Assembly (NCBI GenBank): GCA_010672585.1
Contig: JAAHGF010000024.1
Coordinates: 62,001-126,000 of the forward strand
Direction of reading: 5' to 3'
DNA from: Okeania sp. SIO1I7
GTDB lineage: Bacteria; Cyanobacteriota; Cyanobacteriia; Cyanobacteriales; Microcoleaceae
DNA length: 64,000 bases
Under the pieces are notes generated by a model that was given only the letters and a program-made list of their open reading frames with translations, was not told the DNA's origin and ran no database searches. Position numbers and translations under genes: made by a program. Every line of letters starts with the position of its first letter. The stretch's first letter is position 1. This document shows, in pieces, positions 1-64,000 of this stretch.

Positions 1-525
1 TTTTTTCATTTTAGGGAATAGGGAATAGGGAATAGGGAATAGGGAACAAGGATAAATTTTGTGGCGCACTATTCTGCACGGAAAATATTCTCGCTTCAAC
101 AGTTACATATAGCAGATTTCAGGTAAATTAGGTACACATAAGAATGGTAAAGTGAATGCAAGTGCGGGCATCTTGCCCGCGACTGATGTACCTTACTAAT
201 ATGAAATACGCTCTAATTTTTATTATGGTTAATTAATGAGACTTGATATTAGATAATTATATCTATTATTTTGACTTTTTATAGTAGTCGAAGGAAAGGT
301 TAGGACACCTCAAAAACTTAAAACTCTAGGGCGTGTCATCAATTAAATCTGAAAGAGATACACGGCAAGAATTTTGGGCTTTTGGTCTCGAAATACCCCA
401 GACGCTCAAAATCTTGACTGACAAAGCTTTTAACCTCTAATTGATGACAGACCCTAACAACATAATATTTTTCCTTCTTCCTTCTTTCTTCTTCCTTCTT
501 CCTTCTGCTATACCTATTTTTTTAT
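1..525. repeat. Repeat-filled intergenic region
   Basis: No gene is visible here. Bases 12-50 are a GGGAATA heptamer array. Bases 111-212 are an imperfect palindromic element enclosing a GCGGGCATCTTGCCCGC hairpin; a second copy lies at 34574-34675 and a fragment near 17455-17520. Bases 328-455 are a separate terminal-inverted-repeat element. Bases 475-510 start a polypyrimidine CTTCCTT heptamer array that runs into the 3' end of the next gene. Confidence 0.7.
328..455. mobile_element. MITE-like element with 18-bp terminal inverted repeats
   Basis: The left end AGGGCGTGTCATCAATTA and the reverse complement of the right end AGGGTCTGTCATCAATTA match at 16 of 18 positions. If the element begins at GGG and ends at CCC, it is flanked by TA on both sides. 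This is consistent with a TA target duplication, as in some IS5-type or IS630-type elements (family assignment is inference). It is too short to code for a transposase. Confidence 0.55.
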
Positions 526-1356
526 TCAATATCTGTTTATTCTTCCTTCTTCCTTCTTCCCTCTTCCTTCTTCTTTCTGAAGACAAAAATCACTAATCCA
601 ACCTCGCTGTACAAATAATGGAAGTAATGAACCCACATCAACTTGAGGTTTAATATCAGCAACTTTTTCGCATACAATTTCAAATGGATAATTCCCTTGA
701 AAAATCTTTAGTAATTCCCATTCTTCATTGTTTGGTAAATCAATTCGCATATCATAACCCTGTCGCCACAAAAATATTTTTACTCCACCTTCATCTAGAC
801 TTACCATTTTATCCTCTTGATAATCTGGTTGATTGACTTGCCAAATTCTATGAATAGGATAAATAGACTCTAATAAAACACTATTTTTCGGCAAATATAA
901 AATCAACTCTCCCCATTTTTCTTGAGGAACTTCACCCAAAGCTTGAAAATCTAAACCCTTTGTATCTTCACCACAAAAAACTCGATGCCAATGCCATTCT
1001 AAACGTGCTATATCTGGCAAATATGGTAAGTGTTTTACTGGTTCAAAATCTGCCAGGAAATCTGCAAACTGTTCTCCATAATCTCCTAAATCAGGTGATA
1101 AACAAGGAAACTGATTAATAAATTTTAATGCCGTTGCTTCAAAAAATTTTTCTCCCACTAACTGACATAACACAGGATAAATTGACATTAATGTATTACT
1201 CAAATTCCCAACAACATTACCCCTGTAAATTGCCAAACCTTCCGCAGGTGTTAAATTATTTGGTGCTTTAATATGTTTGCTTAATTCTTCTATACTAATA
1301 CTGTCTTTTTTCCATACAGCTTGGAGAAATAAATTTTGTAGAGTAATATTTTCCAT
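526..1356 (-). CDS. bufC: BufC-like DUF2063 partner protein of a bufferin/MNIO system
   Basis: This protein of about 276 residues resembles the DUF2063 family (HvfC/BufC, described as a putative DNA-binding domain). The family partners DUF692 MNIO enzymes and is thought to recruit the precursor peptide. Visible features are the N-terminal LQNLFLQAVW helix, the AEGLAIYRGNVVGNLSNTL segment and the LEWHWHRVF motif. The ATG at 1356 is preferred over 1407, because the extra 17 residues (MKGETFNLNYLIINYFV) read through AT-rich leader. The downstream neighbour bufB is on the same strand with repeats between. The last 16 or so residues (EEGRGKKEEGRINRY) are encoded by a CTTCCTT heptamer array, so the natural C-terminus has probably been replaced. 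Family call fairly firm; the peptide-recruiting role comes from family knowledge. Confidence 0.8.
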   Translation of the reverse strand: MENITLQNLFLQAVWKKDSISIEELSKHIKAPNNLTPAEGLAIYRGNVVGNLSNTLMSIYPVLCQLVGEKFFEATALKFINQFPCLSPDLGDYGEQFADFLADFEPVKHLPYLPDIARLEWHWHRVFCGEDTKGLDFQALGEVPQEKWGELILYLPKNSVLLESIYPIHRIWQVNQPDYQEDKMVSLDEGGVKIFLWRQGYDMRIDLPNNEEWELLKIFQGNYPFEIVCEKVADIKPQVDVGSLLPLFVQRGWISDFCLQKEEGRGKKEEGRINRY

Positions 1357-1416
1357 TACAAAATAATTAATAATTAAATAATTCAGATTAAAAGTCTCCC
1401 CTTTCAAGGGGAAAAA

Positions 1417-1635
1417 ATTAACGAAGTCAGAAGTCAGAAGTTAACCCCTCCCAACCCACCCCTCGCCCCTCCCCCTCCCAGGAGGGGAGGGGAAGTAGGG
1501 GATTTGAGCTTCCCTCCAAAAATATTTCGCCTTAAAAGGCGGAGTTTTAGACCCATATTATTTTGATAAATTTTTTCCTTAAGGGTTAATCCTCTCCCTT
1601 TTAGGGAGAGGTAATTATCCATTATCCATTATTCA
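1417..1635. repeat. Intergenic hairpin and heptamer repeats between bufC and bufB
   Basis: This holds a G/C-rich inverted block around CTCCCAGGAGGGGAGG, a paired-hairpin repeat (GCCTTAAAAGGC and CTCTCCCTTTTAGGGAGAG) and a CATTATT heptamer array near 1625-1655. Similar blocks recur throughout the window. They separate two genes that would normally be closely spaced. Confidence 0.6.
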
Positions 1636-2553
1636 TTATTCATTATTCATTAATAAACCGACCTTTTGTAATAATTTTTCAGCTTTATTTGCTTCTGCCA
1701 TTAACACTTCAAAACTCGGAATATCTGTATCCCATTCTATTAAAGTAGGTACAGTGCCAAACCTTACTAAAGCTTCTTCATACAACTCCCAAACTGGAGG
1801 ATGAACTGGATAACCGTGAGTATCTAATAGATAATTTTCCTTTTCTTCATAACCTGCTAAATGAATTTGTTTAACCCTTGTTGGTGGGATACCATCCAGA
1901 TATTTTAGAGGGTCAATTCCATTATTTATAGTATTAACGTAAAGATTATTTATATCCAGAAGTAAGTAACAGTCAGCTTTTTTTACTAATCCCTCAATAA
2001 ACTCCCATTCCGACATAGTTGAATCTGTAAAAGTTAAATATGGAGAAGGATTTTCAACCAAAATTTGCCTACCTAAAAATTCTTGTACTTGCAGAATACG
2101 GGATGCCACAAAATCCATCACCTCTTCTGTATAAACAAGCGGAATTAGATCGTTAAGATAGTGACCACTGACAGATATCCAAGATAAATGGTCAGAAATA
2201 AAATCTGGTTCAACTTTTGCTGCTAAATTTTTTAGGCGAGTTAAATAATCTAAATTTAATGGGTCTGTTGAACCCAAAGACATTCCTACTCCATGTAAAG
2301 TGACAGGATAATCTTGACGAATTTTTTCTAAATTAAATAGTGGCAAACCACCAGCACAAAAATAGTTATCTGATAAAACTTCAAACCAATTTACTTTTGG
2401 TTTTTGAGTCAGAATATATTGATAGTGGAGCGAACGTAAAGCAATTCCTGAACCTTGAATTGATGATGACTGAATGTCAGGTAAATCTCCCTCACTTTGC
2501 CAGTTTGGATTAATATCAAATTCTAGTTTTTGAGATTGTGTTTTAGTTGTCAT
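1636..2553 (-). CDS. bufB: BufB-like DUF692 family MNIO enzyme
   Basis: This 305-residue DUF692 protein belongs to the multinuclear non-heme iron oxidative enzymes (MNIO, MbnB-like). These TIM-barrel enzymes modify cysteines in ribosomal peptides. Expected metal-binding motifs appear in order: LHGVG, SDHLSW, LVENPS, LLLDINN, QIHLAG, DTHG and IEWD. Length is typical. It lies between a DUF2063 partner and, 717 bp upstream, a DUF2282 precursor on the same strand, which is the bufferin BufA1-BufB-BufC set. Substrate and product are inferred from this context and from published bufferin work, where cysteines are converted to thiooxazoles and the product binds copper. No DoxX-like bufD is visible nearby. 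Confidence 0.88.
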   Translation of the reverse strand: MTTKTQSQKLEFDINPNWQSEGDLPDIQSSSIQGSGIALRSLHYQYILTQKPKVNWFEVLSDNYFCAGGLPLFNLEKIRQDYPVTLHGVGMSLGSTDPLNLDYLTRLKNLAAKVEPDFISDHLSWISVSGHYLNDLIPLVYTEEVMDFVASRILQVQEFLGRQILVENPSPYLTFTDSTMSEWEFIEGLVKKADCYLLLDINNLYVNTINNGIDPLKYLDGIPPTRVKQIHLAGYEEKENYLLDTHGYPVHPPVWELYEEALVRFGTVPTLIEWDTDIPSFEVLMAEANKAEKLLQKVGLLMNNE

Positions 2554-3270
2554 AAACTGTTTTTATTTAAGAATAAAGAAGGAAGAAGGAAGAAGGAAGA
2601 AGGAAGAACTGGAAAAGTGAATTTGGATGAAAAGTTGTCGCCCCACATCTACAAACCCCAATTAAAAAGAAGGAAGAAGGAAAGACCGAATAACTGGAAA
2701 AGTGGATTTGGCCGAAAAGTTATCGCTCCACATCTACAAACCCCAATTGAGTGGATCTCATATTTGTAAAAACACTTTTTTCCTATTTCCTACTATACCA
2801 ATTCCCATGCATTAGTGCTATACTTGCGCAAGACTTCAGTTATTAACTAATTAGCAGAAGCAGAATCACTTTTTTACTAATTTTAGCTGATTTAATATTC
2901 ATTATTATTATGTTTTTTTCTCCCCCACTCCCCTACTCCCCTATTTCCCCTCCTGGGAGGGGGAGGGGCTAGGGGTGGGTCCCCCGCTCAACAAAATGTA
3001 GAAAAGTTTTTGAGAAATGGTATTACCTATTCCCTATTTCCTATTCCCTAAAAGCAATAAATTTTTGGCTTTATTCAAAATTGAGATGTACCCATAAAAA
3101 AATATGGCATTATTGAATTTTTAGCTGATTTGATTCAACAGAGATAAATAGAGGAAAAGGGATTTATTTATAGAAGATTTTCCTCTGCTCTACTCTATTA
3201 TTATCAAATCATGACTCTATTCAACAATGCCACAAATTTTGTAATAATCACTTAAAATTTGAGTTGATAT
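2554..3270. repeat. Repeat-rich spacer inside the bufferin cluster
   Basis: A 717-bp gap separates bufA1 from bufB. It contains an AGGAAGA heptamer array (2577-2607) and a direct duplication with an 85-bp period (2608-2668 and 2693-2748, sharing the CCCACATCTACAAACCCCAA segment). A CCTCCTGGGAGGGGG block lies near 2945. A 130-bp inverted-repeat element lies at 3104-3233. No gene is seen. Confidence 0.7.
3104..3233. mobile_element. Inverted-repeat element downstream of bufA1
   Basis: The ends TGGCATTATTGAAT and ATTCAACAATGCCA are imperfect inverted repeats, and the similarity extends inward to TGATTTGA / TCAAATCA. An internal GAGGAAAA / TTTTCCTC pair would make the whole element fold. It sits 37 bp past the bufA1 stop, so it may act as an attenuator between bufA1 and bufB as well as being a MITE-like insertion. 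That regulatory role is inference. Confidence 0.5.
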
Positions 3271-3555
3271 CTATTTAGACTCTGGAACATAAACTCTTCC
3301 ACCAACAATTTTCTCGCAAGTACCTTCAGTAACATAAATCCACTCATTAGGATCTGAATCTTTTGCAGCCTTACCTGCACAGTCATGGCCATTAGCACCA
3401 CAATCATTCATACCTTTTTTCACAATACCAGCACATTTTTCCATACCTTCTTTACCAGCAAGAGCTTCCTGACTATTACCAAAAGTAGTAAGACCAACAG
3501 CTAAGACACCAGTTATTGCACTAGCTACAACTAATTTTTTGTTGATGTTTTTCAT
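3271..3555 (-). CDS. bufA1: BufA1-type (DUF2282) bufferin precursor peptide
   Basis: This small 94-residue precursor has a clear Sec-type signal peptide (about residues 1-33: KK, a hydrophobic stretch [15 protein letters not shown], then ALAG). The mature part has four cysteines at residues 41, 52, 59 and 80, in the family pattern EKC...NDC......HDCAG...GTCEKIVGG. This matches DUF2282, now known as BufA1 bufferins, in which an MNIO enzyme and its partner convert cysteines to copper-chelating heterocycles before export to the periplasm. GGAG lies 13 nt upstream of the ATG. It is encoded upstream of bufB and bufC on the same strand. Copper function is taken from the family and has not been shown in this organism. 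Confidence 0.85.
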
Positions 3556-4039
3556 AATATTATTTTCTCCAATTAATTTAGTTCAACCTTACACTTATAA
3601 AGTATTCAGTATTGATATTAAGATAGTCTATGAAAAATCTGAGATTCACCTGAGAAAGTGGTAAAGAGTTAGTGAGTATTTTTTTGCACTAAGGTCTGGT
3701 CATTCCTACACAACTTCAGAACTTAGTTAAACCCTATTCCTCATCAGATAAAATTTGCTTAATTGATAAATAATTATTAGGTAATTTATTCTGATTTATC
3801 CTCTACCTTCTATTCAACGACTATTCAAAAGAATGAAATTTTAGATGCTTGTTTTCAGTTAATCAAGTTGATGATATTAATTTAACTAATAAAACGAAGG
3901 TTTTCCTCAGCAGTTATATTTATGGAAATTCTATTTCATTAATTTATAACAAAAAAGATGGTAGTCATAACATAAATACAAAACTATTAAATAATTTGTG
4001 ACAACTGATAACTGATAACTGAAATAACTATCCTAGCTT
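3556..4039. other. Intergenic region upstream of bufA1
   Basis: No gene or recognised repeat is visible. The AT-rich stretch 3556-3700 should carry the bufA1 promoter and leader, but no operator could be identified by eye. Confidence 0.4.
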
Positions 4040-5368
4040 CTACTTCTTAGCATGGATATAATCAACAAAGTAAAATTGAGGAATTAACCACAATTTCAAC
4101 CAAGCATAAATTCCCATTCCTAAAAGTGCAGTAATTACTAAAGGTAAACCGACTTTAATGCGCAAATTGTCAGGAAAAATAGCAACTCCAGACACAGTAA
4201 CTACAAAATAAGTTAAAAGCAAAATTTGCAATCTTTGTAGATTTTTCAATGCCTGCCGACAACTACTACAATGCTGAGTATGTTGTTGATAACGATCCAA
4301 TAAGAAGGCATGATTATTATTTATTAGATAATTATTGGAATCACTAATTCCAACTTCACTCCAAGGTAATTGACCATCACAATATTTATCAAACCAGTTC
4401 CTAAATTCAATTACTAAACGGTCTGCACTTGTAGGTAATTTATACACCGTTTTCCAACTTTCACTTGATTGTTTTTGTTGCAGTAAATGTTCCTGCTGAT
4501 TTAGTAAAACCATATCTCCATCTATAAGCAAATTTCGAGTTTTGATATGATCCCACCAACGCGGTTTAAACCTGTGAAGTGTTTTGCCAAAATTCCTAGT
4601 AGATTGAGCAATAATTCTAGATTTACCAGGAGATATTGGTATACAATAAGTAACAAGTGCTACTTTCTTACCACTATCACCAATAGTAGTTGCATATTCC
4701 AACCTACAAGGAGGTTCAAAAGTAATTTTTGTGAAGCCTTTTGAAATAGAAACTTCAACTAAATTAATTGTAGATTGCAGAATCTCCATAGGTATAGGTC
4801 TTGCTTTGTCTCTATTACCCAGTACACCATGATGAGCAAAAGGAGCATGACTAGGATCTGCTAAATTTTCGACTAAAATTTCCCAACCATATTCGAGATC
4901 GCGGACATAAGAAGACCACACAAAACCCTTCTCAGCATCTATTTGTGGTGATAATGGTAAGGGTGTAGTAGCAGCTAGGTCTGCTGTTTTCGCATCAGGC
5001 CAAACCCAGAGTAAATCATTTTCCTGACACACTGGTAATGAAGTAACACAGAAATTTTTTTGATTTTTGGCAATAATTTCAGGATTTTCAGCTTGGGGAA
5101 TATGAGTACAGATTCCTTGAGAATCAAATTGCCAACCATGATAACTACACATTAAATTACCGCTTTGTTCATCAACACGACCCTCGCTTAAAGGTGCTAG
5201 ACGGTGAGGACAAGCATCTAAAAATACCTGGTAATTCTCAGAATATCTTGGCTTCCAGATGACTAGACGTATTCCCAGCAGAGTTACCGGAACAGGTATT
5301 TCTGGATCGAGGTCTTCAATGGGAGAAAGAGGATACCAGTGCTGAAAAAAATTAAATTCGGTTTGCAT
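4040..5368 (-). CDS. PaO-like Rieske [2Fe-2S] non-heme iron oxygenase
   Basis: This 442-residue member of the pheophorbide a oxygenase/Tic55/PTC52 group has an N-terminal Rieske domain with cluster ligands C53, H55, C74 and H77 (CPHR and CSYHGW). The catalytic domain begins around residue 150 with the mononuclear iron motif ENLADPSHAPFAHHG (D171, H174, H179). A late CxxC (CSSCRQ) and two C-terminal hydrophobic segments, typical of the PaO/Tic55 subgroup, suggest thylakoid or plasma membrane attachment. In cyanobacteria such proteins have been linked to chlorophyll derivatives, but the substrate here is not identifiable. It stands alone, followed on both sides by repeats. Confidence 0.87.
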   Translation of the reverse strand: MQTEFNFFQHWYPLSPIEDLDPEIPVPVTLLGIRLVIWKPRYSENYQVFLDACPHRLAPLSEGRVDEQSGNLMCSYHGWQFDSQGICTHIPQAENPEIIAKNQKNFCVTSLPVCQENDLLWVWPDAKTADLAATTPLPLSPQIDAEKGFVWSSYVRDLEYGWEILVENLADPSHAPFAHHGVLGNRDKARPIPMEILQSTINLVEVSISKGFTKITFEPPCRLEYATTIGDSGKKVALVTYCIPISPGKSRIIAQSTRNFGKTLHRFKPRWWDHIKTRNLLIDGDMVLLNQQEHLLQQKQSSESWKTVYKLPTSADRLVIEFRNWFDKYCDGQLPWSEVGISDSNNYLINNNHAFLLDRYQQHTQHCSSCRQALKNLQRLQILLLTYFVVTVSGVAIFPDNLRIKVGLPLVITALLGMGIYAWLKLWLIPQFYFVDYIHAKK

Positions 5369-5420
5369 TTTATTTTAGGTAGTAGTTTTTAGGTCAATTT
5401 GTCTCATCTATACCAATTTA

Positions 5421-5618
5421 TATCATGTCCGGTTGAACAGTTATAAATAAACAACGACGGAGGAGTCAGGAGTCAACCCACCCCTAACCCCTCCCAGGAG
5501 GGGAAGTCAGTCCTCAGGAGGGAAGACTGAAGTTGGAAGACTGAAGTTGGAAGAAGGAAGAAGAAGAACTGGAGCTGAAGGAGAAAGTTTTTTTATCACT
5601 AATTATCCGGACATGATA
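5421..5618. mobile_element. MITE-1 copy 1 (TIR TATCATGTCCGG), 3-bp duplication TTA
   Basis: The element begins TATCATGTCCGGTTGAACAG and ends ATTATCCGGACATGATA. It is flanked by TTA on both sides (5418-5420 and 5619-5621). The interior is GAGTCAG and GGAAGAA heptamers plus a CCCTCCCAGGAGGG block. There is no open frame. Confidence 0.85.
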
Positions 5619-5790
5619 TTACTCTAAGGATGTCACAAATAGTCAGCAACTGATGATGTGGAATCATAGGCTGAAATTATTGTAAGCGTCAATACTTTAA
5701 GTCTATCAACTTTCACTTCGCCCATTCTGACTTCCATGAAATCATGTTTTTAGAGAGCTTAACGACTTTAACGAGTTAATTTTTATTACT

Positions 5791-6147
5791 TTACAAAGAC
5801 GAGGAATCATCACATTTTACATTCATATGCTTGGCACCCCAATCTCTCATAGAAATCATAATTGGCTCCAGAGTACGACCATAATTTGTCAGGGAATATT
5901 CTACGTGTGGTGGGACTTCAGCATAGACTTTTCGCGCGACAATATTATCTTTTTCCAATTCGCGTAATTGATTAACAAGCATACGCTGCGTAATACCTTT
6001 AATTTTTTTCTTCAACTCGCCGAAGCGTAATACATCATTCTGCAAAAGATTAAAAATAATAACAGGTTTCCACCGTCCACCAATCACCGATAACGTGGCT
6101 TCGACAGAGCACCCATAGGGATGATCATAATTATTTTTGTGCGTCAT
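5791..6147 (-). CDS. HxlR-family winged-helix transcriptional regulator
   Basis: This is a 118-residue MarR-like HxlR-family DNA-binding protein. The signature region GCSVEATLSVIGGRWKPVII contains the conserved N-terminal cysteine (C13) that several HxlR regulators use to sense electrophiles or quinones. It is followed by the winged helix FGELKKKIKGITQRMLVNQLRELE and the usual YSLTNYG wing. It is transcribed divergently from an enoyl-CoA hydratase/LLM oxidoreductase/SDR operon, the common arrangement for a local repressor. A GTACGTAC palindrome at 6199-6206, about 52 bp upstream of this start, is a possible operator (weak). Family call is firm; target operon is inferred. Confidence 0.88.
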   Translation of the reverse strand: MTHKNNYDHPYGCSVEATLSVIGGRWKPVIIFNLLQNDVLRFGELKKKIKGITQRMLVNQLRELEKDNIVARKVYAEVPPHVEYSLTNYGRTLEPIMISMRDWGAKHMNVKCDDSSSL

Positions 6148-6691
6148 AATTCTCTAAACCTTTCAATAGTTACTTTTAACTCACTATATAAAAAAATTGT
6201 ACGTACTTGTCATTATTTGCATTTTTATTATACTTTTAATCATATAACTCATAAACAAAGGCAGAAGGCAAAAGGAACAATTGGTCTTAGTTCGCGGACA
6301 CTTATGTAGCAATGAGCGCTGGTATATTTACAAATTGCAGGAGGGGCTAAATAGCTAAAAGTCTTATATTGTCAGCAATTTATTCCCCCAGATGAGCTGT
6401 TGCTTTCCGGAGCTGTTGCCTGCGCACAGAGCTATAACTGTTCTGCAATTGTTCCTTTGTGAGCTGAAGCTACGCAGTTTCCCAATTATCAAAATCATAA
6501 GGGTCGCGCAACCCCGCTTTTTAAGGCGATCGGGTTTTTGGAGCGGAGATCAAATCCCCTACTTCCCCTCCCAGGAGGGGAGGGGGAGGGTTAACTTCTG
6601 ACTTCTGACTTCTGACTTCTGACTTCGTTATGTATCCCATGAGGAAACTTTTAGATGTTCAATTTTTAACAACTTGCAAAAGGAGATAGAT
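6148..6691. repeat. Divergent promoter region expanded by repeats
   Basis: This 544-bp region lies between the HxlR gene and the operon. A GTACGTAC palindrome is at 6199-6206. Bases 6555-6590 are a CCCCTCCCAGGAGGGG block, followed by a CTTCTGA heptamer array to about 6627. A small 69-codon open frame in this region is made largely of repeat DNA and is not called. Confidence 0.5.
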
Positions 6692-7537
6692 ATGACTTAT
6701 GAAAACTACACTACATTCAAGGCGACAAAGGATGGAGCAGTCCTTACTGTTACTTTTGATTACCCTCCTGTGAATGTTCAAGGCATTCCTATGCTAGACG
6801 ATCTAAATCATTTGGCGGAAACACTTGAGGGCGATCGCCACATCAAGGTTGTTGTTTTCCAGTCTGCGCACCCAGAGATTTTTGTGGCCCATGCCGACAC
6901 TAATTTCCTCAAAGATATGTCTACAACAGCAGTATCGCGCGACGAGGTAGAACTGCTCTATCTACAGACAACACTAGAGCGTATTAGTAAACTGCCACAG
7001 GCGACTATTGCCAAAATCGAAGGGTTCGCACGGGGTGGCGGTCATGAATTTGCGCTGGCTTGTGATATGCGCTTTGCCGCTCGTGGCAAGGCAAAGTTCA
7101 TGCAGATGGAAGTTGGTATGGGCATCCTGCCTTGTGGTGGTGGCGCATCACGTATGGCGCGTCAGGCAGGTTTGGGCCGGGCATTGGAAATTATTTTAAG
7201 TGCGCGTGATTTTGATGCGGACGAAGCAGAAGCCTATGGCACTATTAATAAAGCTCTCGATGCTGACAAAATAGGTGCTTATGTTGATAATTTGGCAAAA
7301 CGCATCGCCCATTTCCCAGCGGATTCGATTAATGCTTGTAAGCAGGCAGTCTATGCTTCAATTGATCAACCAATCGAAGAAGCGCTCAAGGAAGAAGCCT
7401 ACTGGCTCTATCAGGCAACAAGCAAAACACCAGCAATTAAGCGTTTCCAAGTTGCAGATGACACAAGCCTTCAAAATGATATGGAGAACCAGCGTAACTG
7501 GGAGCAAGGAGTTATTGCTATTCAGGAAATCGAATAA
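6692..7537 (+). CDS. Enoyl-CoA hydratase/isomerase (crotonase) family protein
   Basis: This is a crotonase-fold protein of about 281 residues. It has the FARGGGHEFALACDMRFAA segment around the second oxyanion-hole glycine and the GIL.CGGGASRMARQAG...A.EI stretch typical of the family. The ATG at 6692 is chosen because AGGAG lies 8 nt upstream; an in-frame ATG at 6674 lacks a site. It is first in a three-gene plus-strand run with an LLM flavin oxidoreductase and an SDR, opposite an HxlR gene. The exact reaction is not evident. Its GC-richer codon use differs from the AT-rich housekeeping genes, which supports acquisition. Confidence 0.85.
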   Translation: MTYENYTTFKATKDGAVLTVTFDYPPVNVQGIPMLDDLNHLAETLEGDRHIKVVVFQSAHPEIFVAHADTNFLKDMSTTAVSRDEVELLYLQTTLERISKLPQATIAKIEGFARGGGHEFALACDMRFAARGKAKFMQMEVGMGILPCGGGASRMARQAGLGRALEIILSARDFDADEAEAYGTINKALDADKIGAYVDNLAKRIAHFPADSINACKQAVYASIDQPIEEALKEEAYWLYQATSKTPAIKRFQVADDTSLQNDMENQRNWEQGVIAIQEIE

Positions 7538-7569
7538 TGGGCACTGAACAGAACTGACTAGAATTTAAA

Positions 7570-8538
7570 ATGCTTGAGAAAACAAACAAGTTAGGATTTC
7601 AATCCATTAATAAAGGATACAATTCAGTATTTCGTTTGGGACGACTGAGTGTTGGATTAGTGGTACCAATCGAGAATTACTCCTCAGGGGCGGTGCCTTC
7701 CATGGTTCGACACATAGAACACGTTCAATTAGCAGAAGAACTTGGATTTTCTGCTGTTTGGTTGCGTGATGTACCGTTTAATGTACCGTCTTTTGGTGAC
7801 GCTGGTCAAATCTATGACCCTTTTGTCTATTTAGGTTTGCTCGCTGGTCAAACTGAGCGAATTGCACTTGGTGTTGCTAGTATGATTTTACCGTTGAGGC
7901 ATCCAGCTCACGTTGCCAAAGCCGCCGCCAGCGCCGATGTATTGTCAGGTGGAAGACTCATTTTAGGCATTGCCTCTGGCGATCGACCAGAAGAATATCC
8001 AGCACTAAACTTCCCTTTTGCCGATCGCGGTAAACTATTTCGTGAAAGCTATGACTATATTCGCTACATGGGCGATAATACACCAAATTTTGAAAATACC
8101 TATGGTGGCACGAATGGCTTGATCGATATGTTGCCTAAGCCTAATTCAAGAAAACTGCCACTGCTTATTACAGGAAATAGTCAGCAAAGCCATGAGTGGA
8201 TTGCACAAAATGGAGATGGCTGGATGCTGTATCCTCGTAATGCTGCGTTGCAAGCACAAATCATCAAAGATTGGCGAGAGCTAGTTCGGAAAGTAGGAAG
8301 GTCTACCCAACCGATTATGGAACCGCTTTATATTGATTTGGTCGAAGCATCTAATGTCCCTCCCCAACCTATCCACTTAGGATTTCGCCTGGGAGTCAAA
8401 TATCTTCGAGATTATTTGAAATCACGGGAAGATATCGGTGTCAATCATGTTGCGCTGAACCTGCGCTTTAATAGAGCTGATATTGATACCACACTGAAAT
8501 ATTTAGCAGATGATATCCTGCCAGAATTCAATGGATAA
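7570..8538 (+). CDS. LLM-class (luciferase-like) flavin-dependent oxidoreductase
   Basis: This 322-residue F420/FMN luciferase-like monooxygenase resembles the TIGR03571 (BA3436) type. The N-terminal SINKGYNSVFRLGRLSVGL, the LAEELGFSAVWLRDVPF strand-helix, the SGGRLILGIASGDRPEEYPA phosphate-binding region and the C-terminal ...YLRDYLKSREDIGVNHVALN match that group. It starts 32 bp after the crotonase gene and ends 13 bp before the SDR start, so co-transcription is likely. The reaction is unknown. With an HxlR-controlled context, a role in handling electrophilic or quinone-like compounds is plausible but inferred. Confidence 0.87.
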   Translation: MLEKTNKLGFQSINKGYNSVFRLGRLSVGLVVPIENYSSGAVPSMVRHIEHVQLAEELGFSAVWLRDVPFNVPSFGDAGQIYDPFVYLGLLAGQTERIALGVASMILPLRHPAHVAKAAASADVLSGGRLILGIASGDRPEEYPALNFPFADRGKLFRESYDYIRYMGDNTPNFENTYGGTNGLIDMLPKPNSRKLPLLITGNSQQSHEWIAQNGDGWMLYPRNAALQAQIIKDWRELVRKVGRSTQPIMEPLYIDLVEASNVPPQPIHLGFRLGVKYLRDYLKSREDIGVNHVALNLRFNRADIDTTLKYLADDILPEFNG

Positions 8539-8551
8539 AGGAGACAAAGCC

Positions 8552-9349
8552 ATGCAAAAAACTATTTTAATTACTGGCTCTACCGATGGTATTGGACTGG
8601 AAACAGCAAAGATGCTGACTTCACTGGGGCACCATGTTTTATTACATGGTCGTAATCCAAAAAAGCTTGAACAAGTGCAAAAAATGCTTCTTGAACTCAA
8701 AGATGGCGGACCTGTTGAAATCTATGTGGCCGATTTGTCGCTAATGGATAATGTCCAGGTACTAGGGAAAACTGTGATGGAAAAGCACTCTAAGCTTGAT
8801 GTGCTAATCAATAATGCAGGTGTCTATAATGCGTCCGATCCTATTACCCAGGATGGTCTTGATATACGCTTTGCTGTCAATACCATGGCTCCCTATCTGC
8901 TTACACAAAAGCTATTGTCACTGCTCGGTACTTCAGGACGGGTGATTAATCTTTCCTCCGCTGCTCAATCGACTGTTCAAGCAGAAGCACTGGCAGGACG
9001 AGTCAAGTTGTCCGACGGAGCAGCTTATGCACAAAGCAAGCTAGCGCTTACAATGTGGTCGCGCAGTCTAGCAGTTTCTCTTGAGGATAACGGTCCTATG
9101 ATCGTCGCAATTAACCCTGGGTCGATGCTTGGCAGCAAAATGGTAAAGCAGGCATTTGGAGTAGCTGGTGGCGATATCCGCATCGGGGCAGAAATACTTA
9201 CTCGCGCAGCACTGACGGATGAGTTTCAAACTGCTTCAGGCAAGTATTTCGACAATGATTTAGGTCAGTTTGCCTCTCCCCATCCTGATGCCCTTGATAT
9301 ACGGAAATGCCAAGAGATTGTACGTGTTATTGAGACAGTTTTAGCCTAA
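8552..9349 (+). CDS. Short-chain dehydrogenase/reductase (SDR)
   Basis: A classical SDR of about 265 residues. The cofactor motif TGSTDGIG is at residues 7-14, the structural NNAG motif follows LDVLI, and the catalytic YAQSK sits after a serine-rich strand (INLSSAAQS). The ATG at 8552 is chosen for the AGGAG about 9 nt upstream. An upstream in-frame ATG at 8510 would overlap the preceding gene by 29 bp. It is the last gene of the HxlR-linked operon. A repeat-filled 400-bp gap follows. Confidence 0.88.
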   Translation: MQKTILITGSTDGIGLETAKMLTSLGHHVLLHGRNPKKLEQVQKMLLELKDGGPVEIYVADLSLMDNVQVLGKTVMEKHSKLDVLINNAGVYNASDPITQDGLDIRFAVNTMAPYLLTQKLLSLLGTSGRVINLSSAAQSTVQAEALAGRVKLSDGAAYAQSKLALTMWSRSLAVSLEDNGPMIVAINPGSMLGSKMVKQAFGVAGGDIRIGAEILTRAALTDEFQTASGKYFDNDLGQFASPHPDALDIRKCQEIVRVIETVLA

Positions 9350-9754
9350 ACTTTGGTAGTAAATCAGACAAGTGACGATCAAAAATTTCCCCCTCAAGGT
9401 TCTTTATTTCATTAATGGATAATTGATAATTACCTCTGGTTAAAACCGAGAGGATTGGATATAAGGAATATTGTCTTTTTTTTTCCCCTTAAAAGGGGAG
9501 GCTTTAAACCTGAATTATTTAATTATTAATTATTAATTATTAATTATTAATTATTAATTATTCGGTAAAGCTTGCTCCTTACCTCATTACTTTGGATATG
9601 AAAAATTAAGTGAATTTTTGTAGCAGGATTAGTCATCAGTTTTCTCAATACGGCAATAAACTAATGTTTTATAATTGCATTTTTGCAAAAATACTTACCA
9701 TTTTTAGCTATTGTAATGGTGATTGGGTAGTCTCACGCTCTTGGAGAAATTAAA
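9350..9754. repeat. Intergenic region with hairpin and TTAATTA repeats
   Basis: Bases 9434-9510 hold a paired-hairpin repeat (CCTCTGGTTAAAACCGAGAGG and CCCCTTAAAAGGGG) also seen near 28986-29075. Bases 9518-9562 are six copies of the heptamer TTAATTA. Nothing gene-like is seen. GGAG at 9743-9746 is the ribosome-binding site of the next gene. Confidence 0.6.
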
Positions 9755-10639
9755 ATGATCAAAATGAAGAACATAAGAACATTTCTATTACTCGCACTAC
9801 CACTTATAACCATCGTCATCGCCGTCACTTGCACTAGCTCCCAGGTCGCATCCCAAAGCATCGAGCCGGAATTAGCAGCCAAGCCAACCTCCGAGGTCGT
9901 CTTGAGGTCCGAAGTCCAGTGGGGACCCCTCAACCCCGCCCGCGGCGACCAAAGCCCGAAGGCTGGTACTCTTTGGGGCGATCGCACTGCTTCCGGGCCT
10001 TCAGGCTTCCTCGTAGAGTTTGTGGACGGCTTCTCGTCCCCACCTCACATTCACAATATCACCTACCGTGGAGTGGCCATTAGTGGCACCGTTCACAACG
10101 ATGACCCGAATGCGGAGAAGATGTGGCTGCCGACGGGTTCTTTCTGGACGCAGCCAGCCGGAGGTGTACATATTACTGCTGCCGAGGGTAGCAACAACCT
10201 GGCATACATAGAGATCGATGAAGGGCCGTATCTTGTCCTTCCCACTGAGGAGGCGTTTTCTAGCGATGACAAGCCGATTAATGTGGACCCATCGAACATT
10301 GTTTGGATCGATCAACCCGGAATGCCAGCCTCTGCTAATGGACCAAAGGTAGCTTTTCTTTGGGGCAACCCGCAGGACGATCAACTATACGGGAGTTTTG
10401 TCAAGCTACCTGCTGGATTTACTGGAAAGATACTTAGCCACGGCTCGACATTCCACGCTGTGGTAATTCAGGGTCAACCACAGTACCAAGTGACGAATGA
10501 GACCGATCTCAAGACTTTGGTGCCGGGCAGTTATTTCAGCTTGAAGGAAGAGTCAGAGCATCAAGTCTCGTCTAAAGCAACAGAGGAGAGCATCATCTAT
10601 GTACGCACAAATGGCAAGTTCGACATCATTCCGGCGTAG
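9755..10639 (+). CDS. DUF4437 (cupin-like) exported protein
   Basis: This 294-residue protein has an N-terminal hydrophobic signal (about residues 7-27) ending in a cysteine (AVTC), so it may be a lipoprotein; the T before C is not ideal for a lipobox. The remainder resembles DUF4437, a double cupin, with the repeated pattern WG...[17 protein letters not shown] and [15 protein letters not shown]...[14 protein letters not shown] 8 nt upstream supports this start. Codon use is markedly GC-richer (GTC, CCG, GCC) than neighbouring genes, a sign of recent transfer. Function unknown. Confidence 0.75.
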
Positions 10640-10826
10640 TTCAAGAAGTAAACTCGCCCCATAGATTGGGTTCATCAAGCAAATCGCCCTAAATAGACCG
10701 CTTTATAGTGGCGCATAGCCACAATTCTTACATTTGAAGGTCTGTCTAACCTAAACTACTGTTTAAACTAGATTTGAGCCTTGTATTTTATACATTTATG
10801 TAAATCAACCTACAAAGCGCGTGAAT

Positions 10827-11111
10827 ATGGAACAAACAATAACCCTAAATCTACCTAATAACCTTTCTGATTCTGATTGGAAAAAAGTGAGTACTGTTTA
10901 TAAGCAAATGGATGGGTGGATTGATGGTTATGACCATCCCTACTGGTTTGGGACTGAAGAGGACGATTTATATATCTGGGCTTCTGTAGAACCGAGCGGT
11001 CTACTATTATCTGGCAAGGTTGATGAAAGGATTTGGATCGGTTGGGTTACAGTCCTCTGTGCAAAGCTAACTTTGGCTTTAGGACGGGAAATACATGATG
11101 CTGAGGCATAA
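10827..11111 (+). CDS. Small hypothetical protein, unrecognised
   Basis: This acidic, tryptophan-rich protein of 94 residues (seven W in total) has no membrane segment and no clear domain. The pattern (LNLPNNLSDSDWKKVSTVYKQMDGW, then EEDDLYIWASVEPSGLLLSG) resembles compact two-layer accessory proteins, including some immunity proteins. That is only an impression. A GTG two codons upstream (10821) is an alternative start. It lies alone between the DUF4437 gene and a repeat cluster. Coding is supported by normal composition and an absence of repeat DNA. Confidence 0.5.
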   Translation: MEQTITLNLPNNLSDSDWKKVSTVYKQMDGWIDGYDHPYWFGTEEDDLYIWASVEPSGLLLSGKVDERIWIGWVTVLCAKLTLALGREIHDAEA

Positions 11112-11155
11112 AATCTGTCGTTCAAAAGCTTTTATCTTCTTCTTTATATGTCAAT

Positions 11156-11432
11156 AGGACTTACGCAGATACGCTATATATAGCGCTCAAAACTATTGTC
11201 CAATAGTCTTTAGACTCTGTAAATAGTGCCTTTGCGTAATATCATGTCCGGATAAGAGCGTGATAAAAAAACTTTCTCCTTCAACTCCAGTTCTTCTTCT
11301 TCCTTCTTCTTTCTTCCCTCCTGACTCCTGACTTCCCCTCCTGGGAGGGGGAGGGGCGAGGGGTGGGTAGACTCCTGACTCCTCCGTCGTTATTTATTTA
11401 TAACTGTTCAACCGGACATGATATAAGTCCTG
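11156..11432. repeat. ACTTACGCA inverted-repeat element interrupted by MITE-1 copy 2
   Basis: The outer element starts AGGACTTACGCA and ends TGCGTAAGTCCT once the inner insertion is removed. It belongs to a family with copies at 27178-27269, 30771-30863 and 33108-33244. The inner MITE-1 occupies 11240-11423. Confidence 0.75.
11240..11423. mobile_element. MITE-1 copy 2, nested, 3-bp duplication TAA
   Basis: It begins TATCATGTCCGG and ends CCGGACATGATA. TAA at 11237-11239 is repeated at 11424-11426. Removing the element plus one TAA restores TTTGCGTAAGTCCTGG, the intact right end of the ACTTACGCA element. This fixes both the boundaries and the target duplication. Confidence 0.9.
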
Positions 11433-11683
11433 GTCAAGAAACTATTTAGTAGTATTTCATACTATTACGGAGAAATCATTGCTGTGTAAGCTTTTGTTGC
11501 ATATTTGCGCATTGGAATTATTGTTTTAGAGAAAGAGGAAGTAAAAGCTGGGATTTATCTTTTCTGCAAAGATTTATCCCTTAGTTCAGCAACGCCAGCT
11601 TTTAAATACGATACGATACTTTGATTAATAAATCGCGGTCATACGCGATCGCCAAACATATTAAAAATTTGGAGGTAAAATCC
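11433..11683. other. Leader region of the ADH gene
   Basis: No gene is seen. A GGAGG-type ribosome-binding site (TTGGAGGTAAAATCC) lies directly before the ATG at 11684. An upstream in-frame ATT/ATG region from 11621 contains a HIP1 octamer and is not likely to be coding. Confidence 0.5.
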
Positions 11684-12703
11684 ATGAAAGCAGTAGGTTT
11701 AACTCAATATTTACCAATTGATAACGAAAATAGTCTGTTAGATATTGAAATCCCTAAACCCACAGCTCAAGGCAAAGATTTACTGGTACAGGTTAAAGCT
11801 ATTTCTGTTAACCCAGTAGATTATAAAGTTCGCTCTCCTCAAGATAAGGTTGAATCCGAACCCCGCATTCTTGGTTGGGATGCAGCAGGTATCGTGGTAG
11901 AAGTTGGAGAAGAAGTAACAGAATTTCAACCGGGAGACGAGGTTTATTATGCAGGAGATATTACTCGTCCTGGTAGCAACAGTGAATTTCATTTAGTGGA
12001 TGCCAGAATTGTTGGTCGCAAACCCCAGAATTTAGATTTTGCTTATGCAGCAGCTTTTCCTCTTACTGGTATCACTGCTTGGGAAGCTCTGTTTGAAAGA
12101 TTGAATATTGATAAAACAGGAGCAGATGCAGGCAAATCAATTTTAATTATCAATGGTGCAGGGGGAGTGGGTTCTATTGCGATTCAAATAGCAAAAAAGT
12201 TAGCCAAGCTTAATGTTATTGCTACAGCATCTCGTCCTGAAACTATCGCTTGGTGTCAAAAAATGGGTGCCGATGAAGTGGTCAATCATCGAAATAATCT
12301 TGCGGAGGAAATCGAGAAAATTGGTTATCAAAATGTCGATTATATTCTGTGCTTGAACGACACTGATGGTCACTGGCAAGCTATGACTAAAGCTATTAAA
12401 CCCCAGGGTATAATCTGTTCTATTGTGGAAAACGAACAACCACTAGATATGGGTACTTTGAAGAGTAAGAGTGCTAGCTTTGTTTGGGAATTTATGTTTA
12501 CTCGCTCCATGTATCAAACAGAAGATATAGCAGAGCAAAGTAACTTGCTTAATGAGTTGAGTCAACTTATCGAAGATGGTGCAATTGTTACAACTTGCAA
12601 TGAGGTGGTCAAACCGATCGATGCTCAAAACTTACGGGATGTTCATCAACGTCTTGAAAAGGGTAGAACTATTGGAAAAATTGTTTTAGCTGAATGGAAT
12701 TAA
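11684..12703 (+). CDS. Zinc-type alcohol dehydrogenase-like / quinone oxidoreductase (MDR superfamily)
   Basis: This MDR-superfamily protein of about 339 residues has an N-terminal GroES-like domain (KAISVNPVDYKVR, PRILGWDAAGIVVEVG) and a Rossmann domain with INGAGGVGSIAIQIAK. The ligands of catalytic zinc are not evident, so it belongs with NADPH-dependent quinone oxidoreductase-like enzymes (TIGR02817-like) rather than true zinc alcohol dehydrogenases. The strong GGAGG before 11684 decides the start. Its C-terminal 188 codons are duplicated, slightly diverged, at 16596-17161. The substrate cannot be named from sequence. Confidence 0.87.
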   Translation: MKAVGLTQYLPIDNENSLLDIEIPKPTAQGKDLLVQVKAISVNPVDYKVRSPQDKVESEPRILGWDAAGIVVEVGEEVTEFQPGDEVYYAGDITRPGSNSEFHLVDARIVGRKPQNLDFAYAAAFPLTGITAWEALFERLNIDKTGADAGKSILIINGAGGVGSIAIQIAKKLAKLNVIATASRPETIAWCQKMGADEVVNHRNNLAEEIEKIGYQNVDYILCLNDTDGHWQAMTKAIKPQGIICSIVENEQPLDMGTLKSKSASFVWEFMFTRSMYQTEDIAEQSNLLNELSQLIEDGAIVTTCNEVVKPIDAQNLRDVHQRLEKGRTIGKIVLAEWN

Positions 12704-12785
12704 TTTTTAACTAGCTATCAGCTTTCAGGTATAACACTAGGATTTACACATAACTACCAGATATTTTAGGGGTTAACAGCCGTTA

Positions 12786-12910
12786 TATCATGTCCGGCTG
12801 AATACTTACACTTTGGAGGAGGTAAGGCAGGAGGCAGGAGGCAGGAGGCAGAAGGGTTTCCCGCAATTTCAACCTAATTCTATACACAAACGATGCTACC
12901 GGACATGATA
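12786..12910. mobile_element. MITE-1 copy 3, nested, 3-bp duplication TTA
   Basis: It begins TATCATGTCCGG and ends CCGGACATGATA. TTA at 12783-12785 is repeated at 12911-12913. Removing it restores GGGGTTAACAGCCGTTAACCC, which matches the GGTTAACGGCCGTTAACC core of the ACTTACGCA element at 30771-30863. The interior is GGCAGGA heptamers. Confidence 0.88.
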
Positions 12911-13045
12911 TTAACCCTTACAAGATGAAACCTTAAGGATCATTCTCCTGTGGTAGTTGCGAATACCCAAGCAAAGTAGACAAGGGGTGTTACCCCTACT
13001 AGAAAATCATCTTAGCAATTACCAACACCCAGTTTTTTACTGTAA

Positions 13046-13192
<147 letters not shown>

Positions 13193-13221
13193 TCAACCCT
13201 GATTTGGCGTAAAACTGTGGG

Positions 13222-13360
13222 TTAGATTGTCTTTTGATTTGAAATCAATCGATCGCTAATCCAATCAACCAACCCAGGGAAATACTGCTTGAAAATATGC
13301 AAACTTTGAGCTGCTCCATCGGGAAATACATGAAGTTGGTTACGAACAATGGCTTTAACT
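13222..13360 (-). pseudogene. C-terminal fragment of an SDR- or hydrolase-like gene
   Basis: The minus strand reads about 45 codons, VKAIVRNQLHVFPDGAAQSL then HIFKQYFPGLVDWISDRLISNQ, to a TAA at 13222-13224. The pattern RNQLHVFPD resembles the C-terminus of SDR-type enzymes, but an alpha/beta hydrolase tail is also possible. The reading frame is cut at about 13360, exactly where the IS200/IS605-like debris begins. This suggests the rest of the gene was lost on insertion or deletion. Confidence 0.45.
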
Positions 13361-13662
13361 CCCCCGGCGGGAAGTCCCGCGTTCTCCCGTTGGCGGAGCA
13401 AGTGCGGCAGCTATTAGGGGAGCGGAGGGATGGGAAAGCCGGGCGTTGTATTTGTTGTTCCTATGCGAATTTTTTCTTTATTCTCTTTATAGAATACATA
13501 CTATAATTATTTTACTATAGTTATTGACAATTGCAAATATAGTCACTATAATTGTTACCAACACAGGGGGAGGACATCACCTCTGTTAAAACAGCGGTCA
13601 GGGTTTCTCTGGCTGAAGAATCCCGCTTTGTCGCGCAAGCGCAACGTCGGGAGTATGTCAAT
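13351..13662 (+). mobile_element. IS200/IS605-type remnant 1 (right-end / omega-RNA-like cassette)
   Basis: There are two conserved blocks. One is CGGGAAGTCCCGCGTTCTCCC...GGGGAGCGGAGGGATGGGAAAGCC (about 13365-13441). The other is GGGGGAGGACATCACCTC...GAATCCCGC...GCAACGTCGGGAGTATGTCAA (13566-13662), whose end folds as a CCCG/CGGG hairpin. The same block order occurs at 16147-16390 and on the minus strand at 21665-21945. No tnpA or tnpB is present. Confidence 0.65.
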
Positions 13663-13839
13663 TGTTCTTTCCATTACTTTAGCTGGATTAGTTGCGAAGC
13701 GTTCAGGAAAACCTTCCTTGCCTTGAGCTAGCGTTCCATAACGTTTTTTTTTTCGTAAATGATTCGTCATGGGGCACTCGAAGATGGTGCGTTGATATTT
13801 AGCAACAAGGAAACATAACTTTAACGAAGTCACAAGTCT

Positions 13840-13867
13840 GTAGGGGCGAACGGCCGTTCGCCCCTAC
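13840..13867. terminator. Perfect 28-nt palindrome past the hydrolase gene
   Basis: GTAGGGGCGAACGG and CCGTTCGCCCCTAC form an uninterrupted 14-bp arm palindrome. It lies 22 bp beyond the stop of the minus-strand hydrolase, with A-rich minus-strand sequence before it. It could act as a terminator or be a dispersed palindromic repeat; the sequence does not decide. Confidence 0.5.
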
Positions 13868-13889
13868 TTATGACGATTGGAGATTTTTT

Positions 13890-15134
13890 TTATGTGCAAT
13901 TAGGCGGATTTGATATTACCCCGTGAAGCAGAGATGCTAAAAAGCGTTCGGTATAATACAAAGCAAGCTGATTGCTAATCCCAGGAAAAACTGCGTCAAA
14001 GCCGTGTTCGGCCCAGGGGATTTCTAAAAAAATAGCCTGGTTGCCAGTTGCTCGCAGTTGAGTGTATAAAATTCGTCCAAACTTAGCTTGTACTACATGG
14101 TCGCGACCTGCATAAACCAGTAAAGAAGGGGGAAGAGCAGGTCTAACATAACTTTTGGGAGAAGCTTTTTGATAGAGTTCTAAGAGTTCGTCTGGTGTTC
14201 CTCCCAAAAAATCCCGCAGGAGAGTATTTGTATTGATAGGATTGGGAAAAGGTGGATTGTGGAACCCTTCTATTAAGTCACTAGGTGCGTAGTAATTTAC
14301 CACTGCTCGAAAAGGTATAGCACCTTGCTCGTAAGCAGCCAGACTTGCTAAATGGCCTCCTGCTGAACGGCCCATGATCGCTATGCGCTCAATATCTACT
14401 CCCAAATTATCCGCATGGGCTTGAATATACTGCAAGGCTGCTCGTACATCTTCGAGTTGAGCGGGAAATTTATACTTGGGTGCATGGCGGTAATCAATAG
14501 CTATTACTGAGTAGCCTTGAGCTGCTATGTAACAACTAAACCTCTCATAGTCATCAGGACTGCCTTGTCTCCAAGCTCCACCGTAGACAATTACCACAGT
14601 AGGAAATTTCTGCAACTTTTGTGTAACTAAAGGCTGGTAAACATTTAGTTTGAGGTCTACTCCATCAGGACTGGCAAAGACAATACCTCTTCGAGTCCGA
14701 ACTTCCTTTTTAGGAAGCCCACGAAAAACGTCTGCAAGGACAAATGGTTGGGGACGCATTTGGGCTTTTAAGTCTTCAGGAACACTTTGTAAATAGTCTG
14801 TTCCCAAAACCGTTTCCATCTCAACAGCAAAGTTAGTGTTGGTAGTAGCTAGTTGGCTCAGTGGCAGTAAATTTAATATTAGGCTAAGTAAGCTAGAGAT
14901 GAAGATGAGAGCAGACCACCAAGTTTTGTGAATAAAAACTGTTAGTATAAGCGCAACCAGATTCAGGCAAATCAGCCAAGGGCTAATTTCTGGAGTTCCC
15001 ACTGCCAAACGTAAAAGAAAAAGATTTGGAGCAGGAACTACAATCCAGAGACTGAAAAAAAGTCCTAATATACTCAATAGCAACGGAACTAACCACCAGA
15101 ACTGTAAAATCCCTGATAAGTTTGGTTGAGGCAT
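13890..15134 (-). CDS. Membrane-anchored alpha/beta hydrolase (esterase/lipase-like)
   Basis: This 414-residue protein has three or four hydrophobic segments in residues 10-95, then an alpha/beta hydrolase domain of the Abhydrolase_3/BD-FAE type. The oxyanion-hole motif is VIVYGGAWRQGS, the nucleophile elbow is GRSAGGH, and a C-terminal histidine lies in AEHGFDAVF. An aspartate in LVYAGRDHVV completes the likely triad. The start is 43 bp from the divergent SDR gene, so they share a promoter region. The substrate is unknown; carboxylesterase activity is the family expectation. Confidence 0.85.
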   Translation of the reverse strand: MPQPNLSGILQFWWLVPLLLSILGLFFSLWIVVPAPNLFLLRLAVGTPEISPWLICLNLVALILTVFIHKTWWSALIFISSLLSLILNLLPLSQLATTNTNFAVEMETVLGTDYLQSVPEDLKAQMRPQPFVLADVFRGLPKKEVRTRRGIVFASPDGVDLKLNVYQPLVTQKLQKFPTVVIVYGGAWRQGSPDDYERFSCYIAAQGYSVIAIDYRHAPKYKFPAQLEDVRAALQYIQAHADNLGVDIERIAIMGRSAGGHLASLAAYEQGAIPFRAVVNYYAPSDLIEGFHNPPFPNPINTNTLLRDFLGGTPDELLELYQKASPKSYVRPALPPSLLVYAGRDHVVQAKFGRILYTQLRATGNQAIFLEIPWAEHGFDAVFPGISNQLALYYTERFLASLLHGVISNPPNCT

Positions 15135-15177
15135 CGTTTTTCGCTAAACTGTATTTGGTAAACTATAGTAAGTAATT

Positions 15178-16146
15178 ATGACAGACCTGAAAGGTAAAGT
15201 AGCATTGGTTACAGGAGCAACGCGGGGTATAGGTAAGGGCATTGCAATAGGTTTAGGTGAGGCCGGTGCTACTATCTATATTACAGGTCGTAGTCTCGAA
15301 AGACCTTGTGTTAACGATAGCGTTTCCGGTACTCTCCAGGAAACACAGTTAGCTATTGAAAAAGCAGGTGGTAAGTGTATTCCTGTTCAAGTAGATCATG
15401 GGGATGACGAGCAAGTACGGTTACTCTTTGAGCGCATCGAAAATGAACAACAGGGGCAACTTCATATATTAGTGAACAATGTCTTCTCCGGAGTAGAAGC
15501 TATTAGAAATGCCTACGGTCAGCCATTCTGGAAATCTGAACCTAGTCTTTGGGATATGGTGAATAATGTAGGTCTTCGCAGTCACTATATTAGCAGTGTA
15601 TTTGCTGCACGAATGATGGCTCCTCGTGGGGGGGGAATTATATTTACTATCTCTTCCTGGGGTGGTATGTCTTATCTATTTGGTGCTGCTTATGGTGCGG
15701 GTAAGGCAGCAAGCGATCGCCTGGCAGCAGATATGGCAGTAGAGTTAAAAGCAGATAATATTGCTTCTATATCTATTTGGCCGGGGATTGTCGGTACAGA
15801 GCATATAATTAATTTTACCAATCAATCAAGTCAAAGTAATACTGTAGATATTTTTGGCGATCGTGAAAATTGGGAAACTCCTTTGTTTATAGGTAGAGTT
15901 ATTGCGAATCTGGCTGCTGAACCAAGTATTATGAGTCATACGGGTAAGGTGCGGATTGTTGCTGAACTTGCTGAAAAATATAATATTGTAGATGAGAATG
16001 GTAATTGTCCTATATCTGTACGTTCCCTTCGTTTTTTAATTCCTTTTACTGTTCCTGCATTGAGAAAATATGCCTGGTTAATACCAAATTTCAAAATCCC
16101 TTGGTTTTTATTGCTATGGGGAAGGTTGATATCACCTCAAATTTAA
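15178..16146 (+). CDS. SDR-family oxidoreductase (DHRS1-like)
   Basis: This 322-residue SDR has the cofactor motif TGATRGIGKG at about residues 13-22, an LVNN motif, and the catalytic segment ISSWGGMSYLFGAAYGAGKAASDR. The catalytic tyrosine and lysine sit in YGAGK. Longer than classical SDRs by a C-terminal extension of about 60 residues, it most resembles DHRS1-type proteins. It is divergent from the hydrolase with a short gap. Directly after its stop begins IS200/IS605-like debris, although the stop itself looks native. Substrate unknown. Confidence 0.87.
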   Translation: MTDLKGKVALVTGATRGIGKGIAIGLGEAGATIYITGRSLERPCVNDSVSGTLQETQLAIEKAGGKCIPVQVDHGDDEQVRLLFERIENEQQGQLHILVNNVFSGVEAIRNAYGQPFWKSEPSLWDMVNNVGLRSHYISSVFAARMMAPRGGGIIFTISSWGGMSYLFGAAYGAGKAASDRLAADMAVELKADNIASISIWPGIVGTEHIINFTNQSSQSNTVDIFGDRENWETPLFIGRVIANLAAEPSIMSHTGKVRIVAELAEKYNIVDENGNCPISVRSLRFLIPFTVPALRKYAWLIPNFKIPWFLLLWGRLISPQI

Positions 16147-16390
16147 CTTCCCTGGCGGTAAGTCCCGCGCTCTCCCGAAGGGGAGCGGAGGGATGGGAAA
16201 GCCAGGGCCAACAGTCGGATATCTCCACAAATAAAACCTTCCTATACCCTTGACAAGCTAGGAGGTATGTATGTTATTATCAAGAGCAAAACAGGGGGAG
16301 GACATCACCTCACACGAAACAGCGGTCATTTTTTTTATGACTGAAGAATCCCGCGTTGTCGCGCTATGCGCAACGTCGGGAGTATGTCAA
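16147..16390 (+). mobile_element. IS200/IS605-type remnant 2 (right-end / omega-RNA-like cassette)
   Basis: Same two-block structure as remnant 1: CTGGCGGTAAGTCCCGCGCT...GGGGAGCGGAGGGATGGGAAAGCC at 16151-16204, then GGGGGAGGACATCACCTC to CGTCGGGAGTATGTCAA at 16293-16390. The terminal hairpin is CCCGCGTTG / CAACGTCGGG (16350-16380). A TnpB C-terminal fragment lies only about 90 bp further on, on the wrong side for an intact element, so the locus is rearranged. Confidence 0.65.
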
Positions 16391-16477
16391 TTATTGGATA
16401 GTAATGGTATAGGAGGTGTGGGGAGTGTGGGAGGTCTATGGGTTTTTATGAATTCAGAAGACAGCTAGAATACAAGT

Positions 16478-17161
16478 GTGAGTTATATGGTTGCTGAGTT
16501 AATCATCGTTGATAGATGGTTTCCCAGTTCTAAAACCTGCTCTAACTGTTTAGCGTACGCATTCTTTCCTGATCATACCTTCACTTACCAACGCCCAATT
16601 TTAATTATCAATGGTGCAGGGGGAGTGGGTTCTATTGCGATTCAAATAGCGAAAAAGCTAGCCAAGCTTAATGTTATTGCCGCAGGTTCTCGTCCTGAAA
16701 CTATCGCTTGGTGTCAAAAACTTGGTGCTGATGAAGTGGTCAATCATCGCAATAATCTTGCGGAAGAGATTGATAAATTTGGTTATCAAAATGTCGATTA
16801 TATTCTGTGCTTGAACAACACTGATGGTAACTGGCAAGCTATGACTAAAGCTATTAAACCCCAAGGCAAGATCTGTTCCATTGTCGAAAACGAACAACCG
16901 TTAGACATGGAAACTTTAAAGAGTAAGAGTGCTGGCTTTGTTTGGGAATTTATGTTTACTCGCTCCATGTACCAAACAGAAGATATAGCAGAGCAAAGTA
17001 ATTTACTTAATGAGTTGAGTCAACTGATCGAAGATGGTGTAATTGTTACAACTTGCAATGAGGTAGTCAAACCGATCGATGCTCAAAACTTACGGGATGT
17101 TCATCAACGTCTTGAAAAGGGTAGAACTATTGGAAAAATTGTTTTAGCTGAATGGAGTTAA
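16478..17161 (+). pseudogene. Chimeric open frame: TnpB zinc-ribbon fragment joined to ADH C-terminal half
   Basis: The first 39 codons read ELIIVDRWFPSSKTCSNC, the hallmark of the IS605-family TnpB zinc ribbon. The second cysteine pair is lost (...DHTFTYQRP). From 16596 the frame continues without a break into a near-copy of the quinone-oxidoreductase gene at 12138-12703 (INGAGGVGSIAIQIAKKLAK), lacking its whole catalytic N-terminal domain. Both copies share the same stop. The result is a 227-codon open frame, with GTG as the only in-frame start. It most likely arose by recombination at a transposon and is not expected to be an enzyme, but the intact Rossmann half could still fold. Confidence 0.7.
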
Positions 17162-17524
17162 TCTTGAATAACTAAGAAGAAGCTATCCTAGCTAATAGAC
17201 ATCTCCAAAAATCAAAAATAAAATCAATTATCGTACAGAAATTATCAATTATTTTCCCCTCCTGGGAGGGGTTAGGGGTGGGTTCCCTATTCCCTATTCC
17301 CTCTTTTCTGGAGATGTCTAATGGGCAAATCATGATCGTCTTGTGGATGTAGAGCCAAAAAATAAAAAACAAGTCAGTTAACAAATGCCTGGAAGATTTG
17401 AATGATTAACAGACATTGAATGGAAATTATTAGACATCTCGATGGCTCAAACGCTGGAAATTAGAATATTTGTAGTGCGGGCATCTTGCCCGCGATTAGT
17501 CACCAAAGTGAAATCCGCTGTAAA
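17162..17524. repeat. Intergenic region with a TAGACATCTCC inverted-repeat element
   Basis: Bases 17196-17320 are a 125-bp element with ends TAGACATCTCCA and TGGAGATGTCTA. Related single ends lie near 33277 and 55130-55150. A GTGCGGGCATCTTGCCCGC hairpin is at 17477-17496. No gene is seen. Confidence 0.6.
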
Positions 17525-18469
17525 TTACTGATTTTTTGGTCGTCGTATTTGTCTTTGTTGACGAAATTGCTCTCGCTGTTCTTCAGTTAAAACATTTGCA
17601 ATTTGTTGGCGTGATGACTGCATAATTTCCCGGACTTGAGTTTTTTGCTCTCCAGAGAAATTTAACTGCTTAATTGCTTCTCGTCTTTGTTGAGCTTGTG
17701 AAGTAAAAGTTTGGAACTGTTCTTGCTGTTCGGGGGTAAGAATATTTTGAATTTGAGCTTTGGTTTGTGCCCTAATTTCTTCCCACTGAGTTTTCTGTTC
17801 AGGAGTCAGATTCAAATTTTCAATTTGGGCAAGAACTCTCAGGCGAAATTGCCCAAGTTGTTCTTCAGTTAAAACATTTGCTATCTTTTGGCGTAATGAC
17901 TGCATGATTTCGCGCATTTGAGTTTTTTGCTCTCCAGAAAGATTTAACTGCTTAATTGCTTCTCGTCTTCGTTCACCTTGTGAAGTTAAAGTTTGGAACT
18001 GTTCCTGCTGTTCGGAGGTTAGAATATTTTGAATTTGAGCTTTAGTTTGTACCCTGATTTCTTCTGACTGAGTTTTTTGTTCGGGAGTCAGATTCAAATT
18101 TTCACCTTGGGCAATAACTTTCAGACGAAATTGCTCTAGTTGTTCTTCAGTTAAAACATTTCTCATTTGTGGGCGTGATGACTGTATGATTTCACGCACT
18201 TGAGTTTTTTGCTCTTCAGAGAGATTTAACTGCTGAATTGCTTCTCGTCTTCGTTCACCTTGTGAAGTTAAAATTTGGAACTGTTTCTGCTGTTCGGGGG
18301 CGAGAATATTTTGAATTTGAGCTTTGGTTTGCGTCCTAATTTCTTCCCACTGAGTTTTTTGTTCGGGAGTCAGATTCAAATTTTGAGGTTGGGCAAGAAC
18401 TCTCAAAGGATTAGCAAAAAGAATGATGGCAATAATGCCAAATAATATAGCCAAAGAACGAGGTTTCAT
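17525..18469 (-). CDS. Exported LTXXQ (Spy/CpxP-like) triple-repeat protein
   Basis: This protein of about 314 residues has a signal peptide (KPRSLAILFGIIAIILFANPLRVLAQ) followed by three tandem units of about 93 residues. Each unit contains NLTPEQKTQWEEIR, then QNILTPEQQEQFQTLTSQ, then QLNLSGEQKTQVREIMQSSR, then NVLTEEQLEQFR. The LTPEQ and LTEEQ motifs are the LTXXQ signature of the Spy/CpxP periplasmic chaperone family, here multiplied to at least six motifs. The high identity of the units at DNA level points to recent internal duplication. The ATG at 18469 gives the cleanest signal peptide; 18484 is possible. A stress or metal-response role is inferred from family only. Confidence 0.78.
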   Translation of the reverse strand: MKPRSLAILFGIIAIILFANPLRVLAQPQNLNLTPEQKTQWEEIRTQTKAQIQNILAPEQQKQFQILTSQGERRREAIQQLNLSEEQKTQVREIIQSSRPQMRNVLTEEQLEQFRLKVIAQGENLNLTPEQKTQSEEIRVQTKAQIQNILTSEQQEQFQTLTSQGERRREAIKQLNLSGEQKTQMREIMQSLRQKIANVLTEEQLGQFRLRVLAQIENLNLTPEQKTQWEEIRAQTKAQIQNILTPEQQEQFQTFTSQAQQRREAIKQLNFSGEQKTQVREIMQSSRQQIANVLTEEQREQFRQQRQIRRPKNQ

Positions 18470-18652
18470 TGTGTTTATTCCCAATTAATTTTTTTGATTG
18501 AGTGTTTACTTATGTTCTATCCTACAAGTAGCAACTATTAAATAACCTGAGATCAAAGTCCTAAATTCCTCTAGGACTTTAGTCCTACAATTATCTGATT
18601 AGATGTTTATTTAACTTGGCTAAAGAGTGGAGCTAAATTTTTGGCAAAAATT

Positions 18653-20188
18653 TCAACTATTTTTCAAACACCGAATTGCCTCCAACAAACCTCTGGCTTT
18701 ATTAATACTTTCCTCGTACTCTGTTTCTGGCACAGAATCAGCAACCAAACCAGCTCCCGCTTGCACAGTTACCGTGTGTTTACCATCATTTTTCGGCCGA
18801 ACAACCATAGTTCTAATCGTAATCGCACTATTCAACTGACCCTCGAAATCATAATGTCCATAAACCCCAGAATAAGGACCCCGACGACAAGGTTCTAATT
18901 CATTAATAATTTCCATCGCCCGAATTTTCGGCGCACCGCTAACAGTACCCGCTGGAAAACAAGCCTTCAATAAATCCCAAGCAGTTTTATCATCTGCCAA
19001 TTCTCCCACCACATTACTAACAATGTGCATCACATGAGAATAACGTTCAATTATCATTAACTCATTAACTTTTACCGTTCCCACTCGGCAAACACGCCCC
19101 AAATCATTCCGACCTAGATCGACCAACATAATATGTTCTGCTCTTTCTTTCGGGTCTTGCAACAACTCCTCAGCTAAAGCATTATCTTCTGCATAAGTTT
19201 TGCCACGGGGACGAGTCCCGGCAATTGGTCTCACCGTAGCAAGACGTTTGCCATCAGGGGTATTTTCTGCTTTCACCATAACTTCCGGACTCGAACCAAT
19301 GATTTGCCAATCACCAAAATTAAAATAAGCCATGTAGGGAGAAGGGTTAATTAATCTTAGGGAACGATAAAGAGCAAATGGTTCTCCTATATATTCAGTT
19401 GAAAGTTGTTGCGAAATAACTACCTGAAAAATATCTCCTGCTTTGATGTAGTCTTTAGCTTTTTCAACGTTGGCACAAAATTGTTCGCGGGGTGTATTAC
19501 TACTATAGATGTCTCCAACTTCTCGACTTTTTCCGCCTGGTGGTTGCCATTCTAGCAAAGTATCTTGTTGTGATAGAGGAGATTGCAATTTATCTACTAA
19601 TTGAGAAACACGATCGCACGCTTGTTGATAAGCTGCCTCTAAATCTACCTCTGGAGAGCGGAGGTCAGCGTAGGCGATCGCCCAAATCTTCCGTTTTACC
19701 TGGTCAAAAACCAAAAGATTATCAACCTGCATCCATAAACCATCAGGCAAATCATTTTCAGTATATGGGTAAACAGGTACACGAGGTTCGATCCACCGAA
19801 TCAACTCATAACCCCAAAAACCAAATAACCCACCAATATCAGGTGGTAGTTGAGGTAGTTTGACAGGTTGATAGTTTCGCAGACAGTTATCTAGAGTATC
19901 AAATGGGTCGCCTTCAAAAATTTTTACCGTACCATCCCGGTAAGTTTGGGTAGTGCGATCGCCTCTTGCTTCCAAAATCCACAATGGATCGCAACCCAGA
20001 AAACTATAACGTCCGATTTTCTCTCCACCTTCAACTGATTCTAGTAAAAAACTGTATGGTTGACCCGCGCAGACACGATACCAAGCAGAAACAGGAGTAT
20101 CGAGGTCTGCTACCCATTCTTGGTAGACAGGAACAAAGTTACCTTGTTTTGCTAGTTGGGAAAATTGGGAGAAGTCTGGGAATATCAT
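18653..20188 (-). CDS. trpE: Anthranilate synthase component I
   Basis: This 511-residue enzyme makes anthranilate from chorismate and glutamine-derived ammonia in tryptophan synthesis. The tryptophan feedback site LLES is at residues 48-51. The chorismate-binding core is visible as [46 protein letters not shown] and [12 protein letters not shown]. Length and motifs match TrpE rather than the shorter PabB. No trpG follows, and no trp leader could be recognised in the repeat-filled region upstream. Confidence 0.93.
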
Positions 20189-20419
20189 AAATTTTGAGGT
20201 TTTATAGCGCTACGCGCTAGGGAATAGGGAATAGCGGTGCGACCCCGCGTCGCCGTCAGACGCAAGCGGTCAGACCCCGCGTCGCCGTCAGGCCCAAGGG
20301 AATGCTGACCAAGAGAGGGAACGCGCACCAAGAGAGGGAATAGGGAATAGCAAACTGTAAAAGGGTTTTAGGATTGAAAAATGTCCGCGCCCAATTCTTG
20401 TAGTGCTATAGATTTGACC

Positions 20420-20670
20420 CACATTTCGCACTTCAAGAGCGTATCATTAAAAGTAGTATATAAATCTGTAGCTTGGTAAGTATTTATACTATGCAAATCA
20501 TCTCAATTACTTTTTTCGTTCATCAAATTCCGAGTCAAAAATTTACGCATAAATACTTGCTATACATGATTACTCAATCACGGCAGCTATGATTTTCTTC
20601 TAAAATTCTGTCTCCTGTCTCCTGACTCCTGACTCCTGATTCTATACTACATTTTGTGGTGCGGAATGTG
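20420..20670. mobile_element. CACATTYCGCAC element, copy A
   Basis: Imperfect inverted ends CACATTTCGCAC and GTGCGGAATGTG bound a unit repeated at 26550-26853. About 140 bp of the interior is nearly identical between copies and contains a 10-bp inverted pair AAGTATTTAT / ATAAATACTT. It also carries a 33-codon open frame (20491-20592). Confidence 0.7.
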
Positions 20671-20866
20671 AGATTTGAGATTTAGGAACGACTCTAACAA
20701 AATTAAAACCTCAGCCTCAGATAAAATATCTGGAAGCTAAGGTATTGATATTGATCGGAATTCACACTCTTACCGCCAAATCATGCGATTGTAACGGAAG
20801 ATTCTTGTTTTCGTTTTGCTAACGCAGCGCTCCACGACATCAAACGCATAGCTAAACACAGATTTT

Positions 20867-20964
20867 TGACATACTCCCGACGTTGTGCTTATGCGACAAC
20901 AGGGATTCCTTTAGCCCGAAAATACCGGACTGCTATTTTGACAGAAGTGATGTCTCCCTCCTGT
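20867..20964 (-). mobile_element. IS200/IS605-type remnant 3
   Basis: The minus strand reads GGAGGGAGACATCACTTCTG ... GGAATCCCTGTTGTCGCATA, then CAACGTCGGGAGTATGTCAA. This aligns with the second block of remnants 1 and 2, including the terminal hairpin. Only this end block is present. Confidence 0.6.
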
Positions 20965-21054
20965 ATTAATAATAATCCTATTTTCTGTATTGAAACACTT
21001 ATGGTTCTGTTTCAAAATTGGTATTTTTGGAGAGGTCTACTGATTAATTACAAC

Positions 21055-21483
21055 TTATTCGTCGTATGATTTCTTACCAGTAAACTTGAGAGCAGCAGGT
21101 TCTGGGTTACTGCCAATGTTGCGGTCGATCTTACCTACATAAGGACGTCCTTCATTAACCTTTTCAGGGAAGACTCCATCTTTCGGATGTAGGTACTCGG
21201 TGGAACCATCAGGGAAAATCCGATAGATTTTGAAGTTCTCAATTTTGGGCTTAAATTTAGTCCTTAGTTGAGTGCCGAGGGCCAAGCATTGCTCTTTGCG
21301 AGCCAAGTATAGTAGGTTTTCACCTTCATTCATAATAGCTGCACCACCTGTAGGCATTTCAAATACCTGCTCTTTTGAGCTAGTCCAGGTAATAGCGTAC
21401 TTTTCTTCAACTTCGGCCTTGGTCAGTAAGCCACCAGTACTGCCACCGAAAATAGGGGGTTGACCTGTTAGTTCGTCTGCCAT
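21055..21483 (-). CDS. psaD: Photosystem I reaction center subunit II (PsaD)
   Basis: This 142-residue stromal/cytoplasmic subunit of photosystem I forms the ferredoxin docking site together with PsaC and PsaE. The full family pattern is present: the start [75 protein letters not shown] and [18 protein letters not shown]. Length is normal for cyanobacteria. It is monocistronic here, with repeats on both sides. IS200/IS605-like remnants in the same orientation lie 90 bp downstream and 180 bp upstream. Confidence 0.97.
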
Positions 21484-22416
21484 AGATTTTTGATATGAAC
21501 CTTTTTATGGAATCCTATCACCACAGTTACCCAGGTTTAAGAAATTGTAAGGTTCTGTTACAAAAGGATAATTTAGGACTATGGCCACGCTACAGGCCAC
21601 TAAATACTAATTGCCATTGACTAACTAAGGAGGGTATAACTCTTTTTTTTTCAGTTATAGTTGAATTGACATCCTCCCGACGCTGCACTTGCGTGAAAGC
21701 GCGGGATTCCTAACCATCGCGCTCTTAGGTCTTTCTGCTGCCTCTTGCAGAGGAGCTGCGCGCTCCAATGCACCAGCCTCCAAGGCCCTCGCCTCTTTTC
21801 GGTCTAAAGGCGCGCTCCACAGACTGACACTGCTAGCCCAGCAGCCAAGTTTTAAGTCTAACACACTATTGGCATACACCGCAAAATTGATTGGTTTTCC
21901 CATGCGACGCTCCCCTACGGAAGAGCGCGGGTCAAGGGCCAACGTTGAGATAAAGAAAGAGGGTAATTGCAATAGTCCTCTTGAATTTTACTATGATTTA
22001 ATTTTAGTCTAGATAAATAATAGAAGAATAAAACTATATTGTTAATTACTCTCTTGAGAGTAATCCCAAATTATTTCTGATAAATTAACGACTTTCTACT
22101 CTTAAGTTAAGCTCTTATAGTGTTTCTCAGGCTAGTGAGGTACACTCTTGCCTTGACTTCACTGTTGCCTGTTGCCTCTCTTGTCTTTACTTCACTATTG
22201 CCTGTTGCCAGATTAGCTGTTGCCTAGAGTTTTGTATCTCACGCTTTTTGGGAATTGCTATATCTAAAGGTCTACAATACCTCACAACTCAAATATCGTC
22301 ACCTCGCAATGAATCTTAAAATCAAAAAATCGCTGGTTTTCCTAACTCATGGAAGAGAACCTTTATAAAAATAAAAGCTATTTTTTACCTTTATTTATTG
22401 AACTATAAAGAACTAT
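21484..22416. other. Region upstream of psaD with IS200/IS605-like remnant 4
   Basis: Bases 21484-21600 should hold the psaD promoter and leader. Bases 21665-21945 are transposon debris. Bases 22140-22225 contain repeated TTGCCTGTTGCC-type sequence. No protein gene is credible; a 105-codon minus frame lies within the debris. Confidence 0.55.
21665..21945 (-). mobile_element. IS200/IS605-type remnant 4 (most complete omega-RNA-like cassette)
   Basis: The minus strand starts with GACCCGCGCTCTTCCGTAGG and GGAGCGTCGCATGGGAAAACC. It continues through a GC-rich segment able to form several hairpins (for example CCTCTGCAAGAGG) and ends GGAATCCCGCGCTTTCACGC...GCGTCGGGAGGATGTCAATT. Block order and spacing match remnants 1 and 2. 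No tnpB frame precedes it. Confidence 0.6.
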
Positions 22417-22746
22417 ATGAAAGCAATTTTATTTCGCCCTCAAGGCAACTTAGATTTCAAGAGAAGTCATCAACTAAAGCAAATAGTAGACAAACTAATC
22501 GACAAAACACGAAATTTCTACTGTATAATAGATATGGGATTAGTCAACAAAATTAATAACTTTGGATTAACTACTTTAGTTATTATCCGCAAAATATCGG
22601 AAAAAAGAGGATGTTTATTATATCTATTCAATATCCAAGATGATATTCAATTAGTTTTTCAATTAACTGGATTAGACAAAGAATTTCATTTTTTAGAAGA
22701 CAAATCATTTCTCTATTCATTAAAACCTCAACTACTACTTTGCTAA
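22417..22746 (+). CDS. STAS-domain protein (anti-sigma factor antagonist-like)
   Basis: This 109-residue STAS domain is similar in outline to SpoIIAA/RsbV-type antagonists: an N-terminal strand ILFRPQGNLDF, an amphipathic helix, the central strand IIDMGLVNKINNFGLTTLVIIR and the LVFQLTGLDKEF helix. At the position of the usual phosphorylated serine (pattern DSSG) it reads NNFG, so regulation by serine phosphorylation is unlikely. It is convergent with a DICT/GAF histidine kinase only 16 bp away. Such divergent STAS proteins are common in cyanobacterial signalling; the partner is unknown. Confidence 0.75.
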   Translation: MKAILFRPQGNLDFKRSHQLKQIVDKLIDKTRNFYCIIDMGLVNKINNFGLTTLVIIRKISEKRGCLLYLFNIQDDIQLVFQLTGLDKEFHFLEDKSFLYSLKPQLLLC

Positions 22747-22762
22747 CTACTAAGTTTATCAA

Positions 22763-24841
22763 TTAGGTTTGTTTCTTCTTTTTTAATTTTCCTTCTCTAT
22801 TTTGTTCACTATTACTAACAATTGGAATTGTAAAGTGAAACTGACTACCACGATTTTTCCCCTCTGACTCTGCCCAAATTTTTCCTCCCAAACGAGTAAT
22901 AATCTGCCGACAAATAGCTAAACCTAAACCTGTACCACCAACACTTCGTCGTAAAGCACCTTCCTCTTGATAAAAACGATCGAATACAGCTTCTAGGCGC
23001 TTAGGTTCAATCCCACGACCAGTATCAGAGACCGTCACTTCTAACATATTATTCCCGTTAGAAGTAGCTCCAATCATTACTGTTCCTTCAGACTCAGTAA
23101 ACTTACAAGCATTATCCAGGAGTTTTGACAATACTTCCACTAACCATTCTCCATCAGCTAAGACTAAAGGTAGTTCTGTCGATACCTCAGTAGTAATATT
23201 CGGTAAATCTTTTTGTGAGTGATGGGCACGAATACTACTCAGAGCCAAATCAACACATTCTAATAGAGGTAGATATTCTACATTCCACTCAACCGTACCA
23301 CTTTCTAAATGAGACAATGTTAAGAAATCTTGCACAAGATTACGCATTCTATCTGCATCTGCTAAGGCCGTTTCTAACATAACTTGACGTAACTCTGCAG
23401 GCATATCTGGTTCTTGACTCAAACTTTCAAGGCAAACTTGAATAGTGGATAAAGGTGTCCGTAGCTCATGGCCAGTAATTGCAATTAAATTACTACGAGT
23501 CCGGTCCAAAGCTTCTAATTGTTGGTTTAATTCTTCCAAGTGGGCATAAGTTTCAGCCTGGATCAAAGTTATACCTAATTGAGTAGCGATCGCTTGTACT
23601 AAATCTATTTTGTCATCAGACCAATTATGGGGACATGATCCACAGTGGTGTAGTTCCACCATACCTAAAAGTCTTCCTTGATAAAGCAAAGGTACTATTA
23701 ACCAGCTCTTAATTTCCCATTGAGATATTAATGTTTCGATACAGTTTTGGGCCAGAACTTTAGATCCTTGTGGTGTTTCTGTCAAACAATAATCAGGCAG
23801 CAAGCTTGTATCTTCTATAGAGACTTGTTCTTGAGTTTGAACAGCCTTTTGAAATAAGGGATTATCTTGTAAAGGCCATTGCTGATTAACCACAGATGTA
23901 ACTGAGGAACCTAAATATTCATGTGTAATAGTTGCTGTGACATCTAAAGCTCGACATTGATAAATTAAGCATCGGCAAGCTAAAAGTGCTTCTCCCAATT
24001 CTTGCACTGCTACTTTAATAATCTCATCAGGGTCTAGCGATCGCCTCATGGCATTAGAAATAATATTAATCAGCCGCTGTTTTTGTTCCTGAGCAGCGAT
24101 CGAGCGATATGCTTTAAGTAACTTATATTGACTTGCCTGTAAATAAGTCACCAGACGTTGAGCAAAAGGATCATTAAATTGAGGGTTTTGAGTAACTACT
24201 TTTGAGGCTTTATTTTGGTAACGACGATTAGAGCTAGATTTGATTTTGCCAGATTTCCTTCCCATTCCTACATCAACATTGATGCCATAAATTTCTCGTG
24301 CTACTTGTACTTTTTCTTCTAATTCTGGTCTATACTTAAGAATTCTATTCAGTAAAAATATAGCAGCTTGGACACATACCTGACGGTCAAAAGTCCAGAT
24401 ACCTTCAAATCTACGCGCCTGATCCATAGCAATTAACTTGTATGTTTCATCATTGCCAGAATTAACACACTCATTACAAATCAAGCAACTTGAATACTGT
24501 TGACCAAGTACCAGTAAATTCCATTCCTTACTTAGAGTCTCTTTAGTACTGAAAGCTATTGTTTCGTAATACTCAGAAGAATTTTTAAATGCTGTTTCTG
24601 GCGCTGCTAGTACATATACTTGGGATGTTAGGTTAGCAATTCGTCGATAACGATGAGCTTCCTGACGATAAAAACGCTCTTGCTGAAAAGTTGCAATTAC
24701 CAGAGGTTGATCGGAGCTTGCTAAAACCTGGTCTTCCATTGCATGAGATAGAGCAGTCAGGGATGTCTTAAAGTAAATTTGTGGTCTCAACTGCGGAATC
24801 TCTTGCACCAGTTCTGCCAATACGGACTTAGGGATGGTCAT
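22763..24841 (-). CDS. DICT-GAF sensor histidine kinase
   Basis: This 692-residue cytoplasmic sensor kinase has an N-terminal DICT domain (about 1-190; LTALSHAMEDQVL, RYRRIANLTSQVYVLAAPE) with a CLICNEC cysteine cluster. A GAF domain follows (about 265-435). HisKA has the phospho-acceptor in ITGHELRTPLS (H458), and HATPase_c has KLLDNACKF (N box), VSDTGRGI (G1) and GGTGLGL (G2). DICT domains accompany kinases and diguanylate cyclases in cyanobacteria and have been linked to light signalling. The ligand is not known. No transmembrane segment or adjacent response regulator is visible. Confidence 0.9.
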   Translation of the reverse strand: MTIPKSVLAELVQEIPQLRPQIYFKTSLTALSHAMEDQVLASSDQPLVIATFQQERFYRQEAHRYRRIANLTSQVYVLAAPETAFKNSSEYYETIAFSTKETLSKEWNLLVLGQQYSSCLICNECVNSGNDETYKLIAMDQARRFEGIWTFDRQVCVQAAIFLLNRILKYRPELEEKVQVAREIYGINVDVGMGRKSGKIKSSSNRRYQNKASKVVTQNPQFNDPFAQRLVTYLQASQYKLLKAYRSIAAQEQKQRLINIISNAMRRSLDPDEIIKVAVQELGEALLACRCLIYQCRALDVTATITHEYLGSSVTSVVNQQWPLQDNPLFQKAVQTQEQVSIEDTSLLPDYCLTETPQGSKVLAQNCIETLISQWEIKSWLIVPLLYQGRLLGMVELHHCGSCPHNWSDDKIDLVQAIATQLGITLIQAETYAHLEELNQQLEALDRTRSNLIAITGHELRTPLSTIQVCLESLSQEPDMPAELRQVMLETALADADRMRNLVQDFLTLSHLESGTVEWNVEYLPLLECVDLALSSIRAHHSQKDLPNITTEVSTELPLVLADGEWLVEVLSKLLDNACKFTESEGTVMIGATSNGNNMLEVTVSDTGRGIEPKRLEAVFDRFYQEEGALRRSVGGTGLGLAICRQIITRLGGKIWAESEGKNRGSQFHFTIPIVSNSEQNREGKLKKKKQT

Positions 24842-25410
24842 CTGGCGGTTAATCTTTACCCTACTGCACTACTATAGCGCTACGCGCAAGTCAGAAGTCA
24901 TCCCTGACTAAGTTTGAGCATTTATAAACGTCCTAACCTATTTGCGTAGTGCTATAATATCAAATATACATTGTTAATGTTAACACTGTAGAGTCTTTTA
25001 TTCTTTAGTTTTATTCGATCCCTTGTTTATAGTCGGGCATTTTGTACAAGTATAAATTATTTTATCGCACTACGGATTTAGGTTAGAACACTACTAAACC
25101 CTGTTTGCGGAGCATTGACCTAGGAAAAACTTAGCCCAAGATTACTTTTGACTTTTGACTTTTGACTTCTAACTTGCGTGTAGTGCTATATCTCAAATAT
25201 TTGGCATTTTAAAATTATAAAAATAACTTGCTATTATCAGTTTTTTTGAAACAAAGCAATAGCAAGTTTTTAAGTTTTTATCAATTTTCTGCTACATCAA
25301 TTATCAATGTGATTGTACAAAAAATACATGATAATTAGAGAATTAAGCGTTTTAGACTTTTGATGTATATCTTGGTATTTTTACAAATTTTGCATTGGTT
25401 ACTGTCGTCT
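24842..25410. repeat. Two TATAGCGCTACGC inverted-repeat elements
   Basis: Elements at 24873-24956 and 25063-25190 have ends of the type TATAGCRCTACGC / GCGTAGTGCTATA and carry CTTTTGA or AGTCAGA heptamers inside. The rest is AT-rich with nothing recognised. Confidence 0.6.
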
Positions 25411-25728
25411 TTATTTATCCTTCTCATCTCTAGTTTCACTACTAGATTCCAGCTCAGAATTATAAATAGCATCCAACTGTTGACGAGCTTCTTGTACATT
25501 AACGGAACGCATCACCAATAAAGGTTCATCAATAAAATTCCCAGATTCATCTAATAGTTCCGGATGTGGAATTCTACGAGACTGAGAATAAGAATCACCA
25601 GAAGACCATCCTCGGTTTGAGGGGGAAGATTGAGACTCAAGGCCCACCGTTAATAGACTACGGATTAAATTACGAACAGCCAAAACAGCAACAGTAGTAA
25701 AGGCTAGGATATAAAGCAGATGTAACAT
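25411..25728 (-). CDS. DUF2973 family small membrane protein
   Basis: About 105 residues. One N-terminal membrane segment (MLHLLYILAFTTVAVLAVRNLI) precedes a soluble tail containing HPELLDESGNFIDEPLLVMRSV, the DUF2973 signature. The ATG at 25728 is chosen: GGAG sits at good spacing and it begins directly with the conserved membrane helix, whereas the 25761 start adds unconserved residues. It is downstream of the DUF2605 gene on the same strand, the usual pairing in cyanobacteria. Function unknown. Confidence 0.85.
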   Translation of the reverse strand: MLHLLYILAFTTVAVLAVRNLIRSLLTVGLESQSSPSNRGWSSGDSYSQSRRIPHPELLDESGNFIDEPLLVMRSVNVQEARQQLDAIYNSELESSSETRDEKDK

Positions 25729-25986
25729 AGTTTTCTCCAGGGCCATATAGGCACTTAGCAAATTTTAAAAAAGTTTAAACAATTTTTCTTATTTTATCTC
25801 TACTTAACTCTAGATGAACTTGATGGCCATAAATAATCTGGGTCAGTCATCATCATTTCCAGAGAAGATAGTGCTTTTAGAATAAATTAACATTTATCAA
25901 ATCATCAACTTTTATTGTTAAAAGTTAACTCAATCTGATTTCTTGGTTCAGGACTGGATACCTAAGTTTGAGTGTAATGAGCAATT

Positions 25987-26304
25987 CTATCTAGATTGTT
26001 CTTTGCGGAATCGCATTGAAACTTGCCAACATTCCGTTAGTAAGTGATGCCAAGGCATAAGCACTGTAGTTTCTACCCCAACTTGACCTTCAGTTGCATG
26101 AAAAAGAGTTTGTGCTGTACTCACTTCTTGTTGAGCTTGCTTAACTCTGTTAAGTAGGTCGAATTGTTCAGTGCTACTCAGAAAAGGAATTTTTTCTCTC
26201 TCCAATAACTGACGGGAACGCTCAAACCAATACTGAAAATCTTCTAACAAGGGTTGCAGTACTGCTTTAAGTAAATCTGGTTCAGGCAGTTTTGGATTTA
26301 TCAT
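25987..26304 (-). CDS. DUF2605 family protein
   Basis: This soluble, helical cyanobacterial protein of 105 residues matches DUF2605 (LLKAVLQPLLEDFQYWFERSRQLLE near the start; MPWHHLLTECWQV near the end). It lies 258 bp upstream of the DUF2973 gene in the same direction, so the two may form an operon or act together. No biochemical role is known for either. Confidence 0.85.
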   Translation of the reverse strand: MINPKLPEPDLLKAVLQPLLEDFQYWFERSRQLLEREKIPFLSSTEQFDLLNRVKQAQQEVSTAQTLFHATEGQVGVETTVLMPWHHLLTECWQVSMRFRKEQSR

Positions 26305-26549
26305 TTTTCTAAATTAATTTCTTAGTTCTATCATCTTAATCTTAACACTCTTTACAATTTTTAATATTTTCCACAATAGATGTTTTTCAAGGGAGCTTGA
26401 GACTTGAAAACTAAGGGAGTAAGAATTTTAGAGCCAAAGCCAGTCACCTTTGATAATCATTTTATCCCAAAAATATGATTAATTTATACAAATTCAAAGT
26501 ATAAAAAATGCTAATGCTGACAAAAATGATTGTGAATTTCGTTACAGTC

Positions 26550-26853
26550 CACATTTTGTACTTCATTTTTTAGTACTAAAGTAGTATATAAATCCTTAGC
26601 TTGGTAGGTATTTATACTATGCAAATCATCTCAATTACTTTTTTCGTTGATCAAATTCTGAGTCAAAAATTTACGCATAAATACTTGCTATACATGATTA
26701 CTCAATCACGGCAGCTATGATTTTCTTCAGAATTGCTGTCTCCTGTCTTCCCCTCCCCTCCTGGGAGAGGCCCGCGGGTGGGCTGGGAGGGGCCCGCGGG
26801 TGGGTTGACTCGGTCCTCCTGATTCTATACTACATTTTGTGGTGCGGAATGTG
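26550..26853. mobile_element. CACATTYCGCAC element, copy B
   Basis: Copy of the unit at 20420-20670. The central part is nearly identical, including the 33-codon frame at 26619-26720, which differs by two amino acids. The right part is replaced by a CTCCCCTCCTGGGAG / CCCGCGGG block. The right end is GTGCGGAATGTGG. Confidence 0.7.
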
Positions 26854-27177
26854 GGTTACAGCGCTTTTGCTGATTGATAAACCACATCGTCATCACCAAA
26901 ACCCTTTAGGGATGAATGGCCATTTGCTAACATAGAAGCTCTCCGCTTTATATGTCGCGGAGCGTTAACCGAGTTATGCGACAGCAAAACGCCCCTACTG
27001 TGGTCTACCGTGCAGGAAAACCTCTGTAAATGAGGTGTAATGAGACAGTCAGAGTTTAGGCATTTAAGCTGCGAAACAGAAACACGAAGCAGTAAATTTA
27101 TCTGTCTGGATAAAAATTAATTATTTGGTTTGGCCTATCTTGAACAGTCTGACATCAACCTTTAACTAATCAGGAAT

Positions 27178-27269
27178 CAGGAGTTACGCATAACCACGAC
27201 TTATGGTAGAGGTTAACGGCCATTAACCCCGACAAATGGTGTATAATTTTATCTCTTGCGTAAGTCCTG
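27178..27269 (-). repeat. ACTTACGCA inverted-repeat element
   Basis: Ends are CAGGAGTTACGCA and TTGCGTAAGTCCTG, with a central GGTTAACGGCCATTAACC palindrome. It is the inverse orientation of the copy at 30771-30863. Confidence 0.75.
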
Positions 27270-27564
27270 GTAATAATTAAGTACGAAAAAAGAATATTAC
27301 AAATAATTTGAGTCATTGAAAGATTTTCGTTGATTACCGAAAAATTTTGGTCTAAAGCCTCCCCTTTTAAGGGGATAATAGAGAAAATTTTTCCTTTGAG
27401 CCAATCCTCTTCTTTTCAAGGAGAGGTAATAATTAATAATTAATAATTAATAATTAATAATTAATTGTTGAAGACTCTTTGACTAATAAAGAGATATTTA
27501 CCCAAAGAAATACTTAAAGACTATTCCTCCTAACTCTTGGCGAAACCGGAGTATTTGTAGCATT

Positions 27565-28338
27565 TTAAAATTGGTCCTTCTTTCCTCGTAAACGGGCAAA
27601 AGTTTGTACTGGATCTTGACTTTGAACCGCTAACTGTAAATCAGGTCTATCCCAACCAAGAAAAGGATTTGTGCGTTTTTCTACACCAATCATTGATGGT
27701 ACAGTAGCCTCATTCCGACTGCGTGCTGCCTTAACCTCAGCTAAACGAGCTTGTAGGTCTAAATTTTGCTCATCGACTGTTATCGCAAACTGCAAATTCT
27801 TCAAAGTGTATTCATGGGCACACCATATTCGTGTATTGTCGGGCAAATTACGCAGTTTGCTCAAAGACTGTACCATCTGAGCTGGTGTTCCTTCAAATAA
27901 GCGACCACAACCACCAGCAAATAAAGTATCACCACAAAATAATTCCCCCACTTCTCCAGCAACTACAGGAGGAAAGTAATAAGCAATATGGCCACTTGTA
28001 TGACCGGGCACAAATAGAACCTCTCCCTGTCGGTCAGAAAATTGGACTCGATCGCCTTCCTGTAAAAATACCTTTTGTCCAGGAATTCTACCTCGGTCTT
28101 CAACACCAGCATAAACAGTAAGTTGAGGAAATTTCTGAATTAACTTTTGATTAGCTCCTACATGGTCTGAATGGTGGTGAGTGTTGAAAATAGCCACCAA
28201 CTGAGCACCCAATGATTCTAGTTTTTCAGTCACTGGCCTAACTTCTGCTGGATCGACTACAGCCGCAATCTTTTGATTTGGGTCATGTAGTAAAAAGATA
28301 TAGTTGTCTGAAAGTGCTGGCAGTCGATAAATCTTCAT
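27565..28338 (-). CDS. gloB: Hydroxyacylglutathione hydrolase (glyoxalase II)
   Basis: This 257-residue metallo-beta-lactamase-fold enzyme hydrolyses S-lactoylglutathione to lactate and glutathione, the second step of methylglyoxal detoxification. The dinuclear metal motif THHHSDH (H54, H56, D58, H59) is present, followed by [31 protein letters not shown] and [13 protein letters not shown]. The C-terminal substrate domain includes [12 protein letters not shown]. Length and the C-terminal region favour GloB over generic beta-lactamase-fold hydrolases. Confidence 0.93.
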
Positions 28339-28727
28339 AGAAACTAAATTAATGCCTTATATACAAAATTTTGACTTGGGGATATTATTTCCCTCTTAAC
28401 TATTAAAATAACTTAGGAATAAAAACAAAGGTAATATTTATTTCTGAGGCTACTTTGATCGGGTATATTACTGAACATATAATTCAGTAAGCATTTCCTG
28501 CGGAATGCTGCGCAAACAGCCGTCAGCTATTATCTAGCCTCCTGGGTCGTAACTACGTTAACAGCAATTAATTTTGGATAAGGTAAAAGCAAACTTTGAA
28601 ATTGAGAAAGAATAAAAAATTACTACCAAAGTCTCTTTCCCACACCTGAGAAGTAATTATTCATTACTAATAGCTGAATGCTTACTATAATCAATATCAA
28701 CAGTTACAGATAGGAGATATAAATATT
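28339..28727. other. Intergenic region between gloB and the 70-aa gene
   Basis: Contains the dispersed micro-repeat TCCTGCGGAATGCTGCGCAA (about 28497-28519). AGGAG lies 10-14 nt before the next start. Nothing else is recognised. Confidence 0.4.
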
Positions 28728-28940
28728 ATGTTATGGAGTGAGCAAAATCAACCAAATGTGACAATCAATCAAATGGTGAACCGAGTTATTACATCAGGCA
28801 AACTTAGTCGCCGGGAACATCTACAACTTACTTCAGCAATATTATCGGGTAAAAACATCACAGATGAAGAACAACATCAAATTAATCAAATATTTGACTT
28901 TCTTCAAATTGGTAAAATTAAGTTGATTGATGATAATTAA
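28728..28940 (+). CDS. Small conserved cyanobacterial protein of unknown function
   Basis: This 70-residue soluble helical protein (NQMVNRVITSGKLSRREHLQ, then LTSAILSGKNITDEEQHQIN) resembles a short family seen in many cyanobacteria without a known role. A TAGGAGATATAAATATT ribosome-binding region precedes the ATG. The two helix-turn-helix-like halves are not convincing enough to call DNA binding. Confidence 0.7.
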   Translation: MLWSEQNQPNVTINQMVNRVITSGKLSRREHLQLTSAILSGKNITDEEQHQINQIFDFLQIGKIKLIDDN

Positions 28941-29684
28941 TCATATATGTTTAATGGTAAAAAATATCGTTCATTAATTGATAATTTATAATTCCCTCTG
29001 GTTAAAATTGAGAGGATTGAACATCAGGAAATATTATTTATTTTTTCTCTTAAGATGGGAGGCTTTCAACCAGGATGATTTAATTATTAATTATTAATTA
29101 TTCTGTAAAAACTTGAGAGTTTTTATTTGTTGTATAAAGTAAAAAAATCAAGATGATATGGAATATACAACAGGAAATAGAAAGTATAATGTATCAAAAA
29201 AGGTAGCTATACTTAGGTAATAAAATTTTCCTATTCTTTGCTTTCTACTGGTTAATACTACGCCAACAGCTATTCCATAGCTATTAGCAGTAATTGTGAA
29301 TGGGATATTTCACCAAAAAATCAGGTCTGAAGCCTCCCCTTTCAAGGGGATGAAAAAAAATAAAGTTCAATATTTCAAGCCTCTGACTTTCCTGCGGAAT
29401 GCTGCGCAAACAGGCAGAGGTACTGATAACTGTTAACGCAGTTCCTCCGGAGGAGGCTAACTGATAACTGAAATGACCTGCATTAAAATATTAAACATAT
29501 TTTTTAAAAAGTAAAAATAGTCTCAATATTTCCTTTATAACTAAAGAAACAGATACGCTGGGAAATTAAATTAATAAAGTACAGTAAGTAATAATTTGCA
29601 ACTTGATATAAATATAAACCTGACTATATTCTGATTTCTGTTAAATCCACAATTAACTAATACCTCAGATAGAGAAAATTAATA
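28941..29684. repeat. Intergenic region with hairpin and micro-repeats
   Basis: Bases 28986-29102 match the paired-hairpin unit of 9434-9562, ending in TTAATTA heptamers. Bases 29325-29350 hold CCTCCCCTTTCAAGGGG. The TCCTGCGGAATGCTGCGCAA micro-repeat is at about 29391-29413. No gene is seen. Confidence 0.55.
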
Positions 29685-30590
29685 ATGAGTGCAACTAAAC
29701 CAAATTCACTACTAACAGTACCAACAGGTTTATTACAAGTTCCTGCTGTAGTAAAAAATACTATAAAACCAGATAGTCCAGAAATCAAACTCTCTCTGGT
29801 TATTCCCACATTTAAAGAAAGTAAAAATATCCCAAAGATTGTCCAAAGACTAACTCAGTTATTAGATGCTAAAATTCCCGATGCTTATGAATTAATTGTG
29901 GTAGATGACAATAGTCCCGACTTAACTTGGGAGACGGCTCAGAATATGATACCAGAATATCCTCAACTCCAGGTAATGTGTAGGGAAAAAGAAAGAGGGC
30001 TTTCCACTGCAGTCATTCGTGGTTGGCAAGTAGCAAAAGGAGAAATATTAGGAGTCATAGATGCAGACTTACAACATCCTCCGGAAACTCTCTTAAAACT
30101 ATTGACAAAAATGGAGCAAGGTGCTGACTTAGCAGTAGCTAGTCGTCACTTTGAGGAAGGAGGGGTCAGTGAGTGGAATATTATGAGAAGATTATTGTCT
30201 CGTGGTGCTCAAGTTTTGGGGTTAATTATTTTACCAGGAGTCCTAGGGCGAGTCTCAGACCCCATGAGTGGCTATTTTATGGTCCGTCGAAAGGCGATCG
30301 CAGAAAAAATTCTTCGGCCAGTAGGGTACAAAATTTTGATTGAAGTTTTGGGCCGAGGCAACATTCATTGGGTGGGAGAAGTGGGCTATATTTTTAATGA
30401 ACGTATAGAAGGGGAAAGTAAAGTTACCTGGAAACAATATATAGAATATTTACACCATCTACTCAATTTAAGGTTAGCTAGATGGCCTAGTCGATTTATC
30501 TGTTTCGGTACAGTTGGTTTGAGCGCTGCGCTCGAAGTCAGAAATAGGAAGTCAGAAGTCAGAAGTTTTTTCTATGATAATTTTCGGTAA
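29685..30590 (+). CDS. Polyprenol-phosphate glycosyltransferase (GT2, DPM1-like), C-terminus truncated
   Basis: This GT2-family enzyme resembles dolichol/polyprenol-phosphate mannose synthase: KLSLVIPTFKESKNIPKIV, LIVVDDNSPDLTWE, the DADLQHPPE metal motif, SDPMSGYFMVRR and K.LIEVLGRG. Homologues of this type usually continue into a GtrA-like membrane domain beginning FICFGTVGLS. Here the frame reaches that point (about residue 275) and then runs into heptamer repeat DNA (EVRNRKSEVRSFF) and stops at 301. The catalytic domain is intact but the membrane domain is gone, and no remnant is visible downstream. Confidence 0.85.
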   Translation: MSATKPNSLLTVPTGLLQVPAVVKNTIKPDSPEIKLSLVIPTFKESKNIPKIVQRLTQLLDAKIPDAYELIVVDDNSPDLTWETAQNMIPEYPQLQVMCREKERGLSTAVIRGWQVAKGEILGVIDADLQHPPETLLKLLTKMEQGADLAVASRHFEEGGVSEWNIMRRLLSRGAQVLGLIILPGVLGRVSDPMSGYFMVRRKAIAEKILRPVGYKILIEVLGRGNIHWVGEVGYIFNERIEGESKVTWKQYIEYLHHLLNLRLARWPSRFICFGTVGLSAALEVRNRKSEVRSFFYDNFR

Positions 30591-31100
30591 TAAAATATCT
30601 ATTTCTAGACGGAGAAATAGGGTGAGGCGACCCCCGCTATAAATTTCATTTTAGCCGTTAAAAATTAGTGGTGAGTGACAACCTCCCACTAATTTTAACT
30701 TCTGACTTTCAGTCCGAATGCTGCGCAAACACACTTGTGATTTCTGACTTCTTGAATGTTTTTAATATATCAGGACTTACGCAAAAGATTAAATTATACT
30801 CCATTTTTAGGGGGTTAACGGCCGTTAACCTCTACCATAAGTAGCGGTTATGCGTAAGTCCTGATATTTACGCTGTGAATTATCTGAGTCCAAGACTATG
30901 TACAATTTATAAGTTATCACTTACGCATTAAATTTTTTAGTTATGAACATTGTATTTAGTATAGCACTATAGTTTCAACTAAATTTATGTAATGTTTTTA
31001 CGTAAGTTCTATAAGGAAAAAAAGTTATAAATTGTTCATACTCCTTATTGCCTCCCTTGATAACTAACAGACTTTAAACAAGATGTCGTATTAGTAGTTT
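30591..31100. repeat. Intergenic region with ACTTACGCA elements
   Basis: A complete ACTTACGCA element lies at 30771-30863. A weaker related pair (CACTTACGCA ... CGTAAGTTC) spans about 30920-31010. A truncated micro-repeat (GAATGCTGCGCAAAC) is near 30716. No gene is seen. Confidence 0.55.
30771..30863 (+). repeat. ACTTACGCA inverted-repeat element, complete
   Basis: The 13-bp ends CAGGACTTACGCA / TGCGTAAGTCCTG are perfect. The interior contains the palindrome GGTTAACGGCCGTTAACC. This is the best reference copy of the family that MITE-1 has entered twice. Confidence 0.8.
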
Positions 31101-31457
31101 TTATCCCTGAAATACAGGGCATTCAAATTCCCAATTACTCTTGGGCCATGATTTTTGGTAGTCCCACGGTACCACATAAGACTTTTCTTCTAAGTCTTTA
31201 ATTTCATCAATAGATACCAACATTGAATCACTCAAACGCACTACCATCTCTCCATTCAAAAGTGCCTGTCTCCATTGCTTTCCTGTCTTCCAAGCATAAT
31301 ATTTGACTCCACTCCAACGAGGGTTAACTGGGTATCCGGCAAACCCAGAACGCAATGCAGGAATATAGGTGCTTTTGAGTTGAGTATGAGCCAATATTCC
31401 TTCCTCTAGTTTAACTACTTTAAGATGTTGATGATCTTGCTTAAACACGGGACTCAC
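31101..31457 (-). CDS. Conserved hypothetical protein, tryptophan-rich
   Basis: This soluble 118-residue protein has a conserved-looking core, SGFAGYPVNPRWSGVKYYAW then KTGKQWRQALLNGEMVVR, and a C-terminal W-rich segment. It appears to be of a type found in cyanobacteria, but no domain or function could be assigned. An AGGAGGTGAGTCCC sequence just upstream is a strong ribosome-binding site and supports the start. It is flanked by repeats on both sides with no operon partner. Confidence 0.65.
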   Translation of the reverse strand: MSPVFKQDHQHLKVVKLEEGILAHTQLKSTYIPALRSGFAGYPVNPRWSGVKYYAWKTGKQWRQALLNGEMVVRLSDSMLVSIDEIKDLEEKSYVVPWDYQKSWPKSNWEFECPVFQG

Positions 31458-32017
31458 CTCCTGCTTTAGAATATGCTTAATTTTTCTTAACTTATCAGAC
31501 TACGGGCATTATATCACTCAGAATTTCAGATTTTTGAGATTGAGGAAAATCTATCTATACAACTATTATAAGTAGAATAATTTCCCTTTTTCTCAGCCTT
31601 AGCATTTTTTTATTGAATGGTATTACACAAATTTAACTCTTTATAGATGTAAATTTCATTTACCTTAATACCAATTCAGGAAAATAACGCCCTAATTTAT
31701 TAGAGCAGGTTTTGTTTATCTTTTTCTTTTGGATTTAATACCCCGTCGTCTGCAGTCTAAGGAAAGGACACGGACATATCAAAAGCTTAAAACTTAGACA
31801 AGGCAAGATTTTTCCTCCTTCCTCCTTCCTTCTTCCTCCTTCCTTCTTTCTTCTTCCTTCTTCCTTCTTCCTTCTTCCTTCTTCAAAAAGTTCAGTGGCG
31901 ATCGCCCACTCCTGCAAAACAAAACAAATTTTTTATATTAGTCAGGAAAAAATAGTGATATTATCATCAACAACTAGCCATAATTCACATATTTATGATT
32001 GAATATTAGGGAAAGAT
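31458..32017. repeat. Intergenic region with CTTCCTT heptamers
   Basis: Bases 31810-31885 are a CTTCCTT/CTTCCTC heptamer array followed by a HIP1 octamer. The remainder is AT-rich without recognised features. Confidence 0.5.
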
Positions 32018-33037
32018 ATGATTCATCAAAAATGGATTCAAGATGCAATTAAGCTACTAAGTAGGAATGTAACTCAATCTTTATTTTCCACTGTAGAGAA
32101 ATTAAATTTAACTATTATACATTTTTACAAAAATTGCTTTTTAATTAAGTTTTTACCAAAGTGGATAAGTAAACTGGTATACCTTTCACTAATATTTATG
32201 CTCAGTTTAGGTTTGACTGCTGCAGCTATTAAATCTCCGACTGTCAAAATTCCGATTTTTGGTTTCCATGACATTATTGATTTACAGAATAAAGCTGATT
32301 TACCACCATATCGCCGTCTCTATGATATGGATTATACTAAGCAAGATTTAGAAAAGTTTGTAGAGTATTTAGTACAGAAAAATTACTGGTTTTTATCCTC
32401 TCAAGATTTATTCGTATATTTTATTAATAAATCTCAACCTATACCAAGTAAACATATAGGTCAAAAACCTGTAATGCTTACTTTTGATGATGGCTATGAA
32501 GGAGTACATCAAAATGGAATGCCAATCTTAGAAAGGATGGAAGAAAAATATGGTGAAAAAGTAAAATTTGTTCTATTTATTAATCCTAAAACTCTGGGAG
32601 TTAATAATGGAAAAGATTTACCACATCTTAGTTGCCAAGATTTAAGAGAGGGATATCAAAAAGATTTTTATGATATTCAATCTCATGGATTTACTCATAA
32701 AAATTTCACTAAAATTAGCTCCAAGGAATTAGAAGTCGAACTATATTTTGCCAAGTTAGCTTTGAGAAAATGTACTAATGATTTAGATAGGAATAAAATT
32801 GTCGCTGCTCATATTGCTTATCCCTATGGTGCCATCAATACAAAGGTGGAAAAAAAGTTACCTAAATATCATCTAACTGGATTTATTTACGATGATAAAT
32901 TTTTGAAAGTAAATTATCTCAAAAATAAGTTCCGCATTTCTCGAATTACAGTTGGTAGTCGCATATCTCCTTATAAGTTAATTCGGTTAGCAACTCGAGC
33001 TTCAACACTCAAAAAAATTCCTAAGTCGAAAAAATGA
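32018..33037 (+). CDS. Polysaccharide deacetylase (NodB homology, CE4) membrane-anchored protein
   Basis: This 339-residue protein has a single N-terminal membrane helix (about residues 50-70, ISKLVYLSLIFMLSLGLTAA) followed by a NodB-type domain. The catalytic aspartate motif MLTFDDGYEG, the histidine segment DIQSHGFTHKNF and the AHIAYPYGAIN motif are all in order. It probably acts in the periplasm on peptidoglycan or exopolysaccharide N- or O-acetyl groups. The exact substrate is not inferable. Heptamer repeats begin directly after the stop. Confidence 0.85.
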   Translation: MIHQKWIQDAIKLLSRNVTQSLFSTVEKLNLTIIHFYKNCFLIKFLPKWISKLVYLSLIFMLSLGLTAAAIKSPTVKIPIFGFHDIIDLQNKADLPPYRRLYDMDYTKQDLEKFVEYLVQKNYWFLSSQDLFVYFINKSQPIPSKHIGQKPVMLTFDDGYEGVHQNGMPILERMEEKYGEKVKFVLFINPKTLGVNNGKDLPHLSCQDLREGYQKDFYDIQSHGFTHKNFTKISSKELEVELYFAKLALRKCTNDLDRNKIVAAHIAYPYGAINTKVEKKLPKYHLTGFIYDDKFLKVNYLKNKFRISRITVGSRISPYKLIRLATRASTLKKIPKSKK

Positions 33038-33552
33038 ACGAAGGAAGAAGGAAGAGGGAAGAAGGAAGAAGGAAGAGGCAGGAAGGTTGAATATCAAGTC
33101 TCATTAACAGAACTTACGCACGGATACTAAATCCAGTGAGGGCGCAATTCGGAGCTTGGCGGAACGCCAATGCCATTTGCTTCGCATAACTATCGTTAAC
33201 GCCGCTAAATATGGCGTTTTAAAGGTGAATTTGCGTAAGTCCTGATTAAATTAGTAATAATAAAAATCTGTTCTCTAGACATCTCCAATAATAAAAAATA
33301 AAATCAATTATCGTAGATAAATCATCAATTCTTTCCCTCTACTCTGTACGGACGTTCCATGCAACGTCCCCACTCCCTCACTCCCCCTTGGGACAATTCT
33401 TACTCCTACCTCCTCGCTCATTCCCATTTATCCCCTCCTGGGAGGGGCCCGCGGGTGGGTTGTCTCCTGTATTCCCATCCTGGGAGGGGGAGGGGCGAGG
33501 GGTGGGTTGTCTCCTGTCTCCTACCCCTACTAAAAGACTTTTTCAGCAGACC
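33038..33552. repeat. Repeat region between deacetylase and cmoB
   Basis: Contents: a GGAAGAA heptamer array (33040-33085), an ACTTACGCA element (33108-33244), a single TAGACATCTCC end (33279) and a truncated MITE-2 copy whose right end abuts cmoB. Confidence 0.6.
33108..33244. repeat. ACTTACGCA inverted-repeat element, divergent interior
   Basis: The ends CAGAACTTACGCA and TGCGTAAGTCCTG match the family. The interior differs and contains a GGCGTT / AACGCC pair. Confidence 0.65.
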
Positions 33553-33554
33553 CT
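33380..33554. mobile_element. MITE-2 truncated copy at the cmoB stop
   Basis: Right end CTACTAAAAGACTTTTTCAG then CAGACCCT, followed by ATTT. The left end is missing. The last two bases overlap the TAG stop of cmoB. Confidence 0.6.
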
Positions 33555-34575
33555 ATTTACGAGCGATCGCATAATAGCGCCAAGGAGCAGGATAACCTTC
33601 AACTGTCAACGAAGGGTCTTCAGAATTAAGAAATTCTGACAAACTATCAATATTTGCCCAAGAAGTGCGCCGTTGTTCTGCCACTGATAAAGGTTCGGCA
33701 AAAAAACAATTAATATCACTAAACCCCGCTCTCCCTATCCAATTCTCTAAGCAAGACTGAGTGGGGAGAAACCAAATACCTCGTGCTTGAGCATAACGTT
33801 TCCGAGGTGTTAAAGCTACTGGTAAATCTCCAGGAATACCTTGACAGTCAATAATAATTTCCCCTTTGGGTGTTAAAGCTTCTCGCATTTTGCGTAATAA
33901 AGTAATAGGGTCAGTGTGATGATAGAGAATACCCAAGCAGAAAATGGTGTCAAAAAATTGGGGGTAATAGTGAATATGTTCAACTCCCAACAATTCAAAC
34001 ATCAACATTTTTTGTTGCGCAATATTTTGAATAAGTTGAAAATTCCAAAAATGTTTGGCATAAGGTTCAAAACCAATAACTAACTCTGGTTGTTGAGCTG
34101 CCATGCGAAACATAAAATAACCATTGTGGCAGCCAATATCGGCGACTCTACGATTTTTCAGAGAATTAATATGTGGCAAAATACGCTCCCATTTCCAGTC
34201 AGAACGCCATTCAGCATCAATGTTTATACCAAATAGTTCAAACGGACCTTTTTTCCAAGGACAAAATGTTTGCAAACTGTTCCGGAACAATTGTTGTTGC
34301 TCCGGGGAGAGTTCCTCAGCACGACCGACTTTTATCGCTGCACCAGAAAAGTCAAAAAAGTCACTTTTGATATCTGCAACTGTTTGTACTGCTTCGCAAT
34401 ACTTTTGAGTAGAGATGTCAAATAATTTTGTGTGCTTTTCTTGACGGGTTTTTAATATTGCTTCTGTATCGATGGGGATATCATATTTATATAAATAATC
34501 TGAGGGAATATAACCGATTTGATTATTAAACATTTTGCTAAGTTGAGTCATTCTTGCGTAATGGTGAAGATACAA
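33553..34575 (-). CDS. cmoB: tRNA U34 carboxymethyltransferase (CmoB)
   Basis: This 340-residue protein resembles CmoB, which transfers a carboxymethyl group from carboxy-SAM to 5-hydroxyuridine at tRNA position 34. Visible are KVGR and LRPW-like PFELFGINIDAEWRSDWKW, the SAM motif VADIGCHNGYFMFRMA, FDTIFCLGILYHHTDPI, EIIIDCQGIPGDLPVALTPR-like and YAQARGIWFLPT. The N-terminus is uncertain; ATG codons at 34575, 34551 and 34533 are all in frame. No cmoA is nearby. Its 3' end overlaps a repeat element by two bases. Confidence 0.88.
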   Translation of the reverse strand: MYLHHYARMTQLSKMFNNQIGYIPSDYLYKYDIPIDTEAILKTRQEKHTKLFDISTQKYCEAVQTVADIKSDFFDFSGAAIKVGRAEELSPEQQQLFRNSLQTFCPWKKGPFELFGINIDAEWRSDWKWERILPHINSLKNRRVADIGCHNGYFMFRMAAQQPELVIGFEPYAKHFWNFQLIQNIAQQKMLMFELLGVEHIHYYPQFFDTIFCLGILYHHTDPITLLRKMREALTPKGEIIIDCQGIPGDLPVALTPRKRYAQARGIWFLPTQSCLENWIGRAGFSDINCFFAEPLSVAEQRRTSWANIDSLSEFLNSEDPSLTVEGYPAPWRYYAIARK

Positions 34576-34869
34576 CAGATTTCAGGTAAATGAGGTACAC
34601 ATAAGAATGGTAAGGTGTTTCCAGTGCTGGCATCTTGCCCGCGACTTGTGTACCTGAACTAATATGAAATACGCTGTATATATTTTTCAGTTTCTCCCCC
34701 ACTCCCCCACTCCCTGTACGGACGCCCTTATGCAACGTCCCTACCTACCCCCTTCCGTATCCGTGTATCCGTGCCATAATCCGTGTGAGTTCCCCCACTT
34801 CCCTACCCCCTTCCGTATCCGTGTATCCGTGCCATAATCCGTGTGAGCCACTCCCCCACCTTCACAAAC
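34576..34869. repeat. Palindromic repeat and 59-bp tandem duplication
   Basis: Bases 34574-34675 are a second copy of the 111-212 palindromic element. Bases 34746-34848 hold a direct duplication of about 59-bp period containing CCGTATCCGTGTATCCGTGC. Confidence 0.65.
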
Positions 34870-37227
34870 CTACTTATTAGTAGATTTCGCTTCCTCAGGC
34901 AACAGAACCTTCGCTCGAATAAACCGTAAACCACTTACTCCTTGTAGAGGTTCAACCAAACCACTCTCAAATTTATCCTCCACCCAACCTTCACGAACTA
35001 AATAACGGAAATACTGTTGATATTCTTGCCACTCTTCATCAGTAGAATAAACCACAGTCAACATCCCTGGTTGAGTAATCCGCTCCTTTGTTTCCCGATC
35101 CACACCTTTATCAATTCTCTTTTTAACAATTTCATAACGAATATCGCGACTACCTTTGACATCAAACAATCTTTCTGTACTTTCATTATGATAAATATCA
35201 ATTGTAGAATTCTGCACTAAGACCAGATGCACAACTCCCAAAGTAACTTCCTCAGATTCAGCTTTCAGGCGCAAAATTGTTCTAGCACAATCACAGATTG
35301 CTCGTAGTTGCTCGTAACGTAAACTACAGAGATGAAATTGACTAAATTTAGGATTAATAGATTTCCCCAGATACATCATGTGGTCTATACCATCAGTAGC
35401 CTCAAAATCACAATGATGGGGTATAATTTGCTGCATCTGTTGTTGCCACTTTTCCCAAGTGTTTTGAAGATGGTAGTTAATTTTGTGCAACATCTGGTCG
35501 TAGCGATCGCGAGCTTGATACACACTATTATGTTCGTTGTCACAAGCAGCTCGATAAGCTTCTACAGCAGTTTTGACCGAATCTCCACATTCTAAAAAAT
35601 AATCAAAGTAATTTTCTAGATGTAAATTTAGATATTCTCTTGCTGTAATTTCACTATCCACCGATACTTTTTCTTCTAGAGACTTAATATATTCCAACAT
35701 ATCTTGTCGTAGTTGCTGACAAAAAGCACTATCTTTTATTTGACAAATAGTTTCAACAATTGTTAAACCTAAGCAAAATTGTGTCAGCAGATCGGTTTGA
35801 ATTGCACGATTACGTTCGGTAGAAGAGCCGCGAATATCACAGATACCATAAAGAGGATAGACATCTTCAAAAACGATTATTTCTGGTGGTAATCCCCAAC
35901 TACGCCGTTCTGCTTCTTGCAAAAATCGCCATTCAACTGCAGGGTGAATATTACGAATATTTGTGAACCGTTGTTGAATTGTTTGACGAACTGCAGTGGT
36001 CAAAACTGGAATAAGTTCCTGAGCGTGTTTATAATCAGAGGTATAAAAATTGCTGGGGTGCTTGCTAGTTAATCCTACTATTCCCAAAACTGCTTGAAGT
36101 CCAGAACTATCTTCTGGAGAGGCAGTTTTAATTACTAAAGGAATTAGTAGCAAGGAGCGGACTCCTCTTTGATATAGATTTTGTTCGCACTCAGTTTGAC
36201 AATGTATCTTAAGATCGAGAATATTCTGAATTTGATTATTTTTAGCAGTTTTCAAGATCGGAGAATCCTGTAGACCCTGTGTGGAATATAGTCCAGGATA
36301 GTTGCTGGTTGTTAAATATTCACTGCTGATAAATAATTTTAGTTGTTTTTCTCCTTCATTACGCAGTAGAATCATATCATCTGCCCGGAATAGCGAACGC
36401 ATTAGTTTGTCTATTTGCTGAAATTTCTCTTGCTGCATCAATGATTCTGGTTCCACTAACAGTTGAGTTAGTCTTCGTTTTTGTTCTTGAATAGTTACAT
36501 CTAAGCCTTCGAGTAAAAACAAACCCTCTAGTTGGAAATTTTCCAATTTTAACTGTTGAGCTAAAATTTCTAGATTTCCCGGTTGTATCAACCAAGCTAT
36601 TTGTTCAGATTTTGACATTGATTGGAGATTGACCTCTGTAAAATCATCTACAGTTTTGCCAACTCTTTGTACTTTTTGTTGTGAGCAACAAAACCAAAAT
36701 TCTATATACTGTGGTTCAGAGTTTTGTGGGCAATTAATGGTTGATATGATTGAATAATGTTGAAATTGTAGATTTGCTGTGTCTATTTGATAAAGTTCTT
36801 TGAGTACCCAGCGCAAAACTTGTAGGCGGTAAATTTTTTCTAGTTCTGTTTTCTCCCAATCACTTACCGACTCATTGAGCTTAATGTTTTGCTTTGATTC
36901 TATTTCATCGATCCGATCTATTCCCATTAGCTGGCAAAAAGCATGATTGGCATATTTTATGCTGAGGCTACTTGGCTCTACAATTGCTGTTAATATTCTG
37001 CTGTGGTGTGGAAAATTTTCAAGTCGCTCTATTATTTGTCTCCAAATTTTTAGTTGATCGACTTGATTTTGATGATTGGATAGTTGAGATGTTAGAGCTT
37101 GCAATAGTTGCTCTATATTTATATCCTCACTGTTTTGATGGTTTGGGATGGCAGAAGTTTTTCCTGGTAAAGCTTTTGTATTATATTTATTATTCTTGTC
37201 TGTAATTTTTTGTTTAGAAGTATGCAT
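34870..37227 (-). CDS. Large PAS/GAF-like sensory protein, no recognised output domain
   Basis: This soluble 785-residue protein has a PAS-like segment near residues 75-130 (ILTAIVEPSSLSIKYANHAF, CQLMGIDRIDEIE). A GAF-like region lies around 255-430 (RADDMILLRNEGEKQLKLF, SLLLIPLVIK, LGIVGLTSKHPS). The C-terminal half carries a conserved-looking motif, YPLYGICDIRGSSTERNRA, and long helices. It has no kinase, cyclase or helix-turn-helix domain. Similar GAF proteins with the DIRGSS motif occur in cyanobacteria and Bacteroidetes without known function. It stands alone with a 957-bp upstream gap. Confidence 0.65.
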   Translation of the reverse strand: MHTSKQKITDKNNKYNTKALPGKTSAIPNHQNSEDINIEQLLQALTSQLSNHQNQVDQLKIWRQIIERLENFPHHSRILTAIVEPSSLSIKYANHAFCQLMGIDRIDEIESKQNIKLNESVSDWEKTELEKIYRLQVLRWVLKELYQIDTANLQFQHYSIISTINCPQNSEPQYIEFWFCCSQQKVQRVGKTVDDFTEVNLQSMSKSEQIAWLIQPGNLEILAQQLKLENFQLEGLFLLEGLDVTIQEQKRRLTQLLVEPESLMQQEKFQQIDKLMRSLFRADDMILLRNEGEKQLKLFISSEYLTTSNYPGLYSTQGLQDSPILKTAKNNQIQNILDLKIHCQTECEQNLYQRGVRSLLLIPLVIKTASPEDSSGLQAVLGIVGLTSKHPSNFYTSDYKHAQELIPVLTTAVRQTIQQRFTNIRNIHPAVEWRFLQEAERRSWGLPPEIIVFEDVYPLYGICDIRGSSTERNRAIQTDLLTQFCLGLTIVETICQIKDSAFCQQLRQDMLEYIKSLEEKVSVDSEITAREYLNLHLENYFDYFLECGDSVKTAVEAYRAACDNEHNSVYQARDRYDQMLHKINYHLQNTWEKWQQQMQQIIPHHCDFEATDGIDHMMYLGKSINPKFSQFHLCSLRYEQLRAICDCARTILRLKAESEEVTLGVVHLVLVQNSTIDIYHNESTERLFDVKGSRDIRYEIVKKRIDKGVDRETKERITQPGMLTVVYSTDEEWQEYQQYFRYLVREGWVEDKFESGLVEPLQGVSGLRFIRAKVLLPEEAKSTNK

Positions 37228-38184
37228 ATTTTTTGCACCTGATGTTTTGAATCTTTATTTTATGTATCCATTATATTAACCAGGCCAAGTTTTGGATAAC
37301 AGGCCATAAAATCCAAGATGGAAGCTATATATCTGGACAAGCAAGCTTGATACTGGACAAAGATTTACTGATAGGTTAATAATATTATGGGTCAAACCCC
37401 ACAAAATTGAAACTATTGACAGAAGATATATATTATGATAAGAATGATTTAATTAAATAAAAAAATAGATTAATATTTACAGTTTGGTTTAATATTGAGT
37501 AGACTTAACTAGCTATCAGCTATCAGCCTCAAAATTTGATATGGATAATGGTATCTGTTTTTGGAGTATTCCGGACCGAAAAGATTGGGTAAAACATCCC
37601 CTACTTCTAGCTTGTCGTTTAATTTTAGGAGGGATTGAAGCCCCTTTATAAAAAGCTGACCGCTGATTGCTGAAATGCTGTTTGCACAGCATTCCGTCAG
37701 GAAACGCTTTTTCAAGTTAAAAAAATATGGTTTATGTGGCTTTGAAGAAGTAAATTATCAGTGATGACATAACTGATGACATAACTATTGTTTTGCTAAA
37801 AAAAATGCCTAGACATATTTTGTATTAAAAATCTTTAAAGATATTCAACATACAGATGTGAAAAAAAGAATATGCGCTGAATTTGCTATAGAACTATCAG
37901 TTGAACAAAGAACCAAAATATTTATTGATTATGGGAATAGGAAATTAGGTCAGGAATAAAGGATTATATTGTTATAAAAGAGAAAAAGCAAGAATTTAAC
38001 GGAAATATTTTTAAAACTTTGAAGAAGCAATGAAGAAGCAATAAATAAAATTTAAACAGAACCTAACTGTCTATATAAGAACACTTTGGGTTGTACAATT
38101 GGAAAAAAATTTAGGCAAAAAAAAGAAAAAACCTTTCAGATGATATATAATAAAAAACTACTACTAGCTAGCTGAAATTGCTTT
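37228..38184. other. AT-rich gap upstream of ffh
   Basis: Two weak coding remnants appear: a minus frame at 37509-37715 whose start is a micro-repeat (GCTGTTTGCACAGCATTCCG) and a plus frame at 37813-37959. The ffh promoter should lie in 38000-38180, but no clear consensus is seen. Confidence 0.4.
37813..37959 (+). pseudogene. Unrecognised gene fragment
   Basis: An open stretch of 48 codons without a start codon reads FVLKIFKDIQHTDVKKRICA then EFAIELSVEQRTKIFIDYG to a TAA. The composition is protein-like rather than repeat-like, so it may be the tail of a lost gene. Chance is also possible. Confidence 0.25.
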
Positions 38185-39636
38185 ATGTTTGAAGCCCTTG
38201 CCGACCGCTTAGAAGTCGCCTGGAAAAAACTAAGGGGTCAAGATAAAATAACAGACTCCAATATTCAAGAAGCCCTACGAGAAGTCCGTCGTGCTCTATT
38301 AGAGGCAGATGTTAACTTACAGGTTGTGAAAGACTTTATAGCCGAGGTTAGCACTAAAGCTAAAGGGGCAGATGTATTAACAGGAGTAAGGCCAGATCAA
38401 CAGTTCATCAAAATAGTCCACGATGAGCTAGTGCGTGTAATGGGAGAAACCAATTCTCCACTAGCAAAAGCTGAACAAGCACCAACTATTGTTCTGATGG
38501 CAGGTTTACAAGGGACAGGTAAAACCACTGCCTCAGCTAAATTGGCCTTACATCTACGGAAGCAAGATAGAAGTACCTTGCTAGTAGCTACTGACATCTA
38601 TAGACCTGCTGCTATAGACCAATTAGTTACTCTAGGTAAGCAGATAGATGTATCCGTATTTGAATTAGGCACAGATATAGACCCTGTAGAAATTGCTCAA
38701 AAAGGTGTTGAAAAAGCCAAGACAGAGGGCATAGATACTGTAATTATAGATACAGCAGGTCGGCTACAGATTGACCAAGATATGATGGCGGAACTCGCCA
38801 AGATTAAAGCAGCAGTTAAGCCCCAAGAAACATTGCTAGTAGTGGATGCAATGACAGGTCAAGAGGCGGCAACATTAACCCGTACCTTCAACGATCAAAT
38901 TGGGATAACAGGGGCAATCCTCACAAAAATGGACGGGGATACAAGAGGTGGGGCAGCTTTATCAGTACGTCGAATTTCTGGTCAGCCAATAAAATTTGTG
39001 GGGGTGGGAGAAAAAGTAGAAGCTCTACAACCTTTCTACCCAGAGAGGATGGCTTCTCGAATTCTGGGCATGGGAGATGTACTGACCCTGGTAGAAAAAG
39101 CTCAGGAAGAGTTTGACATAGCTGATGCAGAAAAAATGCAAGAGAAAATTCTCTCAGCTAAGTTTGACTTTACTGACTTCCTGAAGCAAACGCGACTGAT
39201 GAAGAACATGGGTTCTCTGGGAGGAATTATGAAATTAATTCCAGGAATGAACAAATTGAGTGACGATCAGTTGCAACAGGGAGAGACTCAACTCAAGCGC
39301 TGTGAGTCAATGATTAATTCAATGACAAAGCAAGAGCGCCAAACCCCAGAACTTTTAGCCAAATCTCCTTCTCGACGAAAACGTATTGCTCGTGGTTCAG
39401 GTTATGCTGAAAAAGATGTTAGTAAACTGGTAAGTGACTTCCAAAAAATGCGATCGCTCATGCAACAAATGGGCCAAGGAGGAATGCCAGGCATGGGGAT
39501 GCCAGGAATGCCAGGTATGGGAATGCCAGGAATGCTAGGAGGTAGAACACCTCCAGGAATGCCAAACTACCCCGGTATGGGTGGTGGCAAAAAGAAAAAG
39601 AAGCAGAAAAAGAAAAAGGGCTTTGGGCAACTTTAA
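38185..39636 (+). CDS. ffh: Signal recognition particle protein Ffh (SRP54)
   Basis: This 483-residue GTPase binds 4.5S RNA and signal sequences and delivers ribosomes to FtsY. The N domain begins FEALADRLEVAWKKLRGQ. G-domain motifs are GLQGTGKTTASAKLA (G1), IIDTAGRLQ (G3) and LTKMDGD (G4), with ARGGAALS-type closing (GDTRGGAALSVRRI). The M domain holds RRKRIARGSG. The C-terminal tail is methionine/glycine-rich (MPGMGMPGMPGMG) and lysine-rich, as in many cyanobacterial Ffh. It is followed 136 bp later by rpsP, a common gene order. Confidence 0.97.
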   Translation: MFEALADRLEVAWKKLRGQDKITDSNIQEALREVRRALLEADVNLQVVKDFIAEVSTKAKGADVLTGVRPDQQFIKIVHDELVRVMGETNSPLAKAEQAPTIVLMAGLQGTGKTTASAKLALHLRKQDRSTLLVATDIYRPAAIDQLVTLGKQIDVSVFELGTDIDPVEIAQKGVEKAKTEGIDTVIIDTAGRLQIDQDMMAELAKIKAAVKPQETLLVVDAMTGQEAATLTRTFNDQIGITGAILTKMDGDTRGGAALSVRRISGQPIKFVGVGEKVEALQPFYPERMASRILGMGDVLTLVEKAQEEFDIADAEKMQEKILSAKFDFTDFLKQTRLMKNMGSLGGIMKLIPGMNKLSDDQLQQGETQLKRCESMINSMTKQERQTPELLAKSPSRRKRIARGSGYAEKDVSKLVSDFQKMRSLMQQMGQGGMPGMGMPGMPGMGMPGMLGGRTPPGMPNYPGMGGGKKKKKQKKKKGFGQL

Positions 39637-39772
39637 GAATGCGGTAGCAGGTAGTAAGAGTCCTAAAATATCTAGTGGCAAACTGTAAATTTGACAAAAG
39701 ATGCCTAATACTTTCTTCGTTACCATGAAACACAATAGCTTACAATTCCAAACAGGAGTATAATCACTCGAA

Positions 39773-40174
39773 ATGATCAAACTGCGATTAAAGAAATATG
39801 GAAAAAAACGGGAGACTAGCTACCGGATAGTAGCAATGAACAGCAGTTCCCGACGTGATGGCCGTCCATTAGAAGAGCTCGGCTTTTACAATCCTAGAAC
39901 AGATGAAACTAGGCTAGATGTACCAGGAATTACCAGACGTCTTGAACAAGGCGCTCAACCAACACAAACAGTGCGTGACATATTGAGAAAAGCCAATGTC
40001 CTTGAATCACCAAGAACCGGAGTTAACACCCAAGAGAACGTATCAGTTTCCCATGCAGAATCGACAGAAGCCGTTGCCAATACCCAACCAAGCGAAGAAA
40101 CTGCCAATACCGAAGCCAGCCAAACCAGTGACAGTGAGTCAACTGAAACAGCAGCTACCGAGTCTGAGGAATAA
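39773..40174 (+). CDS. rpsP: 30S ribosomal protein S16
   Basis: The first 80 residues are S16: [40 protein letters not shown], then the helix [16 protein letters not shown]-terminal extension of about 50 residues rich in S, T, E and A follows (total 133, against about 82 in E. coli), as in other cyanobacteria. The gene precedes khpA and overlaps its proposed GTG start by 41 bp, suggesting translational coupling. Confidence 0.96.
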
Positions 40175-40613
40175 TTCTCAGTCAGCTAACCCTGATTACG
40201 CGGAAATAGTGAGATGTTTAATTGAGCCATTTCTAGAATCACCAGAGTCTTTACGAGTGGACTGTGAAGTAAATCCTCGGCAAGCAAAAGCCTGGATTCG
40301 TCTAGCTTTTGATGAACTCGAAAAAGGACGAGTATATGGTCGTGGAGGACGTAATATCCAAGCGGTTCGTACTGTGTTAGCAGCATTAGCTCAAACAGCA
40401 GGTCAATCTGTGCATTTGGAGATATACGAAGACCATTCAGTGACACCACGCTCTTCTCCTTCTTACTCTTATAACAATCGAGAAGAAGGGACTTATGATA
40501 GAAGGACTATGCCAATTACTCGCCCATCCTACAACAGACAAAGAGTATCTCGTAGTCGTAGTACAACTCCAAGTCCAATTAGATATAAACGAGACGAGCA
40601 TGGAATGAGGTAA
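40134..40613 (+). CDS. khpA: KH-domain RNA-binding protein KhpA (YlqC)
   Basis: This KH protein of about 159 residues has the core [40 protein letters not shown] and [15 protein letters not shown]. The RGGRN loop is the nucleic-acid-binding GxxG equivalent. In other bacteria it pairs with KhpB (a khpB is at 51.4 kb here). No ATG fits: the open frame runs back to 39996 inside rpsP in another frame. GTG at 40134 is the best start and overlaps rpsP. The C-terminal 60 residues are basic and serine/arginine-rich, longer than in most KhpA proteins. Confidence 0.85.
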
Positions 40614-40897
40614 AAATTATCAGAATGCCACCACTAAAGCTTTCATTAGGAATAGTGGGGCATTACTTTAATTATTCTAAAATTAGGAGGATTATTTATC
40701 GGTCAAAGTAGATAGATGATATTCTAATTGAAAAACTTATAGGATATATTTTTGTTGGGCAGTAAATAAACAACTTGCTTGACTACTGCCAACAACTGTG
40801 AAAGCCTTTGAGTTATCTAGTGCTAGCACTTTGAGAAAAAAGCAGAAAGTATTTGTTAGCGAGTCTTAGCAAATATGGAATGGAGAACCATGTTCGC

Positions 40898-41851
40898 ATG
40901 ACAGAGACACTAAGAGTAGAGTTGCCTAGTATTGATAGCGCGATCGCTCTTTCTGGTTATCAGGAAGAAAATATTAAACTACTGGCACGACACACAGGGG
41001 CAAATGTTGTACTGCGTGGACAAGAATTATTTATCAGTGGTACAGCAACTCAAGTAGAACGATGTCAACAAATTGTGCGGTCGCTCGAAAGCCTGTGGAA
41101 ACATGGTAAAACCATTACTGGAGTAGAAATTCTCACTGCTCGCAATGCCATTGATACTAACCGTCAAAATGACCTGCAAGAACTTCAACAAGACGTTCTG
41201 GTTAAAACCAGGCGTGGGTTAGAAATTCGTGCTAAAACTTTCCGTCAACGAAAATATGTACAAGCTATCCGCACCCGCGATATGACTTTTTGTGTTGGCC
41301 CTGCTGGTACAGGTAAAACATTCTTGGCAGCACTTCTAGCAGTTAAAGCACTTTTAGATAATCAATATGAACGTTTGATTTTAACTAGACCTGCTGTAGA
41401 AGCTGGCGAAAAATTGGGATTTTTACCAGGTGATTTGCAACAGAAAATTAATCCTTATTTACGACCTCTATATGATGCTCTTTATGAATTAATTGAACCA
41501 GAAAAGGTGACAACTTTGATGGAGAAAGGTACTATTGAAGTTGCGCCTTTAGCATATATGAGGGGTCGAACTCTGAATAACTCTTTTGTGATTCTGGATG
41601 AAGCTCAAAATACTACTCCTGCTCAGATGAAAATGGTATTAACTCGTTTGGGTTTCCGCTCAAGAATGGTGGTAACGGGAGATATTACTCAAACAGATTT
41701 ACCTCTAAGTCAAAAATCTGGTTTAGCAGTTGCTATGAAAATTCTGCGAAATGTGGAGGGTATTGCTATTTGTGAATTATCTCAAGCAGATGTGGTACGA
41801 CATCCTCTAGTACAGAGAATAGTTGCTGCTTATGAGCAGTATGAAAATTGA
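40898..41851 (+). CDS. phoH: PhoH-family ATPase
   Basis: This PhoH-like P-loop ATPase of about 317 residues has an N-terminal KH-like half (LARHTGANVVLRGQELFISG) and a Walker A motif CVGPAGTGKTFLA. It also has LTRPAVEAGEKLGFLPGD, the Walker B VILDEAQNTTPAQMKM and the TGDITQTDLP motif. The ATG at 40898 is preferred; ATGs at 40880 and 40853 are in frame but less likely. It follows the ffh-rpsP-khpA group on the same strand. PhoH/YbeZ proteins are linked to RNA and ribosome maturation with YbeY, which is not in this window. Confidence 0.92.
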   Translation: MTETLRVELPSIDSAIALSGYQEENIKLLARHTGANVVLRGQELFISGTATQVERCQQIVRSLESLWKHGKTITGVEILTARNAIDTNRQNDLQELQQDVLVKTRRGLEIRAKTFRQRKYVQAIRTRDMTFCVGPAGTGKTFLAALLAVKALLDNQYERLILTRPAVEAGEKLGFLPGDLQQKINPYLRPLYDALYELIEPEKVTTLMEKGTIEVAPLAYMRGRTLNNSFVILDEAQNTTPAQMKMVLTRLGFRSRMVVTGDITQTDLPLSQKSGLAVAMKILRNVEGIAICELSQADVVRHPLVQRIVAAYEQYEN

Positions 41852-41868
41852 GCCGTTGTTGAAGCGCG

Positions 41869-41977
41869 TGTATGATATTAGTCTTGATGACTTAGGAGTC
41901 AGGAGTCAGAAGTCAGGAGGGAAGAAATAAGAAGAAGGAGAAAGTTTTTTTTTATCACTAATTATCCGGACATGATA
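41869..41977. mobile_element. MITE-1 copy 5 (left end decayed) inside a MITE-2 relic
   Basis: The right end ATTATCCGGACATGATA is followed by TAA and then AAAGACTTTTTCAGCAAACCCT, the right terminus of MITE-2. The normal MITE-2 reads CTACTAAAAGAC, so MITE-1 entered at its TAA. The left end is diverged. Confidence 0.65.
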
Positions 41978-42074
41978 TAAAAGACTTTTTCAGCAAACCC
42001 TAATTATTGGGACATGACATCATACCTCAAATCACCAACGCCAAAAATAAATAATTAAAAAATATTTCTATCTT

Positions 42075-42482
42075 ATGAGTACTAACCTAAAAGATTTTTT
42101 AGAAGCTTGTGAACAATTGGGAACTTTACGCTTAATTGTGACAAGTAGTGCTGCGGTATTGGAAGTTAGGGGCAAAATTCAAAAGTTATTTTATGCTGAA
42201 CTTCCTAAAGGTAAGTATGCCAATATGCACACTGATATTGTTGAGTTTCATCTAAACATGGATTCGGTTAAACAGGTAAAGTTTGAGAGTGGAGAGGCAA
42301 AAAGAGGAAATTTTACTACTTATGCAATTCGTTTCTTGGATAGTGAAGATAAAATTGCTTTGAGTGCATTTTTACAGTGGGGAAAACCAGGAGAATATGA
42401 ACCTGGACAAGTAGAAACTTGGCAAGGGTTGAAAGAAAAATATGGTGAAGTTTGGGAACCTATTCCTGTAGAAAGTTTGTAA
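42075..42482 (+). CDS. Conserved cyanobacterial protein of unknown function
   Basis: This soluble 135-residue protein starts STNLKDFLEACEQLGTLRLI, then has PKGKYANMHTDIVEFHLNMD, FTTYAIRFLD, LSAFLQWGKPGEYEPGQVET and WEPIPVES. It looks like a conserved single-domain cyanobacterial family whose function I cannot name. It may resemble heme-binding HutX/ChuX-type folds, but this is a weak impression. The stop codon TAA is exactly the duplicated target of MITE-1 copy 6. Confidence 0.75.
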   Translation: MSTNLKDFLEACEQLGTLRLIVTSSAAVLEVRGKIQKLFYAELPKGKYANMHTDIVEFHLNMDSVKQVKFESGEAKRGNFTTYAIRFLDSEDKIALSAFLQWGKPGEYEPGQVETWQGLKEKYGEVWEPIPVESL

Positions 42483-42625
42483 TATCATGTCCGGTTGAAC
42501 AGTTATAAATAAAGTACTCAGAATTCAGCAATTCTGCAATTTCCTACGGAATGCTACGCAAACAGAATTCAGGAGGGAAGAAAGAAGAAGAAAGTTTTTT
42601 TATCACTAATTATCCGGACATGATT
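42483..42625. mobile_element. MITE-1 copy 6, inserted in a stop codon
   Basis: It begins TATCATGTCCGGTTGAACAG and ends ATTATCCGGACATGATT. TAA at 42480-42482 (the stop of the preceding gene) is repeated at 42626-42628. The interior contains a TTTCCTACGGAATGCTACGC micro-repeat copy. Confidence 0.85.
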
Positions 42626-42691
42626 TAATAGTTAAAGAGCTGAATAGTTTATTATAAATTATTTATACTGCTGTGTTAATAGTTATTAATT

Positions 42692-42946
42692 AGGGTTTGC
42701 TGATTAAATCTAAAAGCATTTATATATAAAGACTTTAGCCTTTTTTTTTGTTGAATTGCAGTCCGCCTGTTTCAGTCTAAAACGCTCAAAAAGCTAGTAT
42801 TTTGGGACGATTATGGCAGAAAAATCAAGGGATAATTCTTACCCCTACCTCTTCGCTCATTCCCATTTCTCCCCTCCTGGGAGGGGTTAGGGGTGGGTTG
42901 TCTCCTGTCTGCTATCTCCTACTAAAAGACTTTTTCAGTAAACCCT
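42692..42946 (-). mobile_element. MITE-2 copy (TIR AGGGTTTRCTGA), 4-bp duplication AATT
   Basis: It begins AGGGTTTGCTGATTAAATC and ends CTTTTTCAGTAAACCCT. AATT is on both sides (42688-42691 and 42947-42950). The interior has CTCCTGTC heptamers and a CCCTCCTGGGAGGGG block. Confidence 0.8.
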
Positions 42947-43069
42947 AATTCTTACAGCAGTTTTGCAGTTGATAGGGTACAGAGTTTTACGAGTTTAGGG
43001 AATAGGAAATAGGGAAGAAAGTTTAGTATTAAACTGTACCTCACTATCCTCAAAAGTGCTGTAATTGCT

Positions 43070-43243
43070 ATGGGAAAGGAGGCTAAATTTCGTCGGAATT
43101 TTGAGATGCCAATTCAGACAGATAATAGTCAGGTTCAGTCAATTGTTTTAAAGAAGTTGATTCAACCTTTTATTCTCAGGCGAGTAAAAACTGACAAGGA
43201 TATTATTAAGGATTTGCCGGATAAAGTTGAGCATAAACTATAA
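43070..43243 (+). pseudogene. SNF2-family helicase fragment
   Basis: 57 codons read AKFRRNFEMPIQTDN, then SIVLKKLIQPFILRRVKTDK, then DIIKDLPDKVEHKL and stop. This matches the stretch of SWI2/SNF2 helicases just before helicase motif IV (usually ...LPDKVEQK.FC.LT). Everything upstream and downstream of it is absent. It is surely a relic; the neighbouring minus-strand fragment is of different origin. Confidence 0.75.
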
Positions 43244-43457
43244 TGAATAATTACTTTTTTATTACTTCTTTTTTTTATCAGTTATTAGCTATTGCTGTTA
43301 GTTGCCTATAAAGGCTTTATTGAAACCTTACTCAATTAGCTAGGGTCTTATTGAACCAAAGTTAAATCTTACTACAAAAGTAGAGTATTATTGCTGATAT
43401 CTGAAAGCTAATAGCTGAATGCTTACTAATATAATTTGCGTAAGTACTGAAAATAAA

Positions 43458-43652
43458 TTATGTTAATTCTGTAATTTCATTTGCTGCTTCCCAGTAGTTA
43501 TCAAATTCCTGTTTGAAATAATTAAATAGGTCAATATCATTTTTTTTATTCAATAAGATACTAGGAGCTACACTAGACTCAGAACGAAAAGAAGCTAATA
43601 AAGCAAATAGTTTACCATCGCTTGATTCTGGATCGGAAATGGAAAAACCAAA
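43458..43652 (-). pseudogene. C-terminal gene fragment, unrecognised
   Basis: The minus strand reads FGFSISDPESSDGKLFALLA, then SFRSESSVAPSILLNKKNDI, then DLFNYFKQEFDNYWEAANEI and a TAA. A stop directly precedes the first residue. The FDNYWEAA ending resembles C-termini of regulatory or effector proteins, but no family is assigned. There is no start codon. Confidence 0.35.
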
Positions 43653-43709
43653 TTATCTCCAGCACAGCAAAATTCTAGTAGAGAAGCCAATTTTCAATAA
43701 CCTCTTTTT

Positions 43710-43749
43710 TTGACAATCGTTTAGTTATTGTGTATGATTATCAATAGGC
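43710..43749 (+). promoter_or_regulatory. fur promoter with overlapping Fur-box candidate
   Basis: TTGACA (43710-43715), a 17-bp spacer and TATGAT (43733-43738) form a near-consensus sigma-70-type promoter. ATGATTATCAAT (43734-43745) overlaps the -10 element and resembles the GATAATGATAATC-type Fur box. This suggests autoregulation of the fur gene, which begins 33 bp downstream of the -10. Confidence 0.55.
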
Positions 43750-43770
43750 ATACATTTTTGATAAAATACC

Positions 43771-44283
43771 GTGGCCCTTTATACACCATCTTCATTTAAA
43801 GCAGAACTAAATGACAAAGGTTGGCGAATGACTCCCCAAAGGGAGACTATTTTGCACGTTTTTCAAAATCTTCCTAAAGGCAATCATCTGAGTGCCGAGG
43901 ATCTTTATAATATGCTACAAAATCGGGGTGAAAGAATTAGCCTATCTACCATTTACAGAACTTTAAAGTTAATGGCAAGGATGGGAATTCTACGAGAACT
44001 AGAACTAGCGGAGGGACATAAACATTATGAAATAAATCAACCTTATCCCCATCATCACCATCATCTTGTCTGCGTACAATGTAATAAAACTGTTGAATTT
44101 AAGAATGATTCTATTTTAAAAATTGGTCTGAAGCAGACAGAAAAATCAGGGTTACATCTATTAGATTGTCAATTAACTATTCATACAATTTGCTATGAAG
44201 CCCTAAGAATGGGGTGGCCTTCTCTCGTATCTTGTGAATGGTCTTGTCCACGAGCACTTGCAGATGCAGAAAACTCTGAATAA
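43771..44283 (+). CDS. fur: Fur-family ferric uptake regulator
   Basis: This 170-residue winged-helix repressor has LNDKGWRMTPQRETILHVFQ, the recognition helix ISLSTIYRTLKLMARMGILR, the metal region GHKHYEINQPYPHHHHHLVC and a CVQC motif. The histidine-rich loop and length fit the cyanobacterial FurA-like group, but FurB/Zur assignment cannot be excluded. The second C-terminal CxxC seen in many Fur proteins is absent (TICYEAL), with two later cysteines (SCEWSC) instead. The start is GTG. A promoter with a Fur-box-like site and a terminator hairpin flank it. Confidence 0.85.
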   Translation: MALYTPSSFKAELNDKGWRMTPQRETILHVFQNLPKGNHLSAEDLYNMLQNRGERISLSTIYRTLKLMARMGILRELELAEGHKHYEINQPYPHHHHHLVCVQCNKTVEFKNDSILKIGLKQTEKSGLHLLDCQLTIHTICYEALRMGWPSLVSCEWSCPRALADAENSE

Positions 44284-44310
44284 AAAAACTCTGAATAAAA
44301 AAATAAACAA

Positions 44311-44333
44311 CCCCACTTAATCTCTGAGTGGGG
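44311..44333 (+). terminator. Terminator-like hairpin after fur
   Basis: CCCCACT / AGTGGGG arms with a 9-nt loop lie 28 bp after the fur stop. The preceding strand is A-rich, so it could work in both directions. The T-tract on the plus strand is weak. A 15-bp tandem duplication (AAACTCTGAATAAAA) spans the stop codon. Confidence 0.6.
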
Positions 44334-44459
44334 TAATTAACGAAGTCAGAAGTTGTTTTTGTCACAGGGTTAGCAACCCTCCAAAAACATTTCGCCTTAA
44401 AAGGCGGGGTTTTAGACCCAATTATTTTGATAAAAAAAAGATTTATAAATCTAATAATT

Positions 44460-44740
44460 ACGGCTTGCTGATTAAATCTCAAAGTATTTACATATAAAGG
44501 TTTTAGCCTTTTTAGGACAGAAAAAAGTGCCTAGTATCACGTCTAAAACGCTCATGCATGGAGCGTATTTTAGGCGCATAGTTGGGCAGAACAATCTTGG
44601 GACAAAACGCCCGCTCCTACCTCCTCGCTCCCAAGCCATTTCTCCCCTCCACGGTCGGGGGAGGGGCGAGGGGTGGGTTGTCTCCTGTCTCCTGTCTCCT
44701 ACCCCTACCCCTACTAAAAGACTAGTGAAGCGCAAACCCT
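44460..44740 (-). mobile_element. MITE-2 copy, 4-bp duplication AATT
   Basis: It begins ACGGCTTGCTGATTAAATC and ends GAAGCGCAAACCCT, flanked by AATT on both sides. The interior contains GCGTATTTTAGGCGCATAG, the CCCTCC...GGGGAGGGG block and CTCCTGT heptamers. It abuts the stop of the peptidoglycan-binding gene. Confidence 0.8.
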
Positions 44741-44742
44741 AA

Positions 44743-46194
44743 TTAGTTTCCAATATCTTTAACACTTAAGCCATAACGCATTTGAGCTTTTGCCACTGCT
44801 GCTCTTGTTTCTGAGTTGTAAACTCCATTCAATGGACCAAAATAAAATCCCTGTAGTCGAAGCCTCTTTTGTAGTTCTAAGACATTTGCTTGACTACCTA
44901 TATAAGTAGCTCTCCGTTCGGAGGTGCCTGGAGCGATCGCCATAGGATGTCTTAGAGCTTGTAATGTATTTCTTGTCGCGACTCCACTGGCGCTTGTTCC
45001 CACATCTTGCTGAAAACATTTTACAGCAAACTCAGTCCCCGATCCAAAAACACCATCAATGACACCAGGATAATAACCCAATCTTGTCAATAAAATCTGG
45101 AGTTGTTTTACAGCCAAACCTCGATCGCCCCTTCTGAGGGAACTTGAGTAGGAGTATTGCCTGGTGGTGTAGTTTTGTCTGGAATAAGACACCGGTCCTG
45201 GGGGCAGAACTTGACTAGGATTAAATAGAAATGCTTTAGTTGTTGGTCCTACTATACCTGTAGGAGTAATTCTATTTCTCTTTTGAAATTCAATTACTGC
45301 TATCTCAGTACTTCGATCAAAATAGTTAGTTATTTGTCCAGTATAATAACCTAAATTTTTTAAACGTTGTTGTAATCTTCCTATCTCTAGACCTGTTTCT
45401 CCAGGTCGAAGAAATACTCTCTCCACAGGAACTGGTCTAGTGCCAAACAAAAATTCTCTCGTGGTAATACCTACCTGACCCGTAGGCGTAATTCTGTGAG
45501 CATTTTGAAATCTGATAACTGCTGTTCTAGTATTTTGGTCATAAATACTATTGATTGGACCTCTGTAAAACCCTAGTTCTGCTAACCTTCTTTGAATAAT
45601 TGCTATTTGAGGGCTAACTTGTCCAAAAGATAATACTTTTGTTGAAGAATTTAATAGGGAAGAATTAATTTGGTGAGACCTCTTACCTGCAAATAGTAAT
45701 GACCAGGTAGTAGGTTCAATTTGACCTGTAGCTGCAATACCCTTGTCTTGCTGGAACTGTCTTACAGCTCTTTCTGTAATAGGACCATAATAACCAGTTA
45801 GATTAGCAGAAAAATAACCTAACTCTCTAAGTTTTCTTTGAACTGCAGACACTGTTGCGGCTTGATCTCCACGTCTTAGATAGACTGCACTATTAGGAGA
45901 AAGAATTGCATCGCTTTCTGGTCTAGAGTTAGAAGAGCCAGAAAAAAAAGAGTTTGTTGCTATTTGTCTTTGGTCTGTTTGACTAACATTAAAATAACTA
46001 TTTGTTTCAGGACTAGGAATTTCTGGCCATCTAGCCCAACTAGAATCAATAATAATTAAATTAATAATTACTACTGATAAAAAGTTTATGTAAGCGAAGC
46101 TAGACAGTTTTTCCCAGTTAAGTCCTTCAATAAGTTTGAAGTCTTTGTTTTCTTGATTAGCCAGAAAAAATTCTATATATGCAAGAGATTCCAT
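44743..46194 (-). CDS. Exported protein with five peptidoglycan-binding repeats
   Basis: This 483-residue protein has a hydrophobic segment at about 35-50 (INFLSVVIINLIII) serving as signal or anchor, then five PG_binding_1 repeats of about 65 residues. Each has the pattern LRxGDxGxxVxxLQxxLxxLGYYxGxIxxxxxxxTExAVxxFQ. The last repeat is truncated at the C-terminus (NVLELQKRLRLQGFYFGPLN). No catalytic domain follows, so it probably binds the cell wall without cutting it. A stop-abutting MITE-2 lies downstream. Confidence 0.85.
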   Translation of the reverse strand: MESLAYIEFFLANQENKDFKLIEGLNWEKLSSFAYINFLSVVIINLIIIDSSWARWPEIPSPETNSYFNVSQTDQRQIATNSFFSGSSNSRPESDAILSPNSAVYLRRGDQAATVSAVQRKLRELGYFSANLTGYYGPITERAVRQFQQDKGIAATGQIEPTTWSLLFAGKRSHQINSSLLNSSTKVLSFGQVSPQIAIIQRRLAELGFYRGPINSIYDQNTRTAVIRFQNAHRITPTGQVGITTREFLFGTRPVPVERVFLRPGETGLEIGRLQQRLKNLGYYTGQITNYFDRSTEIAVIEFQKRNRITPTGIVGPTTKAFLFNPSQVLPPGPVSYSRQNYTTRQYSYSSSLRRGDRGLAVKQLQILLTRLGYYPGVIDGVFGSGTEFAVKCFQQDVGTSASGVATRNTLQALRHPMAIAPGTSERRATYIGSQANVLELQKRLRLQGFYFGPLNGVYNSETRAAVAKAQMRYGLSVKDIGN

Positions 46195-46692
46195 AAATTT
46201 TCCTGGGGGACTTTAACATTTTAATACTAACAAACTAAATTAATTGAGCTTGTTATCTTAAAGAAGTTATACCAATTTTATGTGAGTCTGCACAAAATTA
46301 TGAAATTTATTACTTGTCTGTCTCAATCTACAGTTAACTCTGATTAAAATATTATTCTATAACAACTTCATATTAATGTGGAATTACAGCAATTCTCAAC
46401 AGAGTATAATCAGAAAATTATTATGAATAGAAATTGAGACTTTATATATAACTATAATAAAATCTCTAGCTCATCAAGAGAGGGAAATACTTGTTTCTCC
46501 TTTAAAGGAGAGGATTTTTACCTTAATTATTCGGTAAATAATTCTCTATTTTAGTTTATGTTTATTCTTTATTAAACTGCTATTAGTGTATTAAATTATT
46601 AGTAGAATAACGTACTGAAAGAACATATATAGGTTAATTTAATTTAAACTTTCCTATCTAATGTTCTATCATTTTGTTGTACTATAAAATGC
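46195..46692. other. Intergenic region, mostly AT-rich
   Basis: A paired-hairpin repeat (CTCCTTTAAAGGAG, about 46498-46512) is the only recognised feature. Confidence 0.4.
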
Positions 46693-46869
46693 TTAAACTA
46701 AACCTGCCCGGTCAAAAATCAGAGCTACTAAAGCAGCAAAAATAGTTATTCCTAAAGCAGTTAAAGGATTTTGACCTTGACTAACAGCAAAAGAAGTCAC
46801 TACACCAGCTCCTAAAGCAGCAGTAACGGCAGCAACCAATGGATCGCGGTTTGAACGATTTTTGTACAT
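46693..46869 (-). CDS. Small membrane protein, 58 residues
   Basis: This short gene reads MYKNRSNRDPLVAAVTAALG, AGVVTSFAVSQGQNPLTALG, then ITIFAALVALIFDRAGLV and stop. Two hydrophobic segments (about 12-30 and 36-53), a basic N-terminus and regular codon use support a real gene. It looks like a conserved small cyanobacterial membrane protein; no function is known to me. Confidence 0.65.
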   Translation of the reverse strand: MYKNRSNRDPLVAAVTAALGAGVVTSFAVSQGQNPLTALGITIFAALVALIFDRAGLV

Positions 46870-47432
46870 AATTATTAATTCCAGATAGATTTTTTAAACA
46901 ATTCATAACTAACAACGTTGTCTCAACCTATCACTGAATTAATAATTAAGATGGAAATTATCCTGGTTTTGCAATTAAGATTAAAATTTCTCTAAATTTC
47001 TTAACAAATCAAGACTATTTAGGGTTTGCTGAAAAAGTCTTTTAGTAGGGGTAGGAGACAGGAGACAGGAGACAACCCACCCCTTGCCCCTCCCCCTCCC
47101 AGGAGGGGAGAAATGGGAATGAGTGAGGAGATAGGAGCGGGCGTTTTGTCAGAATGATTTTTCTGCCCAACTATGCGCCTAAAATACTAACTTTTTGAGC
47201 ATAAAGAGCTGAAAACCAAACACTTTTTTCGACCTAAAAAAGGCTCAAGTATTTATACGTCAATGCTTTTAGATTTAATCAGTAAGCCCTATTTAATTAT
47301 AAATTTTTTGCAGAAGTTGGGTAAAGGTAACAGAGAAGATAAAAAAATTAAATAATTACCTAGAAATATGTTTTTATACTCAAAATTTATATTTATTGGG
47401 TAAGTTTTAAATGATATTAAAGAATAGAGAAT
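46870..47432. repeat. Intergenic region containing a MITE-2 copy
   Basis: About half of the region is the MITE-2 element at 47021-47290. The flanks are AT-rich with no gene. Confidence 0.5.
47021..47290 (+). mobile_element. MITE-2 copy, complete, 4-bp duplication ATTT
   Basis: It begins AGGGTTTGCTGAAAAAGTC and ends TTAATCAGTAAGCCCT, flanked by ATTT on both sides. The 270-bp interior contains CTATGCGCCTAAAATAC and the CCCTCCCAGGAGGGG block. It is the best full-length reference of the family. Confidence 0.85.
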
Positions 47433-47882
47433 TTACTCCAATTTTTCAGTATTACCACCGGATACCCACCCTGTACGATTACTCCCATCATCTACTCGAA
47501 TCCTTTGCCATCTTTTATCTGAACTTTCTTCCAAAACTATAACTTTCTCTTGATAAGAAACACCACCAATACGATTAGCATCTCTGCTAGGAGTATCCCG
47601 TAAAATCAAACCAATAGGTTCAACTACAATAGCTCTGTAAGCTCCAGGGTCTAATTGATTAGATAAATTTTTATTTGTAGCTTCTGCAGAAGACGTACTC
47701 ACTTTTTGGGCAACAGGTTTTTCATTAGTAAATATTGGTTTTTCAGGCATTTTCGTTAGTTTTGCTGCAAAGTAGAGAACTGATGCTGCACTAGCACCAA
47801 TGAGCAATAGTATTGCTAAAATAAACCCTACTAAAAATTTGAATAAGCTATAAAAATTCATAATTTTAATAACCAATTTCAT
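47433..47882 (-). CDS. Membrane-anchored SH3-domain protein
   Basis: 149 residues. An N-terminal membrane helix (FLVGFILAILLLIGASAASVLYFA, residues about 15-40) and a low-complexity linker precede a bacterial SH3 domain (about 85-145). The domain reads IVVEPIGLILRDTPSRDANR, then IGGVSYQEKVIVLEES, then RIRVDDGSNRTGWVS. Such domains usually bind cell-wall peptides in the periplasm. The start is uncertain (47882 or 47861); neither has a clear ribosome-binding site. Confidence 0.75.
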   Translation of the reverse strand: MKLVIKIMNFYSLFKFLVGFILAILLLIGASAASVLYFAAKLTKMPEKPIFTNEKPVAQKVSTSSAEATNKNLSNQLDPGAYRAIVVEPIGLILRDTPSRDANRIGGVSYQEKVIVLEESSDKRWQRIRVDDGSNRTGWVSGGNTEKLE

Positions 47883-48477
47883 AAAATATTACTACAGTCA
47901 CAATACAGGGAATAGGGAATAGGGAACAGGGAACAGGGAACAGGGAATAGGGAATAGGGAACAGGGAACAGGGAACAGGGAAAGAAAAACATAATAAAAA
48001 AGATTGAATTTTTTTATTGTAGGAATAAATTACAAATTAAGATGTAATACAAAATTAACAAAAGAATGTTACAAATAAACTATCTAGTAAATAATTAATA
48101 TAGCAATTCTCATATTGGTGAGCTACAAAATTCGTTTGTTTTAGCGAGTAGGGAGTAGGGAGTAGGGAGTAGTAATTCGAGAAACTGGGGATAGAAAAAA
48201 AGAAAAACAACTGTATCTCACTAATTTGAGAAACGCTATAACTAAGAACTAACAATTAATAATTTACCTAACACCTATCACCTCACATCTAACACCTAGA
48301 AAGTTATTTGTAGGAAACATTTATCAATTTGGCATAACTACCTTCTTCTTCCCTCTTCCTTCTTTCCTCTTCCTTCTTTCCTCTTCCTTCTTTCCTCTTC
48401 CTTCTTTCCTCTTCCTTCTTTCCTCTTCCTTCTTTCCTCTTCCTTCTTCCTTCTTCCTTCTTCCTTCTTCTGCTATT
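47883..48477. repeat. Heptamer-repeat region between the SH3 gene and ycf46
   Basis: Bases 47905-47983 are about eleven GGGAATA/GGGAACA heptamers. Bases 48147-48170 are GGGAGTA heptamers. Bases 48345-48475 are an array with a 14-bp unit (CTTTCCTCTTCCTT) that passes into plain CTTCCTT heptamers and ends next to the ycf46 stop. No gene is seen. Confidence 0.75.
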
Positions 48478-49980
48478 CTAAAAATTACCTTTTAAGCCAC
48501 CATATCTAGAAGCAAGACGTGCTTTACCTGCTGCGGCCCAATCTTGTAAAAACTTAATTTGTTCTTCTGCAGTTCTAGCTAGAGGGATAATTTGACTAGC
48601 AGATTCTAAAACATCCTCAGTAGTAAACTCACGATTTTGACTAAATCCAATGTGCATAGCTTCAATGAGAGATTGTTCTATTTCTGCACCAGAAAAATCA
48701 GGAGTTTCATAAGCTAGACGATTTATATCATAATTTTTGATATTGTGAGGTCTTAGCCGAGATAAATGTACCTCAAAAATAGCTGTTCTTTCTTCTTGGT
48801 TAGGTAAACCAACAAAAAATATTTCATCAAATCTCCCTTTTCGTAATATCTCAGGAGGTAAAGATTGAATATTATTAGCAGTAGCTACCACAAATACAGG
48901 AGATTTTTTCTCAGCTAACCAAGTAATAAATGTACCAAAAACACGACTGGTAGTACCAGCATCTCCTTGACTTTTCAACCCTGCAAAACCCTTATCAATT
49001 TCATCGATCCAGAGAACACAAGGTGCTAAAGCTTCCGCAATAGAAATCATCTGTCGAGTACGAGACTCCGACTCTCCGACCAACCCTCCAAACAAACGTC
49101 CCACGTCCAAACGTAGTAGAGGCAAATGCCAATGATGAGCGATCGCCTTAGCAGTGAGAGATTTGCCAGTACCTTGTATTCCTACCAAAAGTAAACCTCT
49201 TGGATGAGGCAAACCATATTGTCTCGCTCGCTCAGAAAATGCTCCACCCCGTCGTAATAACCAATCTTTGAGATTATCTAAACCCCCAATATCAGAAATA
49301 TTTTCACGAGCAGGATAGAAATCTAATATTTGAGTTTGGCGGATAGTTTGACGTTTTTCTTCTAAGATTAAATCAACATCATTAAGCTGTAGTTCTCCGT
49401 GAGTAGCAATTGCCTTAGCCAAAACTCTTCTAATTCTCTCAATAGATAATCCTTGAGCTGCTCGAACCACTTCATCTAATAAACGTTTGTCTAAAGATTG
49501 ACCCATTGCCACTAATAAACGTTCTACCTCTTGGGAAATTTCTTGACTATTTGGCAGTGGGAATTCTATGATTGTTAAAACTTCAGTTAAATCTTCTGGA
49601 ACAGATATTTGAGGAGCAAGAATAACTAGATTTTTAGGTTGAGATTTTAATTTCTTTGCCAAATTTCGTAGTTTTCTCGAAATAGAAATATCTTCCAAAA
49701 ATCTTTGAAAATCACGCAAAATAAAGACCGCAGGAGCAGATTCTGGCAACTTTTCCACAAGCTCTAAACCTTGGAGAGGATTTCTTTTTCCCCACCCTGT
49801 ATCATTAGGATTATTTTGATATCCTTCAACAAAATCCCATATATAAACTGCTCTATTACCTTGTTTTTTTGCTGATTCAGTAATTGCAATTTCTACTCGT
49901 TCTTCTTCTCTAGTCTGAATATAAATTATTGAGTAGCGCGAGCGGAGTAGTAGTTCAAATTCTTCTTGAAAATTCATCAA
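48478..49980 (-). CDS. ycf46: Ycf46-type AAA ATPase
   Basis: This 500-residue AAA ATPase is encoded in cyanobacteria and some algal plastids. The N-terminal half begins NFQEEFELLLRSRYSIIYIQ, a typical Ycf46 start. The AAA module has GIQGTGKSLTAKAIA (Walker A), APCVLWIDEIDKGF (Walker B), sensor-1 VVATANN and the second-region RKGRFDEIFFVGLP. It has been linked to CO2 uptake in Synechocystis; the mechanism is unclear. The start may be the first or second ATG of MMNF. It is last in a minus-strand run. Confidence 0.92.
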   Translation of the reverse strand: MMNFQEEFELLLRSRYSIIYIQTREEERVEIAITESAKKQGNRAVYIWDFVEGYQNNPNDTGWGKRNPLQGLELVEKLPESAPAVFILRDFQRFLEDISISRKLRNLAKKLKSQPKNLVILAPQISVPEDLTEVLTIIEFPLPNSQEISQEVERLLVAMGQSLDKRLLDEVVRAAQGLSIERIRRVLAKAIATHGELQLNDVDLILEEKRQTIRQTQILDFYPARENISDIGGLDNLKDWLLRRGGAFSERARQYGLPHPRGLLLVGIQGTGKSLTAKAIAHHWHLPLLRLDVGRLFGGLVGESESRTRQMISIAEALAPCVLWIDEIDKGFAGLKSQGDAGTTSRVFGTFITWLAEKKSPVFVVATANNIQSLPPEILRKGRFDEIFFVGLPNQEERTAIFEVHLSRLRPHNIKNYDINRLAYETPDFSGAEIEQSLIEAMHIGFSQNREFTTEDVLESASQIIPLARTAEEQIKFLQDWAAAGKARLASRYGGLKGNF

Positions 49981-50029
49981 TCATCAGAAATATAAATAAT
50001 AATTTAGATAGACTAACCAATAAAAACAA

Positions 50030-50698
50030 TTACTTAACTGCTTCAAGATTTAGGCTTATTGGATTTTTAGAGGCATCATTAAATGTAGTCATTTCACACA
50101 CTCCTGGTTGCCATTTTCTAACCTCCTTAAATCCTGTTTTTTTGAGAAGTAACTCTAAACTTGATTGATTAAATACTATCATGTGAAAGTTAAACTTATA
50201 GTTTTGTCCACCCATTAAAGGACCCATAATCTTATTAATATTATTTCCACTTGCTCTGTATTTATCTATTAACAAATCAAAGTCAGGGACAGAAAGACGC
50301 AGAATGCCACCTTCCTTAAGGACTCGGAACCATTCATTTAAGACTTGAGAAATCATACGATGGGAAAAATGTTCTAGGCAGTGAGAACCATAAATCAAGT
50401 CTACGCTGTTATCTTTAAAAGGAGCTAAATTATCTATTGGGCGTATGTAGTGAATATGAGGTGCCGGTAATCCATCAATATTAATAAATTTTGGATGATT
50501 AATAGAACCACATCCAACATGAAGGTTTACAGCTCCATTCTCTAATTTTGGAAGTGCAGGCCGTCCTAAAATTTGTCTTATTAGTTTACCATAAATAATT
50601 TTTACTTCCTGATAAATAGTTTTCACTTCCTTTTTTAATTTTTTCTGAAATGAAGCAGGTAAAAAATCAATTAAATTCTCGATCAATTTATTACTCAT
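50030..50698 (-). CDS. Class I SAM-dependent methyltransferase
   Basis: 222 residues. The SAM-binding segment VNLHVGCGSINHPKFINIDG, then VDLIYGSHCLEHFSHRM and VLKEGGILRLSVPDFDLL, mark a Methyltransf_11-type domain. The N-terminal 45 residues are basic and helical. Variants of this type often act on sugars or lipids, but no substrate is evident. It lies between yceD and ycf46 on the same strand. Confidence 0.82.
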   Translation of the reverse strand: MSNKLIENLIDFLPASFQKKLKKEVKTIYQEVKIIYGKLIRQILGRPALPKLENGAVNLHVGCGSINHPKFINIDGLPAPHIHYIRPIDNLAPFKDNSVDLIYGSHCLEHFSHRMISQVLNEWFRVLKEGGILRLSVPDFDLLIDKYRASGNNINKIMGPLMGGQNYKFNFHMIVFNQSSLELLLKKTGFKEVRKWQPGVCEMTTFNDASKNPISLNLEAVK

Positions 50699-50761
50699 AA
50701 TCTTTTATTTTGTAAAAAATTTTTTTGTTAATACTTAATAAACAACTTTAATCATCCACTA

Positions 50762-51271
50762 TCAACTATTATTCAGTTGTTTTTTAATAGATTCTAAACC
50801 AGCCCATCGCCGGTCTATAATTGATGAGGAGCTATTTTTCTCAGATAATTTAATCCCCTGACAATTTTTATCACATAACTTTCTTGAAGGAACTGCCAAA
50901 CACAACTGTTCATATATCCATTCTTTAGGATTAAAATATCCACCTGGGGGTAAAGTTTCTACCAAATCTTCCACAGAGTTTTCTACTTCTATATAAAATA
51001 AATCTTTTTGCTCTTTAATTTCTTTCAGCCAAATTAATTCTTTTGGATCGATCGCCAATTTATAGTTGTACTGTTTTAAACATCTATCACAAGTGAGAGT
51101 AATAATTGTTTCTAATTCTCCTTTAACTTCCAGATAATTGCCATGATTAGTTACTTGTAAATAGCCCCTAACTGGAGTCAGTGTTTCCAAGTCTGATATA
51201 AATTCCTCAAACTTAATAACCTCAGTCTGCTCAGTTTTTTTCAGTAGACTGGGAATATGTATTATTTCCAT
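50762..51271 (-). CDS. yceD: YceD/DUF177 family protein
   Basis: 169 residues of the DUF177 family, linked to 23S rRNA processing and in plants to plastid ribosome assembly. The TLTCDRCLKQY cysteine pair and the acidic strand LETIITLTCDRC are visible. A second cysteine pair lies near the C-terminus (CLAVPSRKLCDKNCQG). It follows khpB on the same strand, so it likely belongs to the same transcription unit. Confidence 0.85.
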   Translation of the reverse strand: MEIIHIPSLLKKTEQTEVIKFEEFISDLETLTPVRGYLQVTNHGNYLEVKGELETIITLTCDRCLKQYNYKLAIDPKELIWLKEIKEQKDLFYIEVENSVEDLVETLPPGGYFNPKEWIYEQLCLAVPSRKLCDKNCQGIKLSEKNSSSSIIDRRWAGLESIKKQLNNS

Positions 51272-51413
51272 CTTTACTTCACCTCACTTATTCCATATAA
51301 GCGATTCAGAATCCTGAGTATAGAATTCTGAATTTGCTTTACCTAACTAATAATTTTAATCTCTATAACTCATTCTTTTCTCCAAATATTTTCTATATAT
51401 TTTCTATTAGTAG

Positions 51414-51914
51414 TTAGCTTCTAATTTTTACTACTAAACGGCGGTCTGGTTCCTGTCCATGACTGTAAGTTTCTAAATCTTCACAGTCTTGAAGCATAGT
51501 ATGTATTTGACGACGTTCGGCAGAAGATAGAGATGTTAACTCATGCTCTTCACCAGTCAAACGTACTTTTTTTGCTGCATACTCTGCTATTAATAGGAGT
51601 TCTTCTTGACGACGAACTCGATAACCTGCTATTTCCACAGTGTAGGACAAATGCTGTTCTGAATCATTACCTATATTTAGAATTGTATTAACAAGGTACT
51701 GAATTGCATCAATTGCTTTACCATCGAATCCTACTAGAATAGAAATTTGTTCTGGTGTCAGATTTGTCTCATCTATGATTAACCAATAGCCGTCTTCTTG
51801 TTGTTGACCTATGACTTTTGCTGGAATTTCTGCTAAAATCAGCAGTTTCTCTAGCCATTGCTTTCCTTGGTCTAGTCCTTGCTCTATATAATAACTATCG
51901 TTCATTACTAGCAT
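51414..51914 (-). CDS. khpB: KhpB/Jag RNA-binding protein (KH-R3H)
   Basis: 166 residues. The KH domain carries the loop LVGFDGKAIDAIQYLVNTIL and the R3H domain carries ELTSLSSAERRQIHTMLQ followed by YSHGQEPDRRLVV. The start overlaps the yidC stop by one base (TAATG), indicating translational coupling. The N-terminal Jag domain of Firmicutes is replaced by a short acidic region. The probable partner is KhpA at 40.1 kb. Confidence 0.9.
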   Translation of the reverse strand: MLVMNDSYYIEQGLDQGKQWLEKLLILAEIPAKVIGQQQEDGYWLIIDETNLTPEQISILVGFDGKAIDAIQYLVNTILNIGNDSEQHLSYTVEIAGYRVRRQEELLLIAEYAAKKVRLTGEEHELTSLSSAERRQIHTMLQDCEDLETYSHGQEPDRRLVVKIRS

Positions 51915-53062
51915 TAAGCTTTCTTCTTAGAACGTCCTGGTTCAAAGGGTAGTGCTTCTCTTCCCTTTCCTGTTTTTGTTGTTTTTGGTTGTGACTCTTC
52001 TACTAATTTCTGTAGGTTTTCAGGTAATGGTTCTTTAGATAGAATAAAAGCCTGAACCGTTTGAAATATGTTAGCGATAAGCATATAAAGTAACACACCT
52101 GCCGGTAAAGGAGTAAACAGAAATATTCCTGAAAACAAAAAGGGAGTGATTTTGTTGATTGAGTCTTGATTAGGATTAGCATTGTTAGCCCCAGGTCCTT
52201 TACCTGAGATTGTCTGACTAGCATAGATACTAACTCCAAAACCAATCACCATAATTAATATATCCCAGTGAATCGCCCCATTTTCATCAAAGGCACCGAC
52301 ACGACCTAGAGCTTTAATAAATAGAAATCCTTTATTTGCTGCAATTCCTGGGATAGTACCTTGAATTGTTGCTTCACCTGATTGTAAAGCTACCAAGTTA
52401 CCATCTTGATCGATTTGAACTCTTTCTGAACCTTTAGTTATAGCCCATGTAGGTTTAACTTCGGTTTGATTATATTCCTGTTTCAGAGTTTCTAGAGATT
52501 TACCCTCTACTGTTTGAAATTCGACGTGAGTCTTATCTCCAACAACTAACTTATTACCACTAGGCATCAAGGCAAAAATAGGAAAGTGGACACCATCATT
52601 AACATATATATTTTGAGGTGAAGTTATATAAGCTTGTGGTTGAATTCGCTCTAGTTGTTCTTGAGGAAATATTTGTATATCTACAGTGTAATTAATATTA
52701 GTAAAGGGCGATCCACGCAGAGTTGCAAACAAGGCAAAAAGTATAGGCATTTGAAATAGCAGTGGCAAACATCCTGCCAATGGATTAAACTCTTTCATCA
52801 GTTTACCCATTTCTTCCTGCTGTTTTTGTGGATCGTCTTTATAGCGTTTTTGAATCTCCTCTTGTCGCTTTTTCATCAAAGGTTGCGTAACTTTCATTTT
52901 ACGCATATTCCTAATTGACCCCGCATTTAAGGGGTAGAGACTTGCGCGAATTACAAGAGTTAAAGCTACGATCGCTAGACCATAACTTGGTACGATCCCG
53001 TAGAAAAAATCCAGGATCGGCAGCATTATATTGTTGGAAAGAAACCCTATACCAAAATCCAT
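51914..53062 (-). CDS. yidC: Membrane protein insertase YidC (Oxa1/Alb3 family)
   Basis: This 382-residue insertase places membrane proteins, in cyanobacteria including thylakoid proteins. Membrane segments include [59 protein letters not shown] and [20 protein letters not shown]. The hydrophilic stretch after the second segment contains [20 protein letters not shown], a BIG2-like Ig fold absent from E. coli YidC. The usual rnpA-yidC-khpB order is kept. Confidence 0.95.
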
Positions 53063-53254
53063 TATTTTATGTCAACCTTGGGGCTGGTGATATTTCTAAT
53101 TTCGACTATTTTTAATTTTTGATTACTATATAATAAAGGTATCTAGTTCAATACATATAAATTAGTCATTTATAAGAACATTTACTAGGTCGATATTATA
53201 GTAGTAGCTAATTGAAAGACACATGACGAGTGAAAAATAATAGTTAAATAACTA

Positions 53255-53644
53255 TCAATTACTAGAACTATTAGTTTTTTGAGCTTTTGCAGCCATTTTT
53301 TCAGTTATGTAAGATTCAATTTCTCTAAATCTTGGTATTGCCCTGAGTTCTAAACGAGTACCATTTCTGAGAGTAACTACCAAGTCCCCCCAAGCTCCTA
53401 ATCCTCTGGGGACTTTTGCTATATTGACAATTTCTGAGTAAACAATATCTGTTCGATCTTGTCCCATCCAGCCTCCGATAACGGAAACTCGACGATTAGT
53501 AATCCTATACCGTAACCATAAAGCTCTAACAATAGCAGCAACAGTTAGAGGTAGGCCAATAATTGTTAAACCAATTAATAAGTTAAGAATTAAATCTCCT
53601 ATGTGGGGACCACCTTCATAAAAGGCTTCCTCTCGAATACCCAT
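53255..53644 (-). CDS. PH-domain (bPH2-like) membrane protein
   Basis: 129 residues. A membrane segment (LILNLLIGLTIIGLPLTVAA, residues about 18-40) precedes a bacterial PH-like domain, with YRITNRRVSVIGGWMGQDRT and the VPRGLGAWGDLVVTLRNGT strand pair. It overlaps the 3' end of rnpA by 29 bp, and a protein of this type commonly separates rnpA and yidC in cyanobacteria. Function unknown. Confidence 0.82.
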   Translation of the reverse strand: MGIREEAFYEGGPHIGDLILNLLIGLTIIGLPLTVAAIVRALWLRYRITNRRVSVIGGWMGQDRTDIVYSEIVNIAKVPRGLGAWGDLVVTLRNGTRLELRAIPRFREIESYITEKMAAKAQKTNSSSN

Positions 53645-54023
53645 CTAACACCTCCAGTTGTGTCAATAACTCTTCTAATTGTTGCAGAAATTGAGAATAA
53701 TTGCACTGTTGAGCTGTTGGTTTAACTACAATCACAATATCCCATCCTTTGGATATAAATGGCAACATTTGACGTAAACCTGCTCTAATTTGGCGTTTAA
53801 TTCGATTTCTGACTACTGCTCCTTTGCTCACTTTTTTACTAATAGTAATGCCTATCCGAGTAGGTCGCAGAGGTTCTAAGTTATCTACACTTTGAGGTAA
53901 CTTAGGCTCTTGCTGATGACGCAGAGCCTTTAATGTCAGATAAGAACTATTCTTGCGAATTCCTTTCTGATATACAACACCAAAATCTTTATAATGACGC
54001 AGCCTGTTTTCGATAGGCAACAT
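53616..54023 (-). CDS. rnpA: Ribonuclease P protein component
   Basis: This 135-residue basic protein activates RNase P RNA for tRNA 5' processing. Visible motifs: LPIENRLRHYKDFGVVYQKG, then RIGITISKKVSKGAVVRNRI and KRQIRAGLRQML (the RNR box). It lies between rpmH and the PH-domain gene in the conserved rpmH-rnpA-yidC order. Length is somewhat more than the bacterial mean because of an extended middle region. Confidence 0.95.
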   Translation of the reverse strand: MLPIENRLRHYKDFGVVYQKGIRKNSSYLTLKALRHQQEPKLPQSVDNLEPLRPTRIGITISKKVSKGAVVRNRIKRQIRAGLRQMLPFISKGWDIVIVVKPTAQQCNYSQFLQQLEELLTQLEVLDGYSRGSLL

Positions 54024-54080
54024 ATTGAGATTATTTAAAACTTGTCTATAATCATCAGAACTATTTCTAATTTTCTTTTT

Positions 54081-54221
54081 CTAATAGACTGCTAGACGCT
54101 CCCGCCCTTTTTGCCGACGTGCTTTAATTACTGCTCGGCCATTTCTAGTACGCATTCTTGTTCTAAAGCCAGATACTCTTCTTCTTTTTCTACTTGTACC
54201 ATGTAAAGTCCTTTGAGTCAT
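54081..54221 (-). CDS. rpmH: 50S ribosomal protein L34
   Basis: This 46-residue gene was read directly on the minus strand as [40 protein letters not shown], then ERLAVY and stop. It is the highly basic L34 protein with its usual RTRMRT..GR....RRQKGR.RL pattern. It heads the rpmH-rnpA-PH-yidC-khpB-yceD block. A GGAGT-like site precedes the ATG. Confidence 0.96.
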
Positions 54222-54341
54222 TTTTTCTACTCCTTAGCCACTAATCTAATCACAATTTAAAGTCACAATCCCTTATCCTAGCATATATATCATATAAAGT
54301 AAAACAAGGCAAATCTATTGTCCATTTCTCAATCAAATATC

Positions 54342-54869
54342 CTATTCTATGGTCAAAAGCCATGTGCCAATATAACGCAGTAAAGGCACATCACCAGGAG
54401 TCCTAATATTGGCATTAAAGTGGTACATTCCACCAAATCTGGGATTTCTGACATTGCTGAAAACTACCTCAATTTTATTACCCGCAGGAATAGGTTCAGC
54501 AGGGTAAATTTCGACAAAATTATTTTCTTTGTCCCATACTATTTCATCAATAGGTATTGATTCTGGTTTTTTTGAGCTTCCTCCCCCAACACGAATTTCT
54601 ATTTTTTCAGTATCAAATGTACCTTTGTAGTAATTAGGATAAAAAATTGATAACTGGGCAACTGCTAAATTTAATTTGTTTGCTGGTATCCGCAGTCGAT
54701 AACGATCCCAAGTCCCGGACCTACCAGAATCTAAACGAAAGTTTAACTGATTTTTTTGTTCTGGGCCACCAAATAATGTAAATCCTGGCATCCCTTGAGC
54801 CAAGCTAGCAATTGGCACACCTGTTAATAAGCAACTACTAACTAGCAAAGTAGAAAGTATACGTTTCAT
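54342..54869 (-). CDS. DUF2808 exported protein
   Basis: 175 residues. A signal peptide (KRILSTLLVSSCLLTGVPIA, then SLAQG) precedes a beta-rich DUF2808 domain: FTLFGGPEQKNQLNFRLDSG, RSGTWDRYRLRIPANKLNLA, then IFYPNYYKGTFDTEKIEIRV and FSNVRNPRFGGMYHFNANI. The family occurs in cyanobacteria and a few other groups, function unknown. It stands upstream of rpmH but separated by a terminator-like AT region. Confidence 0.85.
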   Translation of the reverse strand: MKRILSTLLVSSCLLTGVPIASLAQGMPGFTLFGGPEQKNQLNFRLDSGRSGTWDRYRLRIPANKLNLAVAQLSIFYPNYYKGTFDTEKIEIRVGGGSSKKPESIPIDEIVWDKENNFVEIYPAEPIPAGNKIEVVFSNVRNPRFGGMYHFNANIRTPGDVPLLRYIGTWLLTIE

Positions 54870-56127
54870 AAAATTTCCTCTAACTTGAAAATATCTTAAC
54901 TAAAACTTTATCAATATTTTATAAGTACAGCACAGGATTTTTACAATAAACATCTGAGGTAGTAGGGAGTAGGGAGTAGGGAGTAGGGAGTAGGGGAGAA
55001 AGAATTGATGATTTATGTGCTAAAGTTGATTTTATTTTGGATTTTTACTAGATGTCTAAAAGAGGGAACAGGGAAAAGGGAGGAACAATTGAGAATTTAT
55101 AGATAATAATTGATTTTATTTTGGATTTTTACCAGATGTCTATTAGACATTTCCACCAAAGGAAGGAGTAGGGAGTTTCGACTTAGTTAACAATTTGCGA
55201 TACGGAGCGCGACATAATACGCTAGTTCTCACACGCAAGTAGTAACGAGGGTGACGCTTTGTATCTTCTGCACTAATCGCTGCTTAAACATTTCTGGCAG
55301 TCTATCTATAATAGACATAGACCTCAGAAGAAATCCCACTCCCTACTAGGAAGGGCGCAGCAAGGGTTTGAGGACTTTTTTCTGATGTTGATTGACAAAG
55401 ACTTAAATGTAAGTATAGAGTGTAGAAATGCGGTTGGGCAAGACCCGTCAATGCCTATGGATGAGTAACCGCCGACGGCCTCACAAGAAGCAGGTAGGGG
55501 CGTTGCATAAGGGCGTCCGTACACATCAATTTGACTTTGATGTGACGCTTTGTATCAGTTTTATGAAGCAGTAAGGAATAGTATCTCTATTCAAGCTGAC
55601 AAAAAATATTGACTTTGAGAGCGATCTCCACAATTTTAATATCCTCTTTAGCAATTTTTTTGAATTTGTTACAGCTTCAATAATAACCAATATTTAGTAT
55701 TAAAAATCACATAACTTCTTGATGGCCACCTTGAATTCATAAGACAAGTTTAAAGATAGCAACAAGCAACTAAATATCAGCCTAATCTAATAATAATTAG
55801 ATAACAGCTAAAAAGAACAATAAAATTGCTAGCTAACTCAGGCCAATTATTTTAGGTACGGTTCCTAGTTAAGAAAATCAAACTTTAGCTAAACCATCGA
55901 GAAGCCTGCGCGCGAAATTTTCAATTTGGTGTGAGATGAATCGGAGGTAAGCGTAAAATCTGATTGCGGAGCTAGGCGCTTAGTTTTTCGCTCTGCAAAA
56001 AGGGCAGCGGGGCATCCCGTCCTTAGAGCTTCGTGGAGTCCGATGCAATAGCAGGACTGCGAAGCGAGAGAGCTTACGCTATACCGAATGGTTAGTGTTG
56101 GAATATGTCACTAGACAAGGAGAATTT
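54870..56127. other. Long gap upstream of pntA, with repeats and a GC-rich leader
   Basis: GGGAGTA heptamers are at 54960-54998. A TAGACATCTCC-type end pair lies around 55050-55150. A mixed region at 55320-55560 has GC-rich inserts and no gene. An AT-rich stretch follows. Bases 55905-56085 form a sharply GC-richer segment directly before pntA. No protein gene is supported. Confidence 0.5.
55905..56090 (+). ncRNA. Possible structured leader upstream of pntA (uncertain)
   Basis: This compact GC-rich segment within AT-rich DNA contains short complementary pairs (for example GCGTAA / TTACGC, and GGGGCATCCCG) and ends about 38 bp before the pntA ATG. It matches no riboswitch I recognise and may equally be insertion debris. 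It is listed only because it is unexplained and leader-positioned. Confidence 0.25.
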
Positions 56128-57267
56128 ATGAGAATAGCAGTAGCTAAGGAAACTCTGGTCGATGAATCCCGTGTAGCTTTAGTTCCCGATGTGATAGCAC
56201 GATTAGTCAAACAGGGATTAGAAATCCAGGTAGAAGCGGGTGCGGGAGAAAAGTCTTTCTTCTTTGATGGAACTTACGAACAAGCTGGAGCAAAAATAGT
56301 TTCTGACAGTGACGCCCTGTGGCGTGAAACAGATGTACTTCTAAAAATTGGGGTACTACAGGAATCAGAAATTGATAAATTACGAGAGGGTACTGTTTTA
56401 ATTAGTTTCCTCGATCCTTTAGGCAACCCTGCTATCGTCCAACGTTTAGCGGAACGGAAAATAACTGCATTCAGTATGGAGTTGATTCCTCGTACCAGTA
56501 GAGCGCAAGTTATGGATGCTTTATCTTCCCAAGCTAATATTGGTGGATATAAAGCAGTTTTGCTCGCCTCTGCTGCTTTACCCAAGTTTTTCCCAATGTT
56601 AACTACTGCAGCAGGTACAATTAAGCCTGCCAAAGTATTAGTAATGGGTGCAGGGGTTGCAGGTTTACAGGCGATCGCTACTGCTCGTCGTCTAGGTGCG
56701 GTAGTAGAAGCATTTGATATTCGTCCAGAAGTTAAAGAGCAAGTGCAAAGTTTGGGAGCAAAGTTTGTAGATGTAACTCTCCAAGAAGATACTGTTGCTG
56801 AGGGTGGTTATGCCAAAGAGCTTTCCGAGCAAGCTAAACAACACACTCGCGAAGTTCTCACCCAGCACGTTGCTGCTTCGGATATTGTAATTACTACTGC
56901 TCAAGTTCCTGGTAAAAAAGCACCATTGCTAGTAACTAAAGAAATGGTAGACCAAATGAAACCAGGTGCAGTGATAGTTGATATGGCAGCATCACAGGGT
57001 GGAAACTGTGAATGTACTGAAGCAGGCAAAGATGTACAGTGGAATGGTGTGACTATTATCGGTCCGGTCAACTTGCCAGCAACTATGCCAGTTCATGCTA
57101 GTGAATTGTATGCCAAAAATATCTCTGCTTTGCTCAAGTTGATGATTAAAGATGGAGAGCTAAATCTTGATTTTGAGGATGATATCATTGCTGGTGCTTG
57201 TGTTGCCCATGGTGGTGAAATTCGCAATCAAAGAGTCAAAAATGCTTTAGGTGTTGCTGTTAGTTAG
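56128..57267 (+). CDS. pntA: NAD(P) transhydrogenase subunit alpha, soluble part (PntA1)
   Basis: This protein of about 379 residues binds NAD(H) (domain I) in the proton-translocating transhydrogenase that couples hydride transfer from NADH to NADP to proton flow. Visible: MRIAVAKETLVDESRVALVP at the start, FSMELIPRTSRAQ, KVLVMGAGVAGLQAIATARR and LGAVVEAFDIRPEVKEQV, and VDMAASQGGNCE. The ATG at 56128 is chosen because AAGGAG precedes it; the GTG at 56095 lacks a site. It heads the pntA-pntA2-pntB operon. Confidence 0.95.
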   Translation: MRIAVAKETLVDESRVALVPDVIARLVKQGLEIQVEAGAGEKSFFFDGTYEQAGAKIVSDSDALWRETDVLLKIGVLQESEIDKLREGTVLISFLDPLGNPAIVQRLAERKITAFSMELIPRTSRAQVMDALSSQANIGGYKAVLLASAALPKFFPMLTTAAGTIKPAKVLVMGAGVAGLQAIATARRLGAVVEAFDIRPEVKEQVQSLGAKFVDVTLQEDTVAEGGYAKELSEQAKQHTREVLTQHVAASDIVITTAQVPGKKAPLLVTKEMVDQMKPGAVIVDMAASQGGNCECTEAGKDVQWNGVTIIGPVNLPATMPVHASELYAKNISALLKLMIKDGELNLDFEDDIIAGACVAHGGEIRNQRVKNALGVAVS

Positions 57268-57411
57268 CAGTCAGCACTCAGCAGTCAGCATTCAGCAAGA
57301 GTTTTTTCTTGTTGAGAAATCATTTAGCGTTCAGCAGGAGTATTTTTTTAAGGAATTTAAAGTCTTGCTGATGTCCTATAAATAAAGTCAAAAATCAACT
57401 GTAAAAGGACT

Positions 57412-57702
57412 ATGAGTGAAACATTAATTGCAGCTTTATTTGTATTCGTCTTGGCATCATTTGCCGGATTTGAAGTAATTAATAAAGTGCCTCCAACTCT
57501 GCATACACCCCTGATGTCTGGAGCTAATGCTATTTCAGGGATTGCAGTTTTGGGCGCACTAATTATCGCTGGTGACAAAGATTGGAATGTCACTGTAATT
57601 TTAGGTTTAATTGCTGTAGTATTTGCCACCATTAACGTAGTTGGTGGATTTTTGGTAACAGACCGGATGTTGCAAATGTTCAAGAAAAAGGAGGCTGCAT
57701 AA
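57412..57702 (+). CDS. pntA2: NAD(P) transhydrogenase subunit alpha 2 (membrane part)
   Basis: This 96-residue membrane subunit has three helices (LIAALFVFVLASFAGFEVIN; ISGIAVLGALIIAG; VTVILGLIAVVFATINVVGG). The family motif VPPTLHTPLMSGANAISGIA is present. It corresponds to the membrane segment fused to PntA in E. coli but separate in cyanobacteria. Its stop overlaps the pntB ATG by one base. Confidence 0.95.
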   Translation: MSETLIAALFVFVLASFAGFEVINKVPPTLHTPLMSGANAISGIAVLGALIIAGDKDWNVTVILGLIAVVFATINVVGGFLVTDRMLQMFKKKEAA

Positions 57703-59105
57703 TGAGCGATTTTATACCAACCGGAATCCAATTAAGCTACTTGGTAGCGGTATCCTTGTTTTTCGTGGGGCTGAAAAAGTTGGGTTCTCCAGCGACAGCT
57801 CGTAATGGTAATTTGTTGGCATCAGTGGGAATGTTGATTGCTATTGTAGCAACCCTACTAGAAAAGGAAGTAATCAACTATGAGATGATTTTGGTAGCAA
57901 TTGTTGTCGGTTCCATTATTGGAGCGATCGGTGCTTACAAAGTAGAAATGACTGATATGCCTCAAATGGTTGGTTTATTCAACGGTTTGGGTGGTGCTGC
58001 TTCTGCTATGGTGGCAGTAGGTGAGTTTTGGCGGTATTTGGCTGTTGCTCAGTCTCCTCCATTGCCTACTACTATTACAGCATTATTGGGCGTATTAATT
58101 GGTGGCGTAACTTTTACAGGTTCTGTAATTGCTTTTGCTAAACTACAGGGAATTATGAGTGGTTCTCCCATTACTTTCCCATTACAGCAACCTGTTAATG
58201 CTCTCCTATTTGGTGGGTTTATTGTTGGTAGCGTTTATCTATGCGTCACACCATTCAACTTACCCATATTTTTAGCATTGGTAGGTGTATCCCTAATATT
58301 AGGTATAATGTTTGTCATCCCCATCGGTGGTGGCGATATGCCAGTTGTGATTTCTTTGTTGAACTCATTCTCTGGACTAGCTGCTAGTGCTGCTGGTTTT
58401 GTGGTAATGAACAATATGTTGATCATCGCTGGTGCATTGGTTGGTGCTTCTGGAATTATCCTCACAGTAATTATGTGTAAGGGTATGAACCGTTCCTTGA
58501 CTAATGTACTGTTTGCTGCATTTGGTACTGGTGAAGGTGGCGGTCCTGCTGCTGCTGGTGGTACAACTGATAAGTCTGTTCGCAGTATTGACCCTGAAGA
58601 GGGTGCAATGATGTTGGGTTATGCTCGTTCTGTGGTGATTGTACCTGGTTATGGTATGGCTGTTGCTCAAGCACAACATTCTGTCCGTGAGTTGACAGAC
58701 CAGTTGGAAGGATTAGGTGTTGAGGTTAAGTATGCTATTCACCCTGTTGCAGGACGGATGCCTGGACATATGAATGTATTGTTGGCAGAAGCTAATGTGC
58801 CTTATCCTCAGTTATATGATATGGATGACATTAATCCTCAGTTTGACCAGGCAGATGTAGCTTTGGTAATTGGGGCTAATGATGTTGTCAACCCAGCGGC
58901 GCGTGCAGATCAGAATAGTCCAATTTATGGAATGCCCATTCTTGATGTTGATAAGGCCAAGCATACTATTGTGATTAAGCGCGGTCTCAGCACTGGTTTT
59001 GCTGGTGTGGACAATGATTTGTTCTACAAGGATAAAACTATGATGCTGTTTGGCAGTGCTAAGGATATGGTTGCTAAGTTGGTTTCTGAGGTTAAGCAAC
59101 TTTAA
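57702..59105 (+). CDS. pntB: NAD(P) transhydrogenase subunit beta (PntB)
   Basis: This 467-residue protein combines the membrane domain II and the NADP(H)-binding domain III. It has about eight or nine helices in the first 280 residues (MVGLFNGLGGAASAMVAVGE, ISLLNSFSGLAASAAGFVVM). The soluble domain then reads VVIVPGYGMAVAQAQHSVRE, IHPVAGRMPGHMNVLLAEAN, and GANDVVNPAARADQNSPIYG. This completes the operon and is followed by a hairpin at 59135-59172. Confidence 0.96.
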   Translation: MSDFIPTGIQLSYLVAVSLFFVGLKKLGSPATARNGNLLASVGMLIAIVATLLEKEVINYEMILVAIVVGSIIGAIGAYKVEMTDMPQMVGLFNGLGGAASAMVAVGEFWRYLAVAQSPPLPTTITALLGVLIGGVTFTGSVIAFAKLQGIMSGSPITFPLQQPVNALLFGGFIVGSVYLCVTPFNLPIFLALVGVSLILGIMFVIPIGGGDMPVVISLLNSFSGLAASAAGFVVMNNMLIIAGALVGASGIILTVIMCKGMNRSLTNVLFAAFGTGEGGGPAAAGGTTDKSVRSIDPEEGAMMLGYARSVVIVPGYGMAVAQAQHSVRELTDQLEGLGVEVKYAIHPVAGRMPGHMNVLLAEANVPYPQLYDMDDINPQFDQADVALVIGANDVVNPAARADQNSPIYGMPILDVDKAKHTIVIKRGLSTGFAGVDNDLFYKDKTMMLFGSAKDMVAKLVSEVKQL

Positions 59106-59134
59106 TTCGGGGTCTTAAAATTAAATTTAGCTGT

Positions 59135-59172
59135 GGTAAGCGAACTATAATATTTTTCTCAAGTCGCTTACC
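59135..59172 (+). terminator. Hairpin after pntB
   Basis: GGTAAGCGA (59135-59143) and TCGCTTACC (59164-59172) form 9-bp perfect arms around a 20-nt T-rich loop, 30 bp past the pntB stop. There is no strong T-tract afterwards, so it is either a weak terminator or an mRNA-stabilising structure. Confidence 0.5.
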
Positions 59173-59180
59173 TCTAATCT

Positions 59181-59426
59181 AGGGCTTGCTGAAAAAGTCT
59201 TATGGGTGAGGGTAGGAGACAGGAGACAACCCACCCCTAGCCCCTCCCCCGACCGTGGAGGGGAAGACAACCCACCCCTCGCCCCTCCCCCTCCCAGGAG
59301 GGGAGAAATGGGAATGTAGAGGAGATAGGAGCGCGCGTTTTGTCAATTTGGGATTTTTCTGCCCAACTATGCGCCTAAAATACGCTCCTAGCATGAGCAT
59401 GAAGAGCCGAAAACCAGGCACTTTTG
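59181..59426 (+). mobile_element. MITE-2 copy, right end missing
   Basis: It begins AGGGCTTGCTGAAAAAGTC and contains the same CTATGCGCCTAAAATAC core and GAAAACCAGGCACTTTT as the full copy. After about 59426 the similarity stops, so the right terminus has been lost. Confidence 0.7.
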
Positions 59427-59562
59427 ATACTGAGCATTGTTCATTTAGCAATGCTCATTTTAAGTTTTAGAGAGAAAATCATTTTTCATTATTTAGGAAT
59501 TTAGGGTTGAAAATTTCTCCATTGCTTGCTTTACAAACTTACTTGGTCATTTTCTCGTCTTA

Positions 59563-59709
59563 TATCATGTCCGGATAATTAGTCATCAAAAACTTTCTCC
59601 TTTTCCTCCTGTTTCTTCTTGTTTCTTCTTCTTTCTTCCCTCCTGACTCCTGACTCGGTCCTCCTGAGGACTCCGTAGTTTATTTATAACTGTTCAACCG
59701 GACATGATA
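59563..59709. mobile_element. MITE-1 copy 7
   Basis: It begins TATCATGTCCGGATAATTAG and ends AACCGGACATGATA. The flanks are TTA on the left and TGA on the right, an imperfect duplication. The interior is CTCCTGA-type heptamers. Confidence 0.82.
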
Positions 59710-59885
59710 TGAAAATATTTTCAAAAAAGTCTCTGAATATAAATATCTATATGTGCTATTATAGAATGCGAGAATAAATTCGGTTATAATGTTTGTTTAT
59801 ATTGAGGGCTACTTTCCTGTCGCTATTGACAAGCTTCTCTCCGAAATCTAAATCTCTACAAAAATCTTAATTTTGGAGACTATCT

Positions 59886-60182
59886 ATGTCAATTTATGTA
59901 GGCAACTTATCCTACGAGGTCACGACAGATGACCTATCTGAGGTTTTTAAGGAATATGGTTCTGTAAAACGGGTTCATTTACCAACTGACCGTGAAACAG
60001 GACGCATTCGTGGTTTTGGATTCGTGGAAATGGATACCGAAGAAGAAGAAGAAGCGGCTATTGCGGCACTTGATGGTGCTGAGTGGATGAGTCGCGAAAT
60101 AAAAGTTAACAAAGCCAAGCCACGGGAGGAAAGACCTTCCTTTGGTGGTGGTGGTCGCAGAAACAACTCTCGTCGCTACTAA
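59886..60182 (+). CDS. rbp: Single-RRM RNA-binding protein (cyanobacterial Rbp)
   Basis: 98 residues. One RRM carries RNP2 (IYVGNLSYEV) near the start and RNP1 (RGFGFVEM) at about residues 42-49, followed by a short glycine/arginine-rich tail (FGGGGRRNNSRRY). Such proteins are cold-inducible or mRNA-localising in cyanobacteria. TTGGAGAC precedes the ATG. A perfect hairpin follows the gene. Repeats upstream reach within 180 bp. Confidence 0.93.
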   Translation: MSIYVGNLSYEVTTDDLSEVFKEYGSVKRVHLPTDRETGRIRGFGFVEMDTEEEEEAAIAALDGAEWMSREIKVNKAKPREERPSFGGGGRRNNSRRY

Positions 60183-60207
60183 TTTAATTCATTTTCATTA
60201 AAACCTA

Positions 60208-60238
60208 ATTATAGGACTTAGTGTTTAGCTCCTATAAT
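60208..60238 (+). terminator. Hairpin after the RRM gene
   Basis: ATTATAGGA (60208-60216) and TCCTATAAT (60230-60238) form perfect 9-bp arms with a 13-nt loop, 26 bp past the stop. There is no long T-tract; terminator or stability function is likely. Confidence 0.55.
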
Positions 60239-60442
60239 TATCAAGAAAAAATTTAGGTAGGGGAAGCATCGGATTAACAAAGTGCAGAATTTTGAATTGA
60301 ATTCTGTAATTTTTGTGTGTTTCGGAAGTCCATTGAGTACCCCCTACCAAATCTTAATTTTTGTTAGTCTTGAATGAGTGACGAGTCTTAAATGTCTGCT
60401 CATTCATCATTCTTCCTGTCTACTAACTCATAATATCCTTCT

Positions 60443-61114
60443 TCAAGATTTCCAATTGACAAAACGGGTATAAAAATAAGCGATCGCCTCTCCAACAACA
60501 GTCCGCATACCTGCACTAGACTCCCACCATCTATTAGGATTATAACCTTTAGGCTCAAGACCAATCACGCCTACCTGAATATCTGGACTAAAAACATTTC
60601 GATAAATCATCCAGCTACGGCGAGCGTGAGGTCCTAAAGTATAGATATTGATAGAGTCTACTTTGAGATTAGAAGTTGCTAGCCATTCTTTAACCGCAAT
60701 AGCAGAGGCAGCAGTGCGATACTTAACCACTTGAGGAGTAGGTATTGCAACAACTCGGTCTGGATCGACACCCAAGGCAATTAAAGTTGCGGCTGTTAGT
60801 TCGGCAAAGTTATTATATTCTGATAGATAATATCCCTTACCTATGGGCGAACCTGTGGTAATTAATTTTTGATAAGCACCTTGATGAAATTCAGCGATCG
60901 CTAATTTTACTGCATAGTCAGACATCCAACCTTCTACTATTAGTATATCTGCTTCTATGGGGGAGGTTACTGCTAAGAATGAATAAATATTAAAGCAGCA
61001 AATCGCAATTAGAAAGATAATTAATCCTAGAATTAATATCCATTTCTGGATTGTTAAAATTAATTTTTGCTGCCATTGTAAGAAAATGTTTTTTGGATAC
61101 ATTGAAGTCATCAA
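60443..61114 (-). CDS. YdcF/SanA-like (DUF218) membrane-anchored protein
   Basis: 223 residues. An N-terminal membrane helix (WILILGLIIFLIAICCFNIY) precedes a DUF218 domain: EADILIVEGWMSDYAVKLAI, YQKLITTGSPIGKGYYLSEY, and DRVVAIPTPQVVKYRTAASA. Family members act in envelope biogenesis or on nucleotides; the specific role is not known. The start is uncertain among three ATGs within 5 codons. Confidence 0.8.
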   Translation of the reverse strand: MMTSMYPKNIFLQWQQKLILTIQKWILILGLIIFLIAICCFNIYSFLAVTSPIEADILIVEGWMSDYAVKLAIAEFHQGAYQKLITTGSPIGKGYYLSEYNNFAELTAATLIALGVDPDRVVAIPTPQVVKYRTAASAIAVKEWLATSNLKVDSINIYTLGPHARRSWMIYRNVFSPDIQVGVIGLEPKGYNPNRWWESSAGMRTVVGEAIAYFYTRFVNWKS

Positions 61115-61320
61115 CTAATAAGTAAAGAAGAAAGAAAGTAATAGATTATAGATAACACTCAATCCGGTCAATAAAACAGATTTATAATGTTTTTCCTGTT
61201 CTTTACTCTTGACCTTTATAAGTAATTTATTTAAACTGGATTTTAGATAACTATTATCTACTAAACAAGACTCAATCTTCTTCACTTAACTTCAGTAATA
61301 TTTACTGTTAATAGCTCTTT

Positions 61321-61989
61321 CTAGCTATGAGCTACTTCTTCCTGTTTTTTGTGTAAATAGTCAAAAACACTCTTATCACCAATGTCTGGAGGTATTGCTT
61401 GAAATAACTTTCGGATAGCAAAAACTATAAAAAGAAACGCCCAAATTCCCAATAAAAACTCTTTGACTTCAAGTAATAAAAAGCCAGCTAGATGAGATAG
61501 GAGTAAGAAAGGTACTAAAGGTGTGAGGAATTTTGTTTCTAGGCGGTTAAAACAAAAAGCTTCTTTGAAATAAATACCAGTCAAGGCAGCAAAGGTAAAA
61601 CCAATACCCAAAATGGTAATTGGATTAGTGTACACTACTAAGAACAGGGGCTGAGTACTGTTAATTGCTAAGATTACTGTAGTAATAGTCCCTATAATCC
61701 AAAATACCTGGAGTAGTCGGTGTAAAATGGCCATATAGATATGGATAGTGGCTAAACTTAGACCTAAAGCTAGACAAAAACAGCCATAGATAGGTGTTAG
61801 TGCTTTAATCACTGCTGGGTTGTTGCCTTGCCATAGGACTAAGGTGCTGCCTAGTGCAAAACTAAGGGCAGCTATCATCAGGCCACTACGGTAAATAATG
61901 ACACTAAGGCGATCGCTTTTTGTGATAGTAAATTCTCCAAAATGTCCTTGATAAACTATGGGTTCTGGGGATTGTAGTATTTGTGTCAT
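61321..61989 (-). CDS. DUF2301 integral membrane protein
   Basis: 222 residues with six or seven predicted membrane helices. The N-terminal signature VYQGHFGEFTITKSDRLSVI is typical of cyanobacterial DUF2301 proteins. The family is also found in plastid-bearing organisms and its function is unknown. It is convergent with nothing nearby and lies 86 bp from the divergent CcbP-like gene. Confidence 0.88.
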   Translation of the reverse strand: MTQILQSPEPIVYQGHFGEFTITKSDRLSVIIYRSGLMIAALSFALGSTLVLWQGNNPAVIKALTPIYGCFCLALGLSLATIHIYMAILHRLLQVFWIIGTITTVILAINSTQPLFLVVYTNPITILGIGFTFAALTGIYFKEAFCFNRLETKFLTPLVPFLLLSHLAGFLLLEVKEFLLGIWAFLFIVFAIRKLFQAIPPDIGDKSVFDYLHKKQEEVAHS

Positions 61990-62075
61990 AATTTACTCCT
62001 AAAGAAATATAGATCGACTGATTTTTTTTACTTATAGATATTTTTAATCATAAACCTGGATAAGGGGAGAACTTC

Positions 62076-62702
62076 ATGCCAAAATCTAATCAAAAACAAA
62101 ATAAAAATAAGTCTCAACCTGATACCAGAAAACTCAAACCAATTGAAATTGATGAGACTATTATATCAGGGAAAACTGGTAAGTTGAATAATGGAGAAAA
62201 TATAACTATTAGTGTACCTATTGAGGATTTTTTACAGCAGATCGGTGCTTTTCAAGGGATGGCAGAAGAATATGAAGCACAACAAATTAATTTAGAAGTT
62301 TTTGAGCAAAAGTTAGAGGAAATTTTCAATACAAGTAATTTAAAAGTTAATCAAAGTAATTTAAAAAAATATTTTAAATATCTCAAGCAAAATATTGATT
62401 TTCCTTGTTTAGTGACAGGAATAGAAGAATTTGACTGGGAAGAACATTATACTATAGGTCCAGGAAGTCAAAAAGAATATCAAAAGCTGAAGAAGAAAAA
62501 ACCATCTTATACAGATGTGTTTAATCTGCTAAAATTAGATGATAAATTAGATTTAGAGTATGGAATTTTAGCAGAATTGGAGCGCACTACAGATAGTCAA
62601 AAATTTACATTGCCACTAGCTGAGTTAGAAGCTGTTATGGAAGATTCTGAGAATGCTGAATTGTTAGAGGATTATTCTATGTGGTTTTATACTTATCTAT
62701 AG
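62076..62702 (+). CDS. CcbP-like (calcium-binding) protein with extra N-terminal domain
   Basis: This acidic 208-residue protein has a C-terminal half (about 105-208) resembling the cyanobacterial calcium-binding protein family CcbP: YFKYLKQNIDFPCLVTGIEE, FDWEEHYTIGPGSQKEYQKL, then LPLAELEAVMEDSENAELLE and DYSMWF. The N-terminal half is lysine/asparagine-rich and helical. The CcbP assignment is by pattern memory and is moderately sure. AAGGGGAG precedes the ATG. Confidence 0.6.
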   Translation: MPKSNQKQNKNKSQPDTRKLKPIEIDETIISGKTGKLNNGENITISVPIEDFLQQIGAFQGMAEEYEAQQINLEVFEQKLEEIFNTSNLKVNQSNLKKYFKYLKQNIDFPCLVTGIEEFDWEEHYTIGPGSQKEYQKLKKKKPSYTDVFNLLKLDDKLDLEYGILAELERTTDSQKFTLPLAELEAVMEDSENAELLEDYSMWFYTYL

Positions 62703-63276
62703 AAAGAAAAATTTTCGTTGCCCTAAAGCGCCAGCAATTTCAGTTATCAGTTATCAGTTAGCCTCCTGCGGGGGAACTGGGCTAACAGTACCTATGCAAT
62801 AAGGAGGGTTGAAATAAGGAATATTCTCTTTCTCTTGGTCGATTAGATATGGCTCCGAGACCTCGCCATCTCTCGACCGCTTTTTATCCCCTTAAAAGGG
62901 GAGGCGCATACCCAAAATTTTTCGGTAAAAGTATATATAACGTCATGTTAGAATGGGTTAGTTATATTAATTTAGTTTAATTTAATATGAGGTTACATAG
63001 AATAAAGATTTCCAGAATAATTGATTGTAGATAAAGACTGATAAATTAATGAATTTCATAATTATATGCAGGTTCACATAATATTGGTATATTCAAAATT
63101 CTAATATATTTAGGATTACCTATAGCACGCACATGGGGCGCGGACATTTATAAATGCTCAAAGTTAGTCAGTGATTACTTCTGACTTCTGACTTCTGTAC
63201 GTCGCCAATTCGACGGCTCCCCTATGTGCGTAGCGCTATAACTTCCTTGATTGAGTAGTAATTTTCTTGTTAATTT
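62703..63276. repeat. Repeat region before the spermidine synthase 3' end
   Basis: Bases 62755-62790 contain a TCAGTTATCAGTT heptamer-type array with a GCCTCCTGCGGGGGAAC insert. Bases 62880-62905 hold a CCCCTTAAAAGGGG hairpin. Bases 63121-63240 form a TATAGCRC inverted-repeat element with CTTCTGA heptamers. No gene is seen. Confidence 0.55.
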
Positions 63277-64000
63277 TCAATCTTCTGAAATCTGAATAGA
63301 CTTTGGTGGAGATTTCAAAGTATATATCTGAGTTTCTGTGGCGATCGCCTGTCGTACATTCAAAGGTATTTGCAACATTCCCAACAAAGAAATACCATCC
63401 ATAACTTTTAAACCACCGATAGTTTTTTCTGCTAACAAAAGGTCTACTTTTTCTGGGTTTGGTGTAGAGGAAATTTCTTGCTGAGAAGCAATAACAAATC
63501 CTAATGGAGTTCCATAACTGGTAGAATAAGCTTCTACAGAATGAGCATAATTAAACACTGTCTGTAAAGTTTTAACCACAGGGACATGAAGATACATTTC
63601 AGCAGGAGAAATTGAGCCTGCTTGTATCATAAAAACTCCATCAGGAGACAAATTTTGATTAATTTTTTGAAAGTATTCCTGAGTAAATAAGGGAAAAGAT
63701 AGACCAGACTCAATAGGGTCTGTCAGATCGGAAATAATCACGTCCCAAGTTTCTGAAGAAGAGTTCAAAAAATTCTGCGCATCATCAATAATTAATTCTA
63801 CCCGGGGGTCTTCAAAAGAATTTTGGTGCATTTCTGGTAAATACTTTTTGCAGGCGTCTACTACTTCGCCATCTATATCAACCATAACTAATTTTTCTAC
63901 AGTTTTCCAGCGTAATACTTCTCGTAATGTTGCTCCTTCTGCACCTCCAAGCACTAAGACTTTGCGTGGGGACCCATGAAAAATCATTGCTGGATGTACT
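63277..64000 (-). CDS. speE: Spermidine synthase (polyamine aminopropyltransferase), N-terminus outside window
   Basis: About 240 residues of SpeE are visible; the frame continues to the window edge (VHPAMIFHGSPRKVLVLGG), so the N-terminal part is missing. The SAM/dcSAM-binding segment VLVLGGAEGATLREVLRWKT then VMVDIDGEVVDACKKYLPEM, and the catalytic aspartate region IISDLTDPIESGLSFPLFT, are clear. The C-terminal 40 residues are less conserved. It transfers aminopropyl from decarboxylated SAM to putrescine. Confidence 0.88.
   Translation of the reverse strand, partial: VHPAMIFHGSPRKVLVLGGAEGATLREVLRWKTVEKLVMVDIDGEVVDACKKYLPEMHQNSFEDPRVELIIDDAQNFLNSSSETWDVIISDLTDPIESGLSFPLFTQEYFQKINQNLSPDGVFMIQAGSISPAEMYLHVPVVKTLQTVFNYAHSVEAYSTSYGTPLGFVIASQQEISSTPNPEKVDLLLAEKTIGGLKVMDGISLLGMLQIPLNVRQAIATETQIYTLKSPPKSIQISED

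Follow-up and report, generated by a model that had tools for sequence, protein, structure and literature searches.

In Buf1 bufferins, 5-thiooxazoles are formed at the central cysteines and a disulfide joins the outer ones (PMC12452194, PMC13097082). In PMC12452194, the bufA-bufB-bufC order is described as strictly conserved in bufferin clusters, and DoxX stands among the listed core genes, yet is present in "many" clusters. Cyanobacteria need copper as a cofactor, and it is used against blooms because it is toxic in excess (PMC12292863). Synechocystis defends itself against copper with CopRS, CopBAC, and CopM (PMC4335983). Marine filamentous cyanobacteria, Okeania and Trichodesmium among them, would gain a further layer of defense from a peptide metal buffer. 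Here, we describe a locus in a window, which is the whole 64,000-nucleotide stretch of DNA that was analyzed, from an Okeania genome. Its host, a marine filamentous cyanobacterium, has a complete three-gene set for this type of metal-binding peptide. The trio is very probably a functional Buf1 bufferin cluster, whose peptide would be matured, exported, and bind metal, with bufA under putative operator control.

The bufA, bufB, and bufC genes

The preliminary description had placed a DUF2282 precursor, an MNIO enzyme, and a DUF2063 partner on one strand of a cyanobacterial genome. All three open reading frames lie on the minus strand at the coordinates below, and the nearest named relatives of the host are Okeania.

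3271-3555, minus strand: bufA, Buf1 (DUF2282) precursor, 94 aa, cysteines 41, 52, 59, and 80 (PF10048, E 7.5e-22)
3457-3555, minus strand: putative signal peptide of BufA, Sec-type, spanning residues 1-33, with A-L-A before G34 (by eye)
1636-2553, minus strand: bufB, MNIO bufferin maturase, 305 aa (PF05114, E 1.6e-105; NF050167, 366 bits)
526-1356, minus strand: bufC, DUF2063 partner protein, 276 aa (DUF2063, E 1e-21, residues 6-101)
2554-3270, minus strand: 717-bp spacer between bufA and bufB, which contains tandem repeats of 7 bp, a GC-rich repeat, and an 85-bp tandem duplication (2583-2748)
1357-1635, minus strand: 279-bp spacer between bufB and bufC, which contains tandem repeats and in which the GC-rich repeat recurs in inverted form (1454-1488)
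3639-3655, minus strand: TCTCAG-N5-TCTCAG, a putative operator located 100 bp ahead of the bufA ATG (from its conservation across cyanobacterial bufA loci)
3615-3620, minus strand: candidate -10 element TAATAT, downstream of the putative operator (by eye, not a scan match)

The E-values of the three family matches are far beyond chance, and the whole genome gives one MNIO and one DUF2282 match. The proposed bufferin-type (Buf1) assignment stands because of these family matches, the canonical gene order, and the retained ligand positions of BufB, which scores 366 bits with the NCBIfam MNIO_BufB model (NF050167; cut-off, 310). The putative iron ligands of BufB, assigned by alignment, are H87, H122, E167, N203, H231, D244, H246, and E273. 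A check of the metal ligands had been called for, and these eight putative positions are retained on alignment, each in no fewer than 50 of the 51 MNIOs compared. The sampled cyanobacterial BufBs form a single clade (22 rows, support 100/99).

The signal region of BufA, read by eye, consists of a Lys-rich start, a hydrophobic stretch, and an AxA motif. The four-cysteine pattern pointed out earlier is conserved in the relatives aligned from 26 other cyanobacterial loci, except that two of the cysteines are gone in L022. A search of viral contigs gave no match to BufA. The Buf1 partner is a DUF2063 protein, PME type 1, of ~250-260 aa with an RRE domain; in BufC, which is 276 aa long when read from ATG (an alternative TTG start is open at 1407), the DUF2063 part is matched, within the N-terminal third of the protein. 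A 7-bp repeat array (471-578) codes for about the final 16 residues of BufC. The structure model of BufC, built with nine close sequences, is poor (mean pLDDT 36.6) and was set aside, and a wider BufC profile matched no solved partner structure. The restricted DUF2063 match and these two structural results count against a functional cluster. Single-sequence matches of BufC to TAL-effector chains were rejected as spurious, as they cover ~38 residues and no stretch is significant alone.

By analogy with the family, the BufA precursor would be made on the ribosome, and BufB, a multi-iron oxidase, would act with BufC, its recognition partner, to turn C52 and C59 into 5-thiooxazoles in the cytoplasm. 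BufA would then be exported by Sec, the signal being cut near A33 and the C41-C80 disulfide forming. In the periplasm, the mature peptide may bind copper or a comparable soft metal.

Of 388 genomes sampled from the order, 27 carry DUF2282, and Buf1 genes are present in seven cyanobacterial family codes. The three families also co-occur in related cyanobacterial genomes, as the preliminary description had proposed to check.

Neighboring genes and the direct repeat before bufA

No DoxX gene follows the cluster, as noted earlier; the two DoxX matches of the genome sit on other contigs. Relatives of the sigma factor, NrsF, and DoxX were found in none of 31 cyanobacterial stretches, and the same queries recover their kin in the plasmid loci. 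Nine plasmid loci make up the proteobacterial comparison sample, and three of them also lack DoxX. Because of this absence and of the wording "many" in PMC12452194, we do not take DoxX as required for Buf1. A link to photosynthesis had also been proposed, and this was not borne out: a Rieske/PaO neighbor occurs in 3 of 27 places (the window and the close Okeania loci L018 and L019), some contigs being too short to show PaO.

Transcription of bufA might be controlled by a direct-repeat operator, and not by the sigma/anti-sigma genes of some proteobacterial clusters, judging from the sequence upstream of the gene. Of the 27 cyanobacterial bufA loci, 19 carry TCTCAG-N5-TCTCAG within one mismatch, typically ~100 bp upstream of bufA, where shuffles predict 0.02; none of eight proteobacterial bufA loci has it. 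The 22-bp operator block shares 77-91% identity with its counterparts at seven loci from other families, and the outer flanks share 22-47%. Eight of the 27 loci have no repeat within one mismatch, including two in the window's own family code, which counts against the operator. The half-sites are 11 bp apart and lie upstream of the by-eye -10 element. This spacing has what we take to be the geometry typical of OmpR/PhoB-type response-regulator sites. The direct repeat suggests response-regulator control of bufA, and its conservation before bufA, together with its absence from the few proteobacterial relatives examined, looks new. A promoter scan, which reports consensus matches only and was not relied on, gave 34 sites, where shuffled sequence averages 23.7 (sd 4.5), and its candidate before bufA (3586-3559) differs from the TAATAT read by eye.

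The genome holds one further exact match to the repeat, which could be chance if taken alone. Across the genus, each of the five Okeania genomes has the same TCTCAGGAAAATCTCAG, and four of these sites precede a cellulose-synthase-like GT2 gene. In G001 (L156), no ORF of 60 aa starts within 350 bp of the TCTCAGGAAAATCTCAG site. In three genomes of family f14, the exact repeat also precedes genes of the DUF547 type. It occurs at 35 sites in 20 bufA-bearing genomes and at 7 sites in eight genomes without bufA, compared with 5 and 1 for the reversed pattern. This excess in both sets indicates that the repeat is not specific to bufferins. Among the exact sites made into loci, a survey that left out 11 sites from the count in these 20 and 8 genomes, many precede unrelated genes or none. 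Up to ~1 exact repeat per genome is estimated to arise by chance (across the five Okeania genomes, the reversed control gives 2 sites), so some of the other sites are noise.

As a tentative alternative, a genuine cluster may serve not against copper excess but against another metal (gold, mercury, zinc, or iron) or an envelope/oxidative stress, its operator linking it to surface polysaccharide synthesis. The repeat before the GT2 and DUF547-type genes is in line with such a role, and no copper gene is present among the flanking genes scanned (two plus six on the right and five on the left), which also counts against the preferred reading. Functions with other metals are also suggested in PMC12452194. 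On the other hand, the Buf1 members studied to date are tied to copper (PMC12452194, PMC13097082), and the chance rate of the repeat weakens the case from its sites. A single response regulator might even act through TCTCAG-N5-TCTCAG to switch on the metal-buffering peptide together with the cellulose-synthase-like exopolysaccharide gene, filamentous cyanobacteria having drawn the bufferin system into an envelope-stress circuit of their own; we consider this unlikely. If true, periplasmic metal capture and sheath production would be one response.

Gene spacing and selection

The gaps of 717 and 279 bp with short tandem repeats agree in their coordinates with the preliminary description, which had also spoken of a split gene order. 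The order itself is canonical, bufA-bufB-bufC, and the spacing alone is unusual. Every cyanobacterial DUF2282 locus having more than one of the three genes shows the A-B-C order. In the nearest relatives of the genus, bufB and bufC overlap by one base or almost touch, and the overlap is one base in L021, L022, L025, L026, and L121-L123. A hairpin that resembles a terminator occupies 1414-1395 in the bufB-bufC gap, and Rfam at the gathering threshold gave no match in window positions 1-8000. The wide gaps and the hairpin count against a functional Buf1 cluster, as bufB and bufC may not share the bufA transcript.

It is improbable that the locus is decaying, with repeat expansion having parted the genes so that only bufA may be properly expressed. 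The repeat-bearing gaps, the repeat-encoded end of bufC, and the broken or altered genes in some relatives (L022, L027, L121, and L122) would fit such a decay. However, the three frames are all open in the window, and the full trio persists across similarly wide gaps in four further Okeania loci (L017-L020). In addition, dN/dS is below 1 for each gene in seven comparisons made without a significance test (0.20-0.70 for bufA, 0.12-0.26 for bufB, and 0.10-0.27 for bufC). The upper bufA value of 0.70 counts against a functional cluster, which we nevertheless prefer.

Comparison with known MNIO clusters

BufA is most improbable as a precursor of another MNIO peptide class (BufA2, oxazolin/EGKCG, or methanobactin). 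A weak match to the BufA2 model NF050166, at 20.4 bits, speaks for such a class, but the cut-off is 60, BufA has four cysteines and not six or twelve, its sequence contains no EGKCG motif, and BufB falls under the cut-offs of the HvfB (241 against 360 bits) and MbnB (63.5 against 325 bits) models. Like the oxazolin/HvfABC systems (PMC13419390), the functional Buf1 cluster proposed here would combine an MNIO, a partner with a putative RRE, and a precursor with a putative Sec signal, and BufB keeps the residues aligned to essential HvfB positions; the missing EGKCG repeats and the HvfB score set it apart. The ChrH-type MNIO clusters of Cyanobacteriota (PMC12636315) also give rise to cyanobacterial RiPPs that an MNIO modifies, and some of these have a secretion signal. 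They differ in MNIO subfamily, precursors, and chemistry, and BufB scores 44 bits against the ChrH cut-off of 600. The TIGR04222-MNIO clusters of family f25 share a cyanobacterial MNIO, whereas their candidate substrate is a membrane protein and their MNIO is a distant branch; samples of these f25 genomes gave no DUF2282 match.

The closest likeness is to the Buf1 clusters described in PMC12452194, with a four-cysteine DUF2282 precursor bearing a putative Sec-type signal, an MNIO BufB, a DUF2063 BufC, and the A-B-C order. In contrast to those clusters, the neighborhood yielded no relative of DoxX, a sigma factor, or NrsF, and the gaps are wide and repeat-bearing. The locus also differs from them in a BufB clade of its own, in a small sample, and in the putative direct-repeat operator before bufA. 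This conserved repeat offers a testable handle on bufferin control outside proteobacteria and on the genes that may respond together with bufA.

The bufferin cluster and its products

The window, bases 62001-126000 of contig C27 in a 9.48-Mb genome that is closest, among named organisms, to Okeania species, holds a real and conserved cyanobacterial Buf1 bufferin cluster, of a kind that is already known. Its three genes lie one after another at the window's left edge:

3555-3271, minus strand: bufA, precursor gene, DUF2282 (E 7.5e-22)
2553-1636, minus strand: bufB, maturase gene, MNIO family PF05114 (E 1.6e-105)
1356-526, minus strand: bufC, partner gene, DUF2063 (E 1e-21)

The window's BufB scores 366 bits against the NCBI BufB model (cut-off 310) and stays below the cut-offs of the HvfB, MbnB, ApyH and ChrH models. 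The genome contains one MNIO match, one DUF2282 match and two DoxX matches, the latter both on contigs other than the cluster's. In a phmmer search, BufB matched the solved MNIOs 3bww (E 1.6e-49), TglH and MbnB. The preliminary description had taken BufB for an MNIO enzyme, and its putative metal-ligand positions are indeed kept, all eight in at least 50 of 51 aligned MNIOs: H87, H122, E167, H231 and D244 do not vary, and N203, H246 and E273 each show one exception. H87, H122, E167, H231 and E273 are putative iron ligands. Placed via the 3bww alignment, N203, D244 and H246 would correspond by position to HvfB N175, D242 and H244, which PMC13419390 reports to be essential.

BufA is a 94-residue peptide whose cysteines are C41, C52, C59 and C80. 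Its N-terminus, read by eye, starts Lys-rich, continues with a hydrophobic segment and has an ALA site in front of G34. Buf1 bufferins carry their modification on the central cysteines and link the outer pair by a disulphide (PMC12452194). The four-cysteine pattern noted earlier proved to be conserved, as C..NDC..HxC..C-KI recurs in the aligned cyanobacterial precursors except those of loci L022 and L118. BufA fails the NCBI BufA2 model (20 bits against a cut-off of 60), and the two proteobacterial DUF2282 precursors tested reached no family cut-off in the NCBI library. In L022 (2557-2898), bufA lacks the first and third cysteines and has its NDCGA motif triplicated in tandem; bufC of this locus is split into two pieces. 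L118 (genome G052, 2659-4569) has three consecutive bufA-like genes with five DUF2282 domains in total; two of them code for double-domain precursors, the third for one domain and part of another. Buf1/Buf1 fusions are already known, as PMC12452194 reports.

Distribution, gene order and evolution

Of 386 genomes sampled evenly across the phylum, 2 have DUF2282, one being the window's own, and 28 have MNIO. Among 61 genomes of the family, 11 have DUF2282 and 11 have MNIO, 10 having both, and an even sample of the order gave DUF2282 in 27 of 388 genomes (7 family codes, 12 of 149 genera). Here 27 distinct bufA places are considered: the window, all of L017-L027, and 15 loci from L106-L125, a set of 20 from which five duplicates were dropped. 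The trio reported for the window recurs in relatives, with matches to all three genes in 22 of these 27 places, four of which have a broken gene (L022, L027, L121, L122). Among the others, the contig ends before the full trio is seen in L106 and L108, bufC was not found in L119, and bufA stands alone in L111, whose genome G034 has no MNIO match, and in L117, whose genome G575 has another trio. The order is A-B-C in every cyanobacterial bufA locus with more than one gene found. In L023 (6900-8068), bufC is partly duplicated in tandem, a 111-aa copy preceding the full one.

The absence of DoxX noted for the window extends to the cyanobacterial bufA stretches, where neither DoxX nor, at E 0.1, any relative of one plasmid sigma factor or of a partial NrsF was detected, within stretches that in L020, L021, L026, L027 and others end less than 1 kb after bufC. 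In the proteobacterial plasmid loci, DoxX occurs in 6 of 9 and a sigma factor in 4 of 9 (the latter partly from annotation).

The genes bufB and bufC are 279 bp apart in the window and 397-607 bp apart in its closest relatives, the other Okeania loci L017-L020. Most simply, this wide gap would be derived in the window's genus, because the next relatives in the tree, L021-L023, have overlapping or near-touching genes: a one-base overlap occurs in seven loci (L021, L022, L025, L026, L121-L123), and the distance in L023 is 11 bp. Wide gaps occur elsewhere too, in L110 (244 bp), L112 (167 bp) and L118 (136 bp). The bufA-bufB gap, counted from the last listed start, is 4-649 bp among the other measured cyanobacterial loci, L027 excepted. 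Tandem repeats of 7 bp occur in both gaps of the window, as do inverted copies of a GC-rich repeat; the bufA-bufB gap additionally has an 85-bp duplication. A 7-bp TTCCTTC array at 471-578 enters bufC, encoding its last ~16 residues.

In the tree, 22 cyanobacterial BufBs form one side of a branch with support 100/99 and adjoin eight of nine proteobacterial plasmid BufBs. The ninth (L065) groups with other MNIOs through a weak, long-branch join, and the remaining MNIOs of the phylum are distant from the cyanobacterial BufBs. Between the window and seven relatives, dN/dS is 0.20-0.70 for bufA, 0.12-0.26 for bufB and 0.10-0.27 for bufC.

The earlier proposal of a photosynthesis link did not hold as a stable one, since the Rieske/PaO gene upstream of the cluster was detected in the window, L018 and L019 alone. 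An HxlR neighbour is found in the window and L019 only. Pfam searches of further flanking ORFs, six to the right and five to the left, identified enoyl-CoA hydratase, luciferase-like, dehydrogenase, DUF4437, hydrolase, M48 peptidase, DUF4330, kinase-AAA, DUF2059 and WD40 proteins, and no copper genes were among the flanking genes scanned.

Two other arrangements were observed. In family f25 (L134-L136, L139-L142, L144), a membrane protein gene is followed by a distant MNIO and a conserved protein of ~180-215 aa; the membrane protein is TIGR04222 in L134, the one tested, with which the other seven cluster, and the L134 ~180-215-aa protein has no Pfam match. In family f49 of the same phylum (L128-L131, L133), an MNIO accompanies a gene with a weak match to the BufC profile, near thioredoxin-like and ferredoxin-like genes (named by eye).

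A putative operator upstream of bufA

A direct repeat, TCTCAG-N5-TCTCAG, precedes bufA and is followed by TAATAT:

3655-3639, upstream of bufA: putative operator TCTCAGGTGAATCTCAG, two half-sites 11 bp apart

Taking the most upstream bufA copy per locus, the repeat is exact in 12 of the 27 bufA loci, has one mismatch in 7, two in 2 and more in 6; dinucleotide shuffles predict 0.02 loci at one mismatch or fewer. It is found in none of eight proteobacterial loci, the ninth (L061) having no bufA match. Because the motif was discovered in these same loci, many of them close kin, the fair count is that of families: copies with at most one mismatch occur in five family codes (f1, f4, f8, f14, f16), and the single f7 and f18 loci have two and five mismatches. 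The locus of G005, a genome with a short contig that was excluded from the counts, has a one-mismatch copy (by eye). Ten loci were compared in register with the window, seven of them from other families. In these seven, identity to the window is 77-91% for the 22-bp operator block, 22-47% for the outer flanks and 24-68% for the 25 bp immediately downstream of the block. Copies with at most one mismatch lie 79-101 bp upstream of the gene, or 154 bp in four f14 loci. The lone bufA genes of L111 and L117 retain the exact repeat.

Each of the five Okeania genomes has the exact repeat at bufA and again at a second place, where all five share the sequence TCTCAGGAAAATCTCAG; one of them has two further exact sites. 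Together these genomes hold 12 exact sites against 2 with the reversed pattern. The next gene after the second site is a cellulose-synthase-like glycosyltransferase in four of the five, and the repeat also precedes such a gene in G011, G016 and G021, the last without a DUF2282 match. Pfam covers the copy of the window's genome (PF13641, E 1.8e-21; PF03552, E 6.8e-14), those of other genomes being recognised by similar starts. From the site to the longest ORF start, the distance is 215-233 bp in G002 and G016 and 94-101 bp in the other five. In addition, three f14 genomes have the repeat upstream of a lipoprotein-like gene; the single copy tested is DUF547. Twenty bufA-bearing genomes contain 35 exact sites against 5 reversed, and eight genomes without bufA contain 7 against 1.

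Relation to known systems

The literature search found no paper on a TCTCAG direct repeat in cyanobacteria, and regulation is the aspect of the cyanobacterial bufferin cluster that merits follow-up. Among the bufferin, DUF2282 and MNIO papers found, no title or abstract opening mentions a cyanobacterial bufferin; the Buf1 taxonomy of PMC12452194 could include cyanobacteria. One text joins DUF2282 with a cyanobact- word, which is merely "cyanobactin" in a reference. PMC12636315 describes ChrH-type MNIOs in Cyanobacteriota, and therefore MNIO peptides as such are already known in the phylum. The ChrH-type systems likewise have a cyanobacterial MNIO, but the window's BufB differs from them in falling under the cut-off of the ChrH model.
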